Made by a program: the position numbers and the translations under genes
NCBI RefSeq assembly: GCF_004349065.1
Contig: NZ_SMKZ01000017.1
Coordinates: 1 to 64,000, forward strand
Source of the DNA: Jiangella asiatica
GTDB taxonomy: Bacteria; Actinomycetota; Actinomycetes; Jiangellales; Jiangellaceae
Length of the DNA stretch: 64,000 bases
Direction: 5' to 3'
The notes under the pieces: model-generated
Told to the model about the DNA's origin: nothing
The model's input: only the letters and a program-made list of their open reading frames with translations
Database searches by the model: none
In this document: positions 1-64,000 of the stretch, in pieces
Numbering within the stretch: position 1 is the first letter of the stretch
Layout: every line of letters begins with the position of its first letter

Positions 1-88
1 GGGGCGGGGCGGGCGCCGACGTGGCCCGTCGCGGACCGGCTGGGCACCGGAAGGAGCCGCACCCCGTCCCACGCCGCCCGCCGCCCCG

Positions 89-160
89 GTCGATCTTGGA
101 GAAACCGCGGAATCAATAGGGCATTCCGGGCCGCAATTCCGCGATTACTCCAAGATCGAC
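89..160. repeat. Imperfect palindrome before the livG-like gene
   Basis: Arms at 89-113 and 136-160 are reverse complements with only two or three mismatches; the outer 13 bases (GTCGATCTTGGAG and its complement) match exactly. A possible 3' end of an upstream reading frame (TAG at 117-119) falls inside it, so positions 1-119 may hold the tail of a gene cut by the window edge; that is weak. The element could fold as a terminator or be one of the dispersed palindromes seen elsewhere in the window. Confidence 0.7.
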
Positions 161-166
161 GGGGAG

Positions 167-901
167 GTGGGGGAGGTGCTGGTCGAGTGCCGGGACGTCA
201 CGCGGTACTTCGGCGGCGTGCGGGCGCTGGCCGGCGTGACGCTGGACATCGGTGCGGGTGAGCTGGTCGGGCTCGTCGGGCCGAACGGCTCCGGCAAGAC
301 GACGCTGGTCAACCTGCTCTCCGGAGCGTTGCGCCCGACGAGCGGGACCATCCGCGTGGCCGGACGCGACATCGGCGGACTGCCGCCCCACCGGATCGCG
401 CACATCGGGGTCAGCCGGACGCACCAGATCCCGCGCCCGTTCGAGTCGATGACGCTGCGCGACAACGTGGCGATGGCGATCATGTTCGGCCGGTCGCCGC
501 GACCGCTGGCCGCCGCCCGGCAGGAGGCGGAGCGGTGTCTTGACGTCGTCAGCCTGGGGCACCTCGCCGATGCGCGGCCCGCGCAGGTGAACCTGCACGA
601 GCGGCAGCTGCTGGAGATGGCCCGGGCGATCGCGACCCGGCCGAAGGTGCTGCTGCTCGACGAGGCGCTCGCCGGGCTGAACCCGGCCGAGATCGATCAG
701 GCGGTCGCCGTGGTGCGGCGCATCCACGCGTCTGGCATCACCATCGTCATCGTCGAGCATCTGCTGCGCGTGGTGAACCAACTGGCCACCCGCATGGTCG
801 TGCTGAACCAGGGCGCCTGCCTGGCCGACGGCGACCCGCGGACGGTGATGAGCGACCCCGACGTCATCCGCGCCTACCTGGGGAGGCACGCCCATGCTTG
901 A
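167..901 (+). CDS. ABC transporter ATP-binding protein, LivG-type (branched-chain amino acid family)
   Basis: A 244-residue cytoplasmic ATPase of the LivG class, which powers uptake of branched-chain amino acids or related carboxylates with LivF, two permeases and a binding protein. Walker A (GPNGSGKT) is at about 38-45 and Walker B (LLLDEA) near 162-167, followed by the AGLNP segment usual for LivG and a switch His in VEHLL. The ABC signature is degenerate: where LSxGQ is expected there is VNLHERQ, as in a known subgroup of LivG proteins. GTG at 167 follows GGGGAG; a second GTG at 176 is possible. It overlaps the next gene by 8 bases, so the two are an operon. Permease and binding-protein genes would lie left of the window. 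The substrate is not shown by the sequence. Confidence 0.85.
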   Translation: MGEVLVECRDVTRYFGGVRALAGVTLDIGAGELVGLVGPNGSGKTTLVNLLSGALRPTSGTIRVAGRDIGGLPPHRIAHIGVSRTHQIPRPFESMTLRDNVAMAIMFGRSPRPLAAARQEAERCLDVVSLGHLADARPAQVNLHERQLLEMARAIATRPKVLLLDEALAGLNPAEIDQAVAVVRRIHASGITIVIVEHLLRVVNQLATRMVVLNQGACLADGDPRTVMSDPDVIRAYLGRHAHA

Positions 902-1598
902 GATCCAGGGCTTGGATGCCTGGTACGGCCAGGCACAGGCGCTGTGGGGTGTCGACGTGTCGGTGGCCGACGGTGAGATCGTCAGCCTGGTCGGCCCCAA
1001 CGGCGCGGGCAAGTCGACGCTGGTGCAGGCGATCGCCGGGCTGCACCGCTCCACGCGCGGCACGATCGCCGTCGAGGGCGTCGACGTCTCGCGCGTGCCG
1101 GCGCACCGGGTCGGCGACCACGGGGTGGCGCTGGTTCCAGAGGGACGCCGGGTGTTCGCCCGCATGTCGGTGCACGACAACCTGGTGCTGGGCGCGTACC
1201 GGCGGAGCGCGCGGGCACAGCTGACAGCCGGTCTGGAGCGCGTGCAGACCCTGTTCCCGCGGCTGGCCGAGCGGTCCACACAGCTGGCCGGGAGCCTCAG
1301 CGGCGGGGAGCAGCAGATGCTCGCGATCGGCCGTGCGCTGCTGGCCGGGCCGCGGCTGCTGCTCATGGACGAGCCGTCGCTCGGACTGGCGCCCGTGGTG
1401 GTCGACGAGGTGTTCGACGCCATCCGCGCGATCAATGCCGACGGGGTCAGCGTGCTCCTGGTGGAACAGGACGTCGAGCGGGCGCTGGAGGTGTCCAGGC
1501 GCGGCTACGTACTCGCCGAGGGCCGGATCGTCGCCACCGGCAGCGCCGCCGAGCTGACCGGCAGCGCACTCGTCCGGCGCAGCGTTCTCGGTCTGTGA
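894..1598 (+). CDS. ABC transporter ATP-binding protein, LivF-type
   Basis: A 234-residue ATPase, the LivF-class partner of the preceding gene. It has a complete nucleotide-binding site: Walker A GPNGAGKS at about 34-41, signature LSGGEQQM, Walker B LLLMDEPS and the LGLAP segment characteristic of LivF. Its intact signature contrasts with the degenerate one in its LivG partner, so the two composite ATP sites of the dimer may be unequal. ATG at 894 lies inside the end of the upstream gene, implying translational coupling. Length and motifs are normal for the family. Substrate unknown; other carboxylates or urea are also carried by this class. Confidence 0.88.
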   Translation: MLEIQGLDAWYGQAQALWGVDVSVADGEIVSLVGPNGAGKSTLVQAIAGLHRSTRGTIAVEGVDVSRVPAHRVGDHGVALVPEGRRVFARMSVHDNLVLGAYRRSARAQLTAGLERVQTLFPRLAERSTQLAGSLSGGEQQMLAIGRALLAGPRLLLMDEPSLGLAPVVVDEVFDAIRAINADGVSVLLVEQDVERALEVSRRGYVLAEGRIVATGSAAELTGSALVRRSVLGL

Positions 1599-1642
1599 GC
1601 CAGCTCGCTGCCGAATGTGGCGGGCGCCGGTAAGGTGCGACC

Positions 1643-2200
1643 GTGGGCAAGGTTCATGAATCGATCAGTGGCCGGCTGCGGGAGTTCATCGAGGCTCAGC
1701 ACATGTTCTTCGTCGCCACGGCGCCGTCCGGCCCTGGTGGTCACGTCAACGTGTCGCCCAAGGGCATCGGCGGCTCGTTCGCCGTCCTCGACGAGCACAC
1801 CGTCGCCTACCTCGACTACACCGCCAGCGGCGCGGAGACCATCGCCCACCTGCGCGAGAACGGCCGCATCACGGTCATGTTCTGCGCGTTCACCGGCCCG
1901 CCCAACGTGGTGAGGCTGCACGGCACCGGCCGCGTCGTCACGCTCTACGACGACGAGTTCGGCGGGCTGGTCGAGCTGTTCGCCGAGCACCGCGGCGCCC
2001 GCGCCGTCATCGTCGTCGCCGTCCACCGGGTGTCGGACTCATGCGGCTACGGCGTGCCGTTCATGGACTACGCCGGCGAGCGGGACCTGCTGCCCGCGCA
2101 CATGGACCGCAAGGGCGCCGACGGCCGGGTCGAGTACCGCCGCCGGAAGAACCTCACCAGCCTCGACGGCCTGCCGGCCTTCGACTACGACCGGGCATGA
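1643..2200 (+). CDS. Pyridoxamine 5'-phosphate oxidase-fold (PPOX) family protein
   Basis: A 185-residue protein with the split-barrel FMN/F420-binding fold. The N-terminal pattern FFVATA...HVNVSPKG followed by VAYLDYTASG and a later PNVVRLHGTGRV stretch is typical of PPOX-family oxidoreductases of unknown substrate. No signal peptide or membrane segment is visible, so it is probably cytosolic. GTG at 1643 is preferred because a TAAGGT box lies at 1631-1636, six bases before it, and no ribosome-binding site is present; this fits a leaderless transcript. It stands alone between the Liv genes and the convergent Asp23-like gene. Specific reaction unknown. Confidence 0.75.
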   Translation: MGKVHESISGRLREFIEAQHMFFVATAPSGPGGHVNVSPKGIGGSFAVLDEHTVAYLDYTASGAETIAHLRENGRITVMFCAFTGPPNVVRLHGTGRVVTLYDDEFGGLVELFAEHRGARAVIVVAVHRVSDSCGYGVPFMDYAGERDLLPAHMDRKGADGRVEYRRRKNLTSLDGLPAFDYDRA

Positions 2201-2249
2201 GCATCGTGCGCGCTGATGTGCGGCCAGACTCCGGGCCTTTCGCCGTAGG

Positions 2250-2765
2250 TCACGACCCGGGCTGACGCCCCGTTGGCGGCCGGACGTCGCCGACGTGCAC
2301 CTGGATGTGTCGCAGGTCGAGCGGCGTGTCGACATCGCCGATGATCGACCGTACGCAGTCGCGGGCGGCCCGCCGGACGGCGTCGGCGAGGGGCGCGATC
2401 CGTTCCGGGTAGGTCACGGCGACGGTGAGATGCAGGGCGACCAGCGTGTTGCCGTCGAGGTCGAGCCGGATGTGCGTCACCCGGATGCCGTCGACCCGGT
2501 CGATAGCCTCCTGCAGATAGGACGTCACGACCTGGTCGCTCACCCGGAAGTCGCCCTCTTCACCGCGGGCCCGCACCGGCCGGGCCCGGCGCGTGGCCGT
2601 GAGCACTGTAGCCAGGATGCGCTGGGCCGCCCTGGGCCACCCGTAGTCTGTGTAGGCCCGCAGTGCCGAGGCGGCCCGGTCGACCACCGCGGTGTCCGGT
2701 GGCGCCACGTCGCCGCGTCCCGGCGGCGCGCCGGCTCCGCGGCCACCGTCGGGGTCTGCACTCAT
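2250..2765 (-). CDS. Asp23/Gls24-like protein downstream of an ECF sigma factor
   Basis: A protein of about 171 residues with a low-complexity Gly/Pro/Asp N-terminus, then a central helical stretch and a C-terminal alpha/beta segment (RVTHIRLDLDGNTLVALHL ... RSIIGDVD ... IQVHVGDV) resembling the Asp23/Gls24 fold of envelope-stress proteins. ATG at 2765 forms a 4-base overlap with the stop of the sigma-factor gene; ATG at 2771 is the alternative. Coupling to the sigma factor and divergence from the main Asp23 operon suggest a shared role. No membrane segment is visible. The family call rests on pattern and context, so it is tentative. Confidence 0.55.
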   Translation of the reverse strand: MSADPDGGRGAGAPPGRGDVAPPDTAVVDRAASALRAYTDYGWPRAAQRILATVLTATRRARPVRARGEEGDFRVSDQVVTSYLQEAIDRVDGIRVTHIRLDLDGNTLVALHLTVAVTYPERIAPLADAVRRAARDCVRSIIGDVDTPLDLRHIQVHVGDVRPPTGRQPGS

Positions 2766-3328
2766 CTCCATGGCTCCAGTCTCTCCGCCAGCTTGCGCCG
2801 GGCTCGGTGCAACAGCCCACGGACCACGTCGCGCGACGTGTGCATGATCGCGGCGATCTCCTCGTAAGCGAGCTCGTCGACCTCGCGCAGCAGCCAAGCG
2901 ACCCGCTGTGCCTCGGGCAGCGTTGTCAGGGCGGCGTCGAGTGCGACCACGAGTTCGTTCTCGATGATGTCACGAGCCGGATCGCCGGTGGGACCGCCGA
3001 GACCTTCGGCGGCTGCTTCGCGGGGTTCGGGCCGGCGCTTGCGCCGCAGGTTGTGAGCCTTGTTCAGGGTGAGCCTGAACAACCAGGTACGCAGCGCCGC
3101 GTCGCCACGGAAGTCGGGTAGGTTCAGCCAGGCGGCCAGCAGCGCGTCCTGAACGGCTTCCTCGGCGTCGCCGTCGTCGAGCAGCACGCGGCGCGCGAAG
3201 CGGTACATGACCGGCCCATGCCGCCGGGCGATCGCTTCGAACGCCTGCCGGTCGCCCAGGCGGGCCCGGCGGACCAGCTCCGCATCGTCCGCGCTCGCCA
3301 GGGCCGGGTCCATGAGCCGATCGATCAC
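2762..3328 (-). CDS. ECF-type RNA polymerase sigma factor (sigma-70 family)
   Basis: A 188-residue sigma factor with region 2 (FEAIARRHGPVMYRFARRVL followed by DAEEAVQDALLAAW) and region 4 (LPEAQRVAWLLREVDELAYE with a helix-turn-helix EEIAAIMHTSRDVVRGLLHRA). It lacks the extra domains of primary sigma factors, as is normal for ECF types. GTG at 3328 or ATG at 3313 could be the start. It is co-transcribed with an Asp23-like gene and divergent from the Asp23/AmaP operon, with about 110 bases between them. No typical anti-sigma factor with a zinc-binding motif is next to it; the membrane proteins of the divergent operon are possible but unproven partners. It probably directs an envelope-stress response (inference). 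Confidence 0.88.
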   Translation of the reverse strand: MIDRLMDPALASADDAELVRRARLGDRQAFEAIARRHGPVMYRFARRVLLDDGDAEEAVQDALLAAWLNLPDFRGDAALRTWLFRLTLNKAHNLRRKRRPEPREAAAEGLGGPTGDPARDIIENELVVALDAALTTLPEAQRVAWLLREVDELAYEEIAAIMHTSRDVVRGLLHRARRKLAERLEPWR

Positions 3329-3440
3329 GCAGGGTTTGTGACCGAATCCTCCCGATTCATGCGTGACATCCAGCCCGTCGGGCGTGTCCTACGTCTGTCG
3401 TCGCGCGGCGGGCGCGGACGGGGAACACGGGGAGATGACC

Positions 3441-3941
3441 ATGACGGAGATGCCCACTCACGAGACGAAGCCGGGCGGCGGCACGACGGCCGGCGCCGCC
3501 CCGAGCGGCGGCGGAGCCCGGCTCGCGACGTCAGAGGAGGCCGGGCCGCTGGTGACCGAGCTGGGCCGGACGACGATCGCCGACGGCGTCGTTTCCAAGA
3601 TCGCGGGGATCTCGGCGCGGGAGGTCGCGGGCGTCCATGACCTCGGCGGCGGCACGGCCAGGATGGTCGGCGCGATCCGCGAGCGGATCCCTGGCTCGCG
3701 CACCAACCTGCAGCAGGGCGTCTCGGTGGAGGTCGGCGAGCGGCAGGTGGCCATCGACATCGACGTCGTAGCGGACTACGGAGTCTCGATCGTGGACCTG
3801 TCCACCGGGATCAGGCGCAACGTCGTCGTTGCGGTCGAGCGCATGACCGGCTTGCAGGTGACAGAGATCAACCTCAGCGTCAACGACGTGTACGTCGAGG
3901 GCGAGGACGACGAGCAGCAGGCCGAGAGCCGGGTCGAATGA
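3441..3941 (+). CDS. Asp23/Gls24 family envelope stress response protein
   Basis: About 166 residues. After a Gly/Ala/Pro-rich N-terminal tail of about 40 residues comes the Asp23/Gls24 signature TTIADGVVSKIAGISAREVAG, then HDLGGG, a VSVEVGERQVAIDIDVVADYG strand pair and the C-terminal TGLQVTEINLSVNDV. Asp23 proteins sit at the inner face of the membrane, anchored by AmaP, and are tied to cell-envelope homeostasis. ATG at 3441 is chosen because GGGGAG at 3429-3434 is correctly spaced; ATG at 3435 would sit too close to it. It is the first gene of a five-gene operon and ends in an ATGA overlap with the next gene. Confidence 0.88.
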   Translation: MTEMPTHETKPGGGTTAGAAPSGGGARLATSEEAGPLVTELGRTTIADGVVSKIAGISAREVAGVHDLGGGTARMVGAIRERIPGSRTNLQQGVSVEVGERQVAIDIDVVADYGVSIVDLSTGIRRNVVVAVERMTGLQVTEINLSVNDVYVEGEDDEQQAESRVE

Positions 3942-4258
3942 GCCAGCCCGAGATGGCCGATACCGTCGCCGCGGCGGTGCGCGACATCGACGGCGTCGCC
4001 GAACTCCATGGCGGACTGTTCGGCGAGGTGGGCACGTACCTGCCGGGCCGGCGGGTGCTGGGGGTGCGCCTGGACGTGGTCGGCAACGCGGAGATCCATG
4101 TCGTGCTGCGCTGGGGTTTCTCGATTCCGGCCACGGCCGACGCTGTCCGCCGGCGGGTCTGGGGCCTGGTGCCCGGCGTTGTGGACGTGGTGGTCGACGA
4201 CGTGACGCAGCGCTGGGAGCCGTCCGGCGGGCGAAGGTCCGAGGAGGGTGTGACGTGA
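3938..4258 (+). CDS. Small conserved protein of the Asp23 operon
   Basis: A 106-residue soluble protein with alternating strands (RRVLGVRLDVVGNAEIHVVL, then GVVDVVVDDV) after a short helical N-terminus. The pattern resembles a shortened Asp23-like alpha/beta domain, but I cannot assign a named family. It overlaps both neighbours by four bases (ATGA before, GTGA after), so it is translated as part of the Asp23 operon and is probably an accessory component of that envelope system. No signal peptide or membrane helix is visible. Confidence 0.7.
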   Translation: MSQPEMADTVAAAVRDIDGVAELHGGLFGEVGTYLPGRRVLGVRLDVVGNAEIHVVLRWGFSIPATADAVRRRVWGLVPGVVDVVVDDVTQRWEPSGGRRSEEGVT

Positions 4259-4434
4259 ACGCGGTGACTGCCGGTCTGCTGGCTGGCCTCCTGTTGGGTG
4301 TGGCCGCGGCCGCTGGGGGCTTCTGGGGATTCGTCCTGGCGTTGCTGCTCGGGGCGCTCGGCGCGGCGATCGCCGGCCAGCTCTCCGGCGAGCTGGACGT
4401 CACGGCGATGATGCGCGGCCGGGACCGTGGTTGA
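4255..4434 (+). CDS. DUF2273-like small membrane protein
   Basis: A 59-residue gene starting at GTG 4255 (GTGA overlap) and stopping at 4434. The product is almost entirely one hydrophobic hairpin: two Gly/Ala/Leu-rich membrane segments (about 5-22 and 24-41) joined by GGFWGF, then a short charged tail GELDVTAMMRGRDRG. This is the usual form of DUF2273 proteins, which occur in Asp23/AmaP operons. It probably helps anchor Asp23 proteins at the membrane (family knowledge plus context). It overlaps the next gene by eight bases if that gene starts at GTG 4427. Confidence 0.75.
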   Translation: MNAVTAGLLAGLLLGVAAAAGGFWGFVLALLLGALGAAIAGQLSGELDVTAMMRGRDRG

Positions 4435-5326
4435 CATGGCCGCGGCCGCGCCGCCGGCTGAAAGCCGCGGCCGGCTCACCATCCACGAGAAAGTGGTGCA
4501 GCGCATCGCCGAACGGGCCGCGGCCGACGTGGCGGACCGGGAGCCGCCCGGGTCGATGTGGGACCGGCTCGGTGGTCGCCCGCTTCCACGCGCGACGGCT
4601 TCCGTCGTTGGTCGCCACGTGCGGGTCGGCGTGGCGGTCCGGGCACCGGTCGGGCACAGCATGCCAGAGCTGGCCGGCGCGGTTCGGGACGCCGTGACAC
4701 GTCAGGTCGGGGATCTGACCGGCCTCAGCGTCGACCGGGTCGACGTCCGGGTGGATGAGGTGGCGCCGTTTCGCCCGCCCCCTGGCGCGGAACCGTTGCC
4801 GGCGGCGACCCGGCCGGCCGCGCCCGGCGTGGCCCGGAAGGCCGGGCTCGTGGTCGCGCTGCTGTTCCTCGCGCTGGGGATCGCGGCGATCTACGACGCA
4901 CTGGTCGAGCTCGACGTGATCGGCGGCCGACGGCTGCTCGTGCCGCTGCTGGAATGGCTGGACGGCCTTCGCCCGCGGGCCTGGATGACGCCGGTCGGCG
5001 CCGCGGTCGCGCTGGCCGGCCTGATGCTGGCGCTTTCGGCCCTGTGGCGACGCCCGCGGCGATCACTGGTGGTCAACGCCGCTACCGGGGTGTTCGCGAC
5101 CCGGGGCGCGGTCGAGGAGCTGGGTGTAGACAGCGCCACCAGCCACGGTGGCGTCGTCGACGCCGCGGCGAGAGCGCGCCCGGGAAAGGTGGCGGTACGC
5201 GTCACCACCGACGGCGAGGCGGGAACCGTCGACGAGGTGCGGGCAACCGTCACCGGGCGGCTGGCCCGGCTGGCGGGCCCGCCGAAGATCCGCGTCGGCG
5301 CCCGACGACGGCCGGTGCCACGATGA
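4427..5326 (+). CDS. Asp23-like/DUF6286 fusion membrane protein
   Basis: 299 residues in two parts. Residues 1-120 resemble Asp23/Gls24 (IHEKVVQRIAERAAADV, then strands around VRVGVAVRAP and LSVDRVDVRVDEV). Residues about 138-300 hold two predicted membrane helices (AGLVVALLFLALGIAAIYDAL and MTPVGAAVALAGLMLALSAL) and a C-terminal alpha/beta segment as in DUF6286. It would tie an Asp23 domain directly to the membrane. GTG 4427 or ATG 4436 could be the start. It ends in an ATGA overlap with the amaP-like gene, so it belongs to the same operon. Confidence 0.75.
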   Translation: MVDMAAAAPPAESRGRLTIHEKVVQRIAERAAADVADREPPGSMWDRLGGRPLPRATASVVGRHVRVGVAVRAPVGHSMPELAGAVRDAVTRQVGDLTGLSVDRVDVRVDEVAPFRPPPGAEPLPAATRPAAPGVARKAGLVVALLFLALGIAAIYDALVELDVIGGRRLLVPLLEWLDGLRPRAWMTPVGAAVALAGLMLALSALWRRPRRSLVVNAATGVFATRGAVEELGVDSATSHGGVVDAAARARPGKVAVRVTTDGEAGTVDEVRATVTGRLARLAGPPKIRVGARRRPVPR

Positions 5327-5895
5327 GGCGAGGAGCGGCGGCCACTGAGCGGCTCGTCGTGTTGCTGGTGGGCCTGGTCCTGCTGGCGCTCGGAGCCGCC
5401 GCCGTCGCCTGGGAGCGCGGATGGATCCCGGACGCCGTCGACCGCGTCGACGCCACGGCATTGCTGGATCGCACCGGCGAGTCGTGGTGGCCATGGGTGG
5501 AGGGCCTGGTCGGGCTGCTGCTCGTGCTGGTCGCGGTGGCGTGGCTGCTGGCGCACACCCGACGGTCGGTGATGACCCGGTTGCCGCTGTCCGGCTCCGG
5601 CCGGACGGGGAAGCTCGACGTCGACTCCGGCGCGCTGGTGTCGGCGGCGTCGGGAGTTCTGGACAACGCGCCCGGGGTGAGGGCGCGCGGCGGTCGCGTC
5701 CTGCGCGAACCGCGGGAGCTCGTGGTCGAGCTGCGTGCCGCGATCGATCCCGGAGCCGACCTCGACGAAACCGCCGAGGCGGCGGAGCGAGCCTCGGCCG
5801 CTCTCAGGAGCTGTCTGGGGTCTCAGTCCGGGGCCCGGTGCCGGGTGATCCTGGTCCGGAGCCGGCCCTGGGCGAAGCGCACGAGGGTACGGTGA
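5323..5895 (+). CDS. amaP: AmaP-like alkaline shock response membrane anchor protein
   Basis: 190 residues with two N-terminal membrane helices (about 9-27, LVVLLVGLVLLALGAAAVAW; and about 57-78, WPWVEGLVGLLLVLVAVAWLL) separated by an extracytoplasmic loop, then a cytosolic domain (KLDVDSGALVSAASGVLDNAPGV, ...RELVVELRAAIDPGADL). This topology matches AmaP, which recruits Asp23 to the membrane. It is the last gene of the Asp23 operon and starts with an ATGA overlap. The symbol is given by family resemblance and position; the sequence is divergent. Confidence 0.75.
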   Translation: MRRGAAATERLVVLLVGLVLLALGAAAVAWERGWIPDAVDRVDATALLDRTGESWWPWVEGLVGLLLVLVAVAWLLAHTRRSVMTRLPLSGSGRTGKLDVDSGALVSAASGVLDNAPGVRARGGRVLREPRELVVELRAAIDPGADLDETAEAAERASAALRSCLGSQSGARCRVILVRSRPWAKRTRVR

Positions 5896-5987
5896 CCGGC
5901 GGCACGTGCCCACCTGCGCGGCGGGCGACGTCCACCGCTCGGGATGCGGACGGGTGTACCGGATGATGAGACAACCGGGCATCTGCC

Positions 5988-6017
5988 TTGACGAGCGCCG
6001 GTCGCCTGAGGGATGTT
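5988..6017 (+). promoter_or_regulatory. Predicted promoter of the ilvB attenuator/operon
   Basis: TTGACG at 5988-5993 and GATGTT at 6012-6017 are separated by 18 bases. The -10 box ends six bases before the GTG of the leader peptide at 6024, so transcription would begin at or next to that GTG and the leader peptide would be made from a leaderless message. Prediction from sequence only. Confidence 0.6.
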
Positions 6018-6023
6018 GCATTC

Positions 6024-6053
6024 GTGCGTTTCGGCATTCTCGTACTTCATTAG
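6024..6053 (+). CDS. ilvL: ilv leader peptide
   Basis: GTG at 6024 opens a nine-codon reading frame, MRFGILVLH, ending at TAG 6051-6053. Four consecutive codons are Ile-Leu-Val-Leu, the end products of the pathway encoded immediately downstream, which is the hallmark of a branched-chain amino-acid attenuator. Its stop codon overlaps the base of the first leader hairpin (6052-6080). No Shine-Dalgarno sequence is at the right distance; a -10 box six bases upstream suggests leaderless translation. Stalling at these codons when a charged tRNA is scarce would alter folding downstream. Confidence 0.85.
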   Translation: MRFGILVLH

Positions 6054-6116
6054 CGCGTTAGGCGACCCCGCCGACGCGCTACCCCTCGTGAGCCCGCCAG
6101 GGCCGAGGGGTTTTTT
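6052..6116 (+). terminator. ilvB attenuator: leader hairpin plus intrinsic terminator
   Basis: Two stems follow the leader peptide. The first pairs AGCGCGT (6052-6058) with ACGCGCT (6074-6080). The second pairs CCCCTCG (6082-6088) with CGAGGGG (6104-6110), has an inner GCCC/GGGC stem, and is followed by TTTTTT at 6111-6116, a proper intrinsic terminator. About 80 bases remain before ilvB. Leader stop, first hairpin and terminator together form a ribosome-mediated attenuator. Confidence 0.85.
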
Positions 6117-6194
6117 GTTGCACGGGACAGCTCGAAACGGACGAAAGCACCAGATGTGCCCACCAAAGGGCACACGAGGCAGAGAGGGCCGGCC

Positions 6195-7967
6195 ATGCCG
6201 CAGGGAGAGTCCACCAGGGACGACGGGACGACGATGTCGGGCGCCGCGAGCCTGATTCGCTCGCTCGAGGCGGTCGGCGTCGACACCGTATTCGGGATTC
6301 CCGGCGGCGCGATCCTCCCCGCCTATGACCCGATGTTCGACTCGCAGCAGATCCGGCACATCCTGGTCCGGCACGAGCAGGGCGCGGGGCACGCGGCCGA
6401 GGGATACGCCCTGGCCACCGGCAAGGTCGGCGTCTGCATGGCGACATCCGGTCCGGGTGCCACCAACCTGGTGACGCCGATCGCCGACGCGCACATGGAC
6501 TCCGTTCCCATGGTCGCGGTCACCGGCCAGGTCGCCAGCGGCGCGATCGGTACGGACGCGTTCCAAGAAGCCGACATCCGCGGCATCACGATGCCGATCA
6601 CCAAGCACAACTTCCTGGTCACCGACCCGGCGGAGATCCCGCGCACCATCGCGGAGGCGTTCCACATCGCTGCCACCGGCCGGCCCGGCCCGGTGCTCGT
6701 CGACGTCGCCAAGGACACCATGCAGGCGACGACGACGTTCCGGTGGCCGGTCGAGCTGGACCTGCCGGGCTACCGCCCGGTGACCCGCCCGCACGCCAAG
6801 CAGGTGCGTGAGGCCGCCCGGCTGATGGCGTCGGCCAAGCGCCCGGTGCTCTACGTCGGCGGCGGCGTGCTGCGGGCACGAGCCTGGGACGAGCTGCGCC
6901 GCCTGGCCGAGCTCGGTGGGTTCCCGGTGGTCACGACGCTGACGGCGCGCGGCGCGTTCCCCGACAGCCACCGCCAGCATCTGGGGATGCCGGGCATGCA
7001 CGGCAGCGTCGCCGCGGTGACGGCGCTGCAGAAGGCCGACCTCATCGTCGCGCTGGGCGCCCGGTTCGACGACCGGGTCACCGGCAAGCTGTCGTCGTTC
7101 GCGCCCGGCGCCACCGTCGTCCACGCCGACATCGACCCGGCCGAGATCAGCAAGAACCGGACCGCCGACGTCCCGATCGTGGGCGACTGCAAGGAGGTCC
7201 TCGGCGACCTCGTCCCCGCCGTCGAGGCCGAGTTCGCCGCCGGCACCCGTGCCGACCTCACCGGCTGGTGGCGCCAGCTCGACCAATGGCGCGAGAACTT
7301 CCCGCTCGGGTACACGCCGAGCGAGGGCGGCGAGCTGGCGCCGCAGTACGTCATTGAAAGACTCGGGCGGCTGGTCGGATCAGACGCCGTCTACGTCGCC
7401 GGCGTCGGCCAGCACCAGATGTGGGCGTCGCAGTTCATCTCCTACGAGCGGCCCGGCACCTGGCTCAACTCCGGCGGCCTCGGGACCATGGGCTTCGCGG
7501 TTCCGGCCGCGATGGGCGCCAAGGCCGGCCGGCCCGACACCACCGTCTGGGCCATCGACGGCGACGGCTGCTTCCAGATGACCAACCAGGAGCTGGCCAC
7601 CTGCGCCATCGAGGGCATCCCGATCAAGGTGGCGGTCATCAACAACGAGAGCCTCGGCATGGTCCGGCAGTGGCAGACGCTGTTCTACGAGGGCCGATAC
7701 TCCAACACCGACCTCGACAGCCGCCGCATCCCCGACTTCGCCAAGCTCTCCGAGGCGTACGGCTGCGTCGGGCTGCGCTGCGACACCGCCGAGGACGTCG
7801 ACCGCACCATCGAGAAGGCGATGGCCGTCGACGACCGACCGGTCGTGGTCGACTTCGGCGTCCATCGCGACGCCATGGTGTGGCCGATGGTCGCGGCGGG
7901 CACCAGCAACGACGAAATCCAGATCGCACGCGGGATGGCTCCCGAGTGGGACCGTTCGGACGATTGA
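6195..7967 (+). CDS. ilvB: Acetolactate synthase, large (catalytic) subunit
   Basis: 590 residues. ThDP/FAD enzyme condensing two pyruvates to acetolactate, or pyruvate with 2-oxobutyrate, the first common step of Val/Leu and Ile synthesis. It shows [14 protein letters not shown] near the N-terminus, the catalytic Glu in [14 protein letters not shown], the central FAD domain and the ThDP motif starting [10 protein letters not shown] and ending in [17 protein letters not shown] at 6195 is preferred over the more upstream GTG 6156 because AGAGAGGG at 6181-6188 is well placed. First structural gene of ilvB-ilvN-ilvC, controlled by the upstream attenuator. Confidence 0.97.
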
Positions 7968-7981
7968 GGAGCTACAGAGCG

Positions 7982-9578
<1,597 letters not shown>

Positions 9579-9590
9579 CCACGCGTTGGT

Positions 9591-9690
9591 CATCAACGGA
9601 TGGCGACATCACCAGGACTTCTGGTGCTCTACCAGGGATGTAAGCGTGGTGACGCACCAGGAGTCCTCGTGATGTGCCGGATCGTTGATG
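9591..9690. repeat. Palindromic repeat element after ilvC
   Basis: Nested inverted repeats: an outer pair around CATCAACGGAT (9591-9601) and ATCGTTGATG (9681-9690), and an inner pair at 9607-9626 and 9655-9674 that match at about 17 of 20 positions. The inner arm resembles the element at 32123-32201, and the outer arm the elements at 14760 and 45648. It begins 12 bases after the ilvC stop and may also work as a terminator. The remaining bases to 9838 hold only the AraC-gene promoter region. Confidence 0.7.
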
Positions 9691-9838
9691 CTGAGACCGC
9701 GACTGGTTCGCCCGCTCACCCGGGCGGCTCGGCACGTTCAGCGCCGTCGGCGGAGTCGCCATGATCGGCCTGGGCGGCCGGCTGGCGGTCACCGGCCGCC
9801 ACGACTGACTGTCGGTGCCCGCGGGTACGGTCGGAAGC

Positions 9839-10696
9839 ATGCTGGTCCGATCGCCCGCGCCGGCGCTCGCGCAGTTCGTCGATCATCTGTGGTACGTCGA
9901 CGAGCCACTGCCGCCTGGGCGTGACCGGGCGCTGCCCACCGGCGCCGCGCAGATCGTCGTCAACCTCGCCGACGACCACCTGCACTGGTATGACGGTGCC
10001 CGGCTCGACGACGAGCACGCAACGGCCGGTGCTGGCCTGTGCGCTGCGCTGGACCGGCCGATCGGGGTCGACACGGTCGACCAGGCCGCCACCGCCGGCG
10101 TGGTCTTCCGACCCGGCGGCGTGGCCGCGTTCGTCGACCCGCCGGTGCACGTCCTCACCGACCCGGTGACCGGGCTGGACGACCTGTGGGGCGTCGACGG
10201 CGCCTGTGTGCGCGAGCGGGTCCTGACGGCCGCTCCGGCACCGGCGGCTCGGCTGGCCGTCCTCGAGCGCGTCCTGCTGGACCGGCTGGCTCGTGCCGGC
10301 CGCTTCGCACCGGACCCGGGGCTCGGGTTCGCCGTCGGCGCCCTGGCTCGCGGCGCCGCCGTGGGCTCCGTCGTCGACCGGGTGGGCCTGTCCACGTCGA
10401 CCTTCCAGCGCCGCTTCCGTGGCGCCGTCGGGCTGTCGCCGAAGCGGTTCGCCCGAGTGCGGCGGCTGCAGCGGGTGCTTTCCGAGCGCGGGGCGGACCC
10501 CGTCGACGTCGACTGGGCGCTGGTCGCCGCCACGCACGGCTACGCCGACCAGGCCCACCTCATCCACGAGTTCCGCGCGCTCACCGGGGTGACTCCCGGC
10601 AGGTACCGGCCACGCTCGGCCGACGCCCTCAACCACGTTCCGCTGACCGATTTCTCCAATCACCGGCGTGCCGATCGCGCCACGATGGTGGCATGA
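9839..10696 (+). CDS. AraC family transcriptional regulator
   Basis: 285 residues. The N-terminal half (FVDHLWYVDEPLPPGRDRALPTGAAQ...) matches the sensor domain common in AraC-like regulators of actinobacteria (DUF6597 type). The C-terminal HTH_18 domain is clear: VVDRVGLSTSTFQRRFRGAV as the first helix-turn-helix and ATHGYADQAHLIHEFRALTG with PGRYR as the second. ATG at 9839 is chosen; TACGGT at 9826-9831 lies seven bases before it with no ribosome-binding site, so the mRNA may be leaderless. It overlaps the VOC gene by four bases and probably acts with or on it. Ligand unknown. Confidence 0.88.
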   Translation: MLVRSPAPALAQFVDHLWYVDEPLPPGRDRALPTGAAQIVVNLADDHLHWYDGARLDDEHATAGAGLCAALDRPIGVDTVDQAATAGVVFRPGGVAAFVDPPVHVLTDPVTGLDDLWGVDGACVRERVLTAAPAPAARLAVLERVLLDRLARAGRFAPDPGLGFAVGALARGAAVGSVVDRVGLSTSTFQRRFRGAVGLSPKRFARVRRLQRVLSERGADPVDVDWALVAATHGYADQAHLIHEFRALTGVTPGRYRPRSADALNHVPLTDFSNHRRADRATMVA

Positions 10697-11106
10697 ACGA
10701 AACGACCGTGACCCCGAAGCTCGTCGTCGACGGCGCCGACCGGGCCATCGACTTCTACCGCCGTGCGCTCGGAGCCGAGCTGCTGGTGCGGCATCCCGGG
10801 CCGGGCGGCAGGGTCGTCTACGCGGAGTTCCGCGTCGGCGGCAGCACGCTGTCGATCAAGGACGCCGACGAGCACGACCCAGCCGCGCCCGCCCTCTTCA
10901 CGCTCGACGTGGCCGACGCGCACGCCGCCGGCGCCGCGCTGGAGGAGGCCGGCGCCACCGTCGTCTTCCCGATCGACGACCAGCCGTACGGCCTGCGCCA
11001 GGGTCGGCTGGCCGACCCGTTCGGCATCCAGTGGATCGTCTCCCAGACGACGGAGGACCTCAGCCCCGAGGAGGTGCGGCGCCGGTTGGAGGCGGGCGCG
11101 GGCTGA
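10693..11106 (+). CDS. VOC (glyoxalase/bleomycin-resistance fold) family protein
   Basis: 137 residues of a single VOC fold with the typical start VTPKLVVDGADRAIDFYRRA and the end QPYGLRQGRLADPFGIQWIV, similar to PhnB/YdhR-like VOC proteins. VOC proteins bind a metal or small ligands; the reaction cannot be predicted here. The ATGA overlap with the AraC-type regulator gene makes a two-gene operon, suggesting that the regulator and this protein handle the same small molecule. Confidence 0.82.
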   Translation: MNETTVTPKLVVDGADRAIDFYRRALGAELLVRHPGPGGRVVYAEFRVGGSTLSIKDADEHDPAAPALFTLDVADAHAAGAALEEAGATVVFPIDDQPYGLRQGRLADPFGIQWIVSQTTEDLSPEEVRRRLEAGAG

Positions 11107-11112
11107 GCGCCG

Positions 11113-11631
11113 TCAGCCGCCCTTGGTGTAGGCCGCCCGCCAGCGGTTCTCGCGTCGGTCCAGCGAGAACGTCACCCGGTCGCCGAGCGCGACGAACTCC
11201 GTCGTCGTGGCGGTCGCGTCGTGGTGGCGCTGGTCGTAGGCGGACCGGACGTAGCTCGGGTACTCGGCCGGGATGCGGCGGTCGAAGTCGGGCAGCTTCT
11301 CGATCAGCTCGGCCCAGATGTCCGGGCCCGTATAGGCGTTGAGCAGGCCGAGGATCTCGTCGGCCCGCTCGCGCGCGACCAGCTCCTCGATCACCGGGAA
11401 CAGCTGCTCGGTGAGCCGGGCCGCCTGCTCGCGGTCGGTCAGCGCCTGGCCGCCCGCGGCGGGGCGCCAGCTGTCCAGCCGCTGTGAGCTGTAGAGATGC
11501 TCGCCCTCGACGACGCCGTCACGGGCCCGTCGGACCACCAGCACACCGGACCCGGCGTAGACCAAATCGGCGTTCGGGTACCCCTCACGCAACTGCCGCA
11601 CCAGCCCTTCGGTCACGACAGGAACGTCCAT
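11113..11631 (-). CDS. Hypothetical protein, 172 residues
   Basis: I do not recognise a family. The product is soluble and mixed alpha/beta, beginning VPVVTEGLVRQLREGYPNAD, with an acidic helical middle (DREQAARLTEQLFPVIEEL) and a C-terminal strand-rich part. TAGGAT on this strand at 11639-11644 ends seven bases before the ATG, which suggests a separate leaderless transcript whose promoter lies at the very end of the anthranilate synthase gene. No signal peptide or membrane segment. Codon bias supports it as a real gene. Confidence 0.6.
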   Translation of the reverse strand: MDVPVVTEGLVRQLREGYPNADLVYAGSGVLVVRRARDGVVEGEHLYSSQRLDSWRPAAGGQALTDREQAARLTEQLFPVIEELVARERADEILGLLNAYTGPDIWAELIEKLPDFDRRIPAEYPSYVRSAYDQRHHDATATTTEFVALGDRVTFSLDRRENRWRAAYTKGG

Positions 11632-11641
11632 GGTGCGAATC

Positions 11642-13558
11642 CTAGTCGGATCCGGCGCCGGCCGTCCGCGCGGTCCGGACCGTCCCGAACACGTCCTCGA
11701 CCAGCTCGGCCAGCAGGTCGACCCCCTCCGTCGACAAGATCGACTCGAGGTGGAACTGGACCGAGGCGAACGCGTCGCCGCGCAGCGCGTGCACCTCCCC
11801 GGTGACGGGGTCCGCAGCGATCTCCAGGCCGGCTGGGACGGCGAGGGGAACCGTCGCCGCGAAGGTGTTGTAGAAGCCGACGCTGGTCGCCCGGCCGAAC
11901 AGGTCCACGGTGCGCTGGGTGCCCTGGTACGGCTGCGGCAGCGGACCCACCGGGAGCCCCAGCACGTCGGCGAGCACCTGGTGGCTCAGGCACACCGCGA
12001 GCAGCGGGCGCCGGGTGGCCAACCGGGCGGTGACCAGGCCGCGCAGATGCGCCATCCGCGGGTCGCCGGCGTCGCGCGGGTCACCGGGTCCGGGACCGGA
12101 CACCAGCAGGTCGTAGCCGTCCTCGTACCGTGCGACGGAGCCGTCGACGGCCGGGTCGTCCCAGCGGCGGACCTCCGCCGTCATGCCCAGCCGGCGCAGC
12201 AGGTGAGCGAGCATCGCCGTCCACCGGTCCTCGGCGTCGACGATGAGCGCGGTCCGCCCGGCCAGCGCGGGCCGCTCGTCCGGGCCCTGCGGCCGCAGCC
12301 AGAACGGCGCCAGGGTGCGGTTGCGTGCGGTGAGCGCAGCGGCGACGCCGGGGTGTGCGGCAAGGTCGTTCGCGGCGTCGGCGGGCGCCTGCCGCGACGG
12401 GCCGAGGCCGAGCGCGGCCAGCACGCCGGCGGCCTTCGCGTGGGTCTCGGCCACCTCGTGCCGGGCGACTGAGTGCCGCACCAGCGTGGCGCCGACGGGC
12501 ACCCGCACGGTGCCGTCGGGGTCGAGGTGGGCCGTGCGGATCAGGATCGGCGCGTCCAGCGTGCGGCGGCCGTCGTCGTCGCGGCCGATCAGCGCCGCCA
12601 CCCCCGCGTAGTAGCCGCGACCGGACGGCTCGTAACGGGTGATGACCCGGGCGGCGTTCTCCAGCGGCGACCCGGTGACGGTGGGCGCGAACATCGTCTC
12701 GCGCAGCACGTCCCGCACGTCCATCCGGGTGGTGCCCTCCAGCAGGTACTCGGTGTGCACGACGTGCCGGAGCCGCTTGAGGTACGGCCCGAGCACCCGG
12801 CCGCCGTCCTCGCAGACGTGCGCCATCAGCTTGAGCTCCTCGTCCACGACCATGAACAGTTCCTCGGTCTCCTTCGGGTCGGCGAGGAAGCGCAGCAGCC
12901 CGTCGGCGGTCACGCCGTCGGCGGGCGCCCGGTAGGTGCCGCTGATGGGGTTCATGACGGCGGTGCCGCCGGCCACGCTGACGTGCCGCTCCGGGCTGGC
13001 ACCGACCATCGTGACGTCGCCGGCGTGCACGGCGAACGTCCAGTACGCGCCCAGCTCGCCGGTGAGCAGCCGCCGGAACAGCCGCAGTGCCGCGTGCGGA
13101 ACCGACCCGTGCAGGCGGGTCACGTAGTCGCGGCGGATGACGAAGTTGGCGCCCTCCCCGCGGCCGATCTCGTCGCGGATGACCCGGCCGACGATGTCCG
13201 CGTAGGTGTCGTCGTCCACGTCGAACCCGCCGGGCTCGACGTCGACACCGTCGGCGGGAATCGCGGCGAGGACCTCGTCGACGCCGAGCACGACGCGCTC
13301 GCTGACCACGAGGCAGCGCAGCGGCGCACCGTCGTCGTGGTGGTCGAAGCCACGCTCGGCGACCTGGCGGTACGGGACCAGGGCGAGCACCCGCGGCCCG
13401 GCCGGTCCGCCGTCGTCGTCATCGTCGGGAAGCGGGATGTCGGCGAGCCGCTCGACGTCGACGACCTCGCCGAGCAGCACCTCGACGCCGGGCCCGTCGG
13501 CCCTGGCGATCACGGCGAACGGCGGGGGAGCGGGATCGCGGAGCAGGGAGTGGATCAT
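11642..13558 (-). CDS. Fused anthranilate synthase (TrpE-TrpG / PhzE-like architecture)
   Basis: 638 residues. The N-terminal two thirds are a chorismate-binding domain (AVMNPISGTYRAP, KETEELFMVVDEELKLM, PLENAARVITRYEPSGRGYY). The C-terminal third is a class I glutamine amidotransferase (VSGPGPGDPRD, the nucleophile Cys in CLSHQ, and the FHLES His-x-Glu). The fusion order and the QGTQRTVDLFGR and VGFYNT segments are shared with PhzE-like enzymes of secondary metabolism, so sequence alone allows anthranilate or aminodeoxyisochorismate synthesis. The upstream leader peptide with tandem Trp codons argues for anthranilate made for tryptophan. ATG 13558 has GGAAGG before it. No other trp or phenazine genes are adjacent. 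Confidence 0.85.
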   Translation of the reverse strand: MIHSLLRDPAPPPFAVIARADGPGVEVLLGEVVDVERLADIPLPDDDDDGGPAGPRVLALVPYRQVAERGFDHHDDGAPLRCLVVSERVVLGVDEVLAAIPADGVDVEPGGFDVDDDTYADIVGRVIRDEIGRGEGANFVIRRDYVTRLHGSVPHAALRLFRRLLTGELGAYWTFAVHAGDVTMVGASPERHVSVAGGTAVMNPISGTYRAPADGVTADGLLRFLADPKETEELFMVVDEELKLMAHVCEDGGRVLGPYLKRLRHVVHTEYLLEGTTRMDVRDVLRETMFAPTVTGSPLENAARVITRYEPSGRGYYAGVAALIGRDDDGRRTLDAPILIRTAHLDPDGTVRVPVGATLVRHSVARHEVAETHAKAAGVLAALGLGPSRQAPADAANDLAAHPGVAAALTARNRTLAPFWLRPQGPDERPALAGRTALIVDAEDRWTAMLAHLLRRLGMTAEVRRWDDPAVDGSVARYEDGYDLLVSGPGPGDPRDAGDPRMAHLRGLVTARLATRRPLLAVCLSHQVLADVLGLPVGPLPQPYQGTQRTVDLFGRATSVGFYNTFAATVPLAVPAGLEIAADPVTGEVHALRGDAFASVQFHLESILSTEGVDLLAELVEDVFGTVRTARTAGAGSD

Positions 13559-13609
13559 GGTGGTCCTTCCGGTCGAGCCCCGACCGGAGAACGGGCCGCA
13601 CACGACGAC

Positions 13610-13631
13610 GACCGCCTCGGACGAGGCGGTC
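13610..13631 (-). terminator. trp attenuator hairpin
   Basis: A perfect 10-bp stem with a two-base loop: GACCGCCTCG at 13610-13619 and CGAGGCGGTC at 13622-13631. It lies between the leader peptide and the anthranilate synthase start. On the minus strand it is followed by a TCGTCGTCGT tract rather than a run of T, as in some high-GC attenuators. A second imperfect GC-rich hairpin at about 13657-13687 overlaps the Trp codons and could be the competing fold. Confidence 0.65.
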
Positions 13632-13670
13632 GCTGTGCGTGGATGAGTACGCGAAGGGTGGGTGCGCCGC

Positions 13671-13712
13671 CTAGGAGGCGCGCCACCAGCTGCCGAGCAC
13701 AGTCGCGTACAT
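13671..13712 (-). CDS. trpL: trp leader peptide
   Basis: ATG at 13712 opens a 13-codon frame, MYATVLGSWWRAS, ending at TAG (13671-13673). The two adjacent TGG codons at 13683-13688 are the classical Trp-sensing stall site. It lies 112 bases upstream of the fused anthranilate synthase, with a strong GC hairpin in between. There is no Shine-Dalgarno sequence; a promoter box ends seven bases before the ATG, so the leader is probably translated from a leaderless message. Confidence 0.82.
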   Translation of the reverse strand: MYATVLGSWWRAS

Positions 13713-13719
13713 GGCGCTG

Positions 13720-13748
13720 ACGCTAACCGACGTCGCGGCCGCGCACAA
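13720..13748 (-). promoter_or_regulatory. Predicted promoter of the trp leader
   Basis: On the minus strand TTGTGC (13743-13748) and TAGCGT (13720-13725) are 17 bases apart, and the -10 box ends seven bases before the leader ATG at 13712. The promoter sits just before the end of the upstream SPFH gene, so the trp unit can be transcribed independently of it. Confidence 0.6.
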
Positions 13749-13755
13749 GCGCTTC

Positions 13756-14703
13756 TCAGCCGGGACTCATGCCGTCCGCCGGGACCCCGGCCGCGGCCGA
13801 CGACGGCTGCGCGGGTGGTGGCGGCGGTGGCGGGGTGAGCTCCGGCGGATCGGCGGATGCGGGCACCTGCGCCGCGGCCGGCGGCTCGGGCCGGGCGGCG
13901 TCCGGTGGGCGCGCCGCGTCCGTCGTCGGGGCCCGCTCGCCGAGTTCGCCGGTCGAGCGCTCCAGGAAGCGGAGGAGCTCGACCGGGAAGGGCAGCACGA
14001 CGGTGGAGTTCTTCTCCGCCGCCACCTCGACGATGGTCTGCAGCAGCCGCAGCTGCAGTGCCGCCGGTGTCTGCGCCATCGTGGCCGCCGCGCTGGACAG
14101 CTTCTGCGACGCCTGCAGCTCACCGTCGGCCGTGATGACCCGGGAGCGGCGCTCCCGTTCGGCCTCGGCCTGCCGCGACATCGACCGCTTCATCGACTCC
14201 GGCAGCGCGACGTCCTTGATCTCGACTCGGTCGATCTCGACGCCCCAGCCCACGGCCGGGCTGTCGATCATCAGCGCGAGGCCCTGGTTGAGCGCCTCGC
14301 GGTTGGACAGCAGGTCGTCCAGCTCGCTCTTCCCGATGATGGAGCGCAGCGACGTCTGTGCCACCTGCGACACCGCGAACTCGTAGTCCTGTACCTCGAC
14401 GGTGGCGTCGATCGGGTTGTGAACCCGGAAGTACACGACCGCATCGACCCGGACGGTGACGTTGTCCCGCGTGATGCCGTCCTGCGCGGGGACCGGCATC
14501 GTGATGATCTGGACGTTGACCTTGCGCATCTGGTCGACGAACGGGGCGATCCAGGTGAACCCCGGCTCACGGGGCGGGCCGTGCACCCGTCCCAGCCGGA
14601 ACACCACTCCGCGCTCGAACTGCCGGACGACGCGAGCACTCGCGCCGAACCCGACGAGCCCGGCGATGGCGAGGATGACGAGTACCGCGATGAGTGCACC
14701 CAT
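13756..14703 (-). CDS. SPFH/band-7 (stomatin/HflK-C-like) membrane protein
   Basis: 315 residues. One N-terminal membrane anchor (ALIAVLVILAIAGLVGFG), then a complete SPFH domain (RVVRQFERGVVFRLGRV, ...GITRDNVTVRVDAVVYFRV) and a helical segment with SMSRQAEAERERRSRVITAD, ending in a Pro/Ala-rich tail with a run of seven Pro. Stomatin-like proteins organise membrane microdomains and often work with NfeD proteins or proteases; none is adjacent. ATG 14703 has GGAGG eight bases before it; GTG 14712 is the alternative. It lies directly upstream of the trp leader on the same strand. Confidence 0.88.
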   Translation of the reverse strand: MGALIAVLVILAIAGLVGFGASARVVRQFERGVVFRLGRVHGPPREPGFTWIAPFVDQMRKVNVQIITMPVPAQDGITRDNVTVRVDAVVYFRVHNPIDATVEVQDYEFAVSQVAQTSLRSIIGKSELDDLLSNREALNQGLALMIDSPAVGWGVEIDRVEIKDVALPESMKRSMSRQAEAERERRSRVITADGELQASQKLSSAAATMAQTPAALQLRLLQTIVEVAAEKNSTVVLPFPVELLRFLERSTGELGERAPTTDAARPPDAARPEPPAAAQVPASADPPELTPPPPPPPAQPSSAAAGVPADGMSPG

Positions 14704-14759
14704 GCTGACCACCTCCGTCAGCCGTTCCCCTTCGAGAGTACGCCCGTCTCGTCCATACC

Positions 14760-14817
14760 CCCATGATCATCAACGGTTGGCGACGTCATGACGTCGCCAA
14801 CCGTTGATGATCATGGG
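14760..14817. repeat. Perfect 58-bp palindrome
   Basis: Two 29-base arms with no spacer and no mismatch, beginning CCCATGATCATCAACGG and ending CCGTTGATGATCATGGG. It lies between the divergent SPFH and tetR genes, so it cannot be just a terminator of a convergent pair. A close relative is at 45648-45711. Confidence 0.9.
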
Positions 14818-14825
14818 ATATCCAC

Positions 14826-14854
14826 TTGTGAGTGAGGACTCACTCATTTACGCT
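14826..14854 (+). promoter_or_regulatory. Predicted tetR promoter with embedded operator
   Basis: TTGTGA (14826-14831) and TACGCT (14849-14854) are 17 bases apart, and GTG 14863 follows eight bases after the -10 box. Between them lies the dyad TGAGTGAG-GA-CTCACTCA (14829-14846), which overlaps the -35 and fills the spacer. This is a typical place for a TetR dimer to block its own promoter and the exporter genes behind it. Confidence 0.7.
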
Positions 14855-14862
14855 TCCGTCTC

Positions 14863-15468
14863 GTGGCCACGCAGACCCGACGGACCAGGGCGGCTCCGAT
14901 GTCGCCCGACCAGCGGCGCGAGGCGATCGTCGCCGCCACCGTGCCGCTGGTGCGTCAGCACGGATTCGACATCACGACCCGGCAGATCGCCGAGGCGGCC
15001 GGCATCGCCGAAGGCACCATCTTCCGCGTCTTCGAGGACAAGGACTCGCTGCTGCGCCAGGCGGTCGAGGCGGCGGTGCACCCCGGCGACACCGAGCGCC
15101 GGCTGTCCGCCGTCGGCACCGACCTGCCACTCGACCAGCGGCTCCTGGTAGTCGCCGAGATCCTGCACGAGCGGCTGACCAGCGTCTTCCAGCTCATGGC
15201 GGCCATCGGGTTCAACCGGCCGCCGGGTGACGACGGCCGTGACGACCCGCCCCGCCACGCCGGGATGATGGCCGTCATCGAACGGCTGGTGGAGCCCGAT
15301 CGCGACCGGCTGCGCCTGCCGCCGGCGGAGGTGGCCAGACGGCTGCGCATCCTGTGCTTCGCCGGCTTTCACCCTCTGATCAACGATCACCACCCCCTCA
15401 CCCCGGCAGAGGTCGTCGACCTGCTGCTGCACGGGGTCTGGGCCGGATCCGACTCACCGGAGCTCTGA
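14863..15468 (+). CDS. TetR family transcriptional repressor
   Basis: 201 residues. The N-terminal TetR DNA-binding domain is evident: RREAIVAATVPLVRQHGFDI, TTRQIAEAAGIAEGTIFRVF and EDKDSLLRQAVEAA. The C-terminal ligand-binding part is divergent. GTG 14863 is two codons upstream of the first conserved charged residues and follows a promoter/operator. The exporter gene begins two bases after its stop, so repressor and both exporter subunits form one operon that a transported compound would be expected to induce. Confidence 0.92.
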   Translation: MATQTRRTRAAPMSPDQRREAIVAATVPLVRQHGFDITTRQIAEAAGIAEGTIFRVFEDKDSLLRQAVEAAVHPGDTERRLSAVGTDLPLDQRLLVVAEILHERLTSVFQLMAAIGFNRPPGDDGRDDPPRHAGMMAVIERLVEPDRDRLRLPPAEVARRLRILCFAGFHPLINDHHPLTPAEVVDLLLHGVWAGSDSPEL

Positions 15469-15469
15469 C

Positions 15470-17203
15470 ATGCTCATCCGCCTGCTGCGGACGTACCTGC
15501 AGCCGTACCGGCGGTGGCTCGCCGCCGTCGTCGCGCTGCAGTTCGTCGGCACCCTGGCCTCGCTGTACCTGCCCAGCCTCAACGCCGACATCATCGACAA
15601 AGGCATCGCCCGCGGCGACACCGACTACATCATGTCCACCGGCAGGTGGATGCTGGCCGCCACGATCGTGCAGATCTCGTGCACCGTCGGTGCCGTCTAC
15701 TTCGGTGCCCGCACGGCCATGGCGTTCGGCCGGGACGTTCGGGCCGCGCTGTTCCACCGGGTCGGGGAGTTCTCCGCCCGCGAGGTGGGCCGGTTCGGCG
15801 CGCCGTCGCTGATCACGCGCAACACCAACGACGTCCAGCAGGTCCAGATGCTGGTCCTGATGTCGTGCACGCTGCTGGTGACGGCGCCGATCACGGCCAC
15901 CGGTGGCGTGATCATGGCGCTGCGCGAGAACGTCGGGCTGTCGTGGCTGCTGCTGGTCTGCGTGCCGGCACTGGTGACTGGCATCGCGCTGGTGGTGCGT
16001 CGCATGGTGCCCGGCTTCCGGCTGATGCAGGAGCGCATCGACGTCGTCAACCGGGTGCTGCGCGAGCAGATCACCGGCATCCGGGTGGTCCGCGCGTTCG
16101 TGCGCGAGCGCTACGAGCAGGCGCGGTTCGCCGTGGCCAACACCGCGCTCACCGAGACCGCGCTGCACGTCGGCCGGCTGATGGCGCTGATGTTCCCGTA
16201 CGTCATGCTCGTGCTCAACGTGTCCAGCGTGGCCGTGCTGTGGTTCGGCGCGCAGCGCATCGACGCCGGTCAGATGGAGATCGGCTCCATGACGGCGTTC
16301 CTGACCTACCTCATCCAGATCCTGATGTCGGTCATGATGGCTACGTTCATGCTGGTCCTAGTGCCGCGTGCGTCCGTGTGCGCGGAGCGCATCGGAGAGG
16401 TGCTCGACACCGAGTCCTCCGTCGTCCCGCCGGCCGAGCCGGTGACCGACCTGCCGGAGCGGCTCTCGCTGGAGCTGCGCGACGCCAGCTTCTCCTACCC
16501 CGGCGCGGAGGTCCCGGTGCTGCGCCAGGTGGGCTTCACCGTCGAGCCCGGCACCACGACCGCCGTCGTCGGCAGCACCGGCTCGGGAAAGTCCACGCTG
16601 GTCAACCTCGTGCCTCGGCTCATCGACGTGACGGCGGGACGGGTGCTGCTCGGCGGCGTCGACGTGCGCGACCTCGACCCTGACGTGCTGCGCGCCCACA
16701 TCGGGCTGGTGCCGCAGAAGGCGTACCTGTTCTCCGGCACCGTCGCCAGCAACCTGCGTTACGGCAAGCCCGACGCCACCGACGACGAGCTGTGGCAGGC
16801 ACTGGAGATCGCGCAGGCCGCGGACTTCGTCCAGGAGATGCCGGAGGGCCTGGACGCACCGATCGCACAGGGCGGAACCAACGTCTCCGGTGGGCAGCGG
16901 CAACGGCTGGCCATCGCCCGGGCACTGGTCCGCCGCCCGAGCATCTACCTGTTCGACGACTCGTTCTCCGCGCTCGACCTGGCAACCGACGCCCGGTTGA
17001 GAGCGGCGCTGCGACCAGGCACGAGAAACGCCGCGGTGGTCATCGTCGCCCAGCGGGTGTCCACCATCGTCGACGCCGACCAGATCGTGGTGCTCGACGA
17101 CGGCGCCGTCGTCGGGCTCGGCCGGCACGACGAGCTGCTGGCCGCCTGCCCGACGTACGCCGAGATCGTCGAGTCCCAGCTGACCGCGGAGGAGGCCGCA
17201 TGA
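15470..17203 (+). CDS. ABC exporter half-transporter with degenerate catalytic site
   Basis: 577 residues: a six-helix type IV transmembrane domain (to about 320), then a nucleotide-binding domain with Walker [10 protein letters not shown]-loop PQKAYLFSG and signature NVSGGQRQR. In Walker B the sequence is [11 protein letters not shown], with Asp where the catalytic Glu normally stands, as in the non-catalytic subunit of heterodimeric exporters (TM287/288, BmrCD type). Forms an operon with the TetR gene upstream and overlaps the next half-transporter by four bases. Likely drug, lipid or peptide efflux; substrate unknown. Confidence 0.92.
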
Positions 17204-19182
17204 GCGCGTCGAGGGCCACCGCGCCGGCGCCGGCCCGTCCGGTGGTGGGCGGCCGCGGACCAGGCGGCGGGCCGTTCGGCGGGATGGCCGGGCCGCCGCA
17301 GAAACCGATGGACTTCGGCCCGTCGGCCAAGCGGCTCATCGGCCGGCTGCGGCCCGAGCGCGCCGGGGTCGTGCTGGTGATCGCGCTGGCAGTGGTCAGC
17401 GTCGCGCTCAACGCGATCGGGCCGCGCATCCTGGGCCACGGCACCGACCTGGTCTTCGCCGGCGTCGTCGGCCGGCAGCTGCCCGAGGGCGCCTCGAAGG
17501 AGCAGGCGGTCGAGCAGCTGCGCGCCGATGGGCAGGACACGTTCGCCGACATGGTCTCCGCCATGGACGTGACGCCCGGGCAGGGCATCGACTTCGTCGA
17601 CCTGCGGTGGGTGCTGCTCGGGGTGCTGGCGCTGTACGTCGGGGCGTCGATGTTCATGTGGATCCAGGCGTACCTGCTGAACACCATCGTCCAGCGGACC
17701 GTGTTCCGGCTGCGGGCCGAGGTGGAGGAGAAGATCCACCGGCTGCCGCTGCGCTACTTCGACACGAACTCCCGTGGCGACGTCCTGAGCCGCGTCACCA
17801 ACGACATCGACAACGTCTCGCAGAGCCTGCAGCAGACCATGAGCCAGCTGCTCACGTCGCTGCTCACGGTACTCGGTGTGCTGGCGATGATGATCTGGAT
17901 CTCGCCGCTGCTGGCGCTGATCGCGCTGGTCACCGTCCCGCTGTCGATGGTGGTGACGGCAGTCATCGCCAAGCGGTCGCAGAAGCTTTTCGTCGCGCAG
18001 TGGGCGCACACCGGTGCGCTGAACGGGCAGATCGAGGAGGCATACACCGGGCACACGCTGGTGCGCGTGTTCGGACGGCAGCGCGAGGTGGAGGAGGCGT
18101 TCGGCGGGAAGAACGAGGAGCTGTACAAGGCCAGCTTCGGCGCCCAGTTCGTCTCCGGGATCATCATGCCGGCGATGTTCTTCCTCGGGAACCTCAACTA
18201 CGTCGCCATCGCCGTGGTCGGCGGGCTGCGGGTGGCGTCGGGCTCGATGAGCCTCGGCGAGGTGCAGGCGTTCGTGCAGTACACCCGGCAGTTCACCCAG
18301 CCGCTGACGCAGCTGGCGTCGATGGCCAACCTCCTGCAGTCCGGTGTCGCCTCGGCCGAGCGGGTGTTCCAGCTGCTCGACGAGCCCGAGCAGGTGCCCG
18401 AGGCGTCGACGCCGCCGGCGCTCGGGCCGCAGCCGCGCGGCCGGGTGGCCTTCGAGCACGTCTCGTTCAGCTACGACCAGGACTTGCCGCTCATCGAAGA
18501 CCTGTCGCTGGTGGCCGAGCCGGGCCGCACCGTGGCGATCGTCGGCCCCACCGGCGCCGGCAAGACCACGCTGGTGAACCTCATCATGCGGTTCTACGAG
18601 CTCGACGCCGGCCGCATCACCATCGACGGCGTCGACATCGCCGATTTGCGCCGCGACGACCTGCGCTCCAGCATCGGCATGGTGCTGCAGGACACCTGGC
18701 TGTTCGGCGGCACGATCCGGGACAACATCGCCTACGGCGACCCAGGAGCTAGCGAGGAGCGCATCCGCGCCGCCGCCGAGGCCACCTACGTCGACCGGTT
18801 CGTGCACTCGCTGCCCGACGGCTATGACACCGTGATCGACGAGGAGGGCGACAACATCAGCGCCGGTGAGAAGCAGCTGCTCACCATCGCCCGGGCGTTC
18901 CTCGCCGACCCGTCCATTCTCATCCTCGACGAGGCGACGTCGTCGGTCGACACCCGGACGGAGGTACTGGTGCAGCAGGCGATGGCGGCCCTGCGCAGCG
19001 ACCGCACCAGCTTCGTCATCGCCCACCGGCTCTCCACCATCCGCGACGCCGACCTCATCCTGGTGATGCAGAACGGCGCCATCGTCGAGCAGGGCTCGCA
19101 CGTCGAGCTCCTGGAGCGCCGCGGCGCCTACTTCGAGCTGTACAACAGCCAATTCGCGCTGCCCGCCGTGGACTCCGAATGA
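17200..19182 (+). CDS. ABC exporter half-transporter with canonical catalytic site
   Basis: 660 residues. A Gly/Pro-rich N-terminal tail of about 40 residues precedes the transmembrane domain; a hydrophilic insertion (about 90-130, with [19 protein letters not shown]) sits in the first extracytoplasmic region. The nucleotide-binding domain has Walker A GPTGAGKT, signature NISAGEKQL and Walker [13 protein letters not shown] with the catalytic Glu. With the preceding subunit it forms an asymmetric heterodimer. ATG 17200 overlaps the previous stop (ATGA). Its own TGA stop lies inside the palindromic element starting at 19179. Confidence 0.93.
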
Positions 19183-19262
19183 TCACGTTCAGCACGAGAT
19201 CTCGTGTCACACCATGCTCGCGATCATGGTGAGGCTCGGGTGATCCTGCTGAACGTGATCAT
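19179..19262. repeat. Palindromic repeat element (ATGATCACGTTCAGCA family)
   Basis: Outer arms ATGATCACGTTCAGCA (19179-19194) and its exact complement (19247-19262) enclose a second imperfect inverted repeat around CACCATG/CATGGTG. The stop codon of the exporter gene (19180-19182) is supplied by the left arm. The same arm occurs at 32123-32201, 51801-51879 and 52013-52092. The element also separates two convergent genes. Confidence 0.85.
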
Positions 19263-19303
19263 GTCGAGGTGGAAAGAGGGCGGCTGTCCGGGTGGGGGCC
19301 GGG

Positions 19304-20884
19304 TCAGCGGTTCGGGGAACCCTCCGGGGTGAGGACCGCGGCGACATCGTCGGCGAACTCGTAGCCCTCCGCGACGACGAGGCCGTGGTCCAGCAGCGCC
19401 CGGGCGCAGCCGGCCCAGTCGCCGCCGCCGTCGCCATTCATCGAAGCCCAGGACAGCGTCCCGGCGACGGTGTCACCGTAGCCGTGGCGGGCGGTCACGC
19501 TGGCTCCGCGCGAGAGCAGGAACCGCGTCAGCTCGGCGTCGCCGCGGAACACCGCGTGGTTGAGCGCGGAGGCGTCCCAGTCGCCGCCGCGTGTGTCGAT
19601 CGGCCAGCCCGCGTCGACCATGAGCCGGACCGCCTCGCCGGCGCCCGCGCCGCCGGCCGCGGCCAGGTCGGGCAGCAGCCGCAGCTGGCTGGCCGAGAGA
19701 GCGCCGACGACGTGCGGGTGGCCGGCGAGCAGGCGGCCGACGGCCTCGGCATCGCCACTCGCGCACGCCGCGACCAGCATCTCGGGAATGTCGACCGCCT
19801 CGACGGCCCCGGCCGCGTGCAGCAGCTCCGCGACCTCCGCCAGCCCGAACCGCAGCGCCAGCCGGTAGGCGCCGACGCCGTCCGGTGTCACGGCGTGCGG
19901 GTCGGCGCCGGCGTCGAGGAGCATCCGGACGTGCGTGGCCGAGCGGCGGCGCCGGATCGCCAACAGCAGCGGCGAGCCCCAGGTGGGCGACGGTTCGTTC
20001 GGGTCCGCGCCGGCGTCGAGCAGCAGCCGCAGCGTGCCGACGTCGTCGAAGTCGAAGACCCGGTACATCGCGTTCGTGCCGGTGATCCTGGCGCCGGCGT
20101 CGAGCAGCAGGCGGGTGCAGGCCGAATCGTCGAGGGAGTGGTAGAGCGACTCGTCGTCGTCGGGGTCGGCGCCGCCGTCGAGCAGCGTCCGGGTCAGCTC
20201 GACGTCGTGGTTCAGGCCGGCCGCGCCGTACAGCGCCGACAGCCGGTGCCCGTCGGCCGTCTCGAACGACTGGTCCGGGTCGGCGCCGTGCTCCAGCAGC
20301 AGGCGGGCGCACGCCCGGATGCCGTCGGCCCGCTCTGGGAGCCGGACCAGCGACGAGTGCGTGACGGCGACCAGCGGCGGCAGGCCGAACTGGCCGCCGG
20401 GACGGTGGACCCAGCCGGGGTCCGAGGCGAGCGCCGCACGCACCGTTCCCACGTCGCCCACCGCGCAGGCGAGGGACGGATCAGCGCCGACCGCGGCGGC
20501 CAGGTCCGGCCGCTCGGCCAGCCAGCGCGCGGCGGCCGCGGGGCGCGCGACATGGGTGCCGCCGGCGGTGCCGCCCGCGTAGACCAGCCGCAGCCAGGAA
20601 CGGACGACGGCGTCCGGCTCGGCGCCGGCGGTCGACAGCGACTCGACGTGGGCGCGCAGCCGGGCCCACGACGCGAACCCGTGCTCGCGGGCCACGCAGG
20701 ACTGGGCGTCGCGTAGCCGCAGCCCGAGGCGGGACAGGGCGGTGTCGTCGAGGCCGGCTGCGGCCGGCAGGCCCGCCCGCAGCCGCTCCATCGCGTCGTG
20801 ATCGCCGGCCCGGTAGGCACGCAGCAGCCGCTTGGCCTGCTTCTTCAGGTGGTCGAGGTGAGGGCGTTCTGGCAGCTCGGACAT
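19304..20884 (-). CDS. Ankyrin repeat protein
   Basis: 526 residues. A short helical N-terminal region (HLDHLKKQAKRLLRAYRAGD and EHGFASWARLRAHVE) often precedes ankyrin repeats in actinobacterial proteins. From about residue 120 to the end run ankyrin-like units with LLLEHGADPD, LLLDAGADPNEP, MLLDAGADPHAV, ELLHAAGAVEA and ALLDHGLVV. No signal peptide or membrane helix. Such proteins bind other proteins; no partner is suggested by position, since it is convergent with the exporter operon and divergent from the phosphoesterase gene. ATG 20884 has GGAGG upstream. The 259 bases between 20885 and 21143 hold no gene. Confidence 0.88.
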   Translation of the reverse strand: MSELPERPHLDHLKKQAKRLLRAYRAGDHDAMERLRAGLPAAAGLDDTALSRLGLRLRDAQSCVAREHGFASWARLRAHVESLSTAGAEPDAVVRSWLRLVYAGGTAGGTHVARPAAAARWLAERPDLAAAVGADPSLACAVGDVGTVRAALASDPGWVHRPGGQFGLPPLVAVTHSSLVRLPERADGIRACARLLLEHGADPDQSFETADGHRLSALYGAAGLNHDVELTRTLLDGGADPDDDESLYHSLDDSACTRLLLDAGARITGTNAMYRVFDFDDVGTLRLLLDAGADPNEPSPTWGSPLLLAIRRRRSATHVRMLLDAGADPHAVTPDGVGAYRLALRFGLAEVAELLHAAGAVEAVDIPEMLVAACASGDAEAVGRLLAGHPHVVGALSASQLRLLPDLAAAGGAGAGEAVRLMVDAGWPIDTRGGDWDASALNHAVFRGDAELTRFLLSRGASVTARHGYGDTVAGTLSWASMNGDGGGDWAGCARALLDHGLVVAEGYEFADDVAAVLTPEGSPNR

Positions 20885-21143
20885 CGAGACCTCCGTGCGT
20901 GAGACGCCGACGGTCCGCAGGATCGGCCGCACAAAGGCTCGAACGGTGGCCTGAGGTCACGAAGTGGGTTGAACCCTGCCCGCGGACCCGGGCGCGGCTC
21001 CGGCCGCGCCCCGCGAGCCTAGCGCATCCGGCCCGACGACGACCTTCACCGGCCGGTTCGTGGGTGTTCATCCGAGCTGTGCCGTCCGCTCTCCTGTGAC
21101 CCATAGGGTGACCGGACCTGACCGCCGGCGAAAGGGCTCCCAC

Positions 21144-23366
21144 ATGTCCACGACACCGAGCAGGCCGATCGACCGCCGGCGGTTCCTCACCCTGGCCGGT
21201 GCCGGAGTGGCTGGCGGACTGGCGACGACGACGGGGTTCGGCGCCGCGGCCGGTGCGGCGGGAGCACCAGCGACGGAAACGGGGACGGAGACCCCGACGG
21301 TGACCGCGACGACGCTCAAGCTGGCCGTGCTCACCGACACCCACGCCAGCCCGGAGGAGCCGGCCCGGCTGCAGCTCCTGCCGCGGGTGTTCGCCTCGAT
21401 CGCGGCCGCCGGGCCCGACGTCGTCGTCAACTGCGGCGACATCACCGAATACGGCGGCGCGCCGGAGTTCGACGCCTACCTGTCGACCATCCCGGACGCG
21501 CTGTGGTCGCGGATGCGCCACGTCCCTGGCAACCACGAGATGCGGTGGGACGTCAACGCCGGTCAGCTGTACCGCGACACGTTCGGGCCGGCACCGTACG
21601 CCGTCGACGTCGGCGGGGTGCGGATCCTCGGGCTGGACCCGACCCAGCTGCTCCAGGAGCCCGGTCACTTCGGGCCGGACCGGCTGGCCTGGCTGGCCGG
21701 CGAGATCGACCAGGACGCGCCGGTGCTGCTGTTCCAGCACTTCCCGTACGGCGCGGACCACTACTACGTCAACGACCAGGACGCGTTCTTCGAGACGGTC
21801 GCCGGGTCACCGGTGCGCGGGGTCTTCGCCGGCCACATCCACAGCGAGGGTGTCCACCGCTTCAACGGGTTCACCCAGGTCACCGGTGCGGCGACCCGCA
21901 ACGCGGCCGTCTACCAGTGGGTGGAGAGGCACGAGGACGCGGGCCACCCGGTGCTGCTGGTGTGGTCGGTGACGGTGGCCGTCGACGGCGTGGAGACGCG
22001 GCGCGAGTTGACCACCGTCCCGCTCTCCGGCGACGGCGAGGGCCGGCTGCTGCGGCCGGGCAAGATCGTGATCGACCTCGGCTCTGGTGGCGGCCTCGAC
22101 GTGCGGGTCGAGGTGCCGCGCGACGGCGGCCCGGCCGCGGTCCGCGCCCAGGTGTACCCGCAGCACGTGTTCGGCGGGCGCAACGCCGGCGCCTGGATCG
22201 ATTTGGCCCGCCCGGGACGGGGCCGCTGGTGGTCGGGGTCCGTCGACGGCGCGGCGCTGCCGCCCGGCCGGCACCGGCTGCAGGTGCGGGTGGTCGGCGG
22301 CGACGGCGCGACACACGAGTCGACGGCGGCGTTCGAGCTGCCCGCGGTCGCGGACACGCCGGGCCGGCGCTGGTCGCGCTCGCTGGCCGGCAGCGTGCAG
22401 GGTGCGCTCGCGGTGACCGGCGGGCTGGTCGTGGCCGGCTCCACCGGTGGCGAGGTGGCGGTGGTCGACCCGCGGCGCGACGGCCGGGACCACTGGCGGC
22501 GCTCGCTCGGCCCGGTGCACCGCGCGGCGGGCGTGGCGGCGGACGCCGTCGTCGTACCGTCCGCCGATCACCACGTCCACTCGCTGGCCGCGGAATCCGG
22601 CGCCGACCGCTGGATCGTCGATGCCGGTGCGCCGGTGCTGTGCACGCCGCTGGTGACGGCCATCGGCGGCACCGAGGCGGTGGTCTTCTCCGCCGGGACG
22701 ACGCTGCACGCCGTGGCCGCCGCGGACGGCGCACCACTGTGGACCGCCGACCTCGGCGGCTTCTTCGCCGGCCGGGCCGCCTGCGACGGCGAGCGGGTCT
22801 ACGCCGGCAGCGGCGATGGCAACGGCTACGCGTTCGACGCCGCGACCGGGGAGCGCCTGTGGTCGTTCCAGACGAACACCCGGCCCACCACGTACGGCCG
22901 GCTCATCTACGGCGCCTGGGACGACACCGTCGAGCTGCTGCCCGGCGGCCTGGTGCTGTTCGCGACGGTGTCCATGACGTTCGCCGTCGACGCCGTCACC
23001 GGTGCGGTGCGCTGGCAGCTGGCCGGCGGTTGCATGTACCCGCCGTCCGGGTTGACCCCGCACGGGCTGCTGCTGGTCGACGAGTGGGGCCGGTTCCAGT
23101 TGGTCGACCCGGCCACCGGGACGCGGCGCTGGTTCACCGAGCTGGGTGCGCGGACCCTCAACGCCGGGCCTGTGTTCGACGGCGACACCGCCTGGGTGGT
23201 CGCCACGACCGGCCTGCTCGCCGGCGTCGACGTCCCGACCGGCGCGGTCGCGCACCGGCTCCAGGTCGGTCCGGCCAACACCTTCAGCACGCCGGTCGTC
23301 GTCGACGGTGTCCTCGTCGTCGGCGACCAGGACGGCGGGCTGCACGGCATCGACCTGCCCAGCTAG
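21144..23366 (+). CDS. Tat-exported metallophosphoesterase with C-terminal beta-propeller
   Basis: 740 residues. Tat signal DRRRFLTLAGAGVAGGLA at about 10-27. A calcineurin-type phosphoesterase domain follows with the metal ligands in order: DTHAS, NCGDITEYGG, PGNHEMRWD, FQHFPYG and AGHIHSEG. After a beta-rich linker, residues about 430-740 form PQQ-like repeats (GGEVAVVDP, AADGAPLWTADLGG, DAATGERLWSFQ, DPATGTRRWFTELG), a predicted propeller. It should act outside the cell on phosphoesters or phosphate-containing polymers; substrate unknown. ATG 21144 follows AAAGGG. Its stop overlaps a decayed reading frame on the other strand. Confidence 0.9.
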   Translation: MSTTPSRPIDRRRFLTLAGAGVAGGLATTTGFGAAAGAAGAPATETGTETPTVTATTLKLAVLTDTHASPEEPARLQLLPRVFASIAAAGPDVVVNCGDITEYGGAPEFDAYLSTIPDALWSRMRHVPGNHEMRWDVNAGQLYRDTFGPAPYAVDVGGVRILGLDPTQLLQEPGHFGPDRLAWLAGEIDQDAPVLLFQHFPYGADHYYVNDQDAFFETVAGSPVRGVFAGHIHSEGVHRFNGFTQVTGAATRNAAVYQWVERHEDAGHPVLLVWSVTVAVDGVETRRELTTVPLSGDGEGRLLRPGKIVIDLGSGGGLDVRVEVPRDGGPAAVRAQVYPQHVFGGRNAGAWIDLARPGRGRWWSGSVDGAALPPGRHRLQVRVVGGDGATHESTAAFELPAVADTPGRRWSRSLAGSVQGALAVTGGLVVAGSTGGEVAVVDPRRDGRDHWRRSLGPVHRAAGVAADAVVVPSADHHVHSLAAESGADRWIVDAGAPVLCTPLVTAIGGTEAVVFSAGTTLHAVAAADGAPLWTADLGGFFAGRAACDGERVYAGSGDGNGYAFDAATGERLWSFQTNTRPTTYGRLIYGAWDDTVELLPGGLVLFATVSMTFAVDAVTGAVRWQLAGGCMYPPSGLTPHGLLLVDEWGRFQLVDPATGTRRWFTELGARTLNAGPVFDGDTAWVVATTGLLAGVDVPTGAVAHRLQVGPANTFSTPVVVDGVLVVGDQDGGLHGIDLPS

Positions 23367-23563
23367 CCGGCGGCTGCCTCGGCGAGCTGGGGGACGAATC
23401 GGCCGGCCGCCACGGCCGGGATGCCTGCGAACGCCGGGTTCGAGGCGAACGCGTCGGCGGCCCGGTCGTCGAACCAGGCCACGAAGACGTCGGACGCCAC
23501 GTCGGCGCTGCCGCTGTAGTACACGGAGTCACCGGTAGCGTGCTCGTCGAGGTACGCCTCGGG
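23363..23563 (-). pseudogene. Remnant of a siderophore-type substrate-binding protein (C-terminus)
   Basis: Between two genes an open frame of 66 codons reads ...VASDVFVAWFDDRAADAF, ASNPAFAGIPAVAAGRFV, then PQLAEAAAG and a TAG stop. The pattern of a small residue, Pro, then F/L, then L/IPAVxxGRxV is the end of FecB/FepB-like periplasmic binding proteins. There is no start codon with a ribosome-binding site and no N-terminal half; the frame begins directly after the TGA of the next gene upstream. I read it as a decayed gene end. Alternatively it is a stop-interrupted extension of that neighbour. Confidence 0.5.
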
Positions 23564-24259
23564 TCAGGCGGTGCCGGTGAGGCGGCAGGCGGCCGCCCAG
23601 CGGTCCGGGTCGGTCGAGCGCCGTGCCGGGCTTACCAGTCGAGCGCAGTCGTCGATGGTCAGCTCGAGCAGTTCGTGCAGCCGGCGGTCGGGGTCGGGGA
23701 CGCAGGCGTTCGCGATGCCCTCGACCGCGCACCGTACGGCGGTCGGCGCCGCGTACCGGCGGAACCCCTTGAGTGTGGTCTGCTCGCCCTCGGCGAACTC
23801 GCGCGCCCAGGCGGCGGCCACCGGCACGTGCTCCAGCGCCACGCGGCTGCCCTCGGTGAGGGCGCCGGCCGGTCGGTCGTCGAGCCCGTCGAGGATGCGC
23901 TCGGCGGACAGCAGCGCGACCGCGAGAACCCGCTGGCGCTCGGCCGACGCCACGGGCAGGGCCGTCGCGGCGACCCGCAGCGCGATGGCGACGTCCATGC
24001 GCGCGTCGTTCGCGTCGACGCCGATGACCCGCGGCACCAGCGGTGCCAGCTGGGGCCGATAGTCGTCGGAGACGGCGTCGTTGACCAGACGGGCCACCGC
24101 GGCGAGCAGCGGGTGCGTACACGACGGGTGGTCGCTCCAGCGCTCACCGGCCAGGTACGACGCGAACTCCATGAAGCAGGCGCCCTTGCGCGCGTTGCGG
24201 TGTTTCCCCTTGGAGAGCACCGGCAGCAGTCCCGGTGCGTCGGTGTGGAAGCCGGACAT
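23564..24259 (-). CDS. Conserved hypothetical protein, 231 residues
   Basis: The N-terminus LLPVLSKGKHRNARKGACF, then MEFASYLAGERWSDHPSCTH, resembles a hypothetical family I recall from actinobacteria, with a conserved Cys and an EFASYLAG helix. The rest is largely helical (LLAAVARLVNDAVSDD, VAIALRVAATALPVA) without catalytic motifs I can name. No signal peptide. It stands alone; an upstream region of 117 bases separates it from a PPOX-type gene on the same strand. Function unknown. Confidence 0.7.
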   Translation of the reverse strand: MSGFHTDAPGLLPVLSKGKHRNARKGACFMEFASYLAGERWSDHPSCTHPLLAAVARLVNDAVSDDYRPQLAPLVPRVIGVDANDARMDVAIALRVAATALPVASAERQRVLAVALLSAERILDGLDDRPAGALTEGSRVALEHVPVAAAWAREFAEGEQTTLKGFRRYAAPTAVRCAVEGIANACVPDPDRRLHELLELTIDDCARLVSPARRSTDPDRWAAACRLTGTA

Positions 24260-24376
24260 GGATGCACCCCGGAAGTGGTTCGGCGAGTGGTGTGCTCACC
24301 AGTCTGCTCCCATACGTGCCCGGAATCCACTGGTTTCATGCGCCTTCGTCGGGCCTGGCGTGGACGCCGCCGTCGC

Positions 24377-24808
24377 TCAGAAGCCACGCACCTTGGTCAC
24401 GCGGACCCGCATGCCCACGGAGTACCGCTCGCCGAACGCCTCGAGACTGCCGGAGACCCGCTCCATGTCGTCGCGGTACTTGTCCAGGTACTCCGGCTGG
24501 TCCTGGGGCAGCGGGCCGTCGTCGAAGATCTCGGCGCGGCCGGTCAGCACGACGACGTCGCCGCCGCGGTCGTTGGCGTTGAGGTGCAGCGCCACCCGCG
24601 GCCGGTCGCGCAGCCAGGCCAGCCGGTCGGACTGGTTGTCGTTGTAGATGACGATGTCGTCGCCGACCCGGACGAACCAGACCGGGTTGGGCTGCGGGGT
24701 GCCGCTGGGCGCCGCCGTGATCAGCCAGATCACCCGTTCGTCGCGCAGCCGGTCGTGCACGCGCCGGCCGTACGGCGTCGAGACATCGGGAAACACGTCT
24801 GTGGTCAT
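24377..24808 (-). CDS. PPOX-class F420-dependent oxidoreductase-like protein
   Basis: 143 residues with the split-barrel pattern RLRDERVIWLITAAPSGTPQ, PNPVWFVRVGDDIVIYN and a C-terminal RYSVGMRVRVTKVRGF. The PxPVWF motif and length match the TIGR03667-like group of PPOX proteins predicted to use F420. ATG 24808 is preceded on this strand by TAGGGT (24816-24821) with seven bases between, so a leaderless transcript is likely. Divergent from the YdeI-like gene. Natural substrate unknown. Confidence 0.82.
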   Translation of the reverse strand: MTTDVFPDVSTPYGRRVHDRLRDERVIWLITAAPSGTPQPNPVWFVRVGDDIVIYNDNQSDRLAWLRDRPRVALHLNANDRGGDVVVLTGRAEIFDDGPLPQDQPEYLDKYRDDMERVSGSLEAFGERYSVGMRVRVTKVRGF

Positions 24809-24841
24809 GGCCACCACCCTAGATGGGCGGACAATGACCCC

Positions 24842-25306
24842 ATGACCTCGGAGTTCGATGCGGTCCTGGTGGGCCAGGAGGACGGCCCCGGCTGCGGTTT
24901 CCAGCTGCCGTTCGACCCCAAGGAGACGTTCGGGAAGGCCCGGGCGCCGGTGCTGGTCAGCGTCGACGGCCGGCCGCCGTTCCGCACGACGGTGGCCGTC
25001 TACGGCGGTGCCGGCTGGGTGGGGTTGCGCAAGGCCCGGCGCGCCGAGCTGGGTGTCGAGGCCGGCGACACCGTGCACGTGCGCATCGAGCCCGACGACG
25101 CGCCGCGCGTGGTGCGGGTGCCGGCCGAGCTGGCCGCGGCGCTCGGCGAGTCTCCCGTTGCCGCGCGGGCGTTCGAGGCGCTGTCCTACACGCACCGCAA
25201 GGAGTACGCCGAGTGGGTTGCCGAGGCCAGGCGCCAGCAGACCCGGGACTCCCGGGCCGCGACGACGGTGCGGAAGTTGCTGTCCGGCGGCGCAGCGTCA
25301 ACGTGA
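24842..25306 (+). CDS. DUF1905/YdeI-OmpD-associated family protein
   Basis: 154 residues. The N-terminal part (FDAVLVGQEDGPGCGFQLPF, DGRPPFRTTVAVYGG) is a DUF1905 domain, a small double-psi-like barrel; the C-terminal part (AFEALSYTHRKEYAEWVAEA, RRQQTRDSRAATTVRKL) is the YdeI/OmpD-associated helical motif. Such proteins are widespread and of unknown role. ATG 24842 is six bases after GACAAT, again suggesting a leaderless message. Its last codons overlap the first operator dyad of the next gene. Confidence 0.85.
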   Translation: MTSEFDAVLVGQEDGPGCGFQLPFDPKETFGKARAPVLVSVDGRPPFRTTVAVYGGAGWVGLRKARRAELGVEAGDTVHVRIEPDDAPRVVRVPAELAAALGESPVAARAFEALSYTHRKEYAEWVAEARRQQTRDSRAATTVRKLLSGGAAST

Positions 25307-25340
25307 GTTGACAAGCGCGTGCGTGTCACCTTAAGTTGAC
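25297..25340 (+). promoter_or_regulatory. Promoter with two dyad operators before the HTH/Clp-N pair
   Basis: TTGACA (25308-25313) and TAAGTT (25332-25337) are 18 bases apart and ATG follows six bases later. A perfect dyad GTCAAC-GTGA-GTTGAC covers 25297-25312 and overlaps the -35; a second copy with one mismatch, GTCACC-TTAA-GTTGAC, covers 25325-25340 and contains the -10. The two centres are 28 bases apart. This looks like an autoregulated promoter with paired binding sites. Confidence 0.75.
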
Positions 25341-25343
25341 AGC

Positions 25344-25568
25344 ATGACCGGATCGGACGCACGAGAAGCCCTGGACGCCGCGACGGCCGCCGTCGACGGC
25401 GACCCCAGGGTGGGCTTGCGGGCGGTGGCGGCCCTGCGCCGCCTGGTTGACCGGCTGGAGGCGCTCCAGGTCAGCAGCGCCCGCTCCCAGGGCTGGTCCT
25501 GGGAAGAGATCGGGGCCGCCCTCGGCGTCAGCCGGCAGGCCGTGCACAAGAAGTACGCGAGGAGGTAG
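25344..25568 (+). CDS. Small helix-turn-helix protein
   Basis: 74 residues. The N-terminal half is helical (AREALDAATAAVDGDPRVGL, RAVAALRRLVDRLEA); the C-terminal end is a clear helix-turn-helix (SWEEIGAALGVSRQAVHKKYARR) as in sigma-region-4-like or Fis-like DNA-binding proteins. Four bases separate it from a Clp N-domain gene, a pairing common in actinobacteria. The two dyads in its own promoter are its likely binding sites. Leaderless start inferred from the -10 box six bases upstream. Confidence 0.8.
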   Translation: MTGSDAREALDAATAAVDGDPRVGLRAVAALRRLVDRLEALQVSSARSQGWSWEEIGAALGVSRQAVHKKYARR

Positions 25569-25572
25569 CTCG

Positions 25573-26184
25573 ATGTTCGAGCGATTCACCACGGAGGCCC
25601 GCGACACCGTCGTCCAGGCGCAGCGAGAGGCACGCGAGCTGCGGCACCGGTGGATCGGCACCGAGCACCTCCTGCTCGCGCTGCTGCGCCGACCCGACGC
25701 GCCGGGCGTGGCCACACTGACCCGGCTCGGGGTGACGGCGTCTGCCGCCCGCTCCGCGGTGACCGCCGTCGTCGCCGGCGACGACGGCGGCCCGCTCGGC
25801 GAGGACGACACCGAGGCGCTGCGCTCGCTCGGTATCGACCTCGACGAGGTGCGGCGCCGGGCCGAGGCCGCGTTCGGCGAAGGCGCGTTGGACACACCGC
25901 TCGACGTGGACCGCGGCCGGCGGTTCGGGCTGTTCCGGCGTCGGCTGTCGTCGTCGGACCGCGGGCCCGGGCACCTGCCGTTCGTGCCGCGGGCGAAGAA
26001 GGCCTTGGAGCTGTCGCTGCGCGAGGCGTTGGCGCTGAAGGACAAGCACATCGGCACCGAGCACCTGGTGCTGGGGCTCCTGCGCGGCGACGACCAACTC
26101 ATGCGCGGCGTGCTCGAGCGGCTGGGGGTCGAGCCCGGCGCCGTCCGGTCCGAGGTCGTGGCCGACCTGCGGCGGGCCGCCTAG
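25573..26184 (+). CDS. Clp N-terminal repeat protein without ATPase domain
   Basis: 203 residues made of two Clp_N repeats: FERFTTEARDTVVQAQREAR with HRWIGTEHLLLALLR, and FVPRAKKALELSLREALALK with DKHIGTEHLVLGLLR. Each matches the start of ClpC/ClpA, but no AAA+ domain follows. Stand-alone Clp N-domain proteins may act as substrate adaptors or stress sensors (inference). GGAGG at 25561-25565, within the end of the preceding frame, is its ribosome-binding site. Its stop overlaps the end of the convergent nitroreductase-like gene by four bases. Confidence 0.85.
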   Translation: MFERFTTEARDTVVQAQREARELRHRWIGTEHLLLALLRRPDAPGVATLTRLGVTASAARSAVTAVVAGDDGGPLGEDDTEALRSLGIDLDEVRRRAEAAFGEGALDTPLDVDRGRRFGLFRRRLSSSDRGPGHLPFVPRAKKALELSLREALALKDKHIGTEHLVLGLLRGDDQLMRGVLERLGVEPGAVRSEVVADLRRAA

Positions 26185-26639
26185 CGCTCGCCGTCGGCGT
26201 CGGGGTCGAGCGGTTCGAGCCGGAAGACCGGGTGCCGGTCGGCCTCCGCGGCGAAGCGCTCCGGCGGATCGGCGGGCTTGGCGTCGAAGTACGGCCTGGT
26301 CACCGGCTCGAGGCGGGCGTAGTCCTTGAGAACCGGGCCGCTCTGCTCCGCGTCGCACTCCACGGCGGCGTAGGCGTCGCTGTGCCGCCCCCGCGTCAGA
26401 GTCACTTGGCCGGCCGCGCGCACGTTGCGCACCCAGTCGACGACGCCGTACGGCGCCACCAGCCAGCGCCGCTCCCCGGAGCGCATGACCCGGACCGGCG
26501 TCGTGCGCGGCCGGCCCGTCCGCCGCCCCGCCACGGTCAGCAGCGAGTACGCCGACGGGGCGACCCCGGCCCGCAGCGCCACCGAGATGGCCGCGTTGCC
26601 CGCCTTCCGCAGCGCCGTCGTGCGGTACGTCTTCGCCAT
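26181..26639 (-). CDS. Deazaflavin (F420)-dependent nitroreductase family protein
   Basis: 152 residues of the Ddn/FDOR-A type: LLTVAGRRTGRPRTTPVRVM is the F420-phosphate binding segment, and WLVAPYGVVDWVRNVRAAG, QVTLTRGR completes the split barrel, with a C-terminal RPYFDAKPADPPERF extension. Such enzymes reduce quinones or other acceptors with F420H2. ATG 26639 is eight bases after TAGGGT on this strand. Convergent with the Clp-N gene and divergent from the lipoprotein gene. Confidence 0.88.
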   Translation of the reverse strand: MAKTYRTTALRKAGNAAISVALRAGVAPSAYSLLTVAGRRTGRPRTTPVRVMRSGERRWLVAPYGVVDWVRNVRAAGQVTLTRGRHSDAYAAVECDAEQSGPVLKDYARLEPVTRPYFDAKPADPPERFAAEADRHPVFRLEPLDPDADGER

Positions 26640-26691
26640 AGCCCTTCACCCTAGAGGCCCCCTCTCGCCGGCCTCCTCCCGCCGGCCTCCT

Positions 26692-26763
26692 CCCGTTGAT
26701 CATGGAGTGGATCAGGTCCCGCGCGGGGCGGCTCGGAAGCTGACCCACTCCATGATCAACGGG
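26692..26763. repeat. Palindromic repeat in a divergent promoter region
   Basis: Arms CCCGTTGATCATGGAGTGG (from 26692) and its near-exact complement (to 26763) enclose a GC-rich loop, with TCAG/CTGA extending the stem. The TTGATCATGG core relates it to the elements at 14760 and 45648. It lies between two divergent starts. Confidence 0.85.
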
Positions 26764-26795
26764 TGTTCGGGGGAGTCGCGGCGGACAATAGGGCT

Positions 26796-27863
26796 GTGGC
26801 GAGGCTATGGGTGACGGCGGTCGCGGCGCTGCTGGCCGCGGCCGGATGCTCCGCGGAGGAGCCCGTGGCGGACCGGTCGCCGCCGGCGAGCAGCGCGCCG
26901 GCGCCGTCGTCGACCGCTCCGTCGACCACTCAACCGGCCGCGCCGACCCCGACGCCGTCCCCGACCCCCCCACCGCCGCATCCGGTGTCGCTGCCGGCGC
27001 TCATGCAGCAGGACTACGACGGCGGCGACCTGCGGGTGGGGGAGGTGCTGGAGACCGCCGACGCCTACACGCGCCACGCGGTCACATACCGCGGCGGCGG
27101 GCTGACCATCTCCGGCATCCTCAACCTGCCGGCGGGCGACGGGCCGTTCCCCGTGTTGATCCTGGCGCACGGGTACATCGACCCCGAGGTGTACACGACC
27201 GGGCGCGGCCTGCGGCGCGAGCAGGACTATCTGGCCCGGCAAGGTTACGCGGTGCTGCACACCGACTACCGCAACCATGCCGGTTCCGACGACGACCCGA
27301 CCAACGAGGTGCGGCTGCGGCTGGGCTACACCGAGGACGTCGTCAACGCGGTGCTCGCGGTCAGGAGCGCGGGCCTGCCGTACCTCGACGGTGAGCGGGT
27401 CGGGCTGCTCGGGCGGTCCATGGGCGGCGGCGTCGCGCTGAACACGCTGGTCGTGCGGCCAGGGCTGGTCGACGCCGCGGTCATCTACGCGTCCGTCAGC
27501 TCCAACACGGTGCAGAACTTCGACCGCTGGACCCGGGGCCAGCCCGGCGCGGAGGAGCTGACCGCCGAGATCGTCGAGGCGTACGGCGCGCCGGAGACCA
27601 ACGCGGCGTTCTGGCGCGGCGTCTCACCGGTCACCTACGTCGACCGGGTCACCGAGCCGGTCCTCATCCACCACGGCACCGCCGACGTCACCTGCCCGAT
27701 CCAGTGGGCCTACGACACCGACGCCGCGCTGCGTGCCGCCGGCAAGGACGTGACGCTGCAGGTCTACGACGGCGAGCCGCACGCGTTCGAGGCGCGGTGG
27801 CAGGCCTCGATCGAGCTCACGACGGCCTTCTTCGACCAGCACCTCGCGCCGACATCCCCGTGA
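26796..27863 (+). CDS. Lipoprotein alpha/beta hydrolase (S9 prolyl oligopeptidase-like)
   Basis: 355 residues. A lipoprotein signal with lipobox AAAGC (Cys about residue 16) precedes a 40-residue Ser/Thr/Pro linker, so the enzyme is predicted to be tethered outside the membrane. The hydrolase domain has FPVLILAHGYIDP (oxyanion region), the nucleophile elbow GRSMGGG, and near the end the Asp in ADVTCPIQW and the His in GEPHAFE. This is the DPP-IV/acyl-peptidase-like fold; peptide or ester substrate unknown. GTG 26796 lies six bases after GACAAT. Confidence 0.85.
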   Translation: MARLWVTAVAALLAAAGCSAEEPVADRSPPASSAPAPSSTAPSTTQPAAPTPTPSPTPPPPHPVSLPALMQQDYDGGDLRVGEVLETADAYTRHAVTYRGGGLTISGILNLPAGDGPFPVLILAHGYIDPEVYTTGRGLRREQDYLARQGYAVLHTDYRNHAGSDDDPTNEVRLRLGYTEDVVNAVLAVRSAGLPYLDGERVGLLGRSMGGGVALNTLVVRPGLVDAAVIYASVSSNTVQNFDRWTRGQPGAEELTAEIVEAYGAPETNAAFWRGVSPVTYVDRVTEPVLIHHGTADVTCPIQWAYDTDAALRAAGKDVTLQVYDGEPHAFEARWQASIELTTAFFDQHLAPTSP

Positions 27864-27866
27864 TCG

Positions 27867-28700
27867 TCATGGGGACAGCCAGCGGTGCAGCACCCCGGCC
27901 AGCGCCACCGGGGCGTCGAGGTGGACCAGGTGTCCGGCGTCCTCGATGAGCTCCAGCCGCGCACCGGGGATCGTCGCCGCCAGCCGGTGCGCCCGGTCGA
28001 CGGGGATCCAGGCGTCCTCAATGCCCCAGACGACCAGGACCGGCAGGTCCAGCGTCGGATACAACGGCTCGACGGCGTCGGTGTGCGCCTGGTCGGCCTG
28101 GGCGATCTGACGGTAGAACGCGGCCTGCCCGACGGGGTCCAGCCACGGCCCGGCCAGCATCTCCGTCGCGTCGTCGCCCAGCCGGCGGTGCGCGGCCCCG
28201 GAGATGTACGCGCGCAGCAGCCCGTCGTGCATGGGCGGTGGCACTGCCGCGAAGACCTCCGCGTGGTCGCGGACCAGCCGGTAGAAGTCCGACCCCCATG
28301 GCGCCAGCGCCACCACGTTGACCAGCGCCAGCGACGCGTACGACGCACTGTGCAACAGGTGCGCGCGCAGGGCGACGGCGCCGCCGATGTCGTGCGCGAC
28401 GACATGCGGCGCCGGCCTGTCGCCGTCACCCCCGGCGAGGCCCCAGTGCGCCAGCAGGTCCGCGAGCAGCTCGCCCTGTGCCGCCAGGGACACGTCGTGA
28501 TCGGCGTCCTTCGAGGAGCGACCATAGCCGGGCATGTCCCACAGGTGGACGGTGTGGCGCGCGCTCAGCGCGTCGGCGAAGGGCGCCCACAGCGCCGACG
28601 ACCACGGTGTGCCGTGGCAGAAAACCACCGGCGGACCGCTGCCGCGGCGGGCGAGCCGCACCCGCCGGCCGCGCCAGGTGTACTCCTCGTCCAGTTCCAT
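27867..28700 (-). CDS. Alpha/beta hydrolase
   Basis: 277 residues. Typical fold: VVFCHGTPWSSALW (oxyanion segment), a nucleophile position reading AHDIGG with Asp rather than Ser, and VVWGIEDAWIPVDRAHRLA with a C-terminal EDAGHLVHLDAP His. HDIGG at the elbow is the form found in haloalkane dehalogenases, epoxide hydrolases and related enzymes, so one of those activities is more likely than an esterase. ATG 28700 is preferred: TAGACT lies seven bases before it on this strand, and further upstream extension would run into the TPP riboswitch on the other strand. Confidence 0.85.
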   Translation of the reverse strand: MELDEEYTWRGRRVRLARRGSGPPVVFCHGTPWSSALWAPFADALSARHTVHLWDMPGYGRSSKDADHDVSLAAQGELLADLLAHWGLAGGDGDRPAPHVVAHDIGGAVALRAHLLHSASYASLALVNVVALAPWGSDFYRLVRDHAEVFAAVPPPMHDGLLRAYISGAAHRRLGDDATEMLAGPWLDPVGQAAFYRQIAQADQAHTDAVEPLYPTLDLPVLVVWGIEDAWIPVDRAHRLAATIPGARLELIEDAGHLVHLDAPVALAGVLHRWLSP

Positions 28701-28730
28701 CCGGGGCAGTCTAGGATCGGAGTCGTACCG

Positions 28731-28810
28731 ATCGGCCGGGGTGCCCGCGAGGGCTGAGATCACACCCGCCGAACCTGATCCGGGTCATGCCGGCGCAGGG
28801 AGCCCGACGG
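28731..28810 (+). ncRNA. TPP riboswitch (THI element)
   Basis: Conserved core elements occur in order: GGGGTGC, GGCTGAGA, CACCC, GAACCTGATC, CGGGTCATGCCGGCG and CAGGGAG, closed by TCGG/CCGA. These match the thiamine pyrophosphate riboswitch. A TAGGAT box at 28712-28717 fits a promoter just upstream. Downstream, at 28838-28859, a CTCCC/GGGAG hairpin includes the GGGAGGAG ribosome-binding site of thiD, so control is probably at translation start. Confidence 0.92.
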
Positions 28811-28871
28811 TGCCGGCGGCCGCCGCCGGTCTCGGTGCTCCCTCCCCGGCGGGAGGAGCTGACGGCGACAT

Positions 28872-29693
28872 ATGGCTACACCGACGGTCATCACGGTGGC
28901 GGGGTCCGACCCGTCCGGAGGCGCCGGCATCCAGGCCGACCTCAAGACGTTCTCCGCCCTCGGCGCCTACGGCGGAGCCGTCCTCACGGCGCTGACCGCG
29001 CAGAACACGCACGGGGTCACCGGGGTGCTCCCGGTCCCCGGCGGGTTCGTCGCGGACCAGTTGACCGCGCTGCTCGACGACCTCGACGTCCGCGCGATCA
29101 AGACCGGCATGCTCGGCGGCCCGGACGTCGTCGAGGCCGTGGCGGACGCCGTCGTCCGCTACGCCGTGCCCAACGTCGTCGTCGACCCGGTCATGGTGGC
29201 GACCTCGGGGGACCGGCTGGTCGACGACGCCACCGTCGAGGCGATCCGCGACCGGCTGCTGCCGCTGGCCACCGTCGTCACGCCCAACCTGCCCGAGGCC
29301 GCGACGCTGCTCGGCCGGCCGTCGGTCACCGCGGCCGAGGCGGCCGACGCCGCGGCCGAGCTGCACGCGAAGGGGCCGGCCACCGTCGTCAAGGGCGGGC
29401 ACGGCGACGAGCCCGACGCCGTCGACGTCCTGGTCGACGACGACGGCACGCTCGAGCTGCGTGTCCCGCGGGTCAGGACGGCGAACACGCACGGCACCGG
29501 CTGCACGTTCTCGTCGGCGATCGCGGTCGGCCTCGCGCACGGCCGGACGCTGCGCGAGTCCGTCAGCGACGCGAAGGCCTACCTCACAGCGGCCCTGCGG
29601 GCCGCCGACCAGCTGCGGGTCGGTGGCGGGCACGGACCGGTGCACCACTTCCACGCCTGGTGGGCCCCGGCGACGACGGAGGTGGACGCGTGA
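28872..29693 (+). CDS. thiD: Hydroxymethylpyrimidine/phosphomethylpyrimidine kinase
   Basis: 273 residues. Ribokinase-fold enzyme that phosphorylates HMP to HMP-P and HMP-PP in thiamine synthesis and salvage. It shows the start TVITVAGSDPSGGAGIQADLK, TAQNTHGV, AIKTGMLGG, DPVMVATSGDRL, TPNLPEA and the anion-hole/catalytic NTHGTGCTFSSAIA. ATG 28872 follows the riboswitch hairpin. It overlaps the tenA-like gene by four bases. TPP control confirms the pathway assignment. Confidence 0.95.
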   Translation: MATPTVITVAGSDPSGGAGIQADLKTFSALGAYGGAVLTALTAQNTHGVTGVLPVPGGFVADQLTALLDDLDVRAIKTGMLGGPDVVEAVADAVVRYAVPNVVVDPVMVATSGDRLVDDATVEAIRDRLLPLATVVTPNLPEAATLLGRPSVTAAEAADAAAELHAKGPATVVKGGHGDEPDAVDVLVDDDGTLELRVPRVRTANTHGTGCTFSSAIAVGLAHGRTLRESVSDAKAYLTAALRAADQLRVGGGHGPVHHFHAWWAPATTEVDA

Positions 29694-30361
29694 GCTTCTC
29701 CGCCGACGCCTGGAGCGCCGCTCGCCCCTGGTACGACGCGATCCGGCGGCACCCGTTTCTCACCGGCCTCGCCGACGGGAGCCTGGACCGCGCGGTCTTC
29801 CTGCGCTACATCGTCGACGACGCGCACTACCTGTCCCGGTTCGCCAGGGCGCTGGCGACGACGGCGGCGCGCTGGCCCGAGCCCGTCCAGGCCGCCAGGC
29901 TGGCCCGGTTCGCCGCCGGCGCCGTCGACGCGGAGCGGCTGCTGCACGCGGCGCTGCTCGCCGACGAGGGCATGGACATCGACGCGGTCGACGCCGAACC
30001 GACGCCGACCTGCCTGGCCTACGTCAACACCCTGCAGTCCGACGCCGCGCAGGCCCCTGCCGGGGTGGCGCTGGCCGGGCTGCTGCCGTGCTTCCGCGTC
30101 TACACCGAGGTGGGCCGCGAGCTGGTCACCGTCCTCGACGGCGCCGACGGCGACCAGCACCCGTACGCGGCCTGGTTGCGCACCTACGGCGACCCGGTGT
30201 TCGCCGAGGACACCCGCACCGCCGAGAGCTTCGTCGACGACCAGGCGGAGCGGCACCCGGGCACGGTCGAGGCGATGCACGCGGCCTACGCCCAAGCGAC
30301 CCGGTTCGAGTGGATGTTCTGGGACGCGGCATGGCGTGGCGAAACCTGGCCGAAACCTTGA
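29690..30361 (+). CDS. tenA: TenA/thiaminase II family protein
   Basis: 223 residues, all helical, of the TenA fold. Salvages pyrimidine products of thiamine breakdown (aminopyrimidine aminohydrolase). Conserved parts seen: HPFLTGLADGSLDRAVFLRY, the PCFRVYTEVGREL segment with the catalytic-type Cys, and the late Glu in RFEWMFWDAAWR. Start GTG 29690 overlaps the thiD stop. The ThiD-TenA pair under one TPP riboswitch is a salvage-type arrangement. Confidence 0.9.
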   Translation: MSFSADAWSAARPWYDAIRRHPFLTGLADGSLDRAVFLRYIVDDAHYLSRFARALATTAARWPEPVQAARLARFAAGAVDAERLLHAALLADEGMDIDAVDAEPTPTCLAYVNTLQSDAAQAPAGVALAGLLPCFRVYTEVGRELVTVLDGADGDQHPYAAWLRTYGDPVFAEDTRTAESFVDDQAERHPGTVEAMHAAYAQATRFEWMFWDAAWRGETWPKP

Positions 30362-30503
30362 CGGCGGCGCGAACCAGAACAGACCACCATATAGAGCGTC
30401 GGGTGCGTTTCAGGTTTACGTGGCGTTACACTCGGTCGCAGCCCGGGCCCAGTGTCGCGCTCGTCACACTAGCCAGCCCGACACCCGGAGGATGAATCCC
30501 ACC

Positions 30504-32093
30504 GTGACCAAGCCCGTCGTACTCATCGCCGAACAGCTCTCGCCAGCCACCGTCGACGCCCTCGGCCCGGACTTCGAGATCCGGCACGTCGACGGCGCCG
30601 ACCGCGAGGCGCTGCTGCCGGCCATCGCCGACGTCGACGCGATCCTCGTCCGCAGCGCAACGAAGGTCGACGCCGAGGCCGTCGCCGCGGCCACGAAGCT
30701 CAAGGTCATCGCCCGGGCGGGCGTGGGCCTGGACAACGTCGACGTCAAGGCCGCTACCCAGGCCGGTGTCATGGTGGTCAACGCCCCGACGTCCAACATC
30801 GTCAGCGCCGCCGAGCTCGCGATCGGCCTGCTGCTGGCCACCGCCCGCAACATCGCGCCGGCCAACGGCGCGCTCAAGGGCGGGGAGTGGAAGCGCAGCA
30901 AGTACTCCGGGGTCGAGCTGTACGAGAAGACGGTGGGCATCGTCGGCCTGGGCCGCATCGGCGTCCTCGTCGCGCAGCGACTGTCGTCGTTCGGCATGAA
31001 CGTCATCGCCTACGACCCCTTCGTGCCGGCCGCCCGCGCCGCCCAGATGGGCGTGCGCAGTGTGTCCCTTGACGAACTGCTCGCCGAGAGCGACTTCATC
31101 ACCGTCCACCTGCCGAAGACGCCCGAGACCGTCGGCCTCATCGGCGAGCAGGCACTGCGCAAGGTCAAGCCGACCGTGCGCGTCATCAACGCCGCGCGCG
31201 GCGGCATCGTCGACGAGCACGCGCTGGCCCTCGCCCTCAAGGAGGGCCGCGTCGCCGGAGCCGGCATCGACGTGTTCGCCTCCGAGCCCACCACCGAGTC
31301 GCCGCTGTTCGACTTCGAGTCCGTCGTCGTCACGCCACACCTCGGCGCGTCCACCGACGAGGCCCAGGAGAAGGCCGGGGTGTCGGTGGCGCGTTCGGTC
31401 CGGCTGGCGCTGGCCGGTGAGCTGGTGCCCGACGCCGTCAACGTCAAGGGCGGCGCCATCGCCGAGGACGTCCGGCCCGGCATCCCGCTGGCGGAGAAGC
31501 TCGGCCGCATCTTCACCGCGCTGGCCGGCGGCGTCGCCACCCAGCTCGACGTCGAGGTCCGCGGTGAGATCACCACCAACGACGTCAAGATCCTCGAGCT
31601 GGCCGCGCTCAAGGGTGTCTTCGCCGACGTCGTCGAGGACCCGGTCTCCTACGTCAACGCCCCGCTCATCGCCGCCGACCGCGGGGTCGAGGTCCGCCTC
31701 GTCACCGACGAGGAGTCCGACGACTACCGCAACCTCGTCACCCTGCGCGGGGTGCTCGCCGACGGCCGCGCGGTCTCGGTCTCGGGCACCCTGTCCGGTC
31801 CCAAGCACGTCGAGAAGATCGTCGAGGTGCTCGGCTACGACATCGAGGCCATCCCGGCCGAGCACATGGCGTTCCTGCGCTACACCGACCGGCCGGGCGT
31901 GGTCGGCACGGTGGGACGGGTCCTCGGCGAGGCCGACGTCAACATCGCCGGCATGCAGGTCAGCCGGCACAGCAAGGGCGGACCCGCCCTGGTCGCCATG
32001 ACCGTCGACCAGGCGATCCCCAGCCAGGTCCTCGACGACATCGTCTCCGCCATCGGCGCCGAGTGGGGCCGCAGCGTCGACCTCGACGACTGA
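30504..32093 (+). CDS. serA: D-3-phosphoglycerate dehydrogenase
   Basis: 529 residues, the long form with a regulatory tail. Oxidises 3-phosphoglycerate in the first step of serine synthesis. Substrate/NAD domain: ARAGVGLDNVDVKAATQAGV, Rossmann motif VGIVGLGRIGVLVAQRL, the catalytic Arg in NAARGGIVDE, Glu in DVFASEPTTESPL and His in TPHLGASTDEAQ. Then the ASB domain and a C-terminal ACT domain (FLRYTDRPGVVGTVGRVLG). GTG 30504 gives a length like mycobacterial SerA; ATG 30492 is possible. A TACACT box at 30427-30432 suggests its own promoter with a short leader. Confidence 0.95.
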   Translation: MTKPVVLIAEQLSPATVDALGPDFEIRHVDGADREALLPAIADVDAILVRSATKVDAEAVAAATKLKVIARAGVGLDNVDVKAATQAGVMVVNAPTSNIVSAAELAIGLLLATARNIAPANGALKGGEWKRSKYSGVELYEKTVGIVGLGRIGVLVAQRLSSFGMNVIAYDPFVPAARAAQMGVRSVSLDELLAESDFITVHLPKTPETVGLIGEQALRKVKPTVRVINAARGGIVDEHALALALKEGRVAGAGIDVFASEPTTESPLFDFESVVVTPHLGASTDEAQEKAGVSVARSVRLALAGELVPDAVNVKGGAIAEDVRPGIPLAEKLGRIFTALAGGVATQLDVEVRGEITTNDVKILELAALKGVFADVVEDPVSYVNAPLIAADRGVEVRLVTDEESDDYRNLVTLRGVLADGRAVSVSGTLSGPKHVEKIVEVLGYDIEAIPAEHMAFLRYTDRPGVVGTVGRVLGEADVNIAGMQVSRHSKGGPALVAMTVDQAIPSQVLDDIVSAIGAEWGRSVDLDD

Positions 32094-32122
32094 CCGCGCC
32101 TCGGTCGTGGTGTCCCCTGACC

Positions 32123-32201
32123 GGCCATCACGAGGACTTCACGTGCATCACCAGGCCTACAAGCATGGTGCGACACGAGATCTCGTGCTGAACGTGATCA
32201 T
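32123..32201. repeat. Palindrome-family repeat after serA
   Basis: Begins GGCCATCACGAGGACTTC and ends in the complement of ATGATCACGTTCAGCACGAGAT, 30 bases after the serA stop. The left half resembles the inner arm of the element at 9607, and the right half the elements at 19179, 51801 and 52013, so it links the two repeat types. A 6-bp hairpin TTCGAG/CTCGAA follows at 32202-32220. Confidence 0.75.
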
Positions 32202-32220
32202 TTCGAGGGCGCGTCTCGAA

Positions 32221-32398
32221 GGGCGAGACAAGGAGTCAGTTCGCGAGACGGTGCTGACGTCGCGGGCGTAACGTGGCACGCATCATGCAGTGGGCGGTAC
32301 GCATTCTCGGTTGCCGCGACGGGGTCCGATAACGGCCGGCGCCTCGTCGCGGAGGTTTCGCGTACCCCGCTGGCCGCCCCGTTTCTCGTGCGGAGCAC
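32221..32398. other. Stretch with no recognised gene between serA and a candidate small ORF
   Basis: Apart from the repeats, I see no coding pattern, promoter of good quality or RNA motif on either strand in this stretch. GGAG at 32392-32395 is the possible ribosome-binding site of the small frame that follows. Confidence 0.5.
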
Positions 32399-32404
32399 AT
32401 GATC

Positions 32405-32500
32405 ATGACTGACGAAAAGCAGGACCAGGACGAACAGGCCCAGAACGCGATCCAGGAAGCCATCGACCGTCGCGACAACGGCGGCGCAGCAGGTCGCTGA
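32405..32500 (+). CDS. Candidate small hydrophilic protein, 31 residues
   Basis: ATG 32405 opens a frame with a strongly charged, Gln-rich sequence (MTDEKQDQDEQAQNAIQEAI then DRRDNGGAAGR) that could form one amphipathic helix. GGAG at 32392-32395 is at a reasonable distance. Third codon positions are mostly G/C, as in real genes here. ATG 32399 in the same frame would add two residues. It sits alone between serA and leuB. No homolog is recognised, so it is only a candidate. Confidence 0.35.
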   Translation: MTDEKQDQDEQAQNAIQEAIDRRDNGGAAGR

Positions 32501-32506
32501 CCACCG

Positions 32507-32550
32507 ATGATGGCACCTATGTCCAGATTGCGGGACGCAGGTGCCATCAT
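32507..32550. terminator. Perfect 12-bp stem before leuB
   Basis: ATGATGGCACCT (32507-32518) and AGGTGCCATCAT (32539-32550) are exact complements with a 20-base loop, seven bases after the stop of the small frame. There is no T-run. It could end transcription from the left, or be an operator or leader element of leuB, whose predicted -10 box (TACGGT, 32565-32570) follows closely. Confidence 0.55.
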
Positions 32551-32578
32551 GTGGACAACCGCCGTACGGTAATGGCCC

Positions 32579-33625
32579 ATGTCGCGCAGTCTCAACTTGG
32601 CAGTGATCCCCGGTGACGGTATCGGCGACGAGGTCGTCACCGAAGGGCTGAAGGTGCTCGACGCCGTGCTCGCGGGCGCCGACGTCAAGGTCGGCACCAC
32701 CACCTACGATCTCGGTGCTCGTCGCTGGCACGCCACCGGCGAGACGCTGCCGGACACCGTCCTCGACGAGCTGCGGGGGCACGACGCCATCCTGCTCGGC
32801 GCGGTCGGCGACCCGGGCGTGCCCAGCGGCGTCCTGGAGCGCGGGCTCCTGCTCAAGCTCCGGTTCGAGCTCGACCACTACGTCAACCTGCGGCCGTCGC
32901 GGCTGTTCCCGGGTGTCGAGACCCCGCTGGCGAACCCCGGAACCATCGACTTCGTCGTCGTCCGCGAGGGCACCGAGGGTCCGTACGTCGGCAACGGCGG
33001 CGCGCTGCGGGTCGGCACCGCGCAGGAGATCGCCAACGAGGTGAGCGTCAACACCGCGTTCGGCGTCGAGCGGGTGGTCCGCGACGCGTTCGCCCGAGCC
33101 CAGGCCCGCCCCCGCAAGAAGCTGACCTACGTGCACAAGCACAACGTCCTGGTGCACGCGGGCCACCTGTGGCGCCGCACCGTCGAGCGCGTGGGCACGG
33201 AGTACCCCGACGTCGCGGTCGACTATCTGCACGTCGACGCGGCCACCATCTTCTTCGTCACCGGCCCGTCGCGGTTCGACGTCATCGTCACCGACAACCT
33301 GTTCGGCGACATCCTCACCGACCTCGCCGCGGCCATCACCGGCGGCATCGGCCTGGCCGCCAGCGGCAACGTCAACCCCGACCGCACCGCGCCGTCCATG
33401 TTCGAGCCGGTGCACGGCTCGGCGCCCGACATCGCCGGGCAGGGGATCGCCGACCCGACCGCCACGGTTCTCTCGGTCGCGATGCTCCTCGAGCACCTGG
33501 GGCTCACGGTCGAGGCGAGCCGCGTCGTCGACGCCGTCTCCGCAGACCTCGCCGAGCGAGGGCCGGCCAAGCGTCGCACGGCCGACATCGGCGACGCACT
33601 CGCCGCCCGGGTCGCGGGCGCCTGA
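32579..33625 (+). CDS. leuB: 3-isopropylmalate dehydrogenase
   Basis: 348 residues. NAD-dependent oxidative decarboxylation of 3-isopropylmalate in leucine synthesis. The beta-decarboxylating dehydrogenase pattern is complete: [16 protein letters not shown], the [21 protein letters not shown] segment, [14 protein letters not shown], the Lys in [26 protein letters not shown] with metal-binding Asp, and [12 protein letters not shown]. This is the short actinobacterial type. A TACGGT box ends eight bases before ATG 32579, implying a leaderless start. leuA and leuCD are not in the window. Confidence 0.95.
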
Positions 33626-33765
33626 CCAACCGTCGAGCTGGATCCTGGCAGCGGCTGACCGTGCGGCCACCCTGGGTTGCTGCGCCGATGAACCTTGCGT
33701 GAACCCTGCTCCGAACAGGCATTTTGCTGTCGATCTTCACCTTGCGGCCTGTCACCGTGGAAGTC

Positions 33766-34560
33766 GTGACCGAGTCGCGGTACGGAGCGGAACCACGATT
33801 GCTGGCCATCGCCCACCGGGGTGGGGCAGGGCTGGCACCCGAGAACACCCTGGCGGCCTTCGAGCGCTCCTACGCGCTGGGGCTGAGGTACCTGGAGACC
33901 GACGTCCGCGTCACCGCCGACGGCGTCTGCCTCGCCTTCCACGACGCCCGGCTGGACCGCGTCACCGGCGGACGGGGTCCGGTGCGGCGCCGCACGTGGG
34001 CGGACGTGCGGGAACTGACGGTGCTGGGCACGCAGCCGGTCGCGCGTCTGGACGAGGTGCTGACAACGTTCCCGGACGCCCGGTTCGTCATCGACGTCAA
34101 GGACGAGGCCGCGCTCGCGCCGCTGGCGCGGGTGCTGCGCCGGACGCGCGCGGTGGACCGGGTCTGCCTGGCCGGTGCGTGGGACGGCTGGCTGGCGGCG
34201 CTGCGCACCGAGCTCGGGCCCGGTCTGGCCTGCGCGCTGGGCTGGCGGTCGTTGGTGTCGTGGCTGGCCTGCTCGCACGGACGGGTCGCGGCTCCGCGCC
34301 GGGTGGCCAACGGCGGCTTCGTGCACGTTCCGTTGCGCTGGGGTAGGCTTCCCGTATTCATCGACCGTCTGGTCGGAGGCGCCCATGACCTGGGGCTGCG
34401 CCTCATCGTATGGACGGTCGACGACCCAGCTTCGATGCACCGGCTGATCAGTGCGGGCGTCGACGGGATCATCACCGATCGGCCGGACGTGCTGCGGGAG
34501 GTGATGATCGCCGAGGGTCGTTGGCCACGCACCGTTTACGCGGACAGCGACGATCGGTAG
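33766..34560 (+). CDS. Glycerophosphodiester phosphodiesterase family protein
   Basis: 264 residues of a TIM-barrel GDPD domain: LLAIAHRGGAGLAPENTLAA supplies the first catalytic His and Arg, YLETDVRVTADGVCLAFHD the metal-binding Glu/Asp and the second His, and FVIDVKDE, LIVWTVDD, GVDGIITDRPDVL the remaining barrel strands. It hydrolyses glycerophosphodiesters to glycerol phosphate and an alcohol. No signal peptide, so it is cytosolic. GTG 33766 is preferred, with GTG 33757 or TTG 33724 as alternatives; none has a good ribosome-binding site. It lies between leuB and ilvE without a clear functional link. Confidence 0.88.
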   Translation: MTESRYGAEPRLLAIAHRGGAGLAPENTLAAFERSYALGLRYLETDVRVTADGVCLAFHDARLDRVTGGRGPVRRRTWADVRELTVLGTQPVARLDEVLTTFPDARFVIDVKDEAALAPLARVLRRTRAVDRVCLAGAWDGWLAALRTELGPGLACALGWRSLVSWLACSHGRVAAPRRVANGGFVHVPLRWGRLPVFIDRLVGGAHDLGLRLIVWTVDDPASMHRLISAGVDGIITDRPDVLREVMIAEGRWPRTVYADSDDR

Positions 34561-34605
34561 CGTTGGTTGGACGTCCAAGTAGTTTCGCGAAGGGAAGCAC
34601 CCGCC

Positions 34606-35700
34606 ATGACAGCGACCGCACCGGCCCTGGAGTTCTCGACGACGCTCACGTCGAACCCGGTACCGGTCGAGCGCCGGTCGCAGGTCCTGGCCAACCCGGG
34701 GTTCGGCACCAACTTCACCGACCACATGGTCACCGCCACCTGGACCCCGGACGGTTGGCACGACGCGGAACTGCGCCCGTACGCGCCGCTGGCCCTCGAC
34801 CCGGCCACCGCGGTGCTCCACTACGCGCAGGCCATCTTCGAGGGCCTCAAGGCCTACCGCCGCGACGACGGCTCGATCTGGGTGTTCCGGCCCCGGGCCA
34901 ACGGCGAGCGGATGCTGCGCAGCGCCGCCCGGATGGCGCTGCCCGAGCTGCCGGTGGAGTCGTTCGTCGAGGCCATCGAGCTGCTGGTGCGCGCGGACGC
35001 CGACTGGGTCCCGTCCGGCGGCGAGACCAGCCTCTACCTGCGGCCGTTCATGTTCGCCTCCGAGGTGTTCCTCGGCGTGCGACCTGCCAAGCAGGTCACG
35101 TTCTGCGTCATCGCCTCACCGGCCGGCGCCTACTTCGCCTCGGGGGTCCAGCCGGTCGACATCTGGCTGTCGTCGGATTACACCCGGGCCGCTCCCGGCG
35201 GCACCGGCGCGGTCAAGTGCGCCGGCAACTACGCCGCCAGCCTCGTCGCCCAGCAGGAGGCCATCGAGCACGGCTGCGACCAGGTGTGCTTCCTCGACGC
35301 GGTCGAGCGGAAGTGGGTCGAGGAGCTCGGCGGCATGAACCTGTACTTCGTGCACGCCAACGGCTCGATCGTGACGCCGGAGCTCACCGGGAGCATCCTG
35401 GAGGGCATCACCCGCGACTCGATCATCACGCTGGCCGCCGACCGCGGCTACAAGGTCGACGAACGGCGCATCTCGATCGACGAGTGGCGCGACGGCGTTG
35501 CGTCCGGCGACATCACTGAGGTGTTCGCCTGCGGGACCGCCGCCGTCGTCACCCCCATCGGCCGGTTGGCCTGGGAGGGCGGCGAGGTGTCCATGGGCGC
35601 CGAGCCCGGCCCCGTCACGCAGGAGATCCGCGCCGCGCTGCTCGACGTCCAGTACGGCCGCGCCGACGACGCCCACGGCTGGATGCACCGCATCGCCTGA
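34606..35700 (+). CDS. ilvE: Branched-chain amino acid aminotransferase
   Basis: 364 residues. PLP enzyme catalysing the last step of Ile, Val and Leu synthesis. Fold type IV motifs: ATAVLHYAQAIFEGLKAYR, the PLP Lys in GAVKCAGNYAAS, AVERKWVEELGGMNLYFV and the phosphate-binding end EVFACGTAAVVTPIG. ATG 34606 follows AAGGGA with good spacing. Its neighbours leuB, serA and cimA make this a branched-chain amino-acid region, although each seems to have its own promoter. Confidence 0.96.
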   Translation: MTATAPALEFSTTLTSNPVPVERRSQVLANPGFGTNFTDHMVTATWTPDGWHDAELRPYAPLALDPATAVLHYAQAIFEGLKAYRRDDGSIWVFRPRANGERMLRSAARMALPELPVESFVEAIELLVRADADWVPSGGETSLYLRPFMFASEVFLGVRPAKQVTFCVIASPAGAYFASGVQPVDIWLSSDYTRAAPGGTGAVKCAGNYAASLVAQQEAIEHGCDQVCFLDAVERKWVEELGGMNLYFVHANGSIVTPELTGSILEGITRDSIITLAADRGYKVDERRISIDEWRDGVASGDITEVFACGTAAVVTPIGRLAWEGGEVSMGAEPGPVTQEIRAALLDVQYGRADDAHGWMHRIA

Positions 35701-35703
35701 CGC

Positions 35704-36180
35704 TCACCGCAACGGCAGCTCGAGCTCCAGCTCGTGCCGGATCGGGATGCCGTCGGCCTCCAGCGGTATGGACGGCTTCAGCGTCTGCCGCGACCTCGTG
35801 ACGGCGTCGTGGTGCAGAGCGACGAGGTCGAAGCCGCGCCGCTGGTAGAAACGCAGCGCATGGACGTTGTCGTTGGTGGTGATCAGCCAGAGGCGGCGCG
35901 CGCCGGCCGCCGTCGCCGCCTCGCCGACGGCGTCGAGGAGGGCCGTCGCCGCGCCGAGCCCGGGGCGGACGGAGTTCAGGGTCGTGATCTCCCAGGCGCC
36001 GTCGCCGGCCCGGTAGGTCAGCACGCCGGCGGGCTCGCCGTCGGCGATGGCGAGGAAACCGGGCAGCTCGGCGGCGTCGAAGAGGACACCGTGCGCCGCC
36101 ATCCGGGTCGTGCCCCAGGCGCTTCCCAGGAGGCGAACGACGAGGTCACGGTCACCCCAGGTGATCGGCCGCACCACCAT
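35704..36180 (-). CDS. GNAT family N-acetyltransferase
   Basis: 158 residues. GNAT fold: VVRPITWGDRDLVVRLL at the start, GVLTYRAGDGAWEITTL, SVRPGLGAATALLDAVGEAA as the acetyl-CoA loop and RRLWLITTNDNVHALRFYQRRGF at the end. The acceptor is unknown. ATG 36180 is chosen so that the start does not run into the divergent cimA leader; the frame is open to 36222. It is convergent with ilvE, three bases apart. Confidence 0.88.
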   Translation of the reverse strand: MVVRPITWGDRDLVVRLLGSAWGTTRMAAHGVLFDAAELPGFLAIADGEPAGVLTYRAGDGAWEITTLNSVRPGLGAATALLDAVGEAATAAGARRLWLITTNDNVHALRFYQRRGFDLVALHHDAVTRSRQTLKPSIPLEADGIPIRHELELELPLR

Positions 36181-36215
36181 GTTCACCGATGCCGCCTCCA
36201 CGACTGGGGGAACCT

Positions 36216-36260
36216 GTGCCATACTGCTGTGCGATGTCCTTCTGTCTGATTATTACGTAG
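36216..36260 (+). CDS. cimA leader peptide
   Basis: GTG 36216, six bases after GGGGG, opens a 14-codon frame MPYCCAMSFCLIIT ending at TAG 36258-36260. An internal ATG at 36234 gives MSFCLIIT and would fit leaderless translation from the box CATACT at 36219-36224. In either case Leu-Ile-Ile-Thr are the last codons before the stop, which is what an isoleucine-pathway sensor should have. The stop directly abuts the first leader hairpin. Confidence 0.78.
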   Translation: MPYCCAMSFCLIIT

Positions 36261-36330
36261 GCGCGCCGGCACCCAGCTCCAATGCCAGGCGCGCAGACCT
36301 CTCGCATCCGCGAGGGGTCTTTTGTTTTGT
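36261..36330 (+). terminator. cimA attenuator: leader hairpin plus intrinsic terminator
   Basis: First stem GCGCGCC (36261-36267) with GGCGCGC (36288-36294); second stem AGACCTCTCG (36295-36304) with CGAGGGGTCT (36311-36320), one G-T wobble, followed by TTTTGTTTTG. Spacing and order copy the ilvB attenuator: leader stop, hairpin, terminator, about 40-80 bases, then the gene. Confidence 0.82.
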
Positions 36331-36371
36331 CAGCCAGCATCGTGTTTCCCCCGACCCGTGAGGACCGAGCA

Positions 36372-37964
36372 GTGACCGACCTCGAAAGCTTCCACGTCTA
36401 CGACACGTCCCTGCGCGACGGCGCCCAGCAGGAGGGCCTGTCGCTGTCGGTGCACGACAAGTTGGCCATCGCCGGCCATCTGGACGAGCTCGGGGTCGGG
36501 TTCGTCGAGGGCGGCTGGCCGGGGGCCGTACCCAAGGACACCGAGTTCTTCCGCCGTGCCCGCACGGAGCTGAACCTGAAGACGGCCACGCTGGCCGCGT
36601 TCGGCGCCACCCGCAAGGCCGGCGCTCGCGCCGCCGACGACCCCCAGGTCCGGGCGCTGCTCGACGCCGAGACGCCGGTGGTCACGCTGGTGGCCAAGAG
36701 CCACGTGGGCCACGTCGAGCGGGCGTTGCGCACCACCCTGGACGAGAACCTGGCGATGATCGCCGACACCGTGGCGTACCTGACCGAGCACGGCCGGCGG
36801 GTCTTCGTCGACTGCGAGCACTTCTTCGACGGCTACCGCACCGACCCCGCGTACGCGCTGCGGGTGGTCCGGGCGGCGACGGAGGCCGGCGCCGACGTGG
36901 CCGTGCTGTGCGACACCAACGGTGGCATGCTGCCCGACGACGTCCGCGCCGTCGTCGCCGCGGTGGCCGCCGAGACCGGCGCCCGCCTGGGCATGCATGC
37001 CCACAACGACACCGGCTGCGCCGTCGCGAACACCGTCGCCGCGGTGGACGCCGGAGCCACCCACGTCCAGGGCACCGTCAACGGCACCGGCGAGCGCACC
37101 GGCAACGCCGACATCGTCACCATCGTGGCCAACCTCGAGCTCAAGCGGGCGCTGCGGGTGCTGCCCGACGGCGCCCTGCAGGAGGCCACCCGCATCGCGC
37201 ACGCCGTCTCCGAGCTGACCAACATCGTGCCGTACTCGCGCCAGCCGTACGTCGGGGCCAGCGCGTTCGCGCACAAGGCCGGGCTGCACGCCAGCGCCAT
37301 CAAGGTCGACCCCGACCTCTACCAGCACACCGACCCCGAGCTCGTCGGCAACGACATGCGGCTGCTGGTGTCGGACATGGCCGGCCGCGCCAGCATCGAG
37401 CTGAAGAGTCGCGAGCTGGGCTACGACGTCTCCGGCGACCGCGAGCTGGTCACCCGCGTCACCCAGCGGGTGAAGGACCTGGAGGCCGCCGGCTACACCT
37501 TCGAGGCGGCCGACGCGTCGTTCGAGCTCCTGCTGCGCACGGAGGCCGAAGGGCAGCGGCTGAGCTACTTCGACGTGGAGTCGTGGCGGGTCATCACCGA
37601 GTCGCGGCCCGGCGGCGACGCCCTCAGCGAGGCGACGGTGAAGCTGCGGGCCGGTGGCGAGCGCGTCGTCGTGACCGGTGAGGGGAACGGCCCGGTCAAC
37701 GCTCTCGACCACGCACTGCGCACCGCGATCGGCGCGCTGTACCCGGAGATCGACAAGCTGGAGCTCATCGACTTCCGGGTGCGGATCCTCGACGCGGCAC
37801 ACGGCACCGACGCGGTCACGCGGGTGCTCGTGGAGATGACGGACGGGAAGACGTCCTGGGAGACCGTCGGTGTCGGCGCCAACATCATCGAGGCGTCGTG
37901 GGAGGCGCTCGTGGACGCCGTCACCTACGGACTGCTGCGTCAGGGGGCCGCTGCGATCAGCTGA
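36372..37964 (+). CDS. cimA: (R)-citramalate synthase
   Basis: 530 residues. Condenses acetyl-CoA with pyruvate to citramalate, a threonine-independent entry to isoleucine. HMGL-like TIM barrel: [20 protein letters not shown] with metal/substrate Arg-Asp, [43 protein letters not shown] and the [15 protein letters not shown] loop. A C-terminal LeuA-type allosteric dimer domain spans about 400-530. EGGWPG and the overall length identify the TIGR00977-type rather than LeuA. GTG 36372 is chosen by family length. Controlled by the attenuator whose leader carries Ile-Ile codons. Confidence 0.93.
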
Positions 37965-37994
37965 GCCGCCCGTACTGACCTGAGGCACGAGATA

Positions 37995-38012
37995 TGTCAT
38001 CATTAGATGACA
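37995..38012. promoter_or_regulatory. Operator dyad of the first toxin-antitoxin module
   Basis: TGTCATC-ATTA-GATGACA is a perfect 7-bp inverted repeat 26 bases before the antitoxin start. Antitoxins of VapB type usually bind such dyads to autorepress their operon. Confidence 0.6.
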
Positions 38013-38038
38013 GAATTCATGCCACTCGGGAGGGTCAG

Positions 38039-38236
38039 GTGCGTACCACGCTCGCGATCGACGACGAACTGCTCGCCGAAGCCGCGCGTTTGACCGGCAA
38101 GACGGAGAAGACGGCGCTCGTCCGGGAAGGGCTGACGGCTCTGATCGAGCGCGAGAGCGCTCGGCGACTCGCGCGGCTCGGCTCCACCGAGCCCGATCTC
38201 GAAGACATTCCCCGGCGGCGTGGGTCCGCGCCGTGA
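38039..38236 (+). CDS. vapB: VapB-type antitoxin
   Basis: 65 residues. RTTLAIDDELLAEAARLTGK and TEKTALVREGLTALIERESA form a ribbon-helix-helix-like DNA-binding domain of the VapB (DUF2191) type; the C-terminal tail (STEPDLEDIPRRRG) is the flexible toxin-binding part. GTG 38039 follows GGGAGG with five bases between. It overlaps the PIN toxin gene by four bases. The dyad upstream is its likely operator. Confidence 0.88.
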   Translation: MRTTLAIDDELLAEAARLTGKTEKTALVREGLTALIERESARRLARLGSTEPDLEDIPRRRGSAP

Positions 38237-38607
38237 TCCTGGTCGACACGTCGATCTGGATCGATCATCTTCGCGATCGCGACGACGCCCTCGTCGAGCT
38301 ACTCGTGTCGGGCCGGGTCTTGTGCCACCCGTGCGTCATCGGCGAGCTCGCCCTGGGCAACCTCAGGCATCGCGACGAGGTCTTGCGGTTGCTTCACGGA
38401 TTGCCCAGGGCGACGGTTGCCACTGATGGTGAGGTCTTGACGCTGGTCGGCCGGGAGTCGCTCCATGGGCGGGGCATCGGCTACGTCGATGCCCACGTGG
38501 TGGCGTCGGCGAGGCTGACCGCACACGCAACCCTCTGGACCCGTGACAAGTGCCTGTCTGGTGTGGCGTCGCAGCTCGGTGTCGGCGCCGGGCCCGACCT
38601 CAGCTGA
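38233..38607 (+). CDS. vapC: VapC-type PIN-domain toxin
   Basis: 124 residues. PIN ribonuclease with the acidic active site in order: ILVDTSIWIDHLR (first Asp), VIGELALGNL (Glu), GYVDAHVVASARL (Asp) and LWTRDKCL (Asp). VapC toxins cleave tRNA or rRNA and are held inactive by VapB. GTG 38233 overlaps the antitoxin stop. Its end overlaps a small reading frame on the other strand by eight bases. Confidence 0.9.
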   Translation: MILVDTSIWIDHLRDRDDALVELLVSGRVLCHPCVIGELALGNLRHRDEVLRLLHGLPRATVATDGEVLTLVGRESLHGRGIGYVDAHVVASARLTAHATLWTRDKCLSGVASQLGVGAGPDLS

Positions 38608-38755
38608 CGAGACGGAACGCACTGGTCATGACGGCGGAAGCGTCGGCCCACGAGGGGAGTGCGTCGATCTCGATGATGGTGCGGCGGAGAGGTTCGGTGT
38701 CGTACAGTTCGACCCGCCAGCCGTTGCTGCCGTGGTCGAGGATCCCCCGGATCAC
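38600..38755 (-). CDS. Small hypothetical protein, about 51 residues
   Basis: From GTG 38755 the frame reads MIRGILDHGSNGWRVELYDT, EPLRRTIIEIDALPSW and ends SAVMTSAFRLVS. Amino-acid content and strand pattern look like a real compact domain, and third positions follow the usual bias. The frame stays open upstream to about 38806 without ATG or GTG, so the original gene may have been longer and lost its start. I do not recognise the family. Confidence 0.42.
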   Translation of the reverse strand: MIRGILDHGSNGWRVELYDTEPLRRTIIEIDALPSWADASAVMTSAFRLVS

Positions 38756-38890
38756 GCTCGGTCCCTTCTTGTGACTTGGGTCGTTGGGGTGTTGCCACCG
38801 TGAATTCTGTCACTTTCAGACCGGCATGTCGCATCGAAATCGGCCGTGTCGAGCAAGATCAGCCGTTCGGCTCATGCCGGATCGTCCGGA

Positions 38891-38929
38891 TCATCCCGCC
38901 GGGGCGGTGCGCCCGTCCCGGCGGGATGA
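38891..38929. terminator. Strong GC hairpin, 13-bp perfect stem
   Basis: TCATCCCGCCGGG (38891-38903) pairs exactly with CCCGGCGGGATGA (38917-38929) around a 13-base loop. It lies 16 bases beyond the stop of the AHSA1-type gene and beyond the start of the small minus-strand frame. No T-run; probably the terminator of the ArsR/AHSA1 operon. Confidence 0.65.
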
Positions 38930-38944
38930 CCGGGTCCGCGAGCC

Positions 38945-39463
38945 TCATCCGGCCAGTGGGCTGCCGGTCTCCAGCAAGCTCTTGAGGTCGCTGAGCGTCC
39001 ACGCGTGCCCGCCGCCGGCGCCCTCGGCCTCCAGGTCGCCGCGGGTCATCGCGGCCAGCTTCGGCGCGCCGGCGAGCTCGTGCGTCACCGTCAGCGAGCA
39101 GGACCCGCCGTCCGGTGCCCGCCTGATCTCGTGCGTGATGCGGGTGAATCCCTCATCGGCCATCTCCGGGTCCATGAGCATCCGGAACGTGGTGACCAGC
39201 TTGTGCGGTGGGTCGGCCTCGATGACCTCGCCGTCGATGATGACGTCGGGGCACGGATAGCCCTGCGCCTCGGCCTCGGCCTTGAACTGCGGCGTCGGGC
39301 GGACCTGATAGGCGCCGCCCGGGCGCAGGTCGTAGTCGGCGAGGCCGGTGTAGCCGTAGCGCTTGGTCCACTCCGGCTTGGTGATCGCGTCCCAGATCGC
39401 CTCCGGGGTGGCCTTGATGTAGATGCGGTAGACCTGCGTGGTGGTCTCGGTGAGAGTGGTCAT
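38945..39463 (-). CDS. SRPBCC/AHSA1-type ligand-binding protein
   Basis: 172 residues of the START-like AHSA1 fold: VYRIYIKATPEAIWDAITKP, EWTKRYGYTGLADYDLRPGG, ADPPHKLVTTF and a final LSDLKSLLETG helix. Such proteins bind hydrophobic ligands; when coupled to an ArsR regulator, as here by an ATGA overlap, they are common two-gene units of unknown ligand. ATG 39463. No catalytic residue can be assigned. Confidence 0.88.
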   Translation of the reverse strand: MTTLTETTTQVYRIYIKATPEAIWDAITKPEWTKRYGYTGLADYDLRPGGAYQVRPTPQFKAEAEAQGYPCPDVIIDGEVIEADPPHKLVTTFRMLMDPEMADEGFTRITHEIRRAPDGGSCSLTVTHELAGAPKLAAMTRGDLEAEGAGGGHAWTLSDLKSLLETGSPLAG

Positions 39464-39777
39464 GATCCGTTCTCCAGTTCGTCCTTGAGGTCGATCAGTG
39501 CTGACGTGTGGTGCTCGGTGTACTTGTCGATCCACCGGTCGTGGATCTGTTGGATCGGCACCGGGTTCAGGAAGTGGAATTTCTCCCGGCCCGACCGGCG
39601 GGTGACGACGAGGTTCGCGTCCTCCAACACCCGGAGGTGCTTCATCACCCCGTAGCGGGTCATCTCCAGCTCGGACTCCAGCTCGGTGAGCGTGCGGCCG
39701 TCACGCGCGAACAGCAGATCGAGCAGGAACCGGCGAGTCGGGTCGGCCAGTGCCTTGAACACCCTGTCGTCGGTCAT
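39460..39777 (-). CDS. ArsR family transcriptional regulator
   Basis: 105 residues with a winged helix: VFKALADPTRRFLLDLLFAR, TELESELEMTRYGVMKHLRV, and wing LVVTRRSGREKFHFLN. No Cys pair typical of metal sensors is present, so it is of the non-metal, SRPBCC-associated type. ATG 39777 starts seven bases after a -10 box; the promoter contains a GTGACC-AAAT-GGTCAC dyad that is its probable own binding site. Confidence 0.92.
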   Translation of the reverse strand: MTDDRVFKALADPTRRFLLDLLFARDGRTLTELESELEMTRYGVMKHLRVLEDANLVVTRRSGREKFHFLNPVPIQQIHDRWIDKYTEHHTSALIDLKDELENGS

Positions 39778-39784
39778 GGCTGAA

Positions 39785-39814
39785 ACAATAGGTGACCAAA
39801 TGGTCACATGTCAA
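39785..39814 (-). promoter_or_regulatory. arsR promoter with central operator
   Basis: On the minus strand the consensus -35 TTGACA (39809-39814) and the -10 TATTGT (39785-39790) are 18 bases apart. The perfect dyad GTGACC-AAAT-GGTCAC (39792-39807) fills the spacer exactly. The -10 ends seven bases before the ATG, giving a leaderless, autorepressed unit. Confidence 0.75.
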
Positions 39815-39886
39815 CGCCTGACTGCCCTGGACCTTGTCGGGCGGCACTGGGTGGGGCGGGAGGTGGTTTGATGTATGCTGTGCTGT

Positions 39887-40108
39887 ATGTCGGCCACCAG
39901 GACCCAGATCTACCTCACAGCGGAGCAGCGCACGCGCATCGACGAGGTGGTCCGTGCCGAGGGCGTGACTCTCGCCGAGGTGGTTCGCCGTGCGCTCGAC
40001 GCGTACCTCGATCGGGAGCTGGTGGTGTCGGAGGCCGTCCTGGCGTCCACGTTCGGAGCTGATCCGGATGCCACGTATCCCGATCGTGACGAGTGGGACC
40101 GTGGCTGA
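39887..40108 (+). CDS. Ribbon-helix-helix antitoxin of the second PIN module
   Basis: 73 residues. RTQIYLTAEQRTRIDEVVRA then EGVTLAEVVRRALDAYL is a CopG/RHH domain, with a C-terminal acidic tail (TYPDRDEWDRG) that would neutralise the toxin. TATGCT (39874-39879) ends seven bases before ATG 39887, with no ribosome-binding site. It overlaps the toxin start by eight bases. Different family from the first module's VapB. Confidence 0.85.
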   Translation: MSATRTQIYLTAEQRTRIDEVVRAEGVTLAEVVRRALDAYLDRELVVSEAVLASTFGADPDATYPDRDEWDRG

Positions 40109-40448
40109 CGTCCTAGTCGACACCGACATCTTCATCGATCACCTGCGCGGCGCGGCGGCGCTGGCGCCGGGCAAGCACCGTCTGCACTACTCCGTGGTGA
40201 CTCGCGCGGAGCTGTTCGCCGGCTCCTCGGCCACAGACGCCGTCTCCCGGTTGCTCTCGCCGTTCCGCGAGGTGCTCGTCACTCGAGACGTCGCGGAGCG
40301 AGCCGGACGGATTCGGCGGGAGTGCGGTGTCCGCCTACCGGATGCGCTGATCGCGGCGACGGCGTTGGAGCACGGGCTTACCGTCGCAACCCGAAATCGC
40401 GGCGATTTCGAGAAGGTCAGAGGCGTGCGGATCCGGGCCCTTCGCTGA
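40101..40448 (+). CDS. PIN-domain toxin (VapC-like), second module
   Basis: 115 residues. PIN acids in order: VLVDTDIFIDHLRG, VVTRAELFAGS, RLPDALIAATALEHG and VATRNRGDFEKV. The toxin is a predicted ribonuclease controlled by the RHH antitoxin before it. GTG 40101 lies inside the antitoxin gene end. It converges on the helicase gene with only 15 bases between, and shows little similarity to the first PIN toxin beyond the motifs, so this is not a recent duplication. Confidence 0.88.
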   Translation: MADVLVDTDIFIDHLRGAAALAPGKHRLHYSVVTRAELFAGSSATDAVSRLLSPFREVLVTRDVAERAGRIRRECGVRLPDALIAATALEHGLTVATRNRGDFEKVRGVRIRALR

Positions 40449-40463
40449 TCGCCCGGGCGCGGC

Positions 40464-42998
40464 TCAGAGCGCGCCGACGTCGGTGATGGTGACGACCGGG
40501 TGGCCGGCGGCGTTGGACTCGGCGAGGTCGACGGCGGCGGTGAAGCCCCAGTCGTGGTCGCCGGCGGGGTCGTCGAGGATCTGCCGGACCGCCCAGCGGT
40601 CCGGATGCTCGGTGACGATGAGCAGTGCGCCGCTGCGGGCGTCGGGGCCGATGCCGATGTCGGCGTGCTCGTCGAAGTAGGGCTCGAGTGCGTCGGCCCA
40701 GGCGTTGGCGTCCCAGCCGCTGTCGGAGTCGAGCGAACCAAGCGCCGGCCAGTCTCGCCGGGCGGCCAGCTCCACCCGGCGGAACAGCGTGTTGCGGATG
40801 CCCACCAGGAAGGCCCGGCGGTTCTCGGTGATCGGTCGCGGCGTGTTCTCCACGGGAGCGGCGCCCGCACCCACGCCGTCGACGGCGACCGGGTTGCGCA
40901 GCGCCTCCCACTCGTCGAGCAGGCTGGAGTCGACCTGCCGGACCAGCTCGCCGAGCCACTCGATGAGGTCGGCGACGTCGTCGGTGCGGGTCTCCTCGGG
41001 AACGGTCTGGCGCAGTGCGCGGTAGGCGTCGGCCAGGTAGCGGAGCACCAGGCCCTCGGAGCGCGCCAGGCTGTAGAACGCGACGTACTCGCCGAAGGAC
41101 ATGGCGCGTTCGTACAGGTCACGGGCGACGGACTTGGGCGACAGCTCGTGGTCGGCGACCCACGGGTGGCTCTGGCGGTAGATCTCGTACGCCGCGGCCA
41201 GCAACTCCTCCAGCGGCTTGGGGTGGGTGACGTCCTCGAGCAGCTCCATGCGCTCGTCGTACTCGATGCCGTCGGCCTTCATCGCGGCGATGGCCTCGCC
41301 GCGGGCCTTGTGCTGCTGCGCGGACAGCACCTGCCGCGGGTCGTCGAGCGTGGCCTCGACGACGGAGAGGACGTCCGGCGCGTGCGTCGGCGACTCGGGG
41401 TCGAGCAGGTCGAACGCCGCCAGCGCGAACGGTGACAGCGGTTGGTTGAGCGCGAAGTCCGGCTGCAGGTCGACGGTGAGACGCACCGTCCGCCCGGTCT
41501 CGTCGGGCGGGTCGAGCCGTTCGACGACGTCGGCGGCGAGCAGAGCCCGGTAGATGGCGATGGCGCCGCTCACGTGCGCGCGAATGCGCGACGACGGCTC
41601 GTGGCTGTCGGTGAGCAGCTTGCGCATGGCGGCGAACGCGTCGCCGGGGCGGCTGATGACGCCGAGCACCATCGCGTGGCTGACCTCGAAGCTGGAGCTC
41701 AGCGGCTCGGGATCGGCCGCGATGAGCCGCTGCATGGTGGACTCGCCCCAAGAGACGAAGCCCTCCGGCGGCTTTTTGCGCACGACCCGCCGCCGCTTCT
41801 TCGGGTCGTCGCCGGCCTTGGCCAGCGCCCGCTCGTTCTCGATCTCGTGCTCCGGCGCCTGGACGATGACCTCGCCGAGCGTGTCGTACCCGGCCCGGCC
41901 GGCGCGTCCGGCGATCTGGTGGAATTCCCGTGCCGACAGCTGTCGCATGCGGACGCCGTCGTACTTGGTCAGGCCGGAGAAGACGACGGTGCGGATGGGG
42001 ACGTTGATGCCGACGCCCAGGGTGTCGGTGCCGCACACCACCTTGAGCAGCCCGGCCTGGGTGAGCCGCTCCACCAGCCGGCGGTACTTCGGCAGCATGC
42101 CGGCGTGGTGGACGCCGATGCCGTGGCGCACCAGCCGCGACAGCACCTTGCCGAACCCGGAGCTGAACCGGAAGCCGCCGATCTCGTCGGCGATCCGATC
42201 ACGCTGGGCCCGGCTGGCGACGTTGACGCTGACCAGCGCCTGGGCCCGCTCGATCGCCGCGGCCTGGGTGAAGTGGACCACGTAGACCGGCGCGCGGTGC
42301 GTCGACAGCAGCTCGGCCAGCAGCTCGTGCGTCGGCTCGCGCGAGTACGAGTAGGTCAGCGGTACGGGGCGCTGGCTGGACATGACGACGGCGACCTCGC
42401 GCCCCGTCCGCCGCATCAGGTCCTTCTCGAAGAAGGCGACGTCGCCGAGGGTGGCCGACATGAGCAGGAACTGGGCGTTCGTCAGCTCCAGCAGCGGAAC
42501 CTGCCAGGCCCAGCCGCGCTGCGGGTCGGCATAGAAGTGGAACTCGTCCATGACCACCTGGCCGACGTCGGCAGCGGCGCCGTCGCGCAGGGCGATGTTG
42601 GCCAGGATCTCCGCGGTGCAGCAGATGATCGGCGCACTCGGGTTGACGCTGGAGTCGCCGGTCATCATGCCGACGTTCTCGGGCCCGAAGATGTCGATGA
42701 GTGCGAAGAACTTCTCCGACACCAGCGCCTTGAGAGGCGCGGTGTAGAACGTGCGCCGTCCGTCGGCCAGCGCGGCGAAGTGGGCGGCGACGGCGACCAT
42801 GCTCTTGCCGGAGCCGGTGGGGGTGCTGAGGATGACGTGCGAGCCGGAGACCAGCTCGATCAGCGCCTCCTGCTGGGCGGGGTAGAGGTCGAAGCCCCGC
42901 TCGCCCGCCCAGGTGGTGAATGTGTCGTAGAGGGCGTCCGGATCGGGGTCAGCGGCGTTCAGGTAGCTCGTCAACTGGCTGGGTTCCGGCACGGTCAC
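40464..42998 (-). CDS. DEAD/DEAH-box helicase, Ski2-like with DUF3516
   Basis: 844 residues. The motor core (1-400) has LYPAQQEALIELVSGSHVIL (Q-like region), Walker A STPTGSGKS, TAPLKALVSEK, the motif II variant MDEFHFY, LLMSATLGD, and in the second RecA domain GIGVHHAGMLPKYRRLVERL, VVCGTDTLGVGINVP and HQIAGRAGRAGYD. The C-terminal 400 residues match DUF3516, found in actinobacterial Ski2-like proteins. Probable RNA (or DNA) remodelling in the cytosol. GTG 42998 lies 50 bases inside the upstream membrane-protein gene, suggesting coupling. Confidence 0.92.
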   Translation of the reverse strand: MTVPEPSQLTSYLNAADPDPDALYDTFTTWAGERGFDLYPAQQEALIELVSGSHVILSTPTGSGKSMVAVAAHFAALADGRRTFYTAPLKALVSEKFFALIDIFGPENVGMMTGDSSVNPSAPIICCTAEILANIALRDGAAADVGQVVMDEFHFYADPQRGWAWQVPLLELTNAQFLLMSATLGDVAFFEKDLMRRTGREVAVVMSSQRPVPLTYSYSREPTHELLAELLSTHRAPVYVVHFTQAAAIERAQALVSVNVASRAQRDRIADEIGGFRFSSGFGKVLSRLVRHGIGVHHAGMLPKYRRLVERLTQAGLLKVVCGTDTLGVGINVPIRTVVFSGLTKYDGVRMRQLSAREFHQIAGRAGRAGYDTLGEVIVQAPEHEIENERALAKAGDDPKKRRRVVRKKPPEGFVSWGESTMQRLIAADPEPLSSSFEVSHAMVLGVISRPGDAFAAMRKLLTDSHEPSSRIRAHVSGAIAIYRALLAADVVERLDPPDETGRTVRLTVDLQPDFALNQPLSPFALAAFDLLDPESPTHAPDVLSVVEATLDDPRQVLSAQQHKARGEAIAAMKADGIEYDERMELLEDVTHPKPLEELLAAAYEIYRQSHPWVADHELSPKSVARDLYERAMSFGEYVAFYSLARSEGLVLRYLADAYRALRQTVPEETRTDDVADLIEWLGELVRQVDSSLLDEWEALRNPVAVDGVGAGAAPVENTPRPITENRRAFLVGIRNTLFRRVELAARRDWPALGSLDSDSGWDANAWADALEPYFDEHADIGIGPDARSGALLIVTEHPDRWAVRQILDDPAGDHDWGFTAAVDLAESNAAGHPVVTITDVGAL

Positions 42999-43647
42999 CG
43001 AGCCTACGGTCGCCGGTCAGGAACAGCCAGCCGACGCCGAGCAGCAGGACGGTGATGCCGGCGGCGTTGAGGAACGTCCGGCCGTAGCCGAGCTCGCCGA
43101 CGTCGATGAACGGGTACGGATACCAGTCGACGACCTCGCCCCGGACCAGCGTGTACACCAGCCACACCACCGGCAAGGTCAGGCTGAGCAGCAGGACGCG
43201 CCGGTCGAAGCGCGGCCACGGCCCGAACAGCGCCCAGCCGATGACCGCCAGCAGCGGCGACAGATAGTGGAAGCCGATGTTGGTGAGCATCGCGATGCCC
43301 TCCAGGTCGACGATCGGCCGCAGCAGCGTCACGTAGACGACGCCGGTGACGCCGATCGCGATCAGGCCGGTGATGCGCAGCACCCGGAAGAACGCGCCGT
43401 CGTGCCGCGGATCCAGGGCGAGCACGGCGGCTCCGGCGATGACCAGCAGGTTGCTCTGCACCGTGAAGTAGCTGAAGAAGTTCGCCACCCGCAGCGACGT
43501 CGACGGCGGCTCGTCGCCGTCGTGCACGAGGACGTTGGTGCCGTCGATGACCAGGACAAGTTGCACGACGACGGCGGCCAGCGGGATCAGCGCCGTCACG
43601 ACGTGCCACCAACGGGCCGCCGCCGGGTCCGACCGCCACGCTCGCAT
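42949..43647 (-). CDS. Pr6Pr-type integral membrane protein
   Basis: 232 residues with six predicted membrane helices, including IPLAAVVVQLVLVIDGTNV, FFSYFTVQSNLLVIAGAAVL, GVTGVVYVTLLRPI, LSPLLAVIGWALFGPW and NAAGITVLLLGVGWLFLTG. The FSYFTVQSN motif and WYPYPFIDV loop are hallmarks of the Pr6Pr (AIG1/FAR-17a-like) family, whose members may cleave lipid esters in eukaryotes but are uncharacterised in bacteria. ATG 43647 is six bases after TACGCT on this strand. Divergent from the lipoate ligase gene. Confidence 0.85.
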   Translation of the reverse strand: MRAWRSDPAAARWWHVVTALIPLAAVVVQLVLVIDGTNVLVHDGDEPPSTSLRVANFFSYFTVQSNLLVIAGAAVLALDPRHDGAFFRVLRITGLIAIGVTGVVYVTLLRPIVDLEGIAMLTNIGFHYLSPLLAVIGWALFGPWPRFDRRVLLLSLTLPVVWLVYTLVRGEVVDWYPYPFIDVGELGYGRTFLNAAGITVLLLGVGWLFLTGDRRLGDRAGTQPVDELPERR

Positions 43648-43698
43648 GCCCGGAGCGTAGCGGGGAACAGGGCGGCCCGGCCGGAGGTTGGACCGATC

Positions 43699-44748
43699 AT
43701 GCATGGTGAGTACAAGGTGCCTGGCGGGAAGCTCGTGGTCGTCGACGTCGAGGTTGTCGACGGAGTGCTGCGCGACGTCCGGGTCAGCGGCGACTTCTTC
43801 CTCGAGCCCGACGACGCGTTGGAGCGGATCGACGCCGCGCTCACCGGCGCATCCGCGGAGGCCACCGCGGCGCAGCTGAGCGCCCGGGTCGAGTCGGTGC
43901 TCGGCGACGGCGTCGTCATGCTCGGCTTCTCCGCCGACGCGGTCGCGGTCGCCGTCCGGCGGGCGCTGGCCGGGGCCACGTCGTGGACCGATCACGAGTG
44001 GCACCTCCTGCACGAGGGCCCGCAGGCACCGGTGCTGCAGATGGCACTGGACGAGGTGCTGGCCGAGCAGGTCGGCGCGGGGGAGCGGCCGCCCACGCTG
44101 CGGGTGTGGGAGTGGGCGTCGAACTCGGTCATCATCGGCAGCTTCCAGTCGCTGCGCAACGAGGTCGACCTCGAGGGCGCGGCGAAGCACGACGTCACGG
44201 TCGTGCGGCGCATCTCCGGCGGCGGCGCCATGTTCGTCGAGCCCGGCAACACCATCACCTACTCGCTGTACGTTCCGGAGTCGCTGGTGAGCGGGCTGTC
44301 GTTCGTCGACTCGTACGCGTTCCTCGACGAGTGGGTGGTCGCGGCGCTGCGCGAGCTGGGCATCGGAGCCACGTACCAGCCGATCAACGACATCACCTCG
44401 CCGGCGGGCAAGATCGCCGGCGCGGCGCAGAAGCGGCTGGCCGGCGGCGTCGTGCTGCACCACGTGACCATGGCCTACGACATCGACGCGTCGAAGATGC
44501 TCGAGGTGCTGCGCATCGGCCGCGAGAAGCTCTCGGACAAGGGCACGAAGAGCGCCAACAAGCGTGTCGACCCGCTGCGGTCGCAGACCGGCCTGCCCCG
44601 CGCCGACGTCATCGACCGCATGGTGGCGACGTTCCGGTCCCGGTACGGCCTGGTCGACGACACCCTGGACGACAAGACGTTGCGGCTGGCCGAGGACCTG
44701 GTGGCGTCGAAGTTCGGTACCCATGAGTGGCTCGCCCGCGTCCCGTGA
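43699..44748 (+). CDS. Lipoate-protein ligase family protein with N-terminal accessory domain
   Basis: 349 residues. Residues 1-90 (HGEYKVPGGKLVVVDVEVVD, GVLRDVRVSGDFFLEPDDAL) resemble the small accessory domain that follows the catalytic domain in LplA; here it comes first. From about 95 on is the biotin/lipoate ligase catalytic domain: LWVWEWASNSVIIGSF-like RVWEWASNSVIIGSFQS, VVRRISGGGAMFVEPGNTI, NDITSPAGKIAGAAQKR with the catalytic Lys, and HHVTMAYDID. Attaches lipoate or octanoate to carrier domains. ATG 43699; GGAGG at 43683-43687. Confidence 0.88.
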   Translation: MHGEYKVPGGKLVVVDVEVVDGVLRDVRVSGDFFLEPDDALERIDAALTGASAEATAAQLSARVESVLGDGVVMLGFSADAVAVAVRRALAGATSWTDHEWHLLHEGPQAPVLQMALDEVLAEQVGAGERPPTLRVWEWASNSVIIGSFQSLRNEVDLEGAAKHDVTVVRRISGGGAMFVEPGNTITYSLYVPESLVSGLSFVDSYAFLDEWVVAALRELGIGATYQPINDITSPAGKIAGAAQKRLAGGVVLHHVTMAYDIDASKMLEVLRIGREKLSDKGTKSANKRVDPLRSQTGLPRADVIDRMVATFRSRYGLVDDTLDDKTLRLAEDLVASKFGTHEWLARVP

Positions 44749-44768
44749 TCATCACCGGGTCGGGTCCC

Positions 44769-45626
44769 CTACGGGTGTAGCAGCTCTCCGTCGATCACCG
44801 TGAGGAGGCGGTCGCGCAGCCGCGCGGCCTCTGCGGCGAAGGCGCGCTGGCGCTCGACGTACTGGCGCTTGCCCTCGGTGGTCTCGATGCGCACCGGCTC
44901 GTAGCCCAGGCCGGACAGGTCGTACGGCGAGGCGCGCATGTCGAGCTCGCGGATGCGCGCGGCCAGCTCGAACGCGTCGGCCACCAGCTCGCTCGGCACC
45001 AGTGGCGTCAGCTTGTACGCGTGCCTGTACAGATCCATGTTGGCGTGCAGGCAGCCTGGCTGCTCCAGCGCCGGTTGCAGCTCGCGGGTCGGCGTCAGAG
45101 CGTTGCGCGGGCGGGCATCGGCGGTGAAGAAGCGAAACGCGTCGAAGTGCGAGCAGCGGAGCTGGTGCGCCTCGACGACGGCGTCCGTGCCGGCGTGGCC
45201 CAGGCGCAGCTGATAGGCCTCGTGCCGGACGTCGCCGGGGCGGGTCCGGTAGACCATCGCCCACTCATGCAGCCCGAAGCAGCCCGTGTGCGCCGGCCGG
45301 GCCGCCGTCGCCGCGAGCAGCTCGCGGACCCACTCGACGGTGCCGCGGCGGCGCCGCACCAACCGCGGCCCGACGCGGACCCCGTCGGGACCCTCGACGT
45401 AGCCGGACCAGTCCTTGTGCGGAGCCGCACCCTGGAGGGTCACGCCGACGCCCGGGTGCCAACGACGCAGGTGCGACGGCTTGTGGCTGTAATAGGTGAA
45501 GAGGAAGTCGTGGACGGGGTGCCCTCGACCGGCGCGGCGCCGCTCCAGGTGCGCGCCGACCAGAGCGTCCACGCGGGCCTGGTGCGCCGCAGCCCGCGCT
45601 TTCCACTCCTCCTCGGCCAGGATCAC
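44769..45626 (-). CDS. Conserved actinobacterial protein, often annotated 3-methyladenine DNA glycosylase
   Basis: About 285 residues. The pattern EEEWKARAAAHQARVDALVG, HPVHDFLFTYYSHKPSHLRR, WHPGVGVTLQGAA, GCFGLHEWAMVYR and GCLHANMDLYRHAYKLTPLV belongs to a conserved family that databases often call DNA-3-methyladenine glycosylase; I know of no evidence for that activity and see no helix-hairpin-helix motif. GTG 45626 is chosen since the longer frame (to 45680) begins inside the palindromic repeat. It is convergent with lplA. Confidence 0.7.
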   Translation of the reverse strand: MILAEEEWKARAAAHQARVDALVGAHLERRRAGRGHPVHDFLFTYYSHKPSHLRRWHPGVGVTLQGAAPHKDWSGYVEGPDGVRVGPRLVRRRRGTVEWVRELLAATAARPAHTGCFGLHEWAMVYRTRPGDVRHEAYQLRLGHAGTDAVVEAHQLRCSHFDAFRFFTADARPRNALTPTRELQPALEQPGCLHANMDLYRHAYKLTPLVPSELVADAFELAARIRELDMRASPYDLSGLGYEPVRIETTEGKRQYVERQRAFAAEAARLRDRLLTVIDGELLHP

Positions 45627-45647
45627 ACCTCCCAGCGTAGAAGGAGC

Positions 45648-45711
45648 GTCCCCATGATCATCAACCGCCGGCGACGTCATAGAGTCGCCAACCGTTGATG
45701 ATCATGGGGAC
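45648..45711. repeat. Palindromic repeat between two minus-strand genes
   Basis: Arms GTCCCCATGATCATCAAC (from 45648) and its complement (to 45711) enclose GGCGAC/GTCGCC, with about four mismatches in the middle. The right arm matches the perfect palindrome at 14760-14817 almost base for base. Confidence 0.88.
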
Positions 45712-45724
45712 GGCTGGCAGGCGG

Positions 45725-46102
45725 TCAGGTACGCAGGGCGGCGACGACGTCGATCTCGACCAGGATGCCGAGCAGCTGCGACCCGACGGTGGTGCGAACC
45801 GGGTACGGCTCGTCGAAGAACTCCAGGTACGCGGCGTTGTAGGCGGCGAAGTCGCGCTCGATGTGCTGCAGGTGCGCCGTGGTCTTGACGACATCGGAGA
45901 AGTCGAGGTCGTGCGCGGCCAGGATGGTGCCGAGGTTGCGCAGCACCTGCCGGGTCTGCTCGCCCACGTCGTCGGCGACGAGGCCCGTCTCAGGGTCCTG
46001 CGGGCCGAACCCGGCGGTGTACAGGAAGCCGTTCGCCACGGCCGCGTGGCTGTAGGCGCCGCCCGGCGCGGGCGCGCCGGGGACGGTGGAGAATTCTGGC
46101 AT
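45725..46102 (-). CDS. RidA family protein
   Basis: 125 residues of the YjgF/YER057c/UK114 fold: GGAYSHAAVANGFLYTAGFG, TRQVLRNLGTILAAHDLDF and VRTTVGSQLLGILVEIDVVA, with the conserved Arg (PVRTTV) that deaminates reactive enamines/imines. Related RidA-subgroup proteins have other roles. It directly follows the TAXI binding protein gene (two bases), so it is part of the TRAP operon and may process the imported compound or a product of it (inference). Confidence 0.9.
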   Translation of the reverse strand: MPEFSTVPGAPAPGGAYSHAAVANGFLYTAGFGPQDPETGLVADDVGEQTRQVLRNLGTILAAHDLDFSDVVKTTAHLQHIERDFAAYNAAYLEFFDEPYPVRTTVGSQLLGILVEIDVVAALRT

Positions 46103-46104
46103 CG

Positions 46105-47109
46105 TCACCTCAGTTCGTCGATGGCCTGCTGGGCGCCGGGGTGCAGCGGGATCGGGTCGGTCTGGTCGGCCAGCTCCAGGTCGATGTCGGCCGCCGCGGC
46201 GTGCACGTCGGTCAGCCGGTCCACATTCTCGTAGACCAGTGTGGTCAGCGCGCACGCGGTGCCGTCGTCGAGATCGTCGCGGACCAGCAGCACGTTGGGG
46301 ACGACAACGGTCGGCACGGCCGCGTCCGTCCCGTACGTCTCGGCCGGGATCTCGCCCTCGGCGTAGACCGGGTTGATCTCCTGCAGCTGCGGCAGCAGCG
46401 GCGTGATGTCGATGAACTGGATCTCGTCGCCCATGGACGTGAACAGGTCGGTCATCGCCGCGGTGGGTAGGCCGCCGGACCACACCAGCCCGTCGATCGA
46501 GCCGTCCTTCATGCCATCCACGGTCTTGGTGAGGTCCAGCCGCTGCGCCTGCACGTCGCTGGCCGGGTCCAGGCCGGCCGCCTCCAGCAGCCGGTTGGCG
46601 ATCACCTCGGTGCCGGAGTTCGGCGACCCGGTCGAGATGGTCATGCCGGCCATGTCCTCAACGGAGCTGATGCCGGAGTCGGTGCGCACCACGACCTGCG
46701 TGTAGTTCGGGTAGATCCGGCCCAGCGCGCTCACCGGCTGCGGCTCCTCGAACGCCGCGTTGCCTTCGATGGCGTCGGCGGCTGTGTCGGCCAGCGAGAA
46801 CGCGATGTCGTAGTCGCCGGCGACCAGCTGCTGGATGTTCTGAACCGACGCGCCGGTCTCAGCCGCGGTCGCGGAGATGTCGGTCTCGTCGCCGATCAGC
46901 TGCGCCAGGCCGCCGCCGAGCACGTAGTAGACGCCGGTCGAGTTGCCGGTGGCGATGGTCATGCGCCCCGAACCGGCCTCGCACGAGCCGGCGTTGCCGC
47001 CGTCGCCGTCGTCGGCGGGTTCGGTCGTCTGCCGCCCACCGCAGGCGGACACGGCCAAGCCGGTCGCGAGGAGGGCCACCGCCAGGCGGGTGAATGCTGC
47101 TGTTCTCAT
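46105..47109 (-). CDS. TAXI family TRAP transporter solute-binding lipoprotein
   Basis: 334 residues. Signal with lipobox AVSAC (Cys about 23) and a Gly/Asp-rich linker. The TAXI fold is recognised by RMTIATGNSTGVYYVLGGGL, ETGASVQNIQQLVAGDYDIA, SALGRIYPNYTQVVVRT and STGSPNSGTEVIANRLL. It captures a carboxylate-type solute (possibly glutamate or another organic acid) for the permease. ATG 47109 overlaps the permease stop (ATGA). The order permease, binding protein, RidA forms one operon. Confidence 0.92.
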   Translation of the reverse strand: MRTAAFTRLAVALLATGLAVSACGGRQTTEPADDGDGGNAGSCEAGSGRMTIATGNSTGVYYVLGGGLAQLIGDETDISATAAETGASVQNIQQLVAGDYDIAFSLADTAADAIEGNAAFEEPQPVSALGRIYPNYTQVVVRTDSGISSVEDMAGMTISTGSPNSGTEVIANRLLEAAGLDPASDVQAQRLDLTKTVDGMKDGSIDGLVWSGGLPTAAMTDLFTSMGDEIQFIDITPLLPQLQEINPVYAEGEIPAETYGTDAAVPTVVVPNVLLVRDDLDDGTACALTTLVYENVDRLTDVHAAAADIDLELADQTDPIPLHPGAQQAIDELR

Positions 47110-49274
47110 GTCGGCGTTTCCTCTCGGGTGCGGGGCGGTACGGCCTGGCTCCGGGCGAGGGCCAGGTGGACGACGACGGCGAGGGCGAGCACGCCGGCGC
47201 CCAGCGTGATCGACACCGGGTTCAGGTAGAGCAGGAGGGCGGCGGCGACGGCGCACAGCGCGCGCTCCGGTGGGCCGGCCCGGCGGACCAGCCAGCCGCC
47301 GGCCGTCGCGGCCAGCGCCGCGACTGCGACCGCCGACACCGCGACCGTCCACACGACGTCGCCGGCCGGGCGTTCCAGCAACAGCGCCGAGCCCTCGTCG
47401 GTCAGCACGAACGCCATGGGCACCAGGAACGCGGGCAGCGCGTACTTGCACGCCTGCCACATGGTCGCGATGACCCGGCCACCGGTGATGGCCGACGACG
47501 CGACCGCCGCCAGCGCCGTCGGCGGCGACACCTCCGACAGCACCGAGTAGTAGAAGATGAACATCGCGACGGCTGGCGCGGCCACGCCGAGGTCCAGCAG
47601 CGCCGGCCCGATGATCACCCAGCTGATGATGAACGACGCGGTGACCGGGACCGCCAGGCCCAGGATGAGGATCGCGATCGCGGCGAAGACGGCGCTGAGG
47701 ATCAGCACGGCCGAAGCGTTGTCGGTCAGCGCGGACGCCGCGTCGACCAGCATGTCCGACAGCACCTGGCCGAGCCCGGTCTTGGTGATGGTCGAGACGA
47801 TGATGCCGGCGGCCGCGCACACCGCGGCCACCGGGAGCACCGAGCGGACCCCGCCGGACAACGAGTCGTAGACGACGCGGGCGGTGTGCACGGCGACGCC
47901 GGCGACATCGCGCCCGCGGCTGCTGATCACCGCGTCGAGCACGCCGAACCCGAGCGCGACGACGGTGGCGTAGACGACGGCGCGGAACGGCGTCATCCCG
48001 ACGGCCAGGAACACCACGATGATGCCCAGCGACAGGAAGTGGTACCCGGACCGGGCCAGCAGCCGCCACGGGTCCTTGCGCTCGAGGTCGACGGCGCGCA
48101 CCCCGGACTTGCGGGCGTCGATCTCGATGGCCAGGAAGATCCCGAGGTAGTAGAGCAACGTCGGCACCAGCGCCCAGACCAGCACGTTCAGGTACGACGT
48201 GCCCAGGTACTCGGCGATGATGAAGGCGGCCGCGCCGAGCGTCGGCGGGGACAGGATGGCGCCGATGCCCGACGCGGCCAGCATGCCGCCGGCGTTCTCG
48301 CGGGGATACCCGGCCCGCTTCAACACCGGCCACGTCACCGCGCCGAGGCCCACCGCCGTCGCCGTCCCCGACCCCGACACCGTGCCGAGCAGGAAGCCGG
48401 ACAGCGCCACCGTCCGCCCCGGCGCGGTGCGCGAGCGGCGGAAAAGCGAGAAGCTGAGGTCGATGAAGAACTGCCCGGCACCGGTGCGGTCCAGCACCGC
48501 GCCGTAGATCGTGAACAAGACGATGTACGTGGCACACACGTCCAGCGGCACGCCGTAGAAGCCGGTGGGGTCGTTGTAGAGCGCGTTGATGATCTGGTCG
48601 AAGTCGATGCCCGCATGGCTGCCCGGCAGGTCGGTCGGCAAGAACCCGCCGTAGTAGGCGTAGAGGACGAACGCGACGCAGACACCGGGCAGGATCCAGC
48701 CGGTGGTCCGCCGGGTCGCCTCGATGACCAGGACCAGCACGATCGAGCCCATGACCACGTCCACCCCGGTCAGCGACCCCTGCCGGTCGAGGAACGCGTC
48801 GAAGCCGCCCCCGGACTCGCCGAGGGCCACGGGGAGGAGCGGGTAGAGGCAGGCGACCAGGGCCAGGACCGCCAGCGCCCAGTCCAACGGGCCGGGGTTG
48901 TCAGCGCGACGGATGTCGCCCTCGGCGTTAAGACGGGGGTCGACGGCGGCGGGCCGCGCACCGTCGTCGTCGGGCCGCACAAGCCGGGTGACCGGCCGAT
49001 AGCAGAGGAACACCAGCGGCAGCACGAACGCGAGGAAGAGCATCAGGTAGTACTGGTTGCCCTCGCTGAGCGGCGAGAACACCTGACGCAGCACGAACAG
49101 CGCGACGCCGAAGCACAGGATGCCGACCGTGAGCGCGACCCGGCCCGACAGCCGTCGGGCGGGCAGCTCCTCGTCGTACCGCGCCATCAGCTCGCTGACG
49201 TCGGCGACCGGATCGGCGACCGGTCGCGCGGCGGGCTCACCGGCCGTGTGCCGCGGCGTCGAGGCGTCGGTCAT
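47106..49274 (-). CDS. TRAP transporter fused permease (DctQM, TAXI type)
   Basis: 722 residues with about 16 or more membrane helices. The first 170 residues correspond to the small DctQ-like part; the rest to the large DctM-like part, e.g. GVPLDVCATYIVLFTIYGAV, GRTVALSGFLLGTVSGSGTA, SGIGAILSPPTLGAAAFI, and SASFII-like TASFIISWVIIGPALL. A sodium-gradient driven importer working with the TAXI protein. ATG 49274 is eight bases after TAGGGT on this strand. Divergent from the FAH-family gene. Confidence 0.92.
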   Translation of the reverse strand: MTDASTPRHTAGEPAARPVADPVADVSELMARYDEELPARRLSGRVALTVGILCFGVALFVLRQVFSPLSEGNQYYLMLFLAFVLPLVFLCYRPVTRLVRPDDDGARPAAVDPRLNAEGDIRRADNPGPLDWALAVLALVACLYPLLPVALGESGGGFDAFLDRQGSLTGVDVVMGSIVLVLVIEATRRTTGWILPGVCVAFVLYAYYGGFLPTDLPGSHAGIDFDQIINALYNDPTGFYGVPLDVCATYIVLFTIYGAVLDRTGAGQFFIDLSFSLFRRSRTAPGRTVALSGFLLGTVSGSGTATAVGLGAVTWPVLKRAGYPRENAGGMLAASGIGAILSPPTLGAAAFIIAEYLGTSYLNVLVWALVPTLLYYLGIFLAIEIDARKSGVRAVDLERKDPWRLLARSGYHFLSLGIIVVFLAVGMTPFRAVVYATVVALGFGVLDAVISSRGRDVAGVAVHTARVVYDSLSGGVRSVLPVAAVCAAAGIIVSTITKTGLGQVLSDMLVDAASALTDNASAVLILSAVFAAIAILILGLAVPVTASFIISWVIIGPALLDLGVAAPAVAMFIFYYSVLSEVSPPTALAAVASSAITGGRVIATMWQACKYALPAFLVPMAFVLTDEGSALLLERPAGDVVWTVAVSAVAVAALAATAGGWLVRRAGPPERALCAVAAALLLYLNPVSITLGAGVLALAVVVHLALARSQAVPPRTREETPT

Positions 49275-49354
49275 GGCCTATGACCCTAGGTGTGCGCGGC
49301 ACTCATGGCTAGTGGCTCCGGAGGGCCGGCCGCGGTCGGGATACGCTCACGGTC

Positions 49355-50137
49355 GTGCGTATCGCGAGGTTCACCACGGGGGACGATCCCCGCTTCGGCG
49401 CCGTCGGGCAGGACGAGAGTGGCGAGACCGTCCTCGCCGTCCTGGAGGGCGACCCGCTCTATCGTTCGATCCAGCTCACCGGCGAGCGGTTGTCGCTGCC
49501 CGACGTGCGCCTGCTCGCGCCCGTCATCCCGCGCAGCAAGATCATCGGGGTGGGGCGCAACTACGCCGATCACGCCGCCGAGCTCGGCAACGAGCCGCCG
49601 CCGGAGCCGCTGCTGTTCCTGAAGCCCAACACGTCCGTCATCGGGCCGGACGAGCCGATCGTGCTGCCCGAGCAGTCCAGCGACGTGCACCACGAGGCCG
49701 AGCTCGCCGTCGTCATCGGCCGCATCGCGAAGACCGTGCCGCGCGACCGGGTCAGCGACGTGATCTTCGGCTACACCTGTGCCAACGACGTCACCGCGCG
49801 CGACCTGCAGAAGCGCGACAACCAGTGGGCTCGGGCCAAGGGCTTCGACACGTTCTGCCCGCTGGGTCCGTGGATCGAGACCGACCTCGACCCCGCTGAC
49901 CTGGCGGTGCGCTGCCGGGTCAACGGCGACGAGCGTCAGGCCGGACGCACGTCACAGCTGATCTTCGACGTCGCGACCCTTGTCGAGTACATCAGCGCGG
50001 CGTTCACGTTGCTCCCGGGCGACGTCATCCTCACCGGGACCCCGGCCGGCGTGGGCCCGATCGCGGCCGGCGACCACGTCGCCGTCACCGTAGAGGGCAT
50101 CGGTGCGCTGACCAACCCGGTGGTCGCGGCGGAGTGA
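49355..50137 (+). CDS. Fumarylacetoacetate hydrolase (FAH) family protein
   Basis: 260 residues. FAH fold with [36 protein letters not shown], the metal-binding acids in [12 protein letters not shown] and [26 protein letters not shown] and [15 protein letters not shown]. Members hydrolyse or decarboxylate beta-dicarbonyl or oxaloacetate-like compounds. GTG 49355 is seven bases after TACGCT. It lies just before gltX, a neighbourhood often seen in actinobacteria. Confidence 0.9.
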
Positions 50138-50223
50138 TCACGACCAGGACCGGGTACCCTGCGGCATGCGCGCGTTGCGGCGCGTTGCCGATGAACGACT
50201 CATGAGGTTCAAGGTGATCTGTT

Positions 50224-51756
50224 GTGACTGACGGCTCCGGCTCGTCGGACGCTTTCGTGCTCGGTGACGTCGCGCCTGGCGACGTCCGGGTGCGCTACTC
50301 CCCGTCGCCGACGGGCAACCCGCACGTGGGCGTCATCCGCACCGCCCTCTACAACTCCGCGTTCGCACGCCACTTCGGCGGCACGTTCGTGTTCCGCATC
50401 GAGGACACCGACGCCGCCCGCGACAGCGAGGAGTCCTACGAGGCGATGCTCGAGGCGATGCGCTGGCTCGGCCTCAGCTGGGACGAGGGTCCTGACGTGG
50501 GCGGGCCGTACGAGCCGTACCGGCAGTCGCTGCGGCACGAGATCTACACCGATGTCGCCGGCACGCTGCTCGAGACGGGCCAGGCATACCACTGCTACTG
50601 CACGCCGGAGGAGCTCGACGAGCGCCGCGAAGCCGCCCGCGCCGCCGGCAAGCCCAGCGGCTACGACGGACGCTGCCGCACGCTGACGCAGTCGCAGATC
50701 GAGGCCTACCGGGACGAGGGCCGGCAGCCGGTGCTGCGCCTGCGAATGCCCGACGAGGCGGTCACGTTCGTCGACCTCATCCGCGGTGAGATCACCGTCG
50801 ACCAGTTCAACCTCTTCGACTACGTGCTCGTCCGCGCCAACGGCCAGCCGCTGTACCCGCTGGTCAACCCGGTGGACGACGCCCTCATGGGCATCACCCA
50901 CGTGCTGCGCGGTGAGGACCTGCTCTCGTCGACGCCGCGCCAGCTGGTGCTGCACCGGGCGCTGCGCGAGATCGGTGTCGCGTCCGGCCCGCTGCCGCGG
51001 TTCGCGCATCTGCCGCTGGTCACCGGCGAGGGCAACCGCAAGCTGTCCAAGCGCGACCCGGAGTCGTCGCTGGCGCTGTACCGCGAGCGCGGGTTCCTGC
51101 CCGAAGGACTGCTGAACTACCTGGCGCTGCTCGGCTGGTCCATCGGCGAGGACCGCGAGGTGTTCTCCCTGGAGGAGATGGCCGAAGCGTTCGACGTCAC
51201 CCGGGTCAACTCCAACGCCGCACGGTTCGACCTGAGGAAGGCCGAGGCCATCAACGGCGCCTGGTTGCGGCGGTTGTCGCCGGACGACCTGGCCGCCCGG
51301 ATGGTCCCGTACCTGCAGGCCGCCGGCGTGTTGCCCGCTTCGGTGCCCGACGAGGCGATGGAGCTGCTGCGGGCCGCGACGCCGCTGGTCCAGGAGCGGA
51401 TGACGGCCCTCGACGAAGCCGTCGGCATGCTTGGTTTCCTGTTCGCACGCGGCGTCGTGCCGTTCGACGAGGACGCGGTCGTCAAGGTCCTGACGGCTGG
51501 TGCCCGCCCAGCGCTCGCGGCCGCCCGCGACGGACTCGCTGCGCTGGAGAAGTGGAACACCGAGGCCATCGAGTCGACCCTACGCTCGGCCCTGGTCGAC
51601 GGTCTGGGCCTGAAGCCGAAGCACGCCTTCGGCCCGGTCCGGGTGGCCGTGACCGGCCGCCGGGTCTCGCCGCCGCTGTTCGAGTCCCTGGAGCTCCTCG
51701 GCCGCGAGCGCACCCTGGCGCGCCTGGACGCCGCCCTCGGCCGCACCTCCGCCTGA
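50224..51756 (+). CDS. gltX: Glutamyl-tRNA synthetase
   Basis: 510 residues, class I synthetase charging tRNA-Glu. The HIGH-type motif is [40 protein letters not shown] follows; the KMSKS-type loop is [14 protein letters not shown]. The C-terminal half is the anticodon-binding cage. The N-terminus has a 20-residue extension compared with many homologs (GTG 50224 after AAGGTG), so an internal GTG near 50284 (ahead of RVRYSPSP) cannot be excluded. Confidence 0.96.
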
Positions 51757-51800
51757 CCCCCGCCGGATTCCCCCTCGCCGCCCTCTCCGGGGGCTCCCGA

Positions 51801-51879
51801 ATGATCACGTTCAGCACGAGATCCCGTGTCGCACCATGCTTGCAGTCCTCGTGATGCGCGAGAACACCTCGTGATGTGA
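51801..51879. repeat. Palindrome-family repeat after gltX, left copy
   Basis: Begins ATGATCACGTTCAGCACGAG and continues with a CACCATGCTTG core and CCTCGTGATG half-sites. It is arranged head-to-head with the copy at 52013-52092, so the pair forms a 292-base inverted structure. The left end lies 44 bases after the gltX stop. Confidence 0.8.
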
Positions 51880-52012
51880 CCGAGGTGGCGTGATGGAGTT
51901 GGCGGAGCGGCTGCGCTGACCGTGCCTCTACCGCGTGGTGCTCCCGCGGTGAGGGCTGCGTCGCTGCGGCTATGCGCGGGATGACTCCGGCCGGTCGCCG
52001 GGATCGGTCGCT
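51880..52012. other. Spacer between two inverted repeat copies
   Basis: No reading frame with codon bias, promoter or RNA motif is apparent on either strand. The stretch is enclosed by the inverted repeats at 51801 and 52013; no transposase is encoded, so if this was a mobile unit it is a non-autonomous one. Confidence 0.5.
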
Positions 52013-52092
52013 GGCCATCACCAGGGGATCTCGCGCGTCACCATGCTTGTGAGCCTGGTGTGACACGAGATCTCGTGCTGAACGTGATCATT
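52013..52092. repeat. Palindrome-family repeat, right copy
   Basis: Starts GGCCATCACCAGG, contains CACCATGCTTGTGAGCC and ends in the complement of ATGATCACGTTCAGCACGAG. It closely resembles 32123-32201 in the same orientation. It ends 28 bases before the promoter of the GH116-type gene. Confidence 0.82.
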
Positions 52093-52119
52093 CGGAGTCA
52101 CGGTGGGGAAACGGGCCAT

Positions 52120-52164
52120 TGACAGGTTCGTCACATTGCCCCTAGTCTCAGCAATCGATTTCTC
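52120..52164 (+). promoter_or_regulatory. Promoter and operator of the GH116-type gene
   Basis: TTGACA (52120-52125) and TAGTCT (52143-52148) are 17 bases apart, close to consensus. Just after the -10 lies GCAATCGATTTCTC (52151-52164) with the palindromic core AATCGATT, typical for LacI-family repressors; it covers the expected transcription start. The same 14 bases occur inverted at 57178-57191 before rbsA. ATG 52194 follows CGGAGGACGCG. Confidence 0.75.
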
Positions 52165-52193
52165 AGCCGTCCGAACACCCCGCGGAGGACGCG

Positions 52194-55100
52194 ATGGGCA
52201 TCGACCTGACCACCACCCCCGATTCCGCCGCGGAGTGTTGCGGCGGCGCGGCCTGTGATCCCGGCGAGATGAGCCGGCGCTCGTTCATCGCGCTCTCGGC
52301 GGTGGGCGCGGCCAGCACCGGCGCCGCCCTGGGACTCTGGCCGAACAGCGCCAACGCCACGATGAACACCCGCGCCGTCCCGGCCACCACCGCGCTCGAC
52401 CGGCGCTGGCTGGACAGCATCGCCGCCCGCGGCACGGCGACGGAGTACACCGGTCAGGCACTGAGTCGCATCGGGATGCCGGTGGGCGGTGCGTGCACGG
52501 GCCAGGTCTACCTCGCAGGTGACGGCCGGACGTGGTTGTGGGACGTCTTCAACGCCGACAGTTTCCGGTACGGCGGCGACGACTGGCAGGGCCTGCACTA
52601 CGCGGACCCGATCGAGCTCGACCCGTTCATCACCACCGGCTTCGCGCTGCGCTGGACCGCCGACGACGGCACCACGCGGACCCGGAGCATCGACAGCGAC
52701 GGCTTCGGCGACGTGCGGTTCCGTGGGCGTTACCCGATCGGCCACGTGGAGCTGCGCGACGACGACTGCCCGCTGGAGGTGGACCTCGACGCGTTCTCGC
52801 CGTTCGTGCCGACGAATGTCGCCGACTCCTCGCTGCCGGCCACGGTCTTCGAATACACGCTGCGCAACCGGTCGGACCGGACGGTGAGCGCGCAGCTCCT
52901 CGGCGTCGCGGAGAACCCGGTCTGTATCGACAGCCGGCGCACCCAGCCCATCCTGCTCGAGACCGGTCCGCTCACCTCCCATGCCGACGCCGCCGGCCTG
53001 CTCCACAGCGCCGCCACCTACGACGGCCCGCAGCCCGAGCGCCCGGACATCGTCTTCGAGGACTGGGAGCGCGACACCTACGCGCCGTGGACGGCCACCG
53101 GCACCGCGTTCGGCGCCGGGCCGGTCACCGTCGACGAGCTGCCCGGTTACATGCTGAACGGCGGGTCCCTCGGCGTCAGCGGGGACCGCTTCGTCACGTC
53201 GCACCACTTCCGCGACGGCGAGGACGTCTTCGAGGCCGACACCCACCAGGGCCGGCTGACCAGCGCGGAGTTCACCATCGAGCGGTCCAGCATCCTGGTA
53301 CGCGTGGGCGGGGGCAACCACGCCGGCGCCACCTGCCTGAACGTCGTCGTCGACGGCGCCGTGGTCGCCTCCGCGACCGGTGCGAACGAGGAGCGGCTGC
53401 GCACGTACTGGCTGGACCTCTCCGGGCATCAGGGCAGCACCGCCACGATCGAGATCGTCGACACCGTCACCGGCGGGTGGGGCCACGTCAACGTCGATCG
53501 CATCGTGTTCAGCGACCGGCCGGCGCCGCGCCCGGACGTCGTCATCGAGGACTGGGAGCGCACCACCTACGCGCCGTGGACGGCCACCGGCACCGCGTTC
53601 GGCTCCGGCCCGGTCACCGAAGCAGAGGCGCCGGCGTACTTCCGCCGCGAGGGCCCGCTGAACGTCAACGGCCAACGCTTCGTCACCTCGCACAACTGGC
53701 GCGACGGCGGTCCGCCCGCCGACGACCACGAGGGCACGCTGACCAGCGCGCCGTTCACCATCGAGCGCCGCTACCTGGCGGCGAACATCGCCGGCGGCAA
53801 TCGGGTGGACGCGGGCCTGAAGGTCGTCGTCGACGGCGAGGTGGTCGCCCGGCTGACCGGCCACAACTCCGAGGTGATGCGGGCGAAGGCCATCGACGTC
53901 AGCGCCTACCAGGGCCGCACCGCCGTCATCGAGCTGCACGACGAGGGCATCGGCGGCTGGGCGCACGTCAACTGCGACCGCATCTGGCTGTCCGACGTCC
54001 CGATCAACGAGCGGCCGCTGGAGGAGCTGCCCGACGGCGGCACGTTCGGCCTGGCGGTGTTCGGCCGCCCGGACGCGACGGTGCGGCCGTCGATCGCCGA
54101 CTGGTCCGGTCCCGAGGCGTGGTTCGACTCCGCCGACGGACCGCTGGAGGTCGATGGCGGCAGCGGCACGCTCGCCGGCACGGTCACCGTCCCGCTGGAG
54201 CTCGCGCCGGGGGCGAAACAGACCGTCAGGTATGCCCTGGCCTGGCACTTCACGAAGGTCGGTACGCGCTTCGGCTACATCGCCGGTGCCGCGGCGCTGC
54301 GCCGGCACTACGGCGAGGTCTACGCCGACGCGGGCGCCGTCGTCGCCGATCTGGCCGAGCGCGGCGACGAGCTGGCCGCGGCCACACACACGTTCGCGAG
54401 GACCTGGTACGACGACGCCACGCTGCCGGTGTGGTTCCTCGAGCGCACGCTGATCCCGGCGTCCACCGTCGCCACCGGCACCTGCCTGCGCTTCCACGAC
54501 GGGCGGTTCTACGCGTGGGAGGGCATCTACTGCTGCGACGGCACCTGCACACACGTGTGGAACTACGCCCAGTCGATCGGCCGGCTCTTCCCCGAGCTGG
54601 AACGCGACGCGCGCGAGCGGGTCGACTACGGCATCGCCTTCCACGAGGACACCGGCGCCATCGACTACCGCGGCGAGGCGCACCGCCGGGTCGCGCACGA
54701 CGGCCAGTGCGGCAACATCCTGCGCACCTACCGCGAACACCAGATGTCCGCCGACGGCGCCTTCCTCGGCCGCATCTGGCCGCGAGTGAAGGCGGCCACC
54801 GAGCACCTGATCAGGCACGACGGCGCGGGCGACGGCGGCAGCCCGGACGGCGTGATCGAGGACGAGCAGTACAACACGCTGGACGCCTCGTGGTACGGCG
54901 AGATCCCGTGGATCACCGGCCTCTACGTCGCGGCGCTTCGGGCCGCCGCGGAGATGGCCGACGACGTCGGCGACACCGCGTTCGCCGCCCGGTGCCGGGC
55001 ACTCGCCGACGCCGGCAGCGCCCACCTGGACGGCGCGCTCTGGAACGACACCTACGGCTACTACGAGCACGTCGTCGACCCGGAGCACACCGACGCCACC

Positions 55101-55946
55101 AACTCCAACCGCGGCTGCCACATCGACCAGATGTTCGGGCAGACCTATGCCCACCAGCTCGGACTGCCCCGCGTGTTCTCCGAACGGAACGCGCTGACAG
55201 CGTTACAAAGCCTGGTCCGCAACAACTACCTGCCCGACGCGCAGTCCTACCAGGACGAGTCCGGCATCGTCGGCGGGCGCACGTACAGCACCGAGGGCGA
55301 GGCCGGCACCGTCATGTGCACCTGGCCCTTCGGCGGCGCCGACACCGCGCCCGGCAACGGCGACCCCGGCCTCGTCGCCTACTTCAACGAGGTCTGGACC
55401 GGCCAGGAGTACCAGCTCGCCGCGCAACTGTTCGCCGAGGGCATGGTCGACGAGGCGCTGGCGGTCACCCGCGCGGTGCACGACCGCTACACCGCGGAGA
55501 AGCGCAACCCGTACAACGAGATCGAGTGCTCCGACCACTATGCGCGGGCCATGATGAGCCACGCGGTCTACCTGGCCGCCACCGGTTACGAGTACCACGG
55601 CCCGCGCGGGCACCTGGGCTTCGCGCCGCGGCTGGGCGACCTCGACGACGTCGCGGCCGCGTTCACCGTCGCCGAGGGCTGGGGTCTCTACCGCCAGCAG
55701 CGCACCGAGACGCGGCAGCGCAGCGAGGTCGACGTCCGCTACGGCCGGCTGCGGTTGCGGACGTTCGCGACGCAGGTCCCGGAGCGGCCCGGCAACCGGC
55801 AGGTGGTCGTCGAGGTGGTCACCGACCGGCGGCGCCGCCGGCTGGACGTCGCCGATGTCGCCGTCTCCAGGTCGCGGGTGCTGGTCACGCTGGCCGCCGA
55901 CGCCGAGCTGACCACGGCCGACACGCTGGTGGTGACGGTCGTATGA
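52194..55946 (+). CDS. Tat-exported GH116-type glycosidase with two inserted beta-domains
   Basis: 1250 residues. A Cys-rich start (ECCGGAACDPG) precedes a Tat signal, SRRSFIALSAVGAASTGAAL. Residues about 60-280 and 605-720 are the split N-terminal GH116 beta-domain (LSRIGMPVGGACTGQVYLAG, GLAVFGRPDATVRPSIADW). Between them sit two tandem copies (about 284-442 and 447-603) of a domain with DWERxTYAPWTATGTAFG, FTIER and GGWxHVNxDRI, as found near GH32 enzymes. From about 735 is the (alpha/alpha)6 catalytic domain (DUF608): GTCTHVWNYAQSIGRLFPEL, YNTLDASWYGEIPWITGLYV; Asp897 is a candidate acid/base by position. Likely substrate: a beta-linked glucoside, xyloside or arabinofuranoside. Confidence 0.85.
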   Translation: MGIDLTTTPDSAAECCGGAACDPGEMSRRSFIALSAVGAASTGAALGLWPNSANATMNTRAVPATTALDRRWLDSIAARGTATEYTGQALSRIGMPVGGACTGQVYLAGDGRTWLWDVFNADSFRYGGDDWQGLHYADPIELDPFITTGFALRWTADDGTTRTRSIDSDGFGDVRFRGRYPIGHVELRDDDCPLEVDLDAFSPFVPTNVADSSLPATVFEYTLRNRSDRTVSAQLLGVAENPVCIDSRRTQPILLETGPLTSHADAAGLLHSAATYDGPQPERPDIVFEDWERDTYAPWTATGTAFGAGPVTVDELPGYMLNGGSLGVSGDRFVTSHHFRDGEDVFEADTHQGRLTSAEFTIERSSILVRVGGGNHAGATCLNVVVDGAVVASATGANEERLRTYWLDLSGHQGSTATIEIVDTVTGGWGHVNVDRIVFSDRPAPRPDVVIEDWERTTYAPWTATGTAFGSGPVTEAEAPAYFRREGPLNVNGQRFVTSHNWRDGGPPADDHEGTLTSAPFTIERRYLAANIAGGNRVDAGLKVVVDGEVVARLTGHNSEVMRAKAIDVSAYQGRTAVIELHDEGIGGWAHVNCDRIWLSDVPINERPLEELPDGGTFGLAVFGRPDATVRPSIADWSGPEAWFDSADGPLEVDGGSGTLAGTVTVPLELAPGAKQTVRYALAWHFTKVGTRFGYIAGAAALRRHYGEVYADAGAVVADLAERGDELAAATHTFARTWYDDATLPVWFLERTLIPASTVATGTCLRFHDGRFYAWEGIYCCDGTCTHVWNYAQSIGRLFPELERDARERVDYGIAFHEDTGAIDYRGEAHRRVAHDGQCGNILRTYREHQMSADGAFLGRIWPRVKAATEHLIRHDGAGDGGSPDGVIEDEQYNTLDASWYGEIPWITGLYVAALRAAAEMADDVGDTAFAARCRALADAGSAHLDGALWNDTYGYYEHVVDPEHTDATNSNRGCHIDQMFGQTYAHQLGLPRVFSERNALTALQSLVRNNYLPDAQSYQDESGIVGGRTYSTEGEAGTVMCTWPFGGADTAPGNGDPGLVAYFNEVWTGQEYQLAAQLFAEGMVDEALAVTRAVHDRYTAEKRNPYNEIECSDHYARAMMSHAVYLAATGYEYHGPRGHLGFAPRLGDLDDVAAAFTVAEGWGLYRQQRTETRQRSEVDVRYGRLRLRTFATQVPERPGNRQVVVEVVTDRRRRRLDVADVAVSRSRVLVTLAADAELTTADTLVVTVV

Positions 55947-57133
55947 GCGGCGCTGTGCGTCGGGCCCGGTTCGTGGCGCTCAGCGGGTTCCTGGGCGCCG
56001 GCAAGACGACGACCCTCGGGGCGCTGGCCCGGCTGCTGGAGACCCGTGGCCGGCGCGTCGCGGTCATCACCAACGACCAGGGCGAGCAGCTGGTGGACAC
56101 CCGGGTCGCCGCGGTGAGCAGCGGCGACGTCGCGGAGGTGACGGGCGGCTGCTTCTGCTGCCGGTTCGAGGACCTCGAGACGGTGGTGACGGCGGCGATC
56201 GAGCACGGCGCCGACACGATCCTCGCCGAGGCGGTGGGCAGCTGCACCGACCTGCAGGCGACGGTGGTCCGGCCGCTGCGCCGGCGCTTCGGCGACGGGT
56301 TCGCGGTGGCGCCGCTGGTGGCCGTCGTCGACCCGCTGCGCCACGCCCAGCTGGGCCGGTCGCTGGCGCTGCGCGACGAGCGGTCGGACCTGGCCTATCT
56401 GTACGACCGCCAGCTGGCCGACGCGGACGTCGTCGCCGTGAACAAGATCGACGCAGCGCCCGGCGGCGAGGTCGACCGCACCCGCGACGACCTGCGGCGA
56501 CGGTATCCGTACGCGCGGGTCCTGGAGTACTCGGCGACGACGGGGGAGGGCCTGGCCGCGCTGGCGGACCTGCTGGCCGGCGACGGCGACGGTGATCGAG
56601 CGAGCGGAGACGCGGCCCCGGCAGCGCGGGACTTGGAGATCGACTACGACCGTTACGCCGCCGCCGAGGCCGAGCTGGCCTGGCTGAACCACACGGTGCG
56701 GCTGGAACCGGCCGGCACGGCGCCGGTCCCGCCGGCCCGGTGGGGCGAGGCGGCGCTGGCTCACCTCGGTGCGGCGGCGGCCCGGCGGGGCTGGACCGTC
56801 GGGCACGCGAAGGTGGCCATCGAGACGGCCGGGCGGATCACGAAGCTGAGCCTGGTCGACGCCGTCCGTCCGCCGATCGCCGACCTCGACGCCGGCACGC
56901 ACGCCGCCACGCACGCCGCCACGCACGCCGCCACTCATGGCGCGACGGCCGTGCTCAACGCCCGGATCGCGTGCGGTCCGCGGGAGCTGGACGCCGCCGT
57001 CGCAGCCGCGGTCGCCGCCGCGGACGGCGCCACCGGCACGGTCTCCACCTCGGACGCCGGGCCGCCGGCGTCGTTCGCACCGTCGTTCCCGACCCCGACC
57101 CACCGCCTTCCATCGGCGATCGACAAGGCCTAG
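55943..57133 (+). CDS. CobW/COG0523 family GTPase with His-rich tract
   Basis: 396 residues of the G3E family of metal-centre chaperones. P-loop SGFLGAGKTTTL at about 14-25, the metal-binding GGCFCCRFEDL (CxCC) near 66-76, Asp-containing Walker B (LVAVVDP) and NKID guanine specificity. Unusual is residues 318-332, THAATHAATHAATHG, encoded by three copies of a 12-base repeat, a likely metal-binding tract. The ATGA overlap with the GH116-type gene makes one operon, so the metal may be required by that locus, or the link may be only positional. C-terminal 60 residues are low-complexity Ala. Confidence 0.85.
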   Translation: MSGAVRRARFVALSGFLGAGKTTTLGALARLLETRGRRVAVITNDQGEQLVDTRVAAVSSGDVAEVTGGCFCCRFEDLETVVTAAIEHGADTILAEAVGSCTDLQATVVRPLRRRFGDGFAVAPLVAVVDPLRHAQLGRSLALRDERSDLAYLYDRQLADADVVAVNKIDAAPGGEVDRTRDDLRRRYPYARVLEYSATTGEGLAALADLLAGDGDGDRASGDAAPAARDLEIDYDRYAAAEAELAWLNHTVRLEPAGTAPVPPARWGEAALAHLGAAAARRGWTVGHAKVAIETAGRITKLSLVDAVRPPIADLDAGTHAATHAATHAATHGATAVLNARIACGPRELDAAVAAAVAAADGATGTVSTSDAGPPASFAPSFPTPTHRLPSAIDKA

Positions 57134-57177
57134 CCGCCCACTCCAGGGGCAGCAGGTCCCTGGTGATCACCGGAGAG

Positions 57178-57208
57178 GAGAAATCGATTGCTCTTCGTGG
57201 CGTACTCT
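57178..57208 (+). promoter_or_regulatory. Operator and possible -10 of the rbsA-rbsC-rbsB-GH172 operon
   Basis: GAGAAATCGATTGC (57178-57191) is the exact reverse complement of the site before the GH116-type gene. TACTCT (57203-57208) could be the -10 box, placing the operator over the -35. CCGGAGG before ATG 57223 is the ribosome-binding site. Confidence 0.7.
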
Positions 57209-57222
57209 CTCCGGAGGTCACC

Positions 57223-58773
57223 ATGACGGCCCCGCCGCTGCTCGCGATGCGCGGCATCGTCAAGCACTTCGGCGGCGTGCACGCGCTGCGTGGCGTCGAC
57301 CTCACCGTCGGCGCCGGTGAGGTGCACGCCCTGCTCGGCGAGAACGGCGCCGGCAAGTCGACGCTCATGAACATCCTGTCCGGGGTGGTCCGGCCCGACG
57401 GCGGCGGCATCGAGCTCGCCGGCGAACCGGTCGCGCTCGGCTCGCCCGCCGAGGCCCAGGCCGCCGGCGTCGCGATGATCCACCAGGAGCTCGACCTGGT
57501 GCCGCAGGCGACCGTCACCGAGAACCTGTTCCTCGGCCGTGAGCCGCGCACCCGCCTGCGGACCCTGGACCGGGCCGCGATGCGACGGCACGCGCGGGAG
57601 CTCCTCGACGACATCGGCGTCGAGCTGGCACCGTCGCGGCGGCTCAGCTCGCTGCGGGTCGGCGAGCAGCAGATGGTCGCGATCGCGAAGGCGCTGAGCC
57701 TGGACGCGCGCATCCTCGTCATGGACGAGCCGACGTCGGCGCTGTCGGACTCCGAGGTGGAGCGGCTGTTCGCGATCATCCCGGGGCTGCGCCGCCGCGG
57801 CGTCGGGGTCGTCTTCATCTCGCACCGGATGGACGAGATCGCCGTCGTCGCCGACCGCGGCACCGTGCTGCGCGACGGGCGCAACGCCGGGTCGTTCGTC
57901 GTCGCCGAGACCCCGCCGGCCGAGATCATCCGCATGATGGTCGGCCAGCCGATCGAGCAGCTGTTCCCCGACCGGGAGCCGCCGGCCGAGCGCGTCCGGC
58001 TGCGCGTGCGCGACCTCACCGTCGCCGACGGGTCGGACCTCGGCGGGCGCAGCGAGCCGCGCGGCGTCGACCTCGACGTGCGCGAGGGCGAGGTGCTGGG
58101 CCTGGCCGGACTGCTCGGCGCCGGCCGTACCGAGCTGCTCGACGCCCTGTTCGGGCTGGCCGGGCACCGGCTGTCCGGCACCGTCGAGCTCGACGGCGAA
58201 CCCGTCCGGTTGAGCGACCCGCGCGACGCCATCGCCGCCGGAATCGGCTACGTGCCGGAGGACCGGCGCGCCAGCGGGCTGGTGATGATGGAGTCGGTCG
58301 CCGCGAACATCGTGCTGGCCGCGCTGCCGGCGCTGGCCCGAGCCGGCTGGCGGCGGGCGGCCCGCGAGCGCGAGGCCGTCGCGTCGTCGATCCGCGACCT
58401 GCACATCAAGACCGCCAGCGCCGAGTCCGCCGTCGGGACGCTGTCCGGCGGCAATCAGCAGAAGGTGGTGTTCGCCCGGCATCTGCTGCGCCAGCCGCGG
58501 CTGCTGCTCCTGGACGACCCCACCCGCGGCGTCGACATCGGCGCCAAGTCCGAGATCTACCGGCTGCTCGCGGGCCTTGCCACCAGCGGACTGGCCGTCG
58601 TCGTCGCGTCGTCGGAGCTGCCGGAACTGCTCGGCATCTGCGACCGCATCGCGGTGCTGCGCGGCGGCCGCATCGTCACCGTGCTCGACGGCCGCGACGC
58701 CACGCAGGAGGCGATCCTCGCCGCCGCGAGCATCGAGCAGAACAGCAACCCCAGCCGCATGGAGGCCGGATGA
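57223..58773 (+). CDS. Sugar ABC transporter ATPase with two nucleotide-binding domains (RbsA/MglA type)
   Basis: 516 residues. First domain: FGGVHALRGVDL, Walker A GENGAGKS, signature-like SSLRVGEQQMVAIAKAL and Walker B ILVMDEPTSALSDSEV. Second domain: LGAGRTELLDALFG in place of a standard Walker A, VGTLSGGNQQKVVFARHLL and LLLDDPTRGVDIGAKSEIY, as usual for this class where one site is degenerate. It energises the permease encoded next (4-base overlap). Class members import pentoses, hexoses or autoinducer-2. Confidence 0.94.
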   Translation: MTAPPLLAMRGIVKHFGGVHALRGVDLTVGAGEVHALLGENGAGKSTLMNILSGVVRPDGGGIELAGEPVALGSPAEAQAAGVAMIHQELDLVPQATVTENLFLGREPRTRLRTLDRAAMRRHARELLDDIGVELAPSRRLSSLRVGEQQMVAIAKALSLDARILVMDEPTSALSDSEVERLFAIIPGLRRRGVGVVFISHRMDEIAVVADRGTVLRDGRNAGSFVVAETPPAEIIRMMVGQPIEQLFPDREPPAERVRLRVRDLTVADGSDLGGRSEPRGVDLDVREGEVLGLAGLLGAGRTELLDALFGLAGHRLSGTVELDGEPVRLSDPRDAIAAGIGYVPEDRRASGLVMMESVAANIVLAALPALARAGWRRAAREREAVASSIRDLHIKTASAESAVGTLSGGNQQKVVFARHLLRQPRLLLLDDPTRGVDIGAKSEIYRLLAGLATSGLAVVVASSELPELLGICDRIAVLRGGRIVTVLDGRDATQEAILAAASIEQNSNPSRMEAG

Positions 58774-59810
58774 CCGTCGACACCACCGACCCCGTCGAGA
58801 AGCCAGTCGAGCAGTCCAGGAGACGGCGGTTCGTCATCCCGGAGCGGTTCTTCACGTTCCAGAGCTACGTCGCGCTGATCCTGGTCTTCCTTGCCGCCAT
58901 CATTTTCTCGCCGCGACGCAACGGGGAGATCGTCTTCCTGAACTCGGAGAACCTGCTCAACATCGTCCGCGCGGTCTCCGAGATCGGCATCCTGGCGATC
59001 GGGATGACGTTCGTGATCCTCATCGCCGGCATCGACCTGTCGGTGGGCGCCATCCTCGGGCTCGCCGCCACCGGGACCGCCAGCCTGCTCATGGTGAACG
59101 ACTTCGGCGTGGCCATGACCGTGCTGATCATCCTCGCGATCGGGATGGCCTTCGGCGCCACCCAGGGCTACCTGTCCGCGCGGCTGGGCATCCAGGCGTT
59201 CATCGTGACGCTGGCCGGACTGCAGGTGGCCCGCGGCCTGGCCCGGATCTGGTCCGGCGGGCAGGGCATCGCGCTGGCCTACGGCGACGGCCCCGACGTC
59301 GCGCCGCAGGCGTTCTCGCTGCTCAACTCCCGGACGTTCAACGGAACGGTGCCCATCCCGGCGCTCATCTTCGCCGGCGTCGGCGTCATCGCACTGATCG
59401 TCGTCCGTAAGACGGTGTTCGCCCGGCACGTCTACGCCATCGGCGGCAACGAGCGGGCGGCGCGCCTGTCCGGCATACCGGTCACCAGGATCAAGGTGAC
59501 CGTGTTCGCGATCTCCGGCCTGCTCGCGGCCCTGGCCGGCATCATCCACGCCGGCCAGCTCAACCAGGGCAGCCCGAACGACGGCATGGGCTACGAGCTG
59601 GACGCCATCGCCGCCGTCGTCATCGGCGGCACCAGCCTCATGGGCGGCGTCGGGACGGTGTCGGGCACGCTCGCCGGCGCCCTGCTGCTCGGCATCCTCA
59701 ACAACATCCTCGCCCTCAACAACATCGACTCCAACGTCCAGCTGCTGATCAAGGGCGTGATCATCGTCGCCGCGGCCGGCATCCAGGCCTTCAGGTCTCA
59801 GCAGAAATGA
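58770..59810 (+). CDS. Sugar ABC transporter permease (RbsC type)
   Basis: 346 residues with about ten membrane helices: YVALILVFLAAIIFSPR, ISEIGILAIGMTFVILIAGI-like SEIGILAIGMTFVILIAGID, LSVGAILGLAATGTASLL, and the family segments FIVTLAGLQVARGLARIW, HVYAIGGNERAARLSGIPV and VVIGGTSLMGGVGTVSGTL. The GxGGxERAARLSGI-like loop contacts the ATPase. ATG 58770 overlaps the preceding stop. Confidence 0.94.
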   Translation: MTVDTTDPVEKPVEQSRRRRFVIPERFFTFQSYVALILVFLAAIIFSPRRNGEIVFLNSENLLNIVRAVSEIGILAIGMTFVILIAGIDLSVGAILGLAATGTASLLMVNDFGVAMTVLIILAIGMAFGATQGYLSARLGIQAFIVTLAGLQVARGLARIWSGGQGIALAYGDGPDVAPQAFSLLNSRTFNGTVPIPALIFAGVGVIALIVVRKTVFARHVYAIGGNERAARLSGIPVTRIKVTVFAISGLLAALAGIIHAGQLNQGSPNDGMGYELDAIAAVVIGGTSLMGGVGTVSGTLAGALLLGILNNILALNNIDSNVQLLIKGVIIVAAAGIQAFRSQQK

Positions 59811-59830
59811 CTCCCACGAGAGGAACCGTC

Positions 59831-60850
59831 ATGTCCAGAACCATCCGCGCACTGACCGCGCTGTGCGGCACCGCCGCCCTGTTCGCCGTCGCTGCCTGCG
59901 GCACCGAGTCCGACGTCCCCGAGTCCGCCGGCGGCTCCGCCCAACCCGACGAGGGCACCGAGTGCGCCGGCGCCGACGGCGAATACCTCATCGGGATGAG
60001 CCAGGCCAACGTCGCCGAGCCGTACCGCCAGCAGATGGACGACGACATCGAGGCGGCGGCCGCCGAGGTCGACCAGTTCGAGGTCGTGTTCGCCGACGCC
60101 GCCCAGGACAACGCCAAGCAGGTCGCCGACGTCGAGAACTTCCTCACCCAGGGCATCGACCTGCTCATCATCAGCCCCAACGAGGCCGCGCCCCTGACCG
60201 CCGTCGTCGAGCGCGCCTACAACGAGGGCATCCCGGTCATCGTCCTGGACCGCAAGATCGAGGGCGACTCGTACACGCAGTTCATCGGCGCGGACAACAC
60301 CGAGATCGGCCGTGCCGCCGGCGAGTACGTCGCCACCGAGCTGCTGCCCGACGGCGGCTCCGTCGTCGAGCTGAAGGGCCTGCCCGGCTCCACGCCCGCG
60401 CAGGAGCGGGCCGACGGGTTCCGTGCAGGCATCGCGGCCAACCCGAACATCGAGATCATCGCCGAGGGTGTCGGCGACTGGCTGCGCGAGAAGGGGCAGA
60501 GCCAGTTCGAGGCGATCCTGCAGGCGCAGCAGGCCATCGACGTCGTCTACGCGCACAACGACCCGATGGCCGAGGGCGCGTACCTCGCCGCCCAGGCCGC
60601 CAGCCGGCAGTCCGAGATGAGCTTCATCGGCATCGACGCCCTGCCCATCCCGTCCGGCGGCATCAAGGCGGTCGAGGAGGGCCGGCTCTCGGCGACGTTC
60701 GTCTACCCGACGGGCGGCAAGGAGGCCATCGCCACCGCCGAGGAGATCCTCGTCCAGTGTGCCGAGGTGGACAAGGAGCAGATCCTCGAGACGGAGCTGA
60801 TCACCGTCGAGAACGCCGCCGAGATCTACGCCCGCAACGCGACCCAGTAG
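59831..60850 (+). CDS. Sugar-binding lipoprotein (RbsB type)
   Basis: 339 residues. Lipoprotein signal with lipobox AVAAC (Cys about 24), then a Ser/Gly/Asp linker. The periplasmic-binding-protein type I fold: [80 protein letters not shown] and [18 protein letters not shown]. Close in pattern to ribose/galactofuranose-type binders (YtfQ-like), which suits a furanose sugar. ATG 59831. The GH172 gene begins seven bases after its stop. Confidence 0.93.
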
Positions 60851-60857
60851 GAGTGTC

Positions 60858-63800
60858 ATGAAGCTGGCACGACTGACCCTGATCGCCGCACTACTCGCCA
60901 CCCCCGCCGCGACCGCGAACGCCACGACCACCGCGGACGCCGCGCCCGACCCCGTCGTCGGAGTGTCGCAGGCGAGCCCCAACGGACCCGTCGGCTGGGA
61001 CGTCTACCGGCAGCTGGACCGGCTGCCGGAGCTGGCCGCCGGGGTCGGCACCGAGCAGTTCTCCAGCTACGACCGGGCCGGCGGCAACGACGACGGCTTC
61101 GTCGGCACCTACTCCTGCCTGAGCCAGGGCGAGCACGGCTGCGTCATCGCCGAGCACACCGGCGCCGGCGAGATCGGCTCCATTTGGTTCACCCGCGACG
61201 GTGGCAACGTCTCGGCCACCGGCAACATCGTGATCGAGCTGGACGGGTCGGTCGTGCTCGATGCGCCGATCCAGGACGTCGTCGACGGCGAGCTGGGCGC
61301 GCCGTTCGTGTTCCCGCTGGTCGCCAACGCCGACCAGAGCTCCGGCGGCGTCACGATCAAGGTGCCGATGACATACCGGGAGTCGATGCGGGTCTCCACC
61401 ACGAACAACCCGCTGTTCCACCACGTCAGCTACCGCACGTTCCCGACCGCCGAGGGCGTCGCGACGTTCGACCCGGACGAAGTGCCGACGGATGTCCTGG
61501 AGATGCTGGCCGCCTACGGGACGCAGGATCCGAAGCCGGCGCGTTCCAACGCCCAGACGAGTGAGCGCGACGTCGAGCTGGCGGCGGGGGAGAGCGTCCG
61601 GCTGGGCCGGTTCAGCGGCAGCGGCCTGCTGACCGAGCTGGCGTTGCGGCTGCCGCAGGTGGTGGGCCCGCAGGAGGGCCCGAGCGTCACCGACGACGGC
61701 CGCGCCCACGTCGGGACCAGCACGTTCACCGTCGCCGTCGACCCTGCGAACCAGGGCGTCCTGCTGACCCGCCGGCTGGACACGTTCTCCGCCGACCAGG
61801 TCGCCACCGTCTCCGTCGACGGCGTCGAGGTTGCGCAGTGGCAGCCGCTGCCCGGCACCGGCGGCGAGTGGGCCGACCAGACGGTGGAGCTGCCGGCGTC
61901 GGTCACGGCGGGCAAGTCGGAGATCACGATCACGAACGCCTTCGTCTCCGCCGGCATCGACTACAACGAGTTCCGCTACTGGGTCGACTCGGTGGTGGAC
62001 GGTCAGGCGGTGCGGACGGACGAGGTGGACGTCGGCACGTCGGCGGCGGCGCTGCAGAGCGAGGCCGCGCACGACTATGTCATCGTCGAGCCGCGCTGGG
62101 ACGGCGAGCGGACCTACCGGTACCCGCCGGCGCCGGGCCAGGAGGACGAGGTCGCGGTGTCCGACGCGCTCCTGCGCGACCTGCGGCTGCGCATCTCCTT
62201 CGACGGCCAGCAGACGGTCGACGCTCCGGTGGGCGAGTTCTTCGGCTCCGGGCTCGGGGAGACGTCGGTCCGGTCGCTCATGTACGCGATGGAGGACGGT
62301 GACGGCGGCTGGTACCGGTCGTGGTGGCCGATGCCGTACGCGCGGTCGGCCGAGGTGTGGCTGGTGAACGAGTCGGAGGTGCCTGTGACCGCGGGTTCGT
62401 CGTCGATCACCTGGGCCCGGGACACGTCGGTCGCGCGGTCACTGCGCGGCGAAGAGCCGGCGATCGGGTACTTCCAGGCGACGAGCCGGCGCGGTGACAC
62501 CGAGTTCGGCCGCGACTGGGTCTTCCTCGACGTCGACGGTCACGGCAAGTTCGTCGGCGTCAACCACACCATGGAGGGCCGCATCACCGGAGGCAACATC
62601 CGCAACTACCTGGAAGGCGACGAGCGCGTCTACGTCGACGGCATGCGCACGCCGCAGCTCAACGGCACCGGCTCGGAGGACTTCTACGAGGGCGGGTGGT
62701 ACTTCAACCGCAACGAGTTCTCCAACCCGATGAACGGCGCGCCGGAGATGGAGACCCGCAGCTTCGGCTGCGAGCACCAGTGTGACGCGGCGTACCGCCT
62801 GATGATCGCCGACGCGGTCGGCTTCCGGACGGGGCTGCGCTTCGGCATCGAGCACGGCCCGACCGCCAACGAGCCGGCGGTCTACGGGTCGACGGCGTTC
62901 TGGTACGGCCACGCCGGGGCTGTGGGGCTGCGGACGACGGACACCGTGCCGGCGGGCTCGGGGGGCCGGGAGCTGACCTCGACCTTCGAGGGCGACGACG
63001 ACACCGTCGCGGTGACGGGGACCGTGGCCGACTCCACGGAGCCGGTGACGTTCACCGTCGACATCGACCAGAAGAACGACGGGGTCCGCTTGCGGCGGCT
63101 GTCGGACCAGGCTTCGCCCGGGCAGGCAGCGGCGGTGTCCGTGGACGGCGTGGACGTCGGGGTATGGCGGCAGCCGCTCGGCAACACGTCGTCGCGGTGG
63201 CTCGAGGACGAGTTCGAGCTGCCGGCGCCGGTGACCGCGGGGAAGTCGTCGGTGACGGTGACGCTGTCCCCGGTTCCCGGGGCGCCGGCGTGGACCGCGG
63301 CGACGTACCAGGTGCTGTCGCACGTGCGGCCGTTCGCCGACCGGACGCCGCCCGGCGCGGTGTCGTCGCTGGTGGCGACGGGATCGTCGGTGAACGCGGT
63401 GTCGCTGTCCTGGGCGGCTGCCTCGGACGACGTCGCCGTCGCGTCGTACGAGGTGCACGCGTCGCGGACCGCCGACTTCACGCCGTCGTCGTCGACCCTG
63501 GTGGGCACCGTGTCGGCGCCCGGTTTCCAGCACGGCGGACTCGGGCTGGCCGAGACGTGGCACTACCGGGTCCGGGCGGTCGACGCCGCCGGGAACGCCG
63601 GCCCGTGGTCGGAGGTGGCGTCGGCGACCACCGGACGGACCCTGAACGTCGAAGGCGAGTCCCTGCTGCCGGCCGTTTCCGCGACCGCGCCGATCGAGGC
63701 GCAGGGCAACTGCTGCGGTGTCTCGTGGTCCGGGGGAGCGCAGCTGTGGTTCCGGGCTGACTCGGCGGACGATGCCGCTGTGCTGTCGTTCGACGTTCCC

Positions 63801-64000
63801 ACGGCGGGCACCTACGACGCGTCGGCCGTACTGACCCAGGCGGCCGACTACGGCGTGGTGCGGTTGTCCGTCGACGGCGGCTTGGTCGGAGCGGCGTTCG
63901 ACGGGTACAACGACGGCGTCCGCGTGGCCGACCCCGTGTCGCTGGGCTCGCTGACACTGTCGGCCGGGCAGCACGAGCTGGCACTGACGCTCACCGGGCG
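60858..64000 (+). CDS. Secreted multi-domain GH172 (DUF2961) glycosidase, 3' end beyond window
   Basis: At least 1047 residues, no stop before the window edge. A Sec signal ([21 protein letters not shown]) is followed by a DUF2961 domain: [40 protein letters not shown], then an insertion, [25 protein letters not shown] and the hallmark [16 protein letters not shown] with Glu607 as candidate catalytic residue. A small beta-domain occurs twice (about 290-355 and 735-800: [15 protein letters not shown] and [17 protein letters not shown]). A fibronectin type III domain (about 830-925) and a carbohydrate-binding-like domain follow. GH172 contains exo-D-arabinofuranosidases and difructose-dianhydride enzymes. 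Last gene of the rbs-type operon. Confidence 0.85.

Follow-up and report, generated by a model that had tools for sequence, protein, structure and literature searches.

The locus described here raises the question of whether Jiangella asiatica obtains D-arabinose from the walls of other bacteria. Mycobacterial cell walls have D-arabinan as their signature polysaccharide. Descriptions of genes that encode D-arabinan-cleaving enzymes are recent, dating from two papers of 2023 (PMC10115798, PMC10509167). A sequence-only reading of the window, that is, the whole stretch of 64,000 nucleotides analysed (bases 1–64000 of contig C34, in a genome of 7.03 Mb and 134 contigs), proposed a D-arabinan scavenging locus in which two exported glycosidases of families GH116 and GH172 surround a complete RbsA/RbsC/RbsB importer under shared regulation. 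We find the D-arabinan interpretation well supported, mainly by regulation. In our view it is highly probable that the operon forms one arm of a LacI-controlled D-arabinan/D-arabinose regulon, as judged from sequence, and the operon probably serves to release D-arabinose from the walls of mycobacterium-like bacteria and to take it up.

Organization of the operon

The operon consists of six genes on the + strand. All of the genes first proposed are present, together with one that the sequence-only reading lacked, a COG0523/CobW GTPase gene between GH116 and rbsA. The GH116 gene (52194–55946; 1250 residues) is of the subfamily-4 type (Pfam DUF608, E = 5e-34; Glyco_hydr_116N, 7e-30), and its stop codon is overlapped by 4 bases by the GTPase gene (55943–57133; PF02492, 3e-27). 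These are followed by genes for an RbsA-type sugar ABC transporter ATPase (57223–58773), an RbsC-type permease (58770–59810) and an RbsB-type sugar-binding lipoprotein (59831–60850, with a longer start possible at 59807). The last gene, GH172 (1068 residues; DUF2961, 4e-66), starts at 60858 and runs past the window end at 64000 to 64064. Neighbouring genes overlap by 4 bases or are separated by short gaps, the exception being the 89 bases before rbsA. On the left lies a gene named from its sequence as glutamyl-tRNA-synthetase-like (50257–51756) and on the right are tRNA-Gln and tRNA-Glu genes (64221–64457). The gene order is whole on a single contig in J. asiatica and in genomes G006, G008, G010 and G001, and is broken by contig ends in G013 (J. 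rhizosphaerae) and G002. No relative was found in a scan of viral contigs.

The importer belongs to the CUT2 class, with a two-domain ATPase, a BPD_transp_2 permease and a Peripla_BP_4 binding protein whose lipobox (VAAC) was read by eye. Leaders were also read by eye in both glycosidases, twin-arginine in GH116 and Sec-type in GH172, and the two enzymes are thus predicted to be exported, as had been claimed. A promoter match, TTGACA-N18-TAGTCT (52119–52148, + strand), was likewise read by eye; it is a match to consensus only, with similar boxes in the aligned relatives. The start previously given for the locus, 52120, falls inside its −35 box.

Operators and the candidate regulon

The palindrome TGAGAAATCGATTGCTGAG is found at the GH116 promoter and again ahead of rbsA. 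Operator 1 (CTCAGCAATCGATTTCTCAG; 52147–52166) overlaps the −10 region of the promoter and operator 2 (GAGGAGAAATCGATTGCTCTTC; 57175–57196) lies inside the 89-base gap. The two are near-identical, in opposite orientation, and each holds a AATCGATT core; no other such core occurs in the 64-kb window. This bears out the earlier suggestion of shared regulation. Counting our own locus, the core is present upstream of GH116 in 7/7 loci and in 5/5 cobW–rbsA gaps compared. Searching the 7.03 Mb genome with a 17-mer from operator 1, allowing up to two mismatches, gave five sites, compared with about 0.08 expected from base composition and zero for a reversed-pattern control. Two of these are the sites at the operon; the other three, which were not used in making the pattern, are grouped in a single cluster of contig C87. 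Across about 305 kb of non-redundant DNA from the same genome the AATCGATT core occurs at the operon (twice) and in the C87 cluster (four times) and nowhere else. The stretches covered include the surroundings of the remaining GH172 genes, of the two further GH116 genes and of the weaker matches to DUF4185.

The C87 cluster encodes a GH183 enzyme, a GH172 enzyme, a LacI repressor, a CUT1 sugar ABC importer, a FucI-type isomerase and an FGGY kinase. The nearest PDB match to its DUF4185/GH183 protein is EndoMA1 (8hhv; E = 4e-104), and that to its GH172 is ExoMA1 (8ic8; 1e-143), with Asn253 kept. A Sec-type leader is present in the GH183 protein if an upstream start is used, and none is evident in the GH172. 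The sequence-only reading had proposed looking to the right of the window for a GH183 gene, D-arabinose catabolic genes and a LacI regulator; genes of these kinds, including the likely LacI, are present, but on C87, where they share the operator, and not on the right. GH183 is tied to the exo-enzymes by the operator and not by adjacency, and a GH183 gene carries the operator in G001 as well. Another LacI gene, which follows the operon on the right (64827–65798), was considered as the regulator. It has no AATCGATT core nearby and was not seen within 1.4–3.6 kb past GH172 in G006, G008 (J. aurantiaca) or G010, and it is therefore probably not the regulator. The likely repressor of the operon is the C87 LacI protein, which is predicted to bind TGAGAAATCGATTGCTGAG.

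The exact operator 14-mer was found at 14 sites in seven of 13 relatives, and a control search gave no matches. Eight of the 14 sites are at orthologues of the window operon. The remaining six include, in Haloactinopolyspora (H. alba, G001), sites ahead of GH183, of a CUT1–GH172 cluster and of a CUT1 importer accompanied by a second GH116. A CUT1–GH172 cluster also follows one of these sites in G002, another in G010 is between CUT1 and FucI genes, and the only exact operator of J. muralis (G012) is upstream of a GH172 gene, on a different contig from its related GH116–CobW operon. Some sites are also bordered by other genes, such as GH43-type genes in G001.

Two genomes from other families combine parts of both Jiangella gene sets. 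In G048, from another family, a single locus with two operators has FGGY–GH172–RbsB–RbsC–RbsA–LacI divergent from FucI–GH116, the GH172 and GH116 proteins being 55% and 63% identical to those of the window; GH183, the CUT1 importer and CobW were not in the stretch read. In G144, from a third family, CUT1–GH172–LacI–FucI–GH172 (window type)–RbsABC–FGGY are together, with operators, and GH116, GH183 and CobW were not in the stretch read. Given such mixtures, it is improbable that the operator is shared by chance.

The sugar served by this regulon could in principle be a different one. FucI-type isomerases act on D-arabinose and on L-fucose, and the PDB matches of the FucI-type isomerase carry both names. 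At family level, Fucose_iso and FGGY genes are found in operator-bearing loci at C87, G010, G048 and G144, and the C87 isomerase and kinase score far under the NCBIfam cut-offs of any named enzyme. The operon might thus serve another D-arabinose-like furanoside or an L-fucose-type sugar while borrowing the same regulator; the two glycosidases would then act on a non-mycobacterial glycan, for example D-Araf of pilin or O-antigen, or on a furanoside of L-fuco configuration. The J. muralis operon, which carries sugar-acid-dehydratase-like (enolase-superfamily) and rhaM-type mutarotase genes, would fit this proposal, as would the GH172 active-site neighbourhood, which is unlike that of ExoMA1 (see below). 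Against L-fucose, the C87 kinase scores 277 bits as a xylulokinase, under that model's cut-off, and 77 bits as a fuculokinase, and no FucA-type aldolase was recognised among the genes called beside FucI–FGGY. Since the operator is common to an EndoMA1-type GH183 and an ExoMA1-type GH172, we consider a different furanoside or L-fucose-type sugar unlikely and D-arabinan the better supported substrate.

The GH116 glycosidase

The best PDB match to GH116 is the exo-β-D-arabinofuranosidase ExoMA2 (8ic6; E = 1e-67) and the next is a glucosylceramidase (5e-17); the E-value for ExoMA2 is lower by about 50 orders of magnitude than that for any β-glucosidase or glucosylceramidase. With residues numbered from the Met at 52269, the nucleophile E751, the acid/base D872, H762 and R801 correspond to Glu431, Asp557, His446 and Arg483 of ExoMA2, respectively. 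The GH116 β-D-arabinofuranosidase activity that the sequence-only reading mentioned is real, and His446 and Arg483 stand where TxGH116 has Asp452 and His507, as described in PMC10509167. The characterised members of GH116 are described there as mostly β-glucosidases, which invites the view that this is an ordinary GH116 β-glucosidase operon with an unrelated GH172. Given the far better match to ExoMA2 and the retention of His446 and Arg483, we find that view scarcely credible.

The four diagnostic residues were set aside as proof of specificity: they are conserved in 19/19 GH116 proteins aligned with ExoMA2, and therefore mark the subfamily and not the substrate. Identity to ExoMA2 is 34% in the catalytic region, and GH116 falls in its own 13-member clade apart from ExoMA2 with 100/100 support, in an unrooted tree that has no β-glucosidase outgroup. 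These two observations leave room for another specificity. Sequence firmly identifies the protein as a subfamily-4 (ExoMA2-type) glycosidase, and the assignment of its substrate rests mainly on the regulon. The AlphaFold model is weak (mean pLDDT 67.6, pTM 0.39); a Foldseek search with it placed 8ic6 first (3e-29; TM-scores 0.29/0.39) and TxGH116 next (1e-16), a ranking that we treat as only supportive of a position nearer to ExoMA2 than to any β-glucosidase.

The protein holds two inserted repeat domains. Its clade extends to Pseudonocardiaceae, Kribbella, a Streptomyces and Verrucomicrobia-type MAGs (16 loci), and in a class-wide sample a match at E = 1e-110 was found in 10 of 393 genomes.

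The GH172 glycosidase and the binding protein

The GH172 protein has an extra half-DUF2961 unit, a repeat domain, the catalytic DUF2961 unit, a second repeat domain and a fibronectin-III-like and C-terminal module, in that order. In profile comparisons residues 45–235 match the first part of a single-domain GH172 (probability 97.5, E = 7e-12), the full catalytic unit matches with a probability of 99.9 and the two repeat-domain copies match each other with a probability of 99.5. The AlphaFold model, built with three sequences, was not used (mean pLDDT 38.9, pTM 0.23). Matches at E = 1e-60 were found in 14 of 393 genomes of the class-wide sample. Both catalytic glutamates are kept; in αFFase1 these are the nucleophile E291 and the acid/base E270 (PMC8605356). 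The position of ExoMA1 Asn253 and αFFase1 Gly299 is a tyrosine in 12/12 full-length proteins of the window type aligned, the incomplete G187 protein having been left out, and in place of the Trp pair that precedes the acid/base Glu there is N-Y. Judged by sequence, the protein lacks the −1 subsite features of the ExoMA1 clade, namely Asn253 and the Trp pair, and belongs with GH172 enzymes of 1.5 domains and not with the ExoMA1 type. Another GH172 in the J. asiatica genome, on contig C33, resembles that of the window and sits with a GH67 gene; no operator was found near it, so a likeness to the window protein is not enough to assign a GH172 to the regulon.

The best PDB match to RbsB is the sensor protein 2x7x (4e-70; next 8e-41), which we take to be a fructose-binding sensor domain. 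D-Fructofuranose matches D-arabinofuranose over the ring. The accessible text of PMC3404733 did not give the 2x7x ligand. As GH172 includes the difructose dianhydride enzyme αFFase1 (PMC8605356), the RbsB match could be taken to indicate a fructofuranoside locus of the difructose anhydride or inulobiose type, with α- and β-D-fructofuranosidases and a fructose importer. Gly299, which leaves space for the hydroxymethyl group of fructose (PMC10509167), is the residue replaced by tyrosine, which argues against fructofuranosides and also sets the protein apart from ExoMA1. The earlier reading had proposed comparison with inulobiose enzymes, and the outcome is that the catalytic Glu pair is kept and the glycine that marks fructofuranosidases is absent. 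Operator-bearing loci also contain GH183, and fructan genes were not seen at them. We therefore regard a fructofuranoside locus as very improbable.

The CobW GTPase and the pre-Tat cysteine cluster

The GTPase has the motifs GFLGAGKTT (Walker A, P-loop), CFCC (CXCC) and NKID, and is the sole PF02492 match in the host genome at E = 0.001. Its gene comes immediately after GH116 in eight of nine loci of the Jiangella family, the ninth (G002) being split by contig ends; the eight include the divergent J. muralis type, in which GH116 is about 45% and CobW 39% identical. The same arrangement occurs in two Actinophytocola loci, in one of which GH116 is called in two pieces. Twenty of 26 genomes searched hold the window-type GH116 clade, and among these the CobW match is near full length in 14 (one with an internal stop codon, one in two pieces), weak and partial in two and absent in four. 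There was no match in the six genomes without the clade. Within Jiangella, with our own genome counted, CobW is found in 7/7 genomes with the clade and 0/5 without (Fisher, 0.0013), but owing to the relatedness of the genomes and the adjacency of most of the genes this co-occurrence is not independent evidence.

The twin-arginine leader of GH116 (SRRSFIALS) is preceded by a cysteine cluster, CCGGAAC. At least three cysteines precede the twin arginine in 14 of 20 GH116 gene starts examined, three lacking them and three being unreadable. A crude Tat pattern matched 17 of 742 called proteins; seven of these have three or more preceding cysteines and all seven are GH116 proteins. The other ten have none, and two of them are GH116 proteins, namely the window's own, with its start called too late, and that of J. 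muralis. A strict partnership between CobW and the cluster was rejected: the cluster occurs without a CobW match at 1e-10 in Allokutzneria (G393), Kribbella (G396) and G048, and the J. muralis type has CobW without the cluster. As each occurs without the other, the link is suggestive only.

We tentatively raise the possibility, which we consider less probable than its absence, that this GH116 clade is metal-dependent or metal-checked and that the dedicated COG0523 GTPase loads metal into it in the cytoplasm via the pre-Tat cysteine cluster, so that only the metallated, folded enzyme is exported and the motif is cut off with the leader. The genes for nitrile hydratase and its activator Nha3 are neighbours. 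Fe-type nitrile hydratase and Nha3, a COG0523 protein, provide a parallel, as there too a CXCC-containing G3E GTPase is devoted to one client (PMC2770081, PMC9164220); here, in contrast, the partner gene encodes a glycosidase with a Tat leader. The open-access literature, which mostly leaves out subscription papers, yielded no mention of GH116 together with CobW, and COG0523 and glycoside hydrolase appeared together only in one Microbacterium genome report. No description of a metal in subfamily 4 of GH116 was found in that literature, and the accessible text of PMC10509167 mentions neither zinc nor calcium. This putative metallochaperone link is the most original feature of the operon. If true, GH116 would be, as far as the open-access literature shows, the first glycoside hydrolase to be served by a COG0523 chaperone, with a new export-checkpoint motif, and the GTPase and cluster make it possible to ask directly whether a COG0523 protein has such an enzyme as its client.

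Proposed pathway and comparison with known systems

In the pathway that we infer, GH116 would remove terminal β-D-arabinofuranose and GH172 α-D-arabinofuranose outside the cell, acting either on arabinan chains or on fragments produced by the co-regulated C87 GH183, a putative endo-D-arabinanase, and RbsABC would import the freed D-arabinose. In the C87 arm the CUT1 transporter would import oligosaccharides, to be cleaved by the putatively cytoplasmic ExoMA1-type GH172. D-Arabinose would then pass through the FucI-type isomerase and the FGGY kinase to D-ribulose 5-phosphate. The C87 LacI repressor would bind TGAGAAATCGATTGCTGAG at both loci, and the CobW-family GTPase probably assists GH116 maturation before Tat export. 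The operator common to the EndoMA1-like GH183 and ExoMA1-like GH172, and the position of GH116 nearest to ExoMA2, support the D-arabinan reading at the level of sequence. We count against it the GH116 identity and separate clade, the GH172 tyrosine and missing Trp pair, the additional J. muralis genes, the gene gaps in G048 and G144, the low isomerase and kinase scores and the action of FucI-type enzymes on L-fucose.

The D-arabinan locus of Microbacterium arabinogalactanolyticum (MIAR_33170–33320; EndoMA1/2, ExoMA1 and ExoMA2), as described in PMC10509167, has GH183 endo-, GH172 exo-α- and GH116 exo-β-type enzymes, an ABC importer, an isomerase and a kinase. The C87 cluster has the same components, including close counterparts of EndoMA1 and ExoMA1, and the GH116 partner is in the window operon instead. 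The Jiangella system differs in that its genes form two loci sharing an operator and not a single locus, in its CobW GTPase, in the export leaders of the window GH116 and GH172, where the Microbacterium exo-enzymes have no signal sequences, and in a monosaccharide-type CUT2 importer, where the Microbacterium importer has an SBP_bac_8 binding protein and is thought to take up oligosaccharides (PMC10509167). A combined GH172 and GH183 attack on arabinogalactan is also known from PUL42 of Dysgonomonas gadei (DgGH172a/b/c, DgGH4185a/b; PMC10115798), a Bacteroidota locus for which the accessible text mentions neither a CUT2 importer nor a CobW GTPase. DgGH172b, described with 1.5 DUF2961 domains, resembles by that description the window GH172 with its extra half-domain; it is reported to be active on arabinogalactan, less well than the others on lipoarabinomannan, and to leave pilin oligosaccharides uncleaved (PMC10115798). 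In the open-access literature we found neither Jiangella together with arabinan nor D-arabinan together with LacI.

The operon is in all likelihood a real D-arabinan/D-arabinose scavenging system and a variant of a known one. It provides a defined candidate regulon with an operator, a candidate repressor, two transporters and two arms, and the operator motif predicts further members, including the unusual GH172 architecture and the additional Haloactinopolyspora GH116. The arrangement suggests that a strategy of digestion outside the cell with monosaccharide import may exist beside the one proposed to rely on oligosaccharide import.

Residues at about 258-580 of the window GH116 (52194-55946) comprise a beta-rich module in two tandem copies, inserted within the N-terminal half and carrying the motif WGHVNVD/WAHVNCD. 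A Pfam search of this GH116 gave the inserted modules no match of their own; they are perhaps a sugar-binding module. A divergent GH116-CobW operon is present in J. muralis (L085) and in a relative's genome, G005 (L072), and comprises genes for an enolase-superfamily dehydratase, a regulator that from its sequence appears GntR-like, RbsABC-type proteins, GH116, CobW, a rhaM-type mutarotase and a MIP-family channel.

Haloactinopolyspora alba has a second GH116 of a shorter type with its own CUT1 importer (L113:2931-9578, G001:C4), and this locus bears the same operator as the window operon. GH43-family genes adjoin an operator-bearing CUT1-GH172 cluster in Haloactinopolyspora (L115:4578-8008, G001:C36).

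Elsewhere in the J. asiatica genome, G000:C33:78000-117999 (L063 and L064) holds two further GH172 genes and two DUF4185 proteins, both of which barely exceed the Pfam cut-off. The operator core is found at none of these GH172 or DUF4185 genes, and the stretch is perhaps a separate furanoside system. A second 1.5-domain-type GH172 (L011:9315-15577, also C33) neighbours a GH67 alpha-glucuronidase-family protein and, judging from sequence only, genes resembling those of sugar importers. The AATCGATT core is absent at this locus, which is the same GH172 type in a different substrate context.

Follow-up and report, generated by a model that had tools for sequence, protein, structure and literature searches.

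Two short palindromic sites in the 64,000-nucleotide stretch of DNA analyzed here (the window), O1 before a GH116 gene and O2 before an rbsA-like gene, are very probably operators of one LacI-family repressor that is encoded on another contig (C87) and would control a dispersed D-arabinan regulon. This assignment was made from sequence comparison, and the lack of linkage between the repressor gene and the window in this genome counts against it. D-arabinan is a defining polymer of mycobacterial cell walls, and the enzymes that degrade it were reportedly identified only in 2023. A predicted repressor with a strict operator offers a handle on when bacteria make these enzymes, and the shared operator ties unlinked loci into one pathway. 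The coordinates of the features are collected in Table 1.

Table 1. Positions of predicted control elements and genes in the window and of the repressor gene on contig C87
Feature	Position	Strand	Remarks
GH116 promoter	52119..52148	+	TTGACA 52119-52124, 18-nt spacer, TAGTCT 52143-52148; read directly
Operator O1, AGCAATCGATTTCT	52150..52163	.	One base after the -10 box, over the expected start site of GH116
GH116 gene	52194..55946	+	Pfam GH116; Tat signal over cut-off; best solved relative ExoMA2 (8ic6)
CobW-family GTPase gene	55943..57133	+	Pfam cobW; overlaps GH116 end
Operator O2, AGAAATCGATTGCT	57179..57192	.	Between cobW and rbsA
rbsA-like ATPase gene of CUT2 monosaccharide ABC transporter	57223..58773	+	
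rbsC-like permease gene	58770..59810	+	
rbsB-like sugar-binding protein gene	59807..60850	+	
Large secreted DUF2961 (GH172-type) protein gene	60858..64000, on to contig position 64064	+	Pfam DUF2961; 1068 aa
LacI-family repressor gene	C87 19152-20165		Within the C87 D-arabinan cluster

The first-pass annotation had reported an identical 14-mer in the two control regions, and this was confirmed: GCAATCGATTTCTC is present at 52151-52164 on the forward strand and at 57178-57191 on the reverse strand, with no further exact copy within the window. When up to three mismatches were allowed, it had 7 matches in the window versus 1.96 ± 1.23 in shuffles. The identity between the two copies reaches 15 bases (AGCAATCGATTTCTC), and both are occurrences of the 14-bp palindrome AGNAATCGATTNCT, which is the meaningful unit. 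Six exact copies of AGNAATCGATTNCT were found in the 7.03-Mb genome versus 0.026 expected under a first-order Markov model, and the reversed control pattern had none. All six are located in control regions of sugar-use genes. The annotation had proposed an operator of LacI type that unites GH116 and rbsA in one regulon, and had named a motif scattered in coding regions as the contrary outcome; the placement of the six copies agrees with the proposal. As in the LacI-family regulons surveyed by Ravcheev et al. (2014, PMC4052901), for example those of RbsR and CcpA, the site is an even palindrome with a central CG pair, and autoregulation and control of sugar genes are predicted here as well. The text of that survey mentions neither arabinose nor AATCGATT, the bare core of the palindrome. 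This core alone occurred 19 times in the genome versus 13 expected, indicating that the AG and CT arms carry the specificity; the arms were dominant over 75 sites, in which the central TCGA was fixed by the search. The bare core was rejected as a marker on the same count, with several of its 19 sites beside other LacI genes.

The TTGACA and TAGTCT boxes described earlier before O1 are present, but the spacer between them is 18 nt rather than 17. The likely start of the GH116 transcript falls within O1, as had been predicted. A generic sigma-70 scan reported no promoter in the region, and the GH116 -10 box matches at only 3 of 6 positions; the promoter was judged by conservation instead, and both boxes are kept in five relatives. 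O1 is kept before all seven GH116 orthologues of at least 72% identity in the family (five exact, and two, in G002 and G006, with one mismatch), where the conserved copies stand behind TTGAC and TA boxes. In G004 and G009, whose GH116 relatives are 48% identical, the site was looked for before these genes and was absent, indicating that some GH116 relatives are outside the regulon. Over 75 nonredundant sites, 41 start 0 to 5 bases after TTGAC-N16..19-TAnnnT, compared to 124 of 224,323 control positions. Since a protein bound right after the -10 box would sit on the start of transcription, the sites are most naturally read as serving repression.

The layout around O2 is different from what had been described. 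O2 is kept before rbsA in G002, G003, G006, G008 (with one mismatch in G008), and G018, as well as in G048 from another family, and the gene order GH116-cobW-rbsA is kept in G003, G006, G008, and G018. The possible -10 box reported beside the second copy did not hold up, as the stretch around it is absent from four close relatives. In these four Jiangella sequences (L186, L204, L208, and L216), the operator overlaps the Shine-Dalgarno sequence GAGAGGAG and an in-frame TTG start codon of rbsA, and one short stretch would there serve both repressor binding and translation start. The rbsA gene of the window begins 30 bases further on, its start having moved, unlike in the four relatives, to a later ATG with its own GGAGG. 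The annotation had counted two separate transcription units with rbsACB transcribed on its own, whereas GH116-cobW-rbsACB-GH172 may form a single operon with an internal operator. The chances are about even that O2 is an auxiliary or internal site of such an operon (a roadblock or a loop) and not the operator of a separate rbs promoter. All of the genes are on one strand, GH116 and cobW overlap, a terminator was looked for in between and none was found, none of the five Jiangella sequences compared shows a promoter before rbsA, and in four of these five O2 overlaps the rbsA ribosome-binding site. However, the rbsA operator in G018 and G048 (another family) is directly behind a clear promoter, indicating that the ancestral form was a separate unit. 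This question concerns the layout alone, and a single operon is compatible with control by the C87 repressor.

Of the six exact genome sites, two are in the window, three are on C87, and one is on C32. On C87, one site precedes a DUF4185 (GH183) gene, and two occupy the interval that separates a transporter-GH172 operon from the divergently oriented isomerase and kinase genes; C87 also has a one-mismatch site, its fourth, 55 bp before the start of the LacI-family gene in the same cluster. The DUF4185 protein, beside which this genome has no other strong member of the family, has the endo-D-arabinanase EndoMA1 as its best solved match (E 9e-104). The best solved match of the C87 GH172 is the exo-alpha-D-arabinofuranosidase ExoMA1 (E 1e-143), and it carries the asparagine that excludes fructose; a sugar ABC transporter of the CUT1 type is encoded in the same cluster. 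The isomerase, apparently of the L-fucose/D-arabinose type, and the kinase have L-fucose-isomerase and FGGY domains and are conserved in the loci, with scores below every NCBIfam equivalog cut-off. The regulon suggested by the first-pass annotation is well supported; it is wider than could be seen from the window and points to D-arabinan rather than ribose. Two further one-mismatch sites were judged to be due to chance: C36:51057 falls within a coding frame, and C51:73439, whose core is altered, within a gene, each close to the start.

The GH116 gene product is a probable Tat-exported exo-beta-D-arabinofuranosidase. Among solved structures, it is closest to the exo-beta-D-arabinofuranosidase ExoMA2 (8ic6; E 1.2e-67), with beta-glucosidases far behind. 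In the alignment to 8ic6, whose chain numbering is 4 ahead of the residue numbers in the paper, E431 (nucleophile), D557 (acid/base), and H446 and R483 (recognition of D-arabinose) of ExoMA2 are all conserved, as in ExoMA2-like exo-beta-D-arabinofuranosidases (GH116 subfamily 4). The large DUF2961 protein has several GH172 members as its best solved relatives. The genome holds all three enzyme families, GH183, GH172, and GH116, with EndoMA1, ExoMA1, and ExoMA2 as the best solved matches. Together, the window and C87 genes are predicted to be the D-arabinan pathway of Shimokawa et al. (2023, PMC10509167), split over unlinked loci.

The locus of Microbacterium arabinogalactanolyticum in that study likewise holds GH183, GH172, GH116, an ABC transporter, an isomerase, and a kinase, and its D-arabinan genes are induced by D-arabinose and by mycobacterial wall extract (PMC10509167). 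In contrast to the one linked cluster of M. arabinogalactanolyticum, at least two unlinked loci are involved here. ExoMA2 has no signal sequence, whereas the GH116 of the window carries a Tat signal as well as two additional repeats in its interior. In Dysgonomonas gadei, a member of the Bacteroidota, the D-arabinan locus PUL42 (Al-Jourani et al. 2023, PMC10115798) also encodes GH183, GH172, and a fucose-isomerase-like protein. The M. arabinogalactanolyticum paper names no regulator or operator, and the words "regulator" and "LacI" are absent from the text of PMC10115798.

The C87 LacI protein and the motif were each used to search 60 relatives. An orthologue is present in 18 genomes; these include all 16 that carry the exact motif, where its identity is 53% or higher. 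Over 395 genomes of the class, the motif was present in 18 of 20 genomes with the orthologue compared to 17 of 375 without it (Fisher p about 1e-19, with no correction for relatedness); the two exceptions, G011 and G020, have one-mismatch sites beside the repressor gene. Where the orthologue is absent, several exact sites, for example in G257, G296, G336, and G344, have no D-arabinan neighbors and are due to chance or belong to other regulators. By our reading, 42 of 43 exact sites in the 16 genomes have D-arabinan genes, a sugar transporter, or the LacI gene nearby; one in G001 (L212) has no clear D-arabinan neighbor. The orthologues are flanked by sites, placing the presumed cognate LacI gene and a putative autoregulation site together, and those of the Jiangellaceae share the recognition helix VSAATVSRVLNG. 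Outside the family, both orthologue and motif are present in G048, G053, G133, and G144. In G048, the repressor gene lies between rbsACB-GH172-kinase and isomerase-GH116 with one site on each side, and in G144 (another family) it is part of one cluster that joins C87-type genes to window-type genes. More distant Streptomyces D-arabinan loci have a related LacI protein (about 50%), with AGAAATCGATTTCA near GH172 in seven. The best solved relatives of the C87 LacI protein are CcpA and RbsR. However, it differs from both, scoring far under the NCBIfam equivalog cut-offs (RbsR, 249 bits versus 531; CcpA, 238 versus 442).

The first-pass annotation had looked to a LacI-family gene just past position 64000. 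Two such genes, C34:64857 and C34:69352, do exist and are the nearest regulators, but it is very unlikely that the sites belong to either of them and that only a local ribose-like sugar locus is ruled. No operator copy is near these genes, their recognition helices (SVITVSRVIND and SPQTVSRVVND) differ from that of the C87 protein (SAATVSRVLNG), and the distribution of the motif tracks the C87 orthologue. This genome encodes about 60 LacI paralogues, and a paralogous protein could share some sites. That the C87 repressor shares the sites with another paralogue, or with several of like specificity, in a jointly controlled regulon is improbable, although less so than local control. G004, G005, and G017 have a 42 to 43% identical LacI gene beside the same motif and GH183/GH172 genes, and a 46% identical LacI gene is present on C72 of this genome. 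However, the site near the C72 paralogue has different arms (TGTAATCGATTACA), and no exact motif is found there. We give next to no weight to a chance match or to membership in a dispersed repeat. An 80-bp dispersed repeat is present upstream of GH116, but O1 and O2 are outside the repeat region (51797-52095), the excess of genome copies over expectation stands against chance, and sites with promoter geometry are conserved over genera and families; their placement across genomes already refutes this explanation.

Control by the C87 repressor can be drawn out into a mechanism. From the computed placement, conservation, geometry, and co-occurrence of the sites and from the enzyme families, we infer binding, repression, the inducer, and the transporter substrates as follows. 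Without inducer, the repressor would bind AGNAATCGATTNCT, in most cases immediately past the -10 box, and block transcription. Repression would extend to the GH116 gene and, through GH116 or through O2, to cobW-rbsACB-GH172; on C87 to the transporter-GH172 operon, the isomerase-kinase genes, the secreted GH183 endo-D-arabinanase, and the repressor's own gene; and on C32 to a sugar transporter-GH42 operon. The inducer that frees the repressor would be derived from D-arabinan, most likely D-arabinose itself or one of its products. A monosaccharide or its product is suggested because the matching Microbacterium genes are induced by D-arabinose and because the orthologue in G053 and G133 is beside a monosaccharide-type transporter (in G053 also an FGGY kinase), without glycoside hydrolases in the stretch seen. 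Secreted GH183 and GH116 would cut the D-arabinan of arabinogalactan and lipoarabinomannan. The oligosaccharides would enter via the C87 (CUT1) transporter, with cytoplasmic GH172 finishing the cleavage, and free D-arabinose would enter via the RbsACB-like (CUT2) transporter; the isomerase and kinase would yield D-ribulose 5-phosphate. As GH116 has a Tat signal and adjoins the CUT2 transporter, a division of labor is proposed, with GH116 cleavage outside the cell coupled to RbsACB uptake and with C87 oligosaccharide uptake coupled to GH172 cleavage inside.

No regulator of D-arabinan use was found in the open-access literature searched. The predicted regulator-operator pair is new for a recently recognized pathway, and LacI control of a sugar regulon is of a well-known kind (PMC4052901). 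It is about as likely as not that a single dedicated LacI-family repressor, conserved across four or more families of actinobacteria, acts as the master switch when mycobacterial-type cell walls (their arabinogalactan and lipoarabinomannan) serve as food, with its operator as a genome-wide marker for further enzymes. If so, the operator would flag additional enzymes, such as the large secreted GH172 and those encoded by the GH42 operon on C32; among relatives, it also points to extra copies of GH183 and GH116 as candidates. The exact operator on C32 (C32:47105; L041 9606) precedes the sugar transporter-GH42 operon, upstream of which lie a GH59 gene and a gene for a GntR-type regulator. This suggests that use of the galactan part of arabinogalactan may fall under the same repressor; as a predicted regulon member, the GH42 operon was seen in this genome only.

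The source organism groups with Jiangella, with its nearest GH172 relatives in named Jiangella species. In several Jiangellaceae, a conserved gene for a CobW-family GTPase stands between GH116 and rbsA. Between its N-terminal and catalytic parts, GH116 carries two inserted tandem copies of a domain (residues about 277-592; about 53020-53970), 58% identical over 156 aa, for which no Pfam family was reported. Palindromes of AATCGATT with other arms (such as TGGAATCGATTCCA, GGCAATCGATTGCC, and TGTAATCGATTACA) are present on C33, C37, C51, and C72 and at C36:81357, several of them near other LacI genes, and look like operators of other LacI paralogues. The 80-bp repeat just upstream of GH116 is present in two inverted copies (51797-51876 and 52016-52095), with 93 matches listed in the genome; as the repeat is itself nearly palindromic, many places were matched on both strands. 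It resembles an element of the REP or MITE type.
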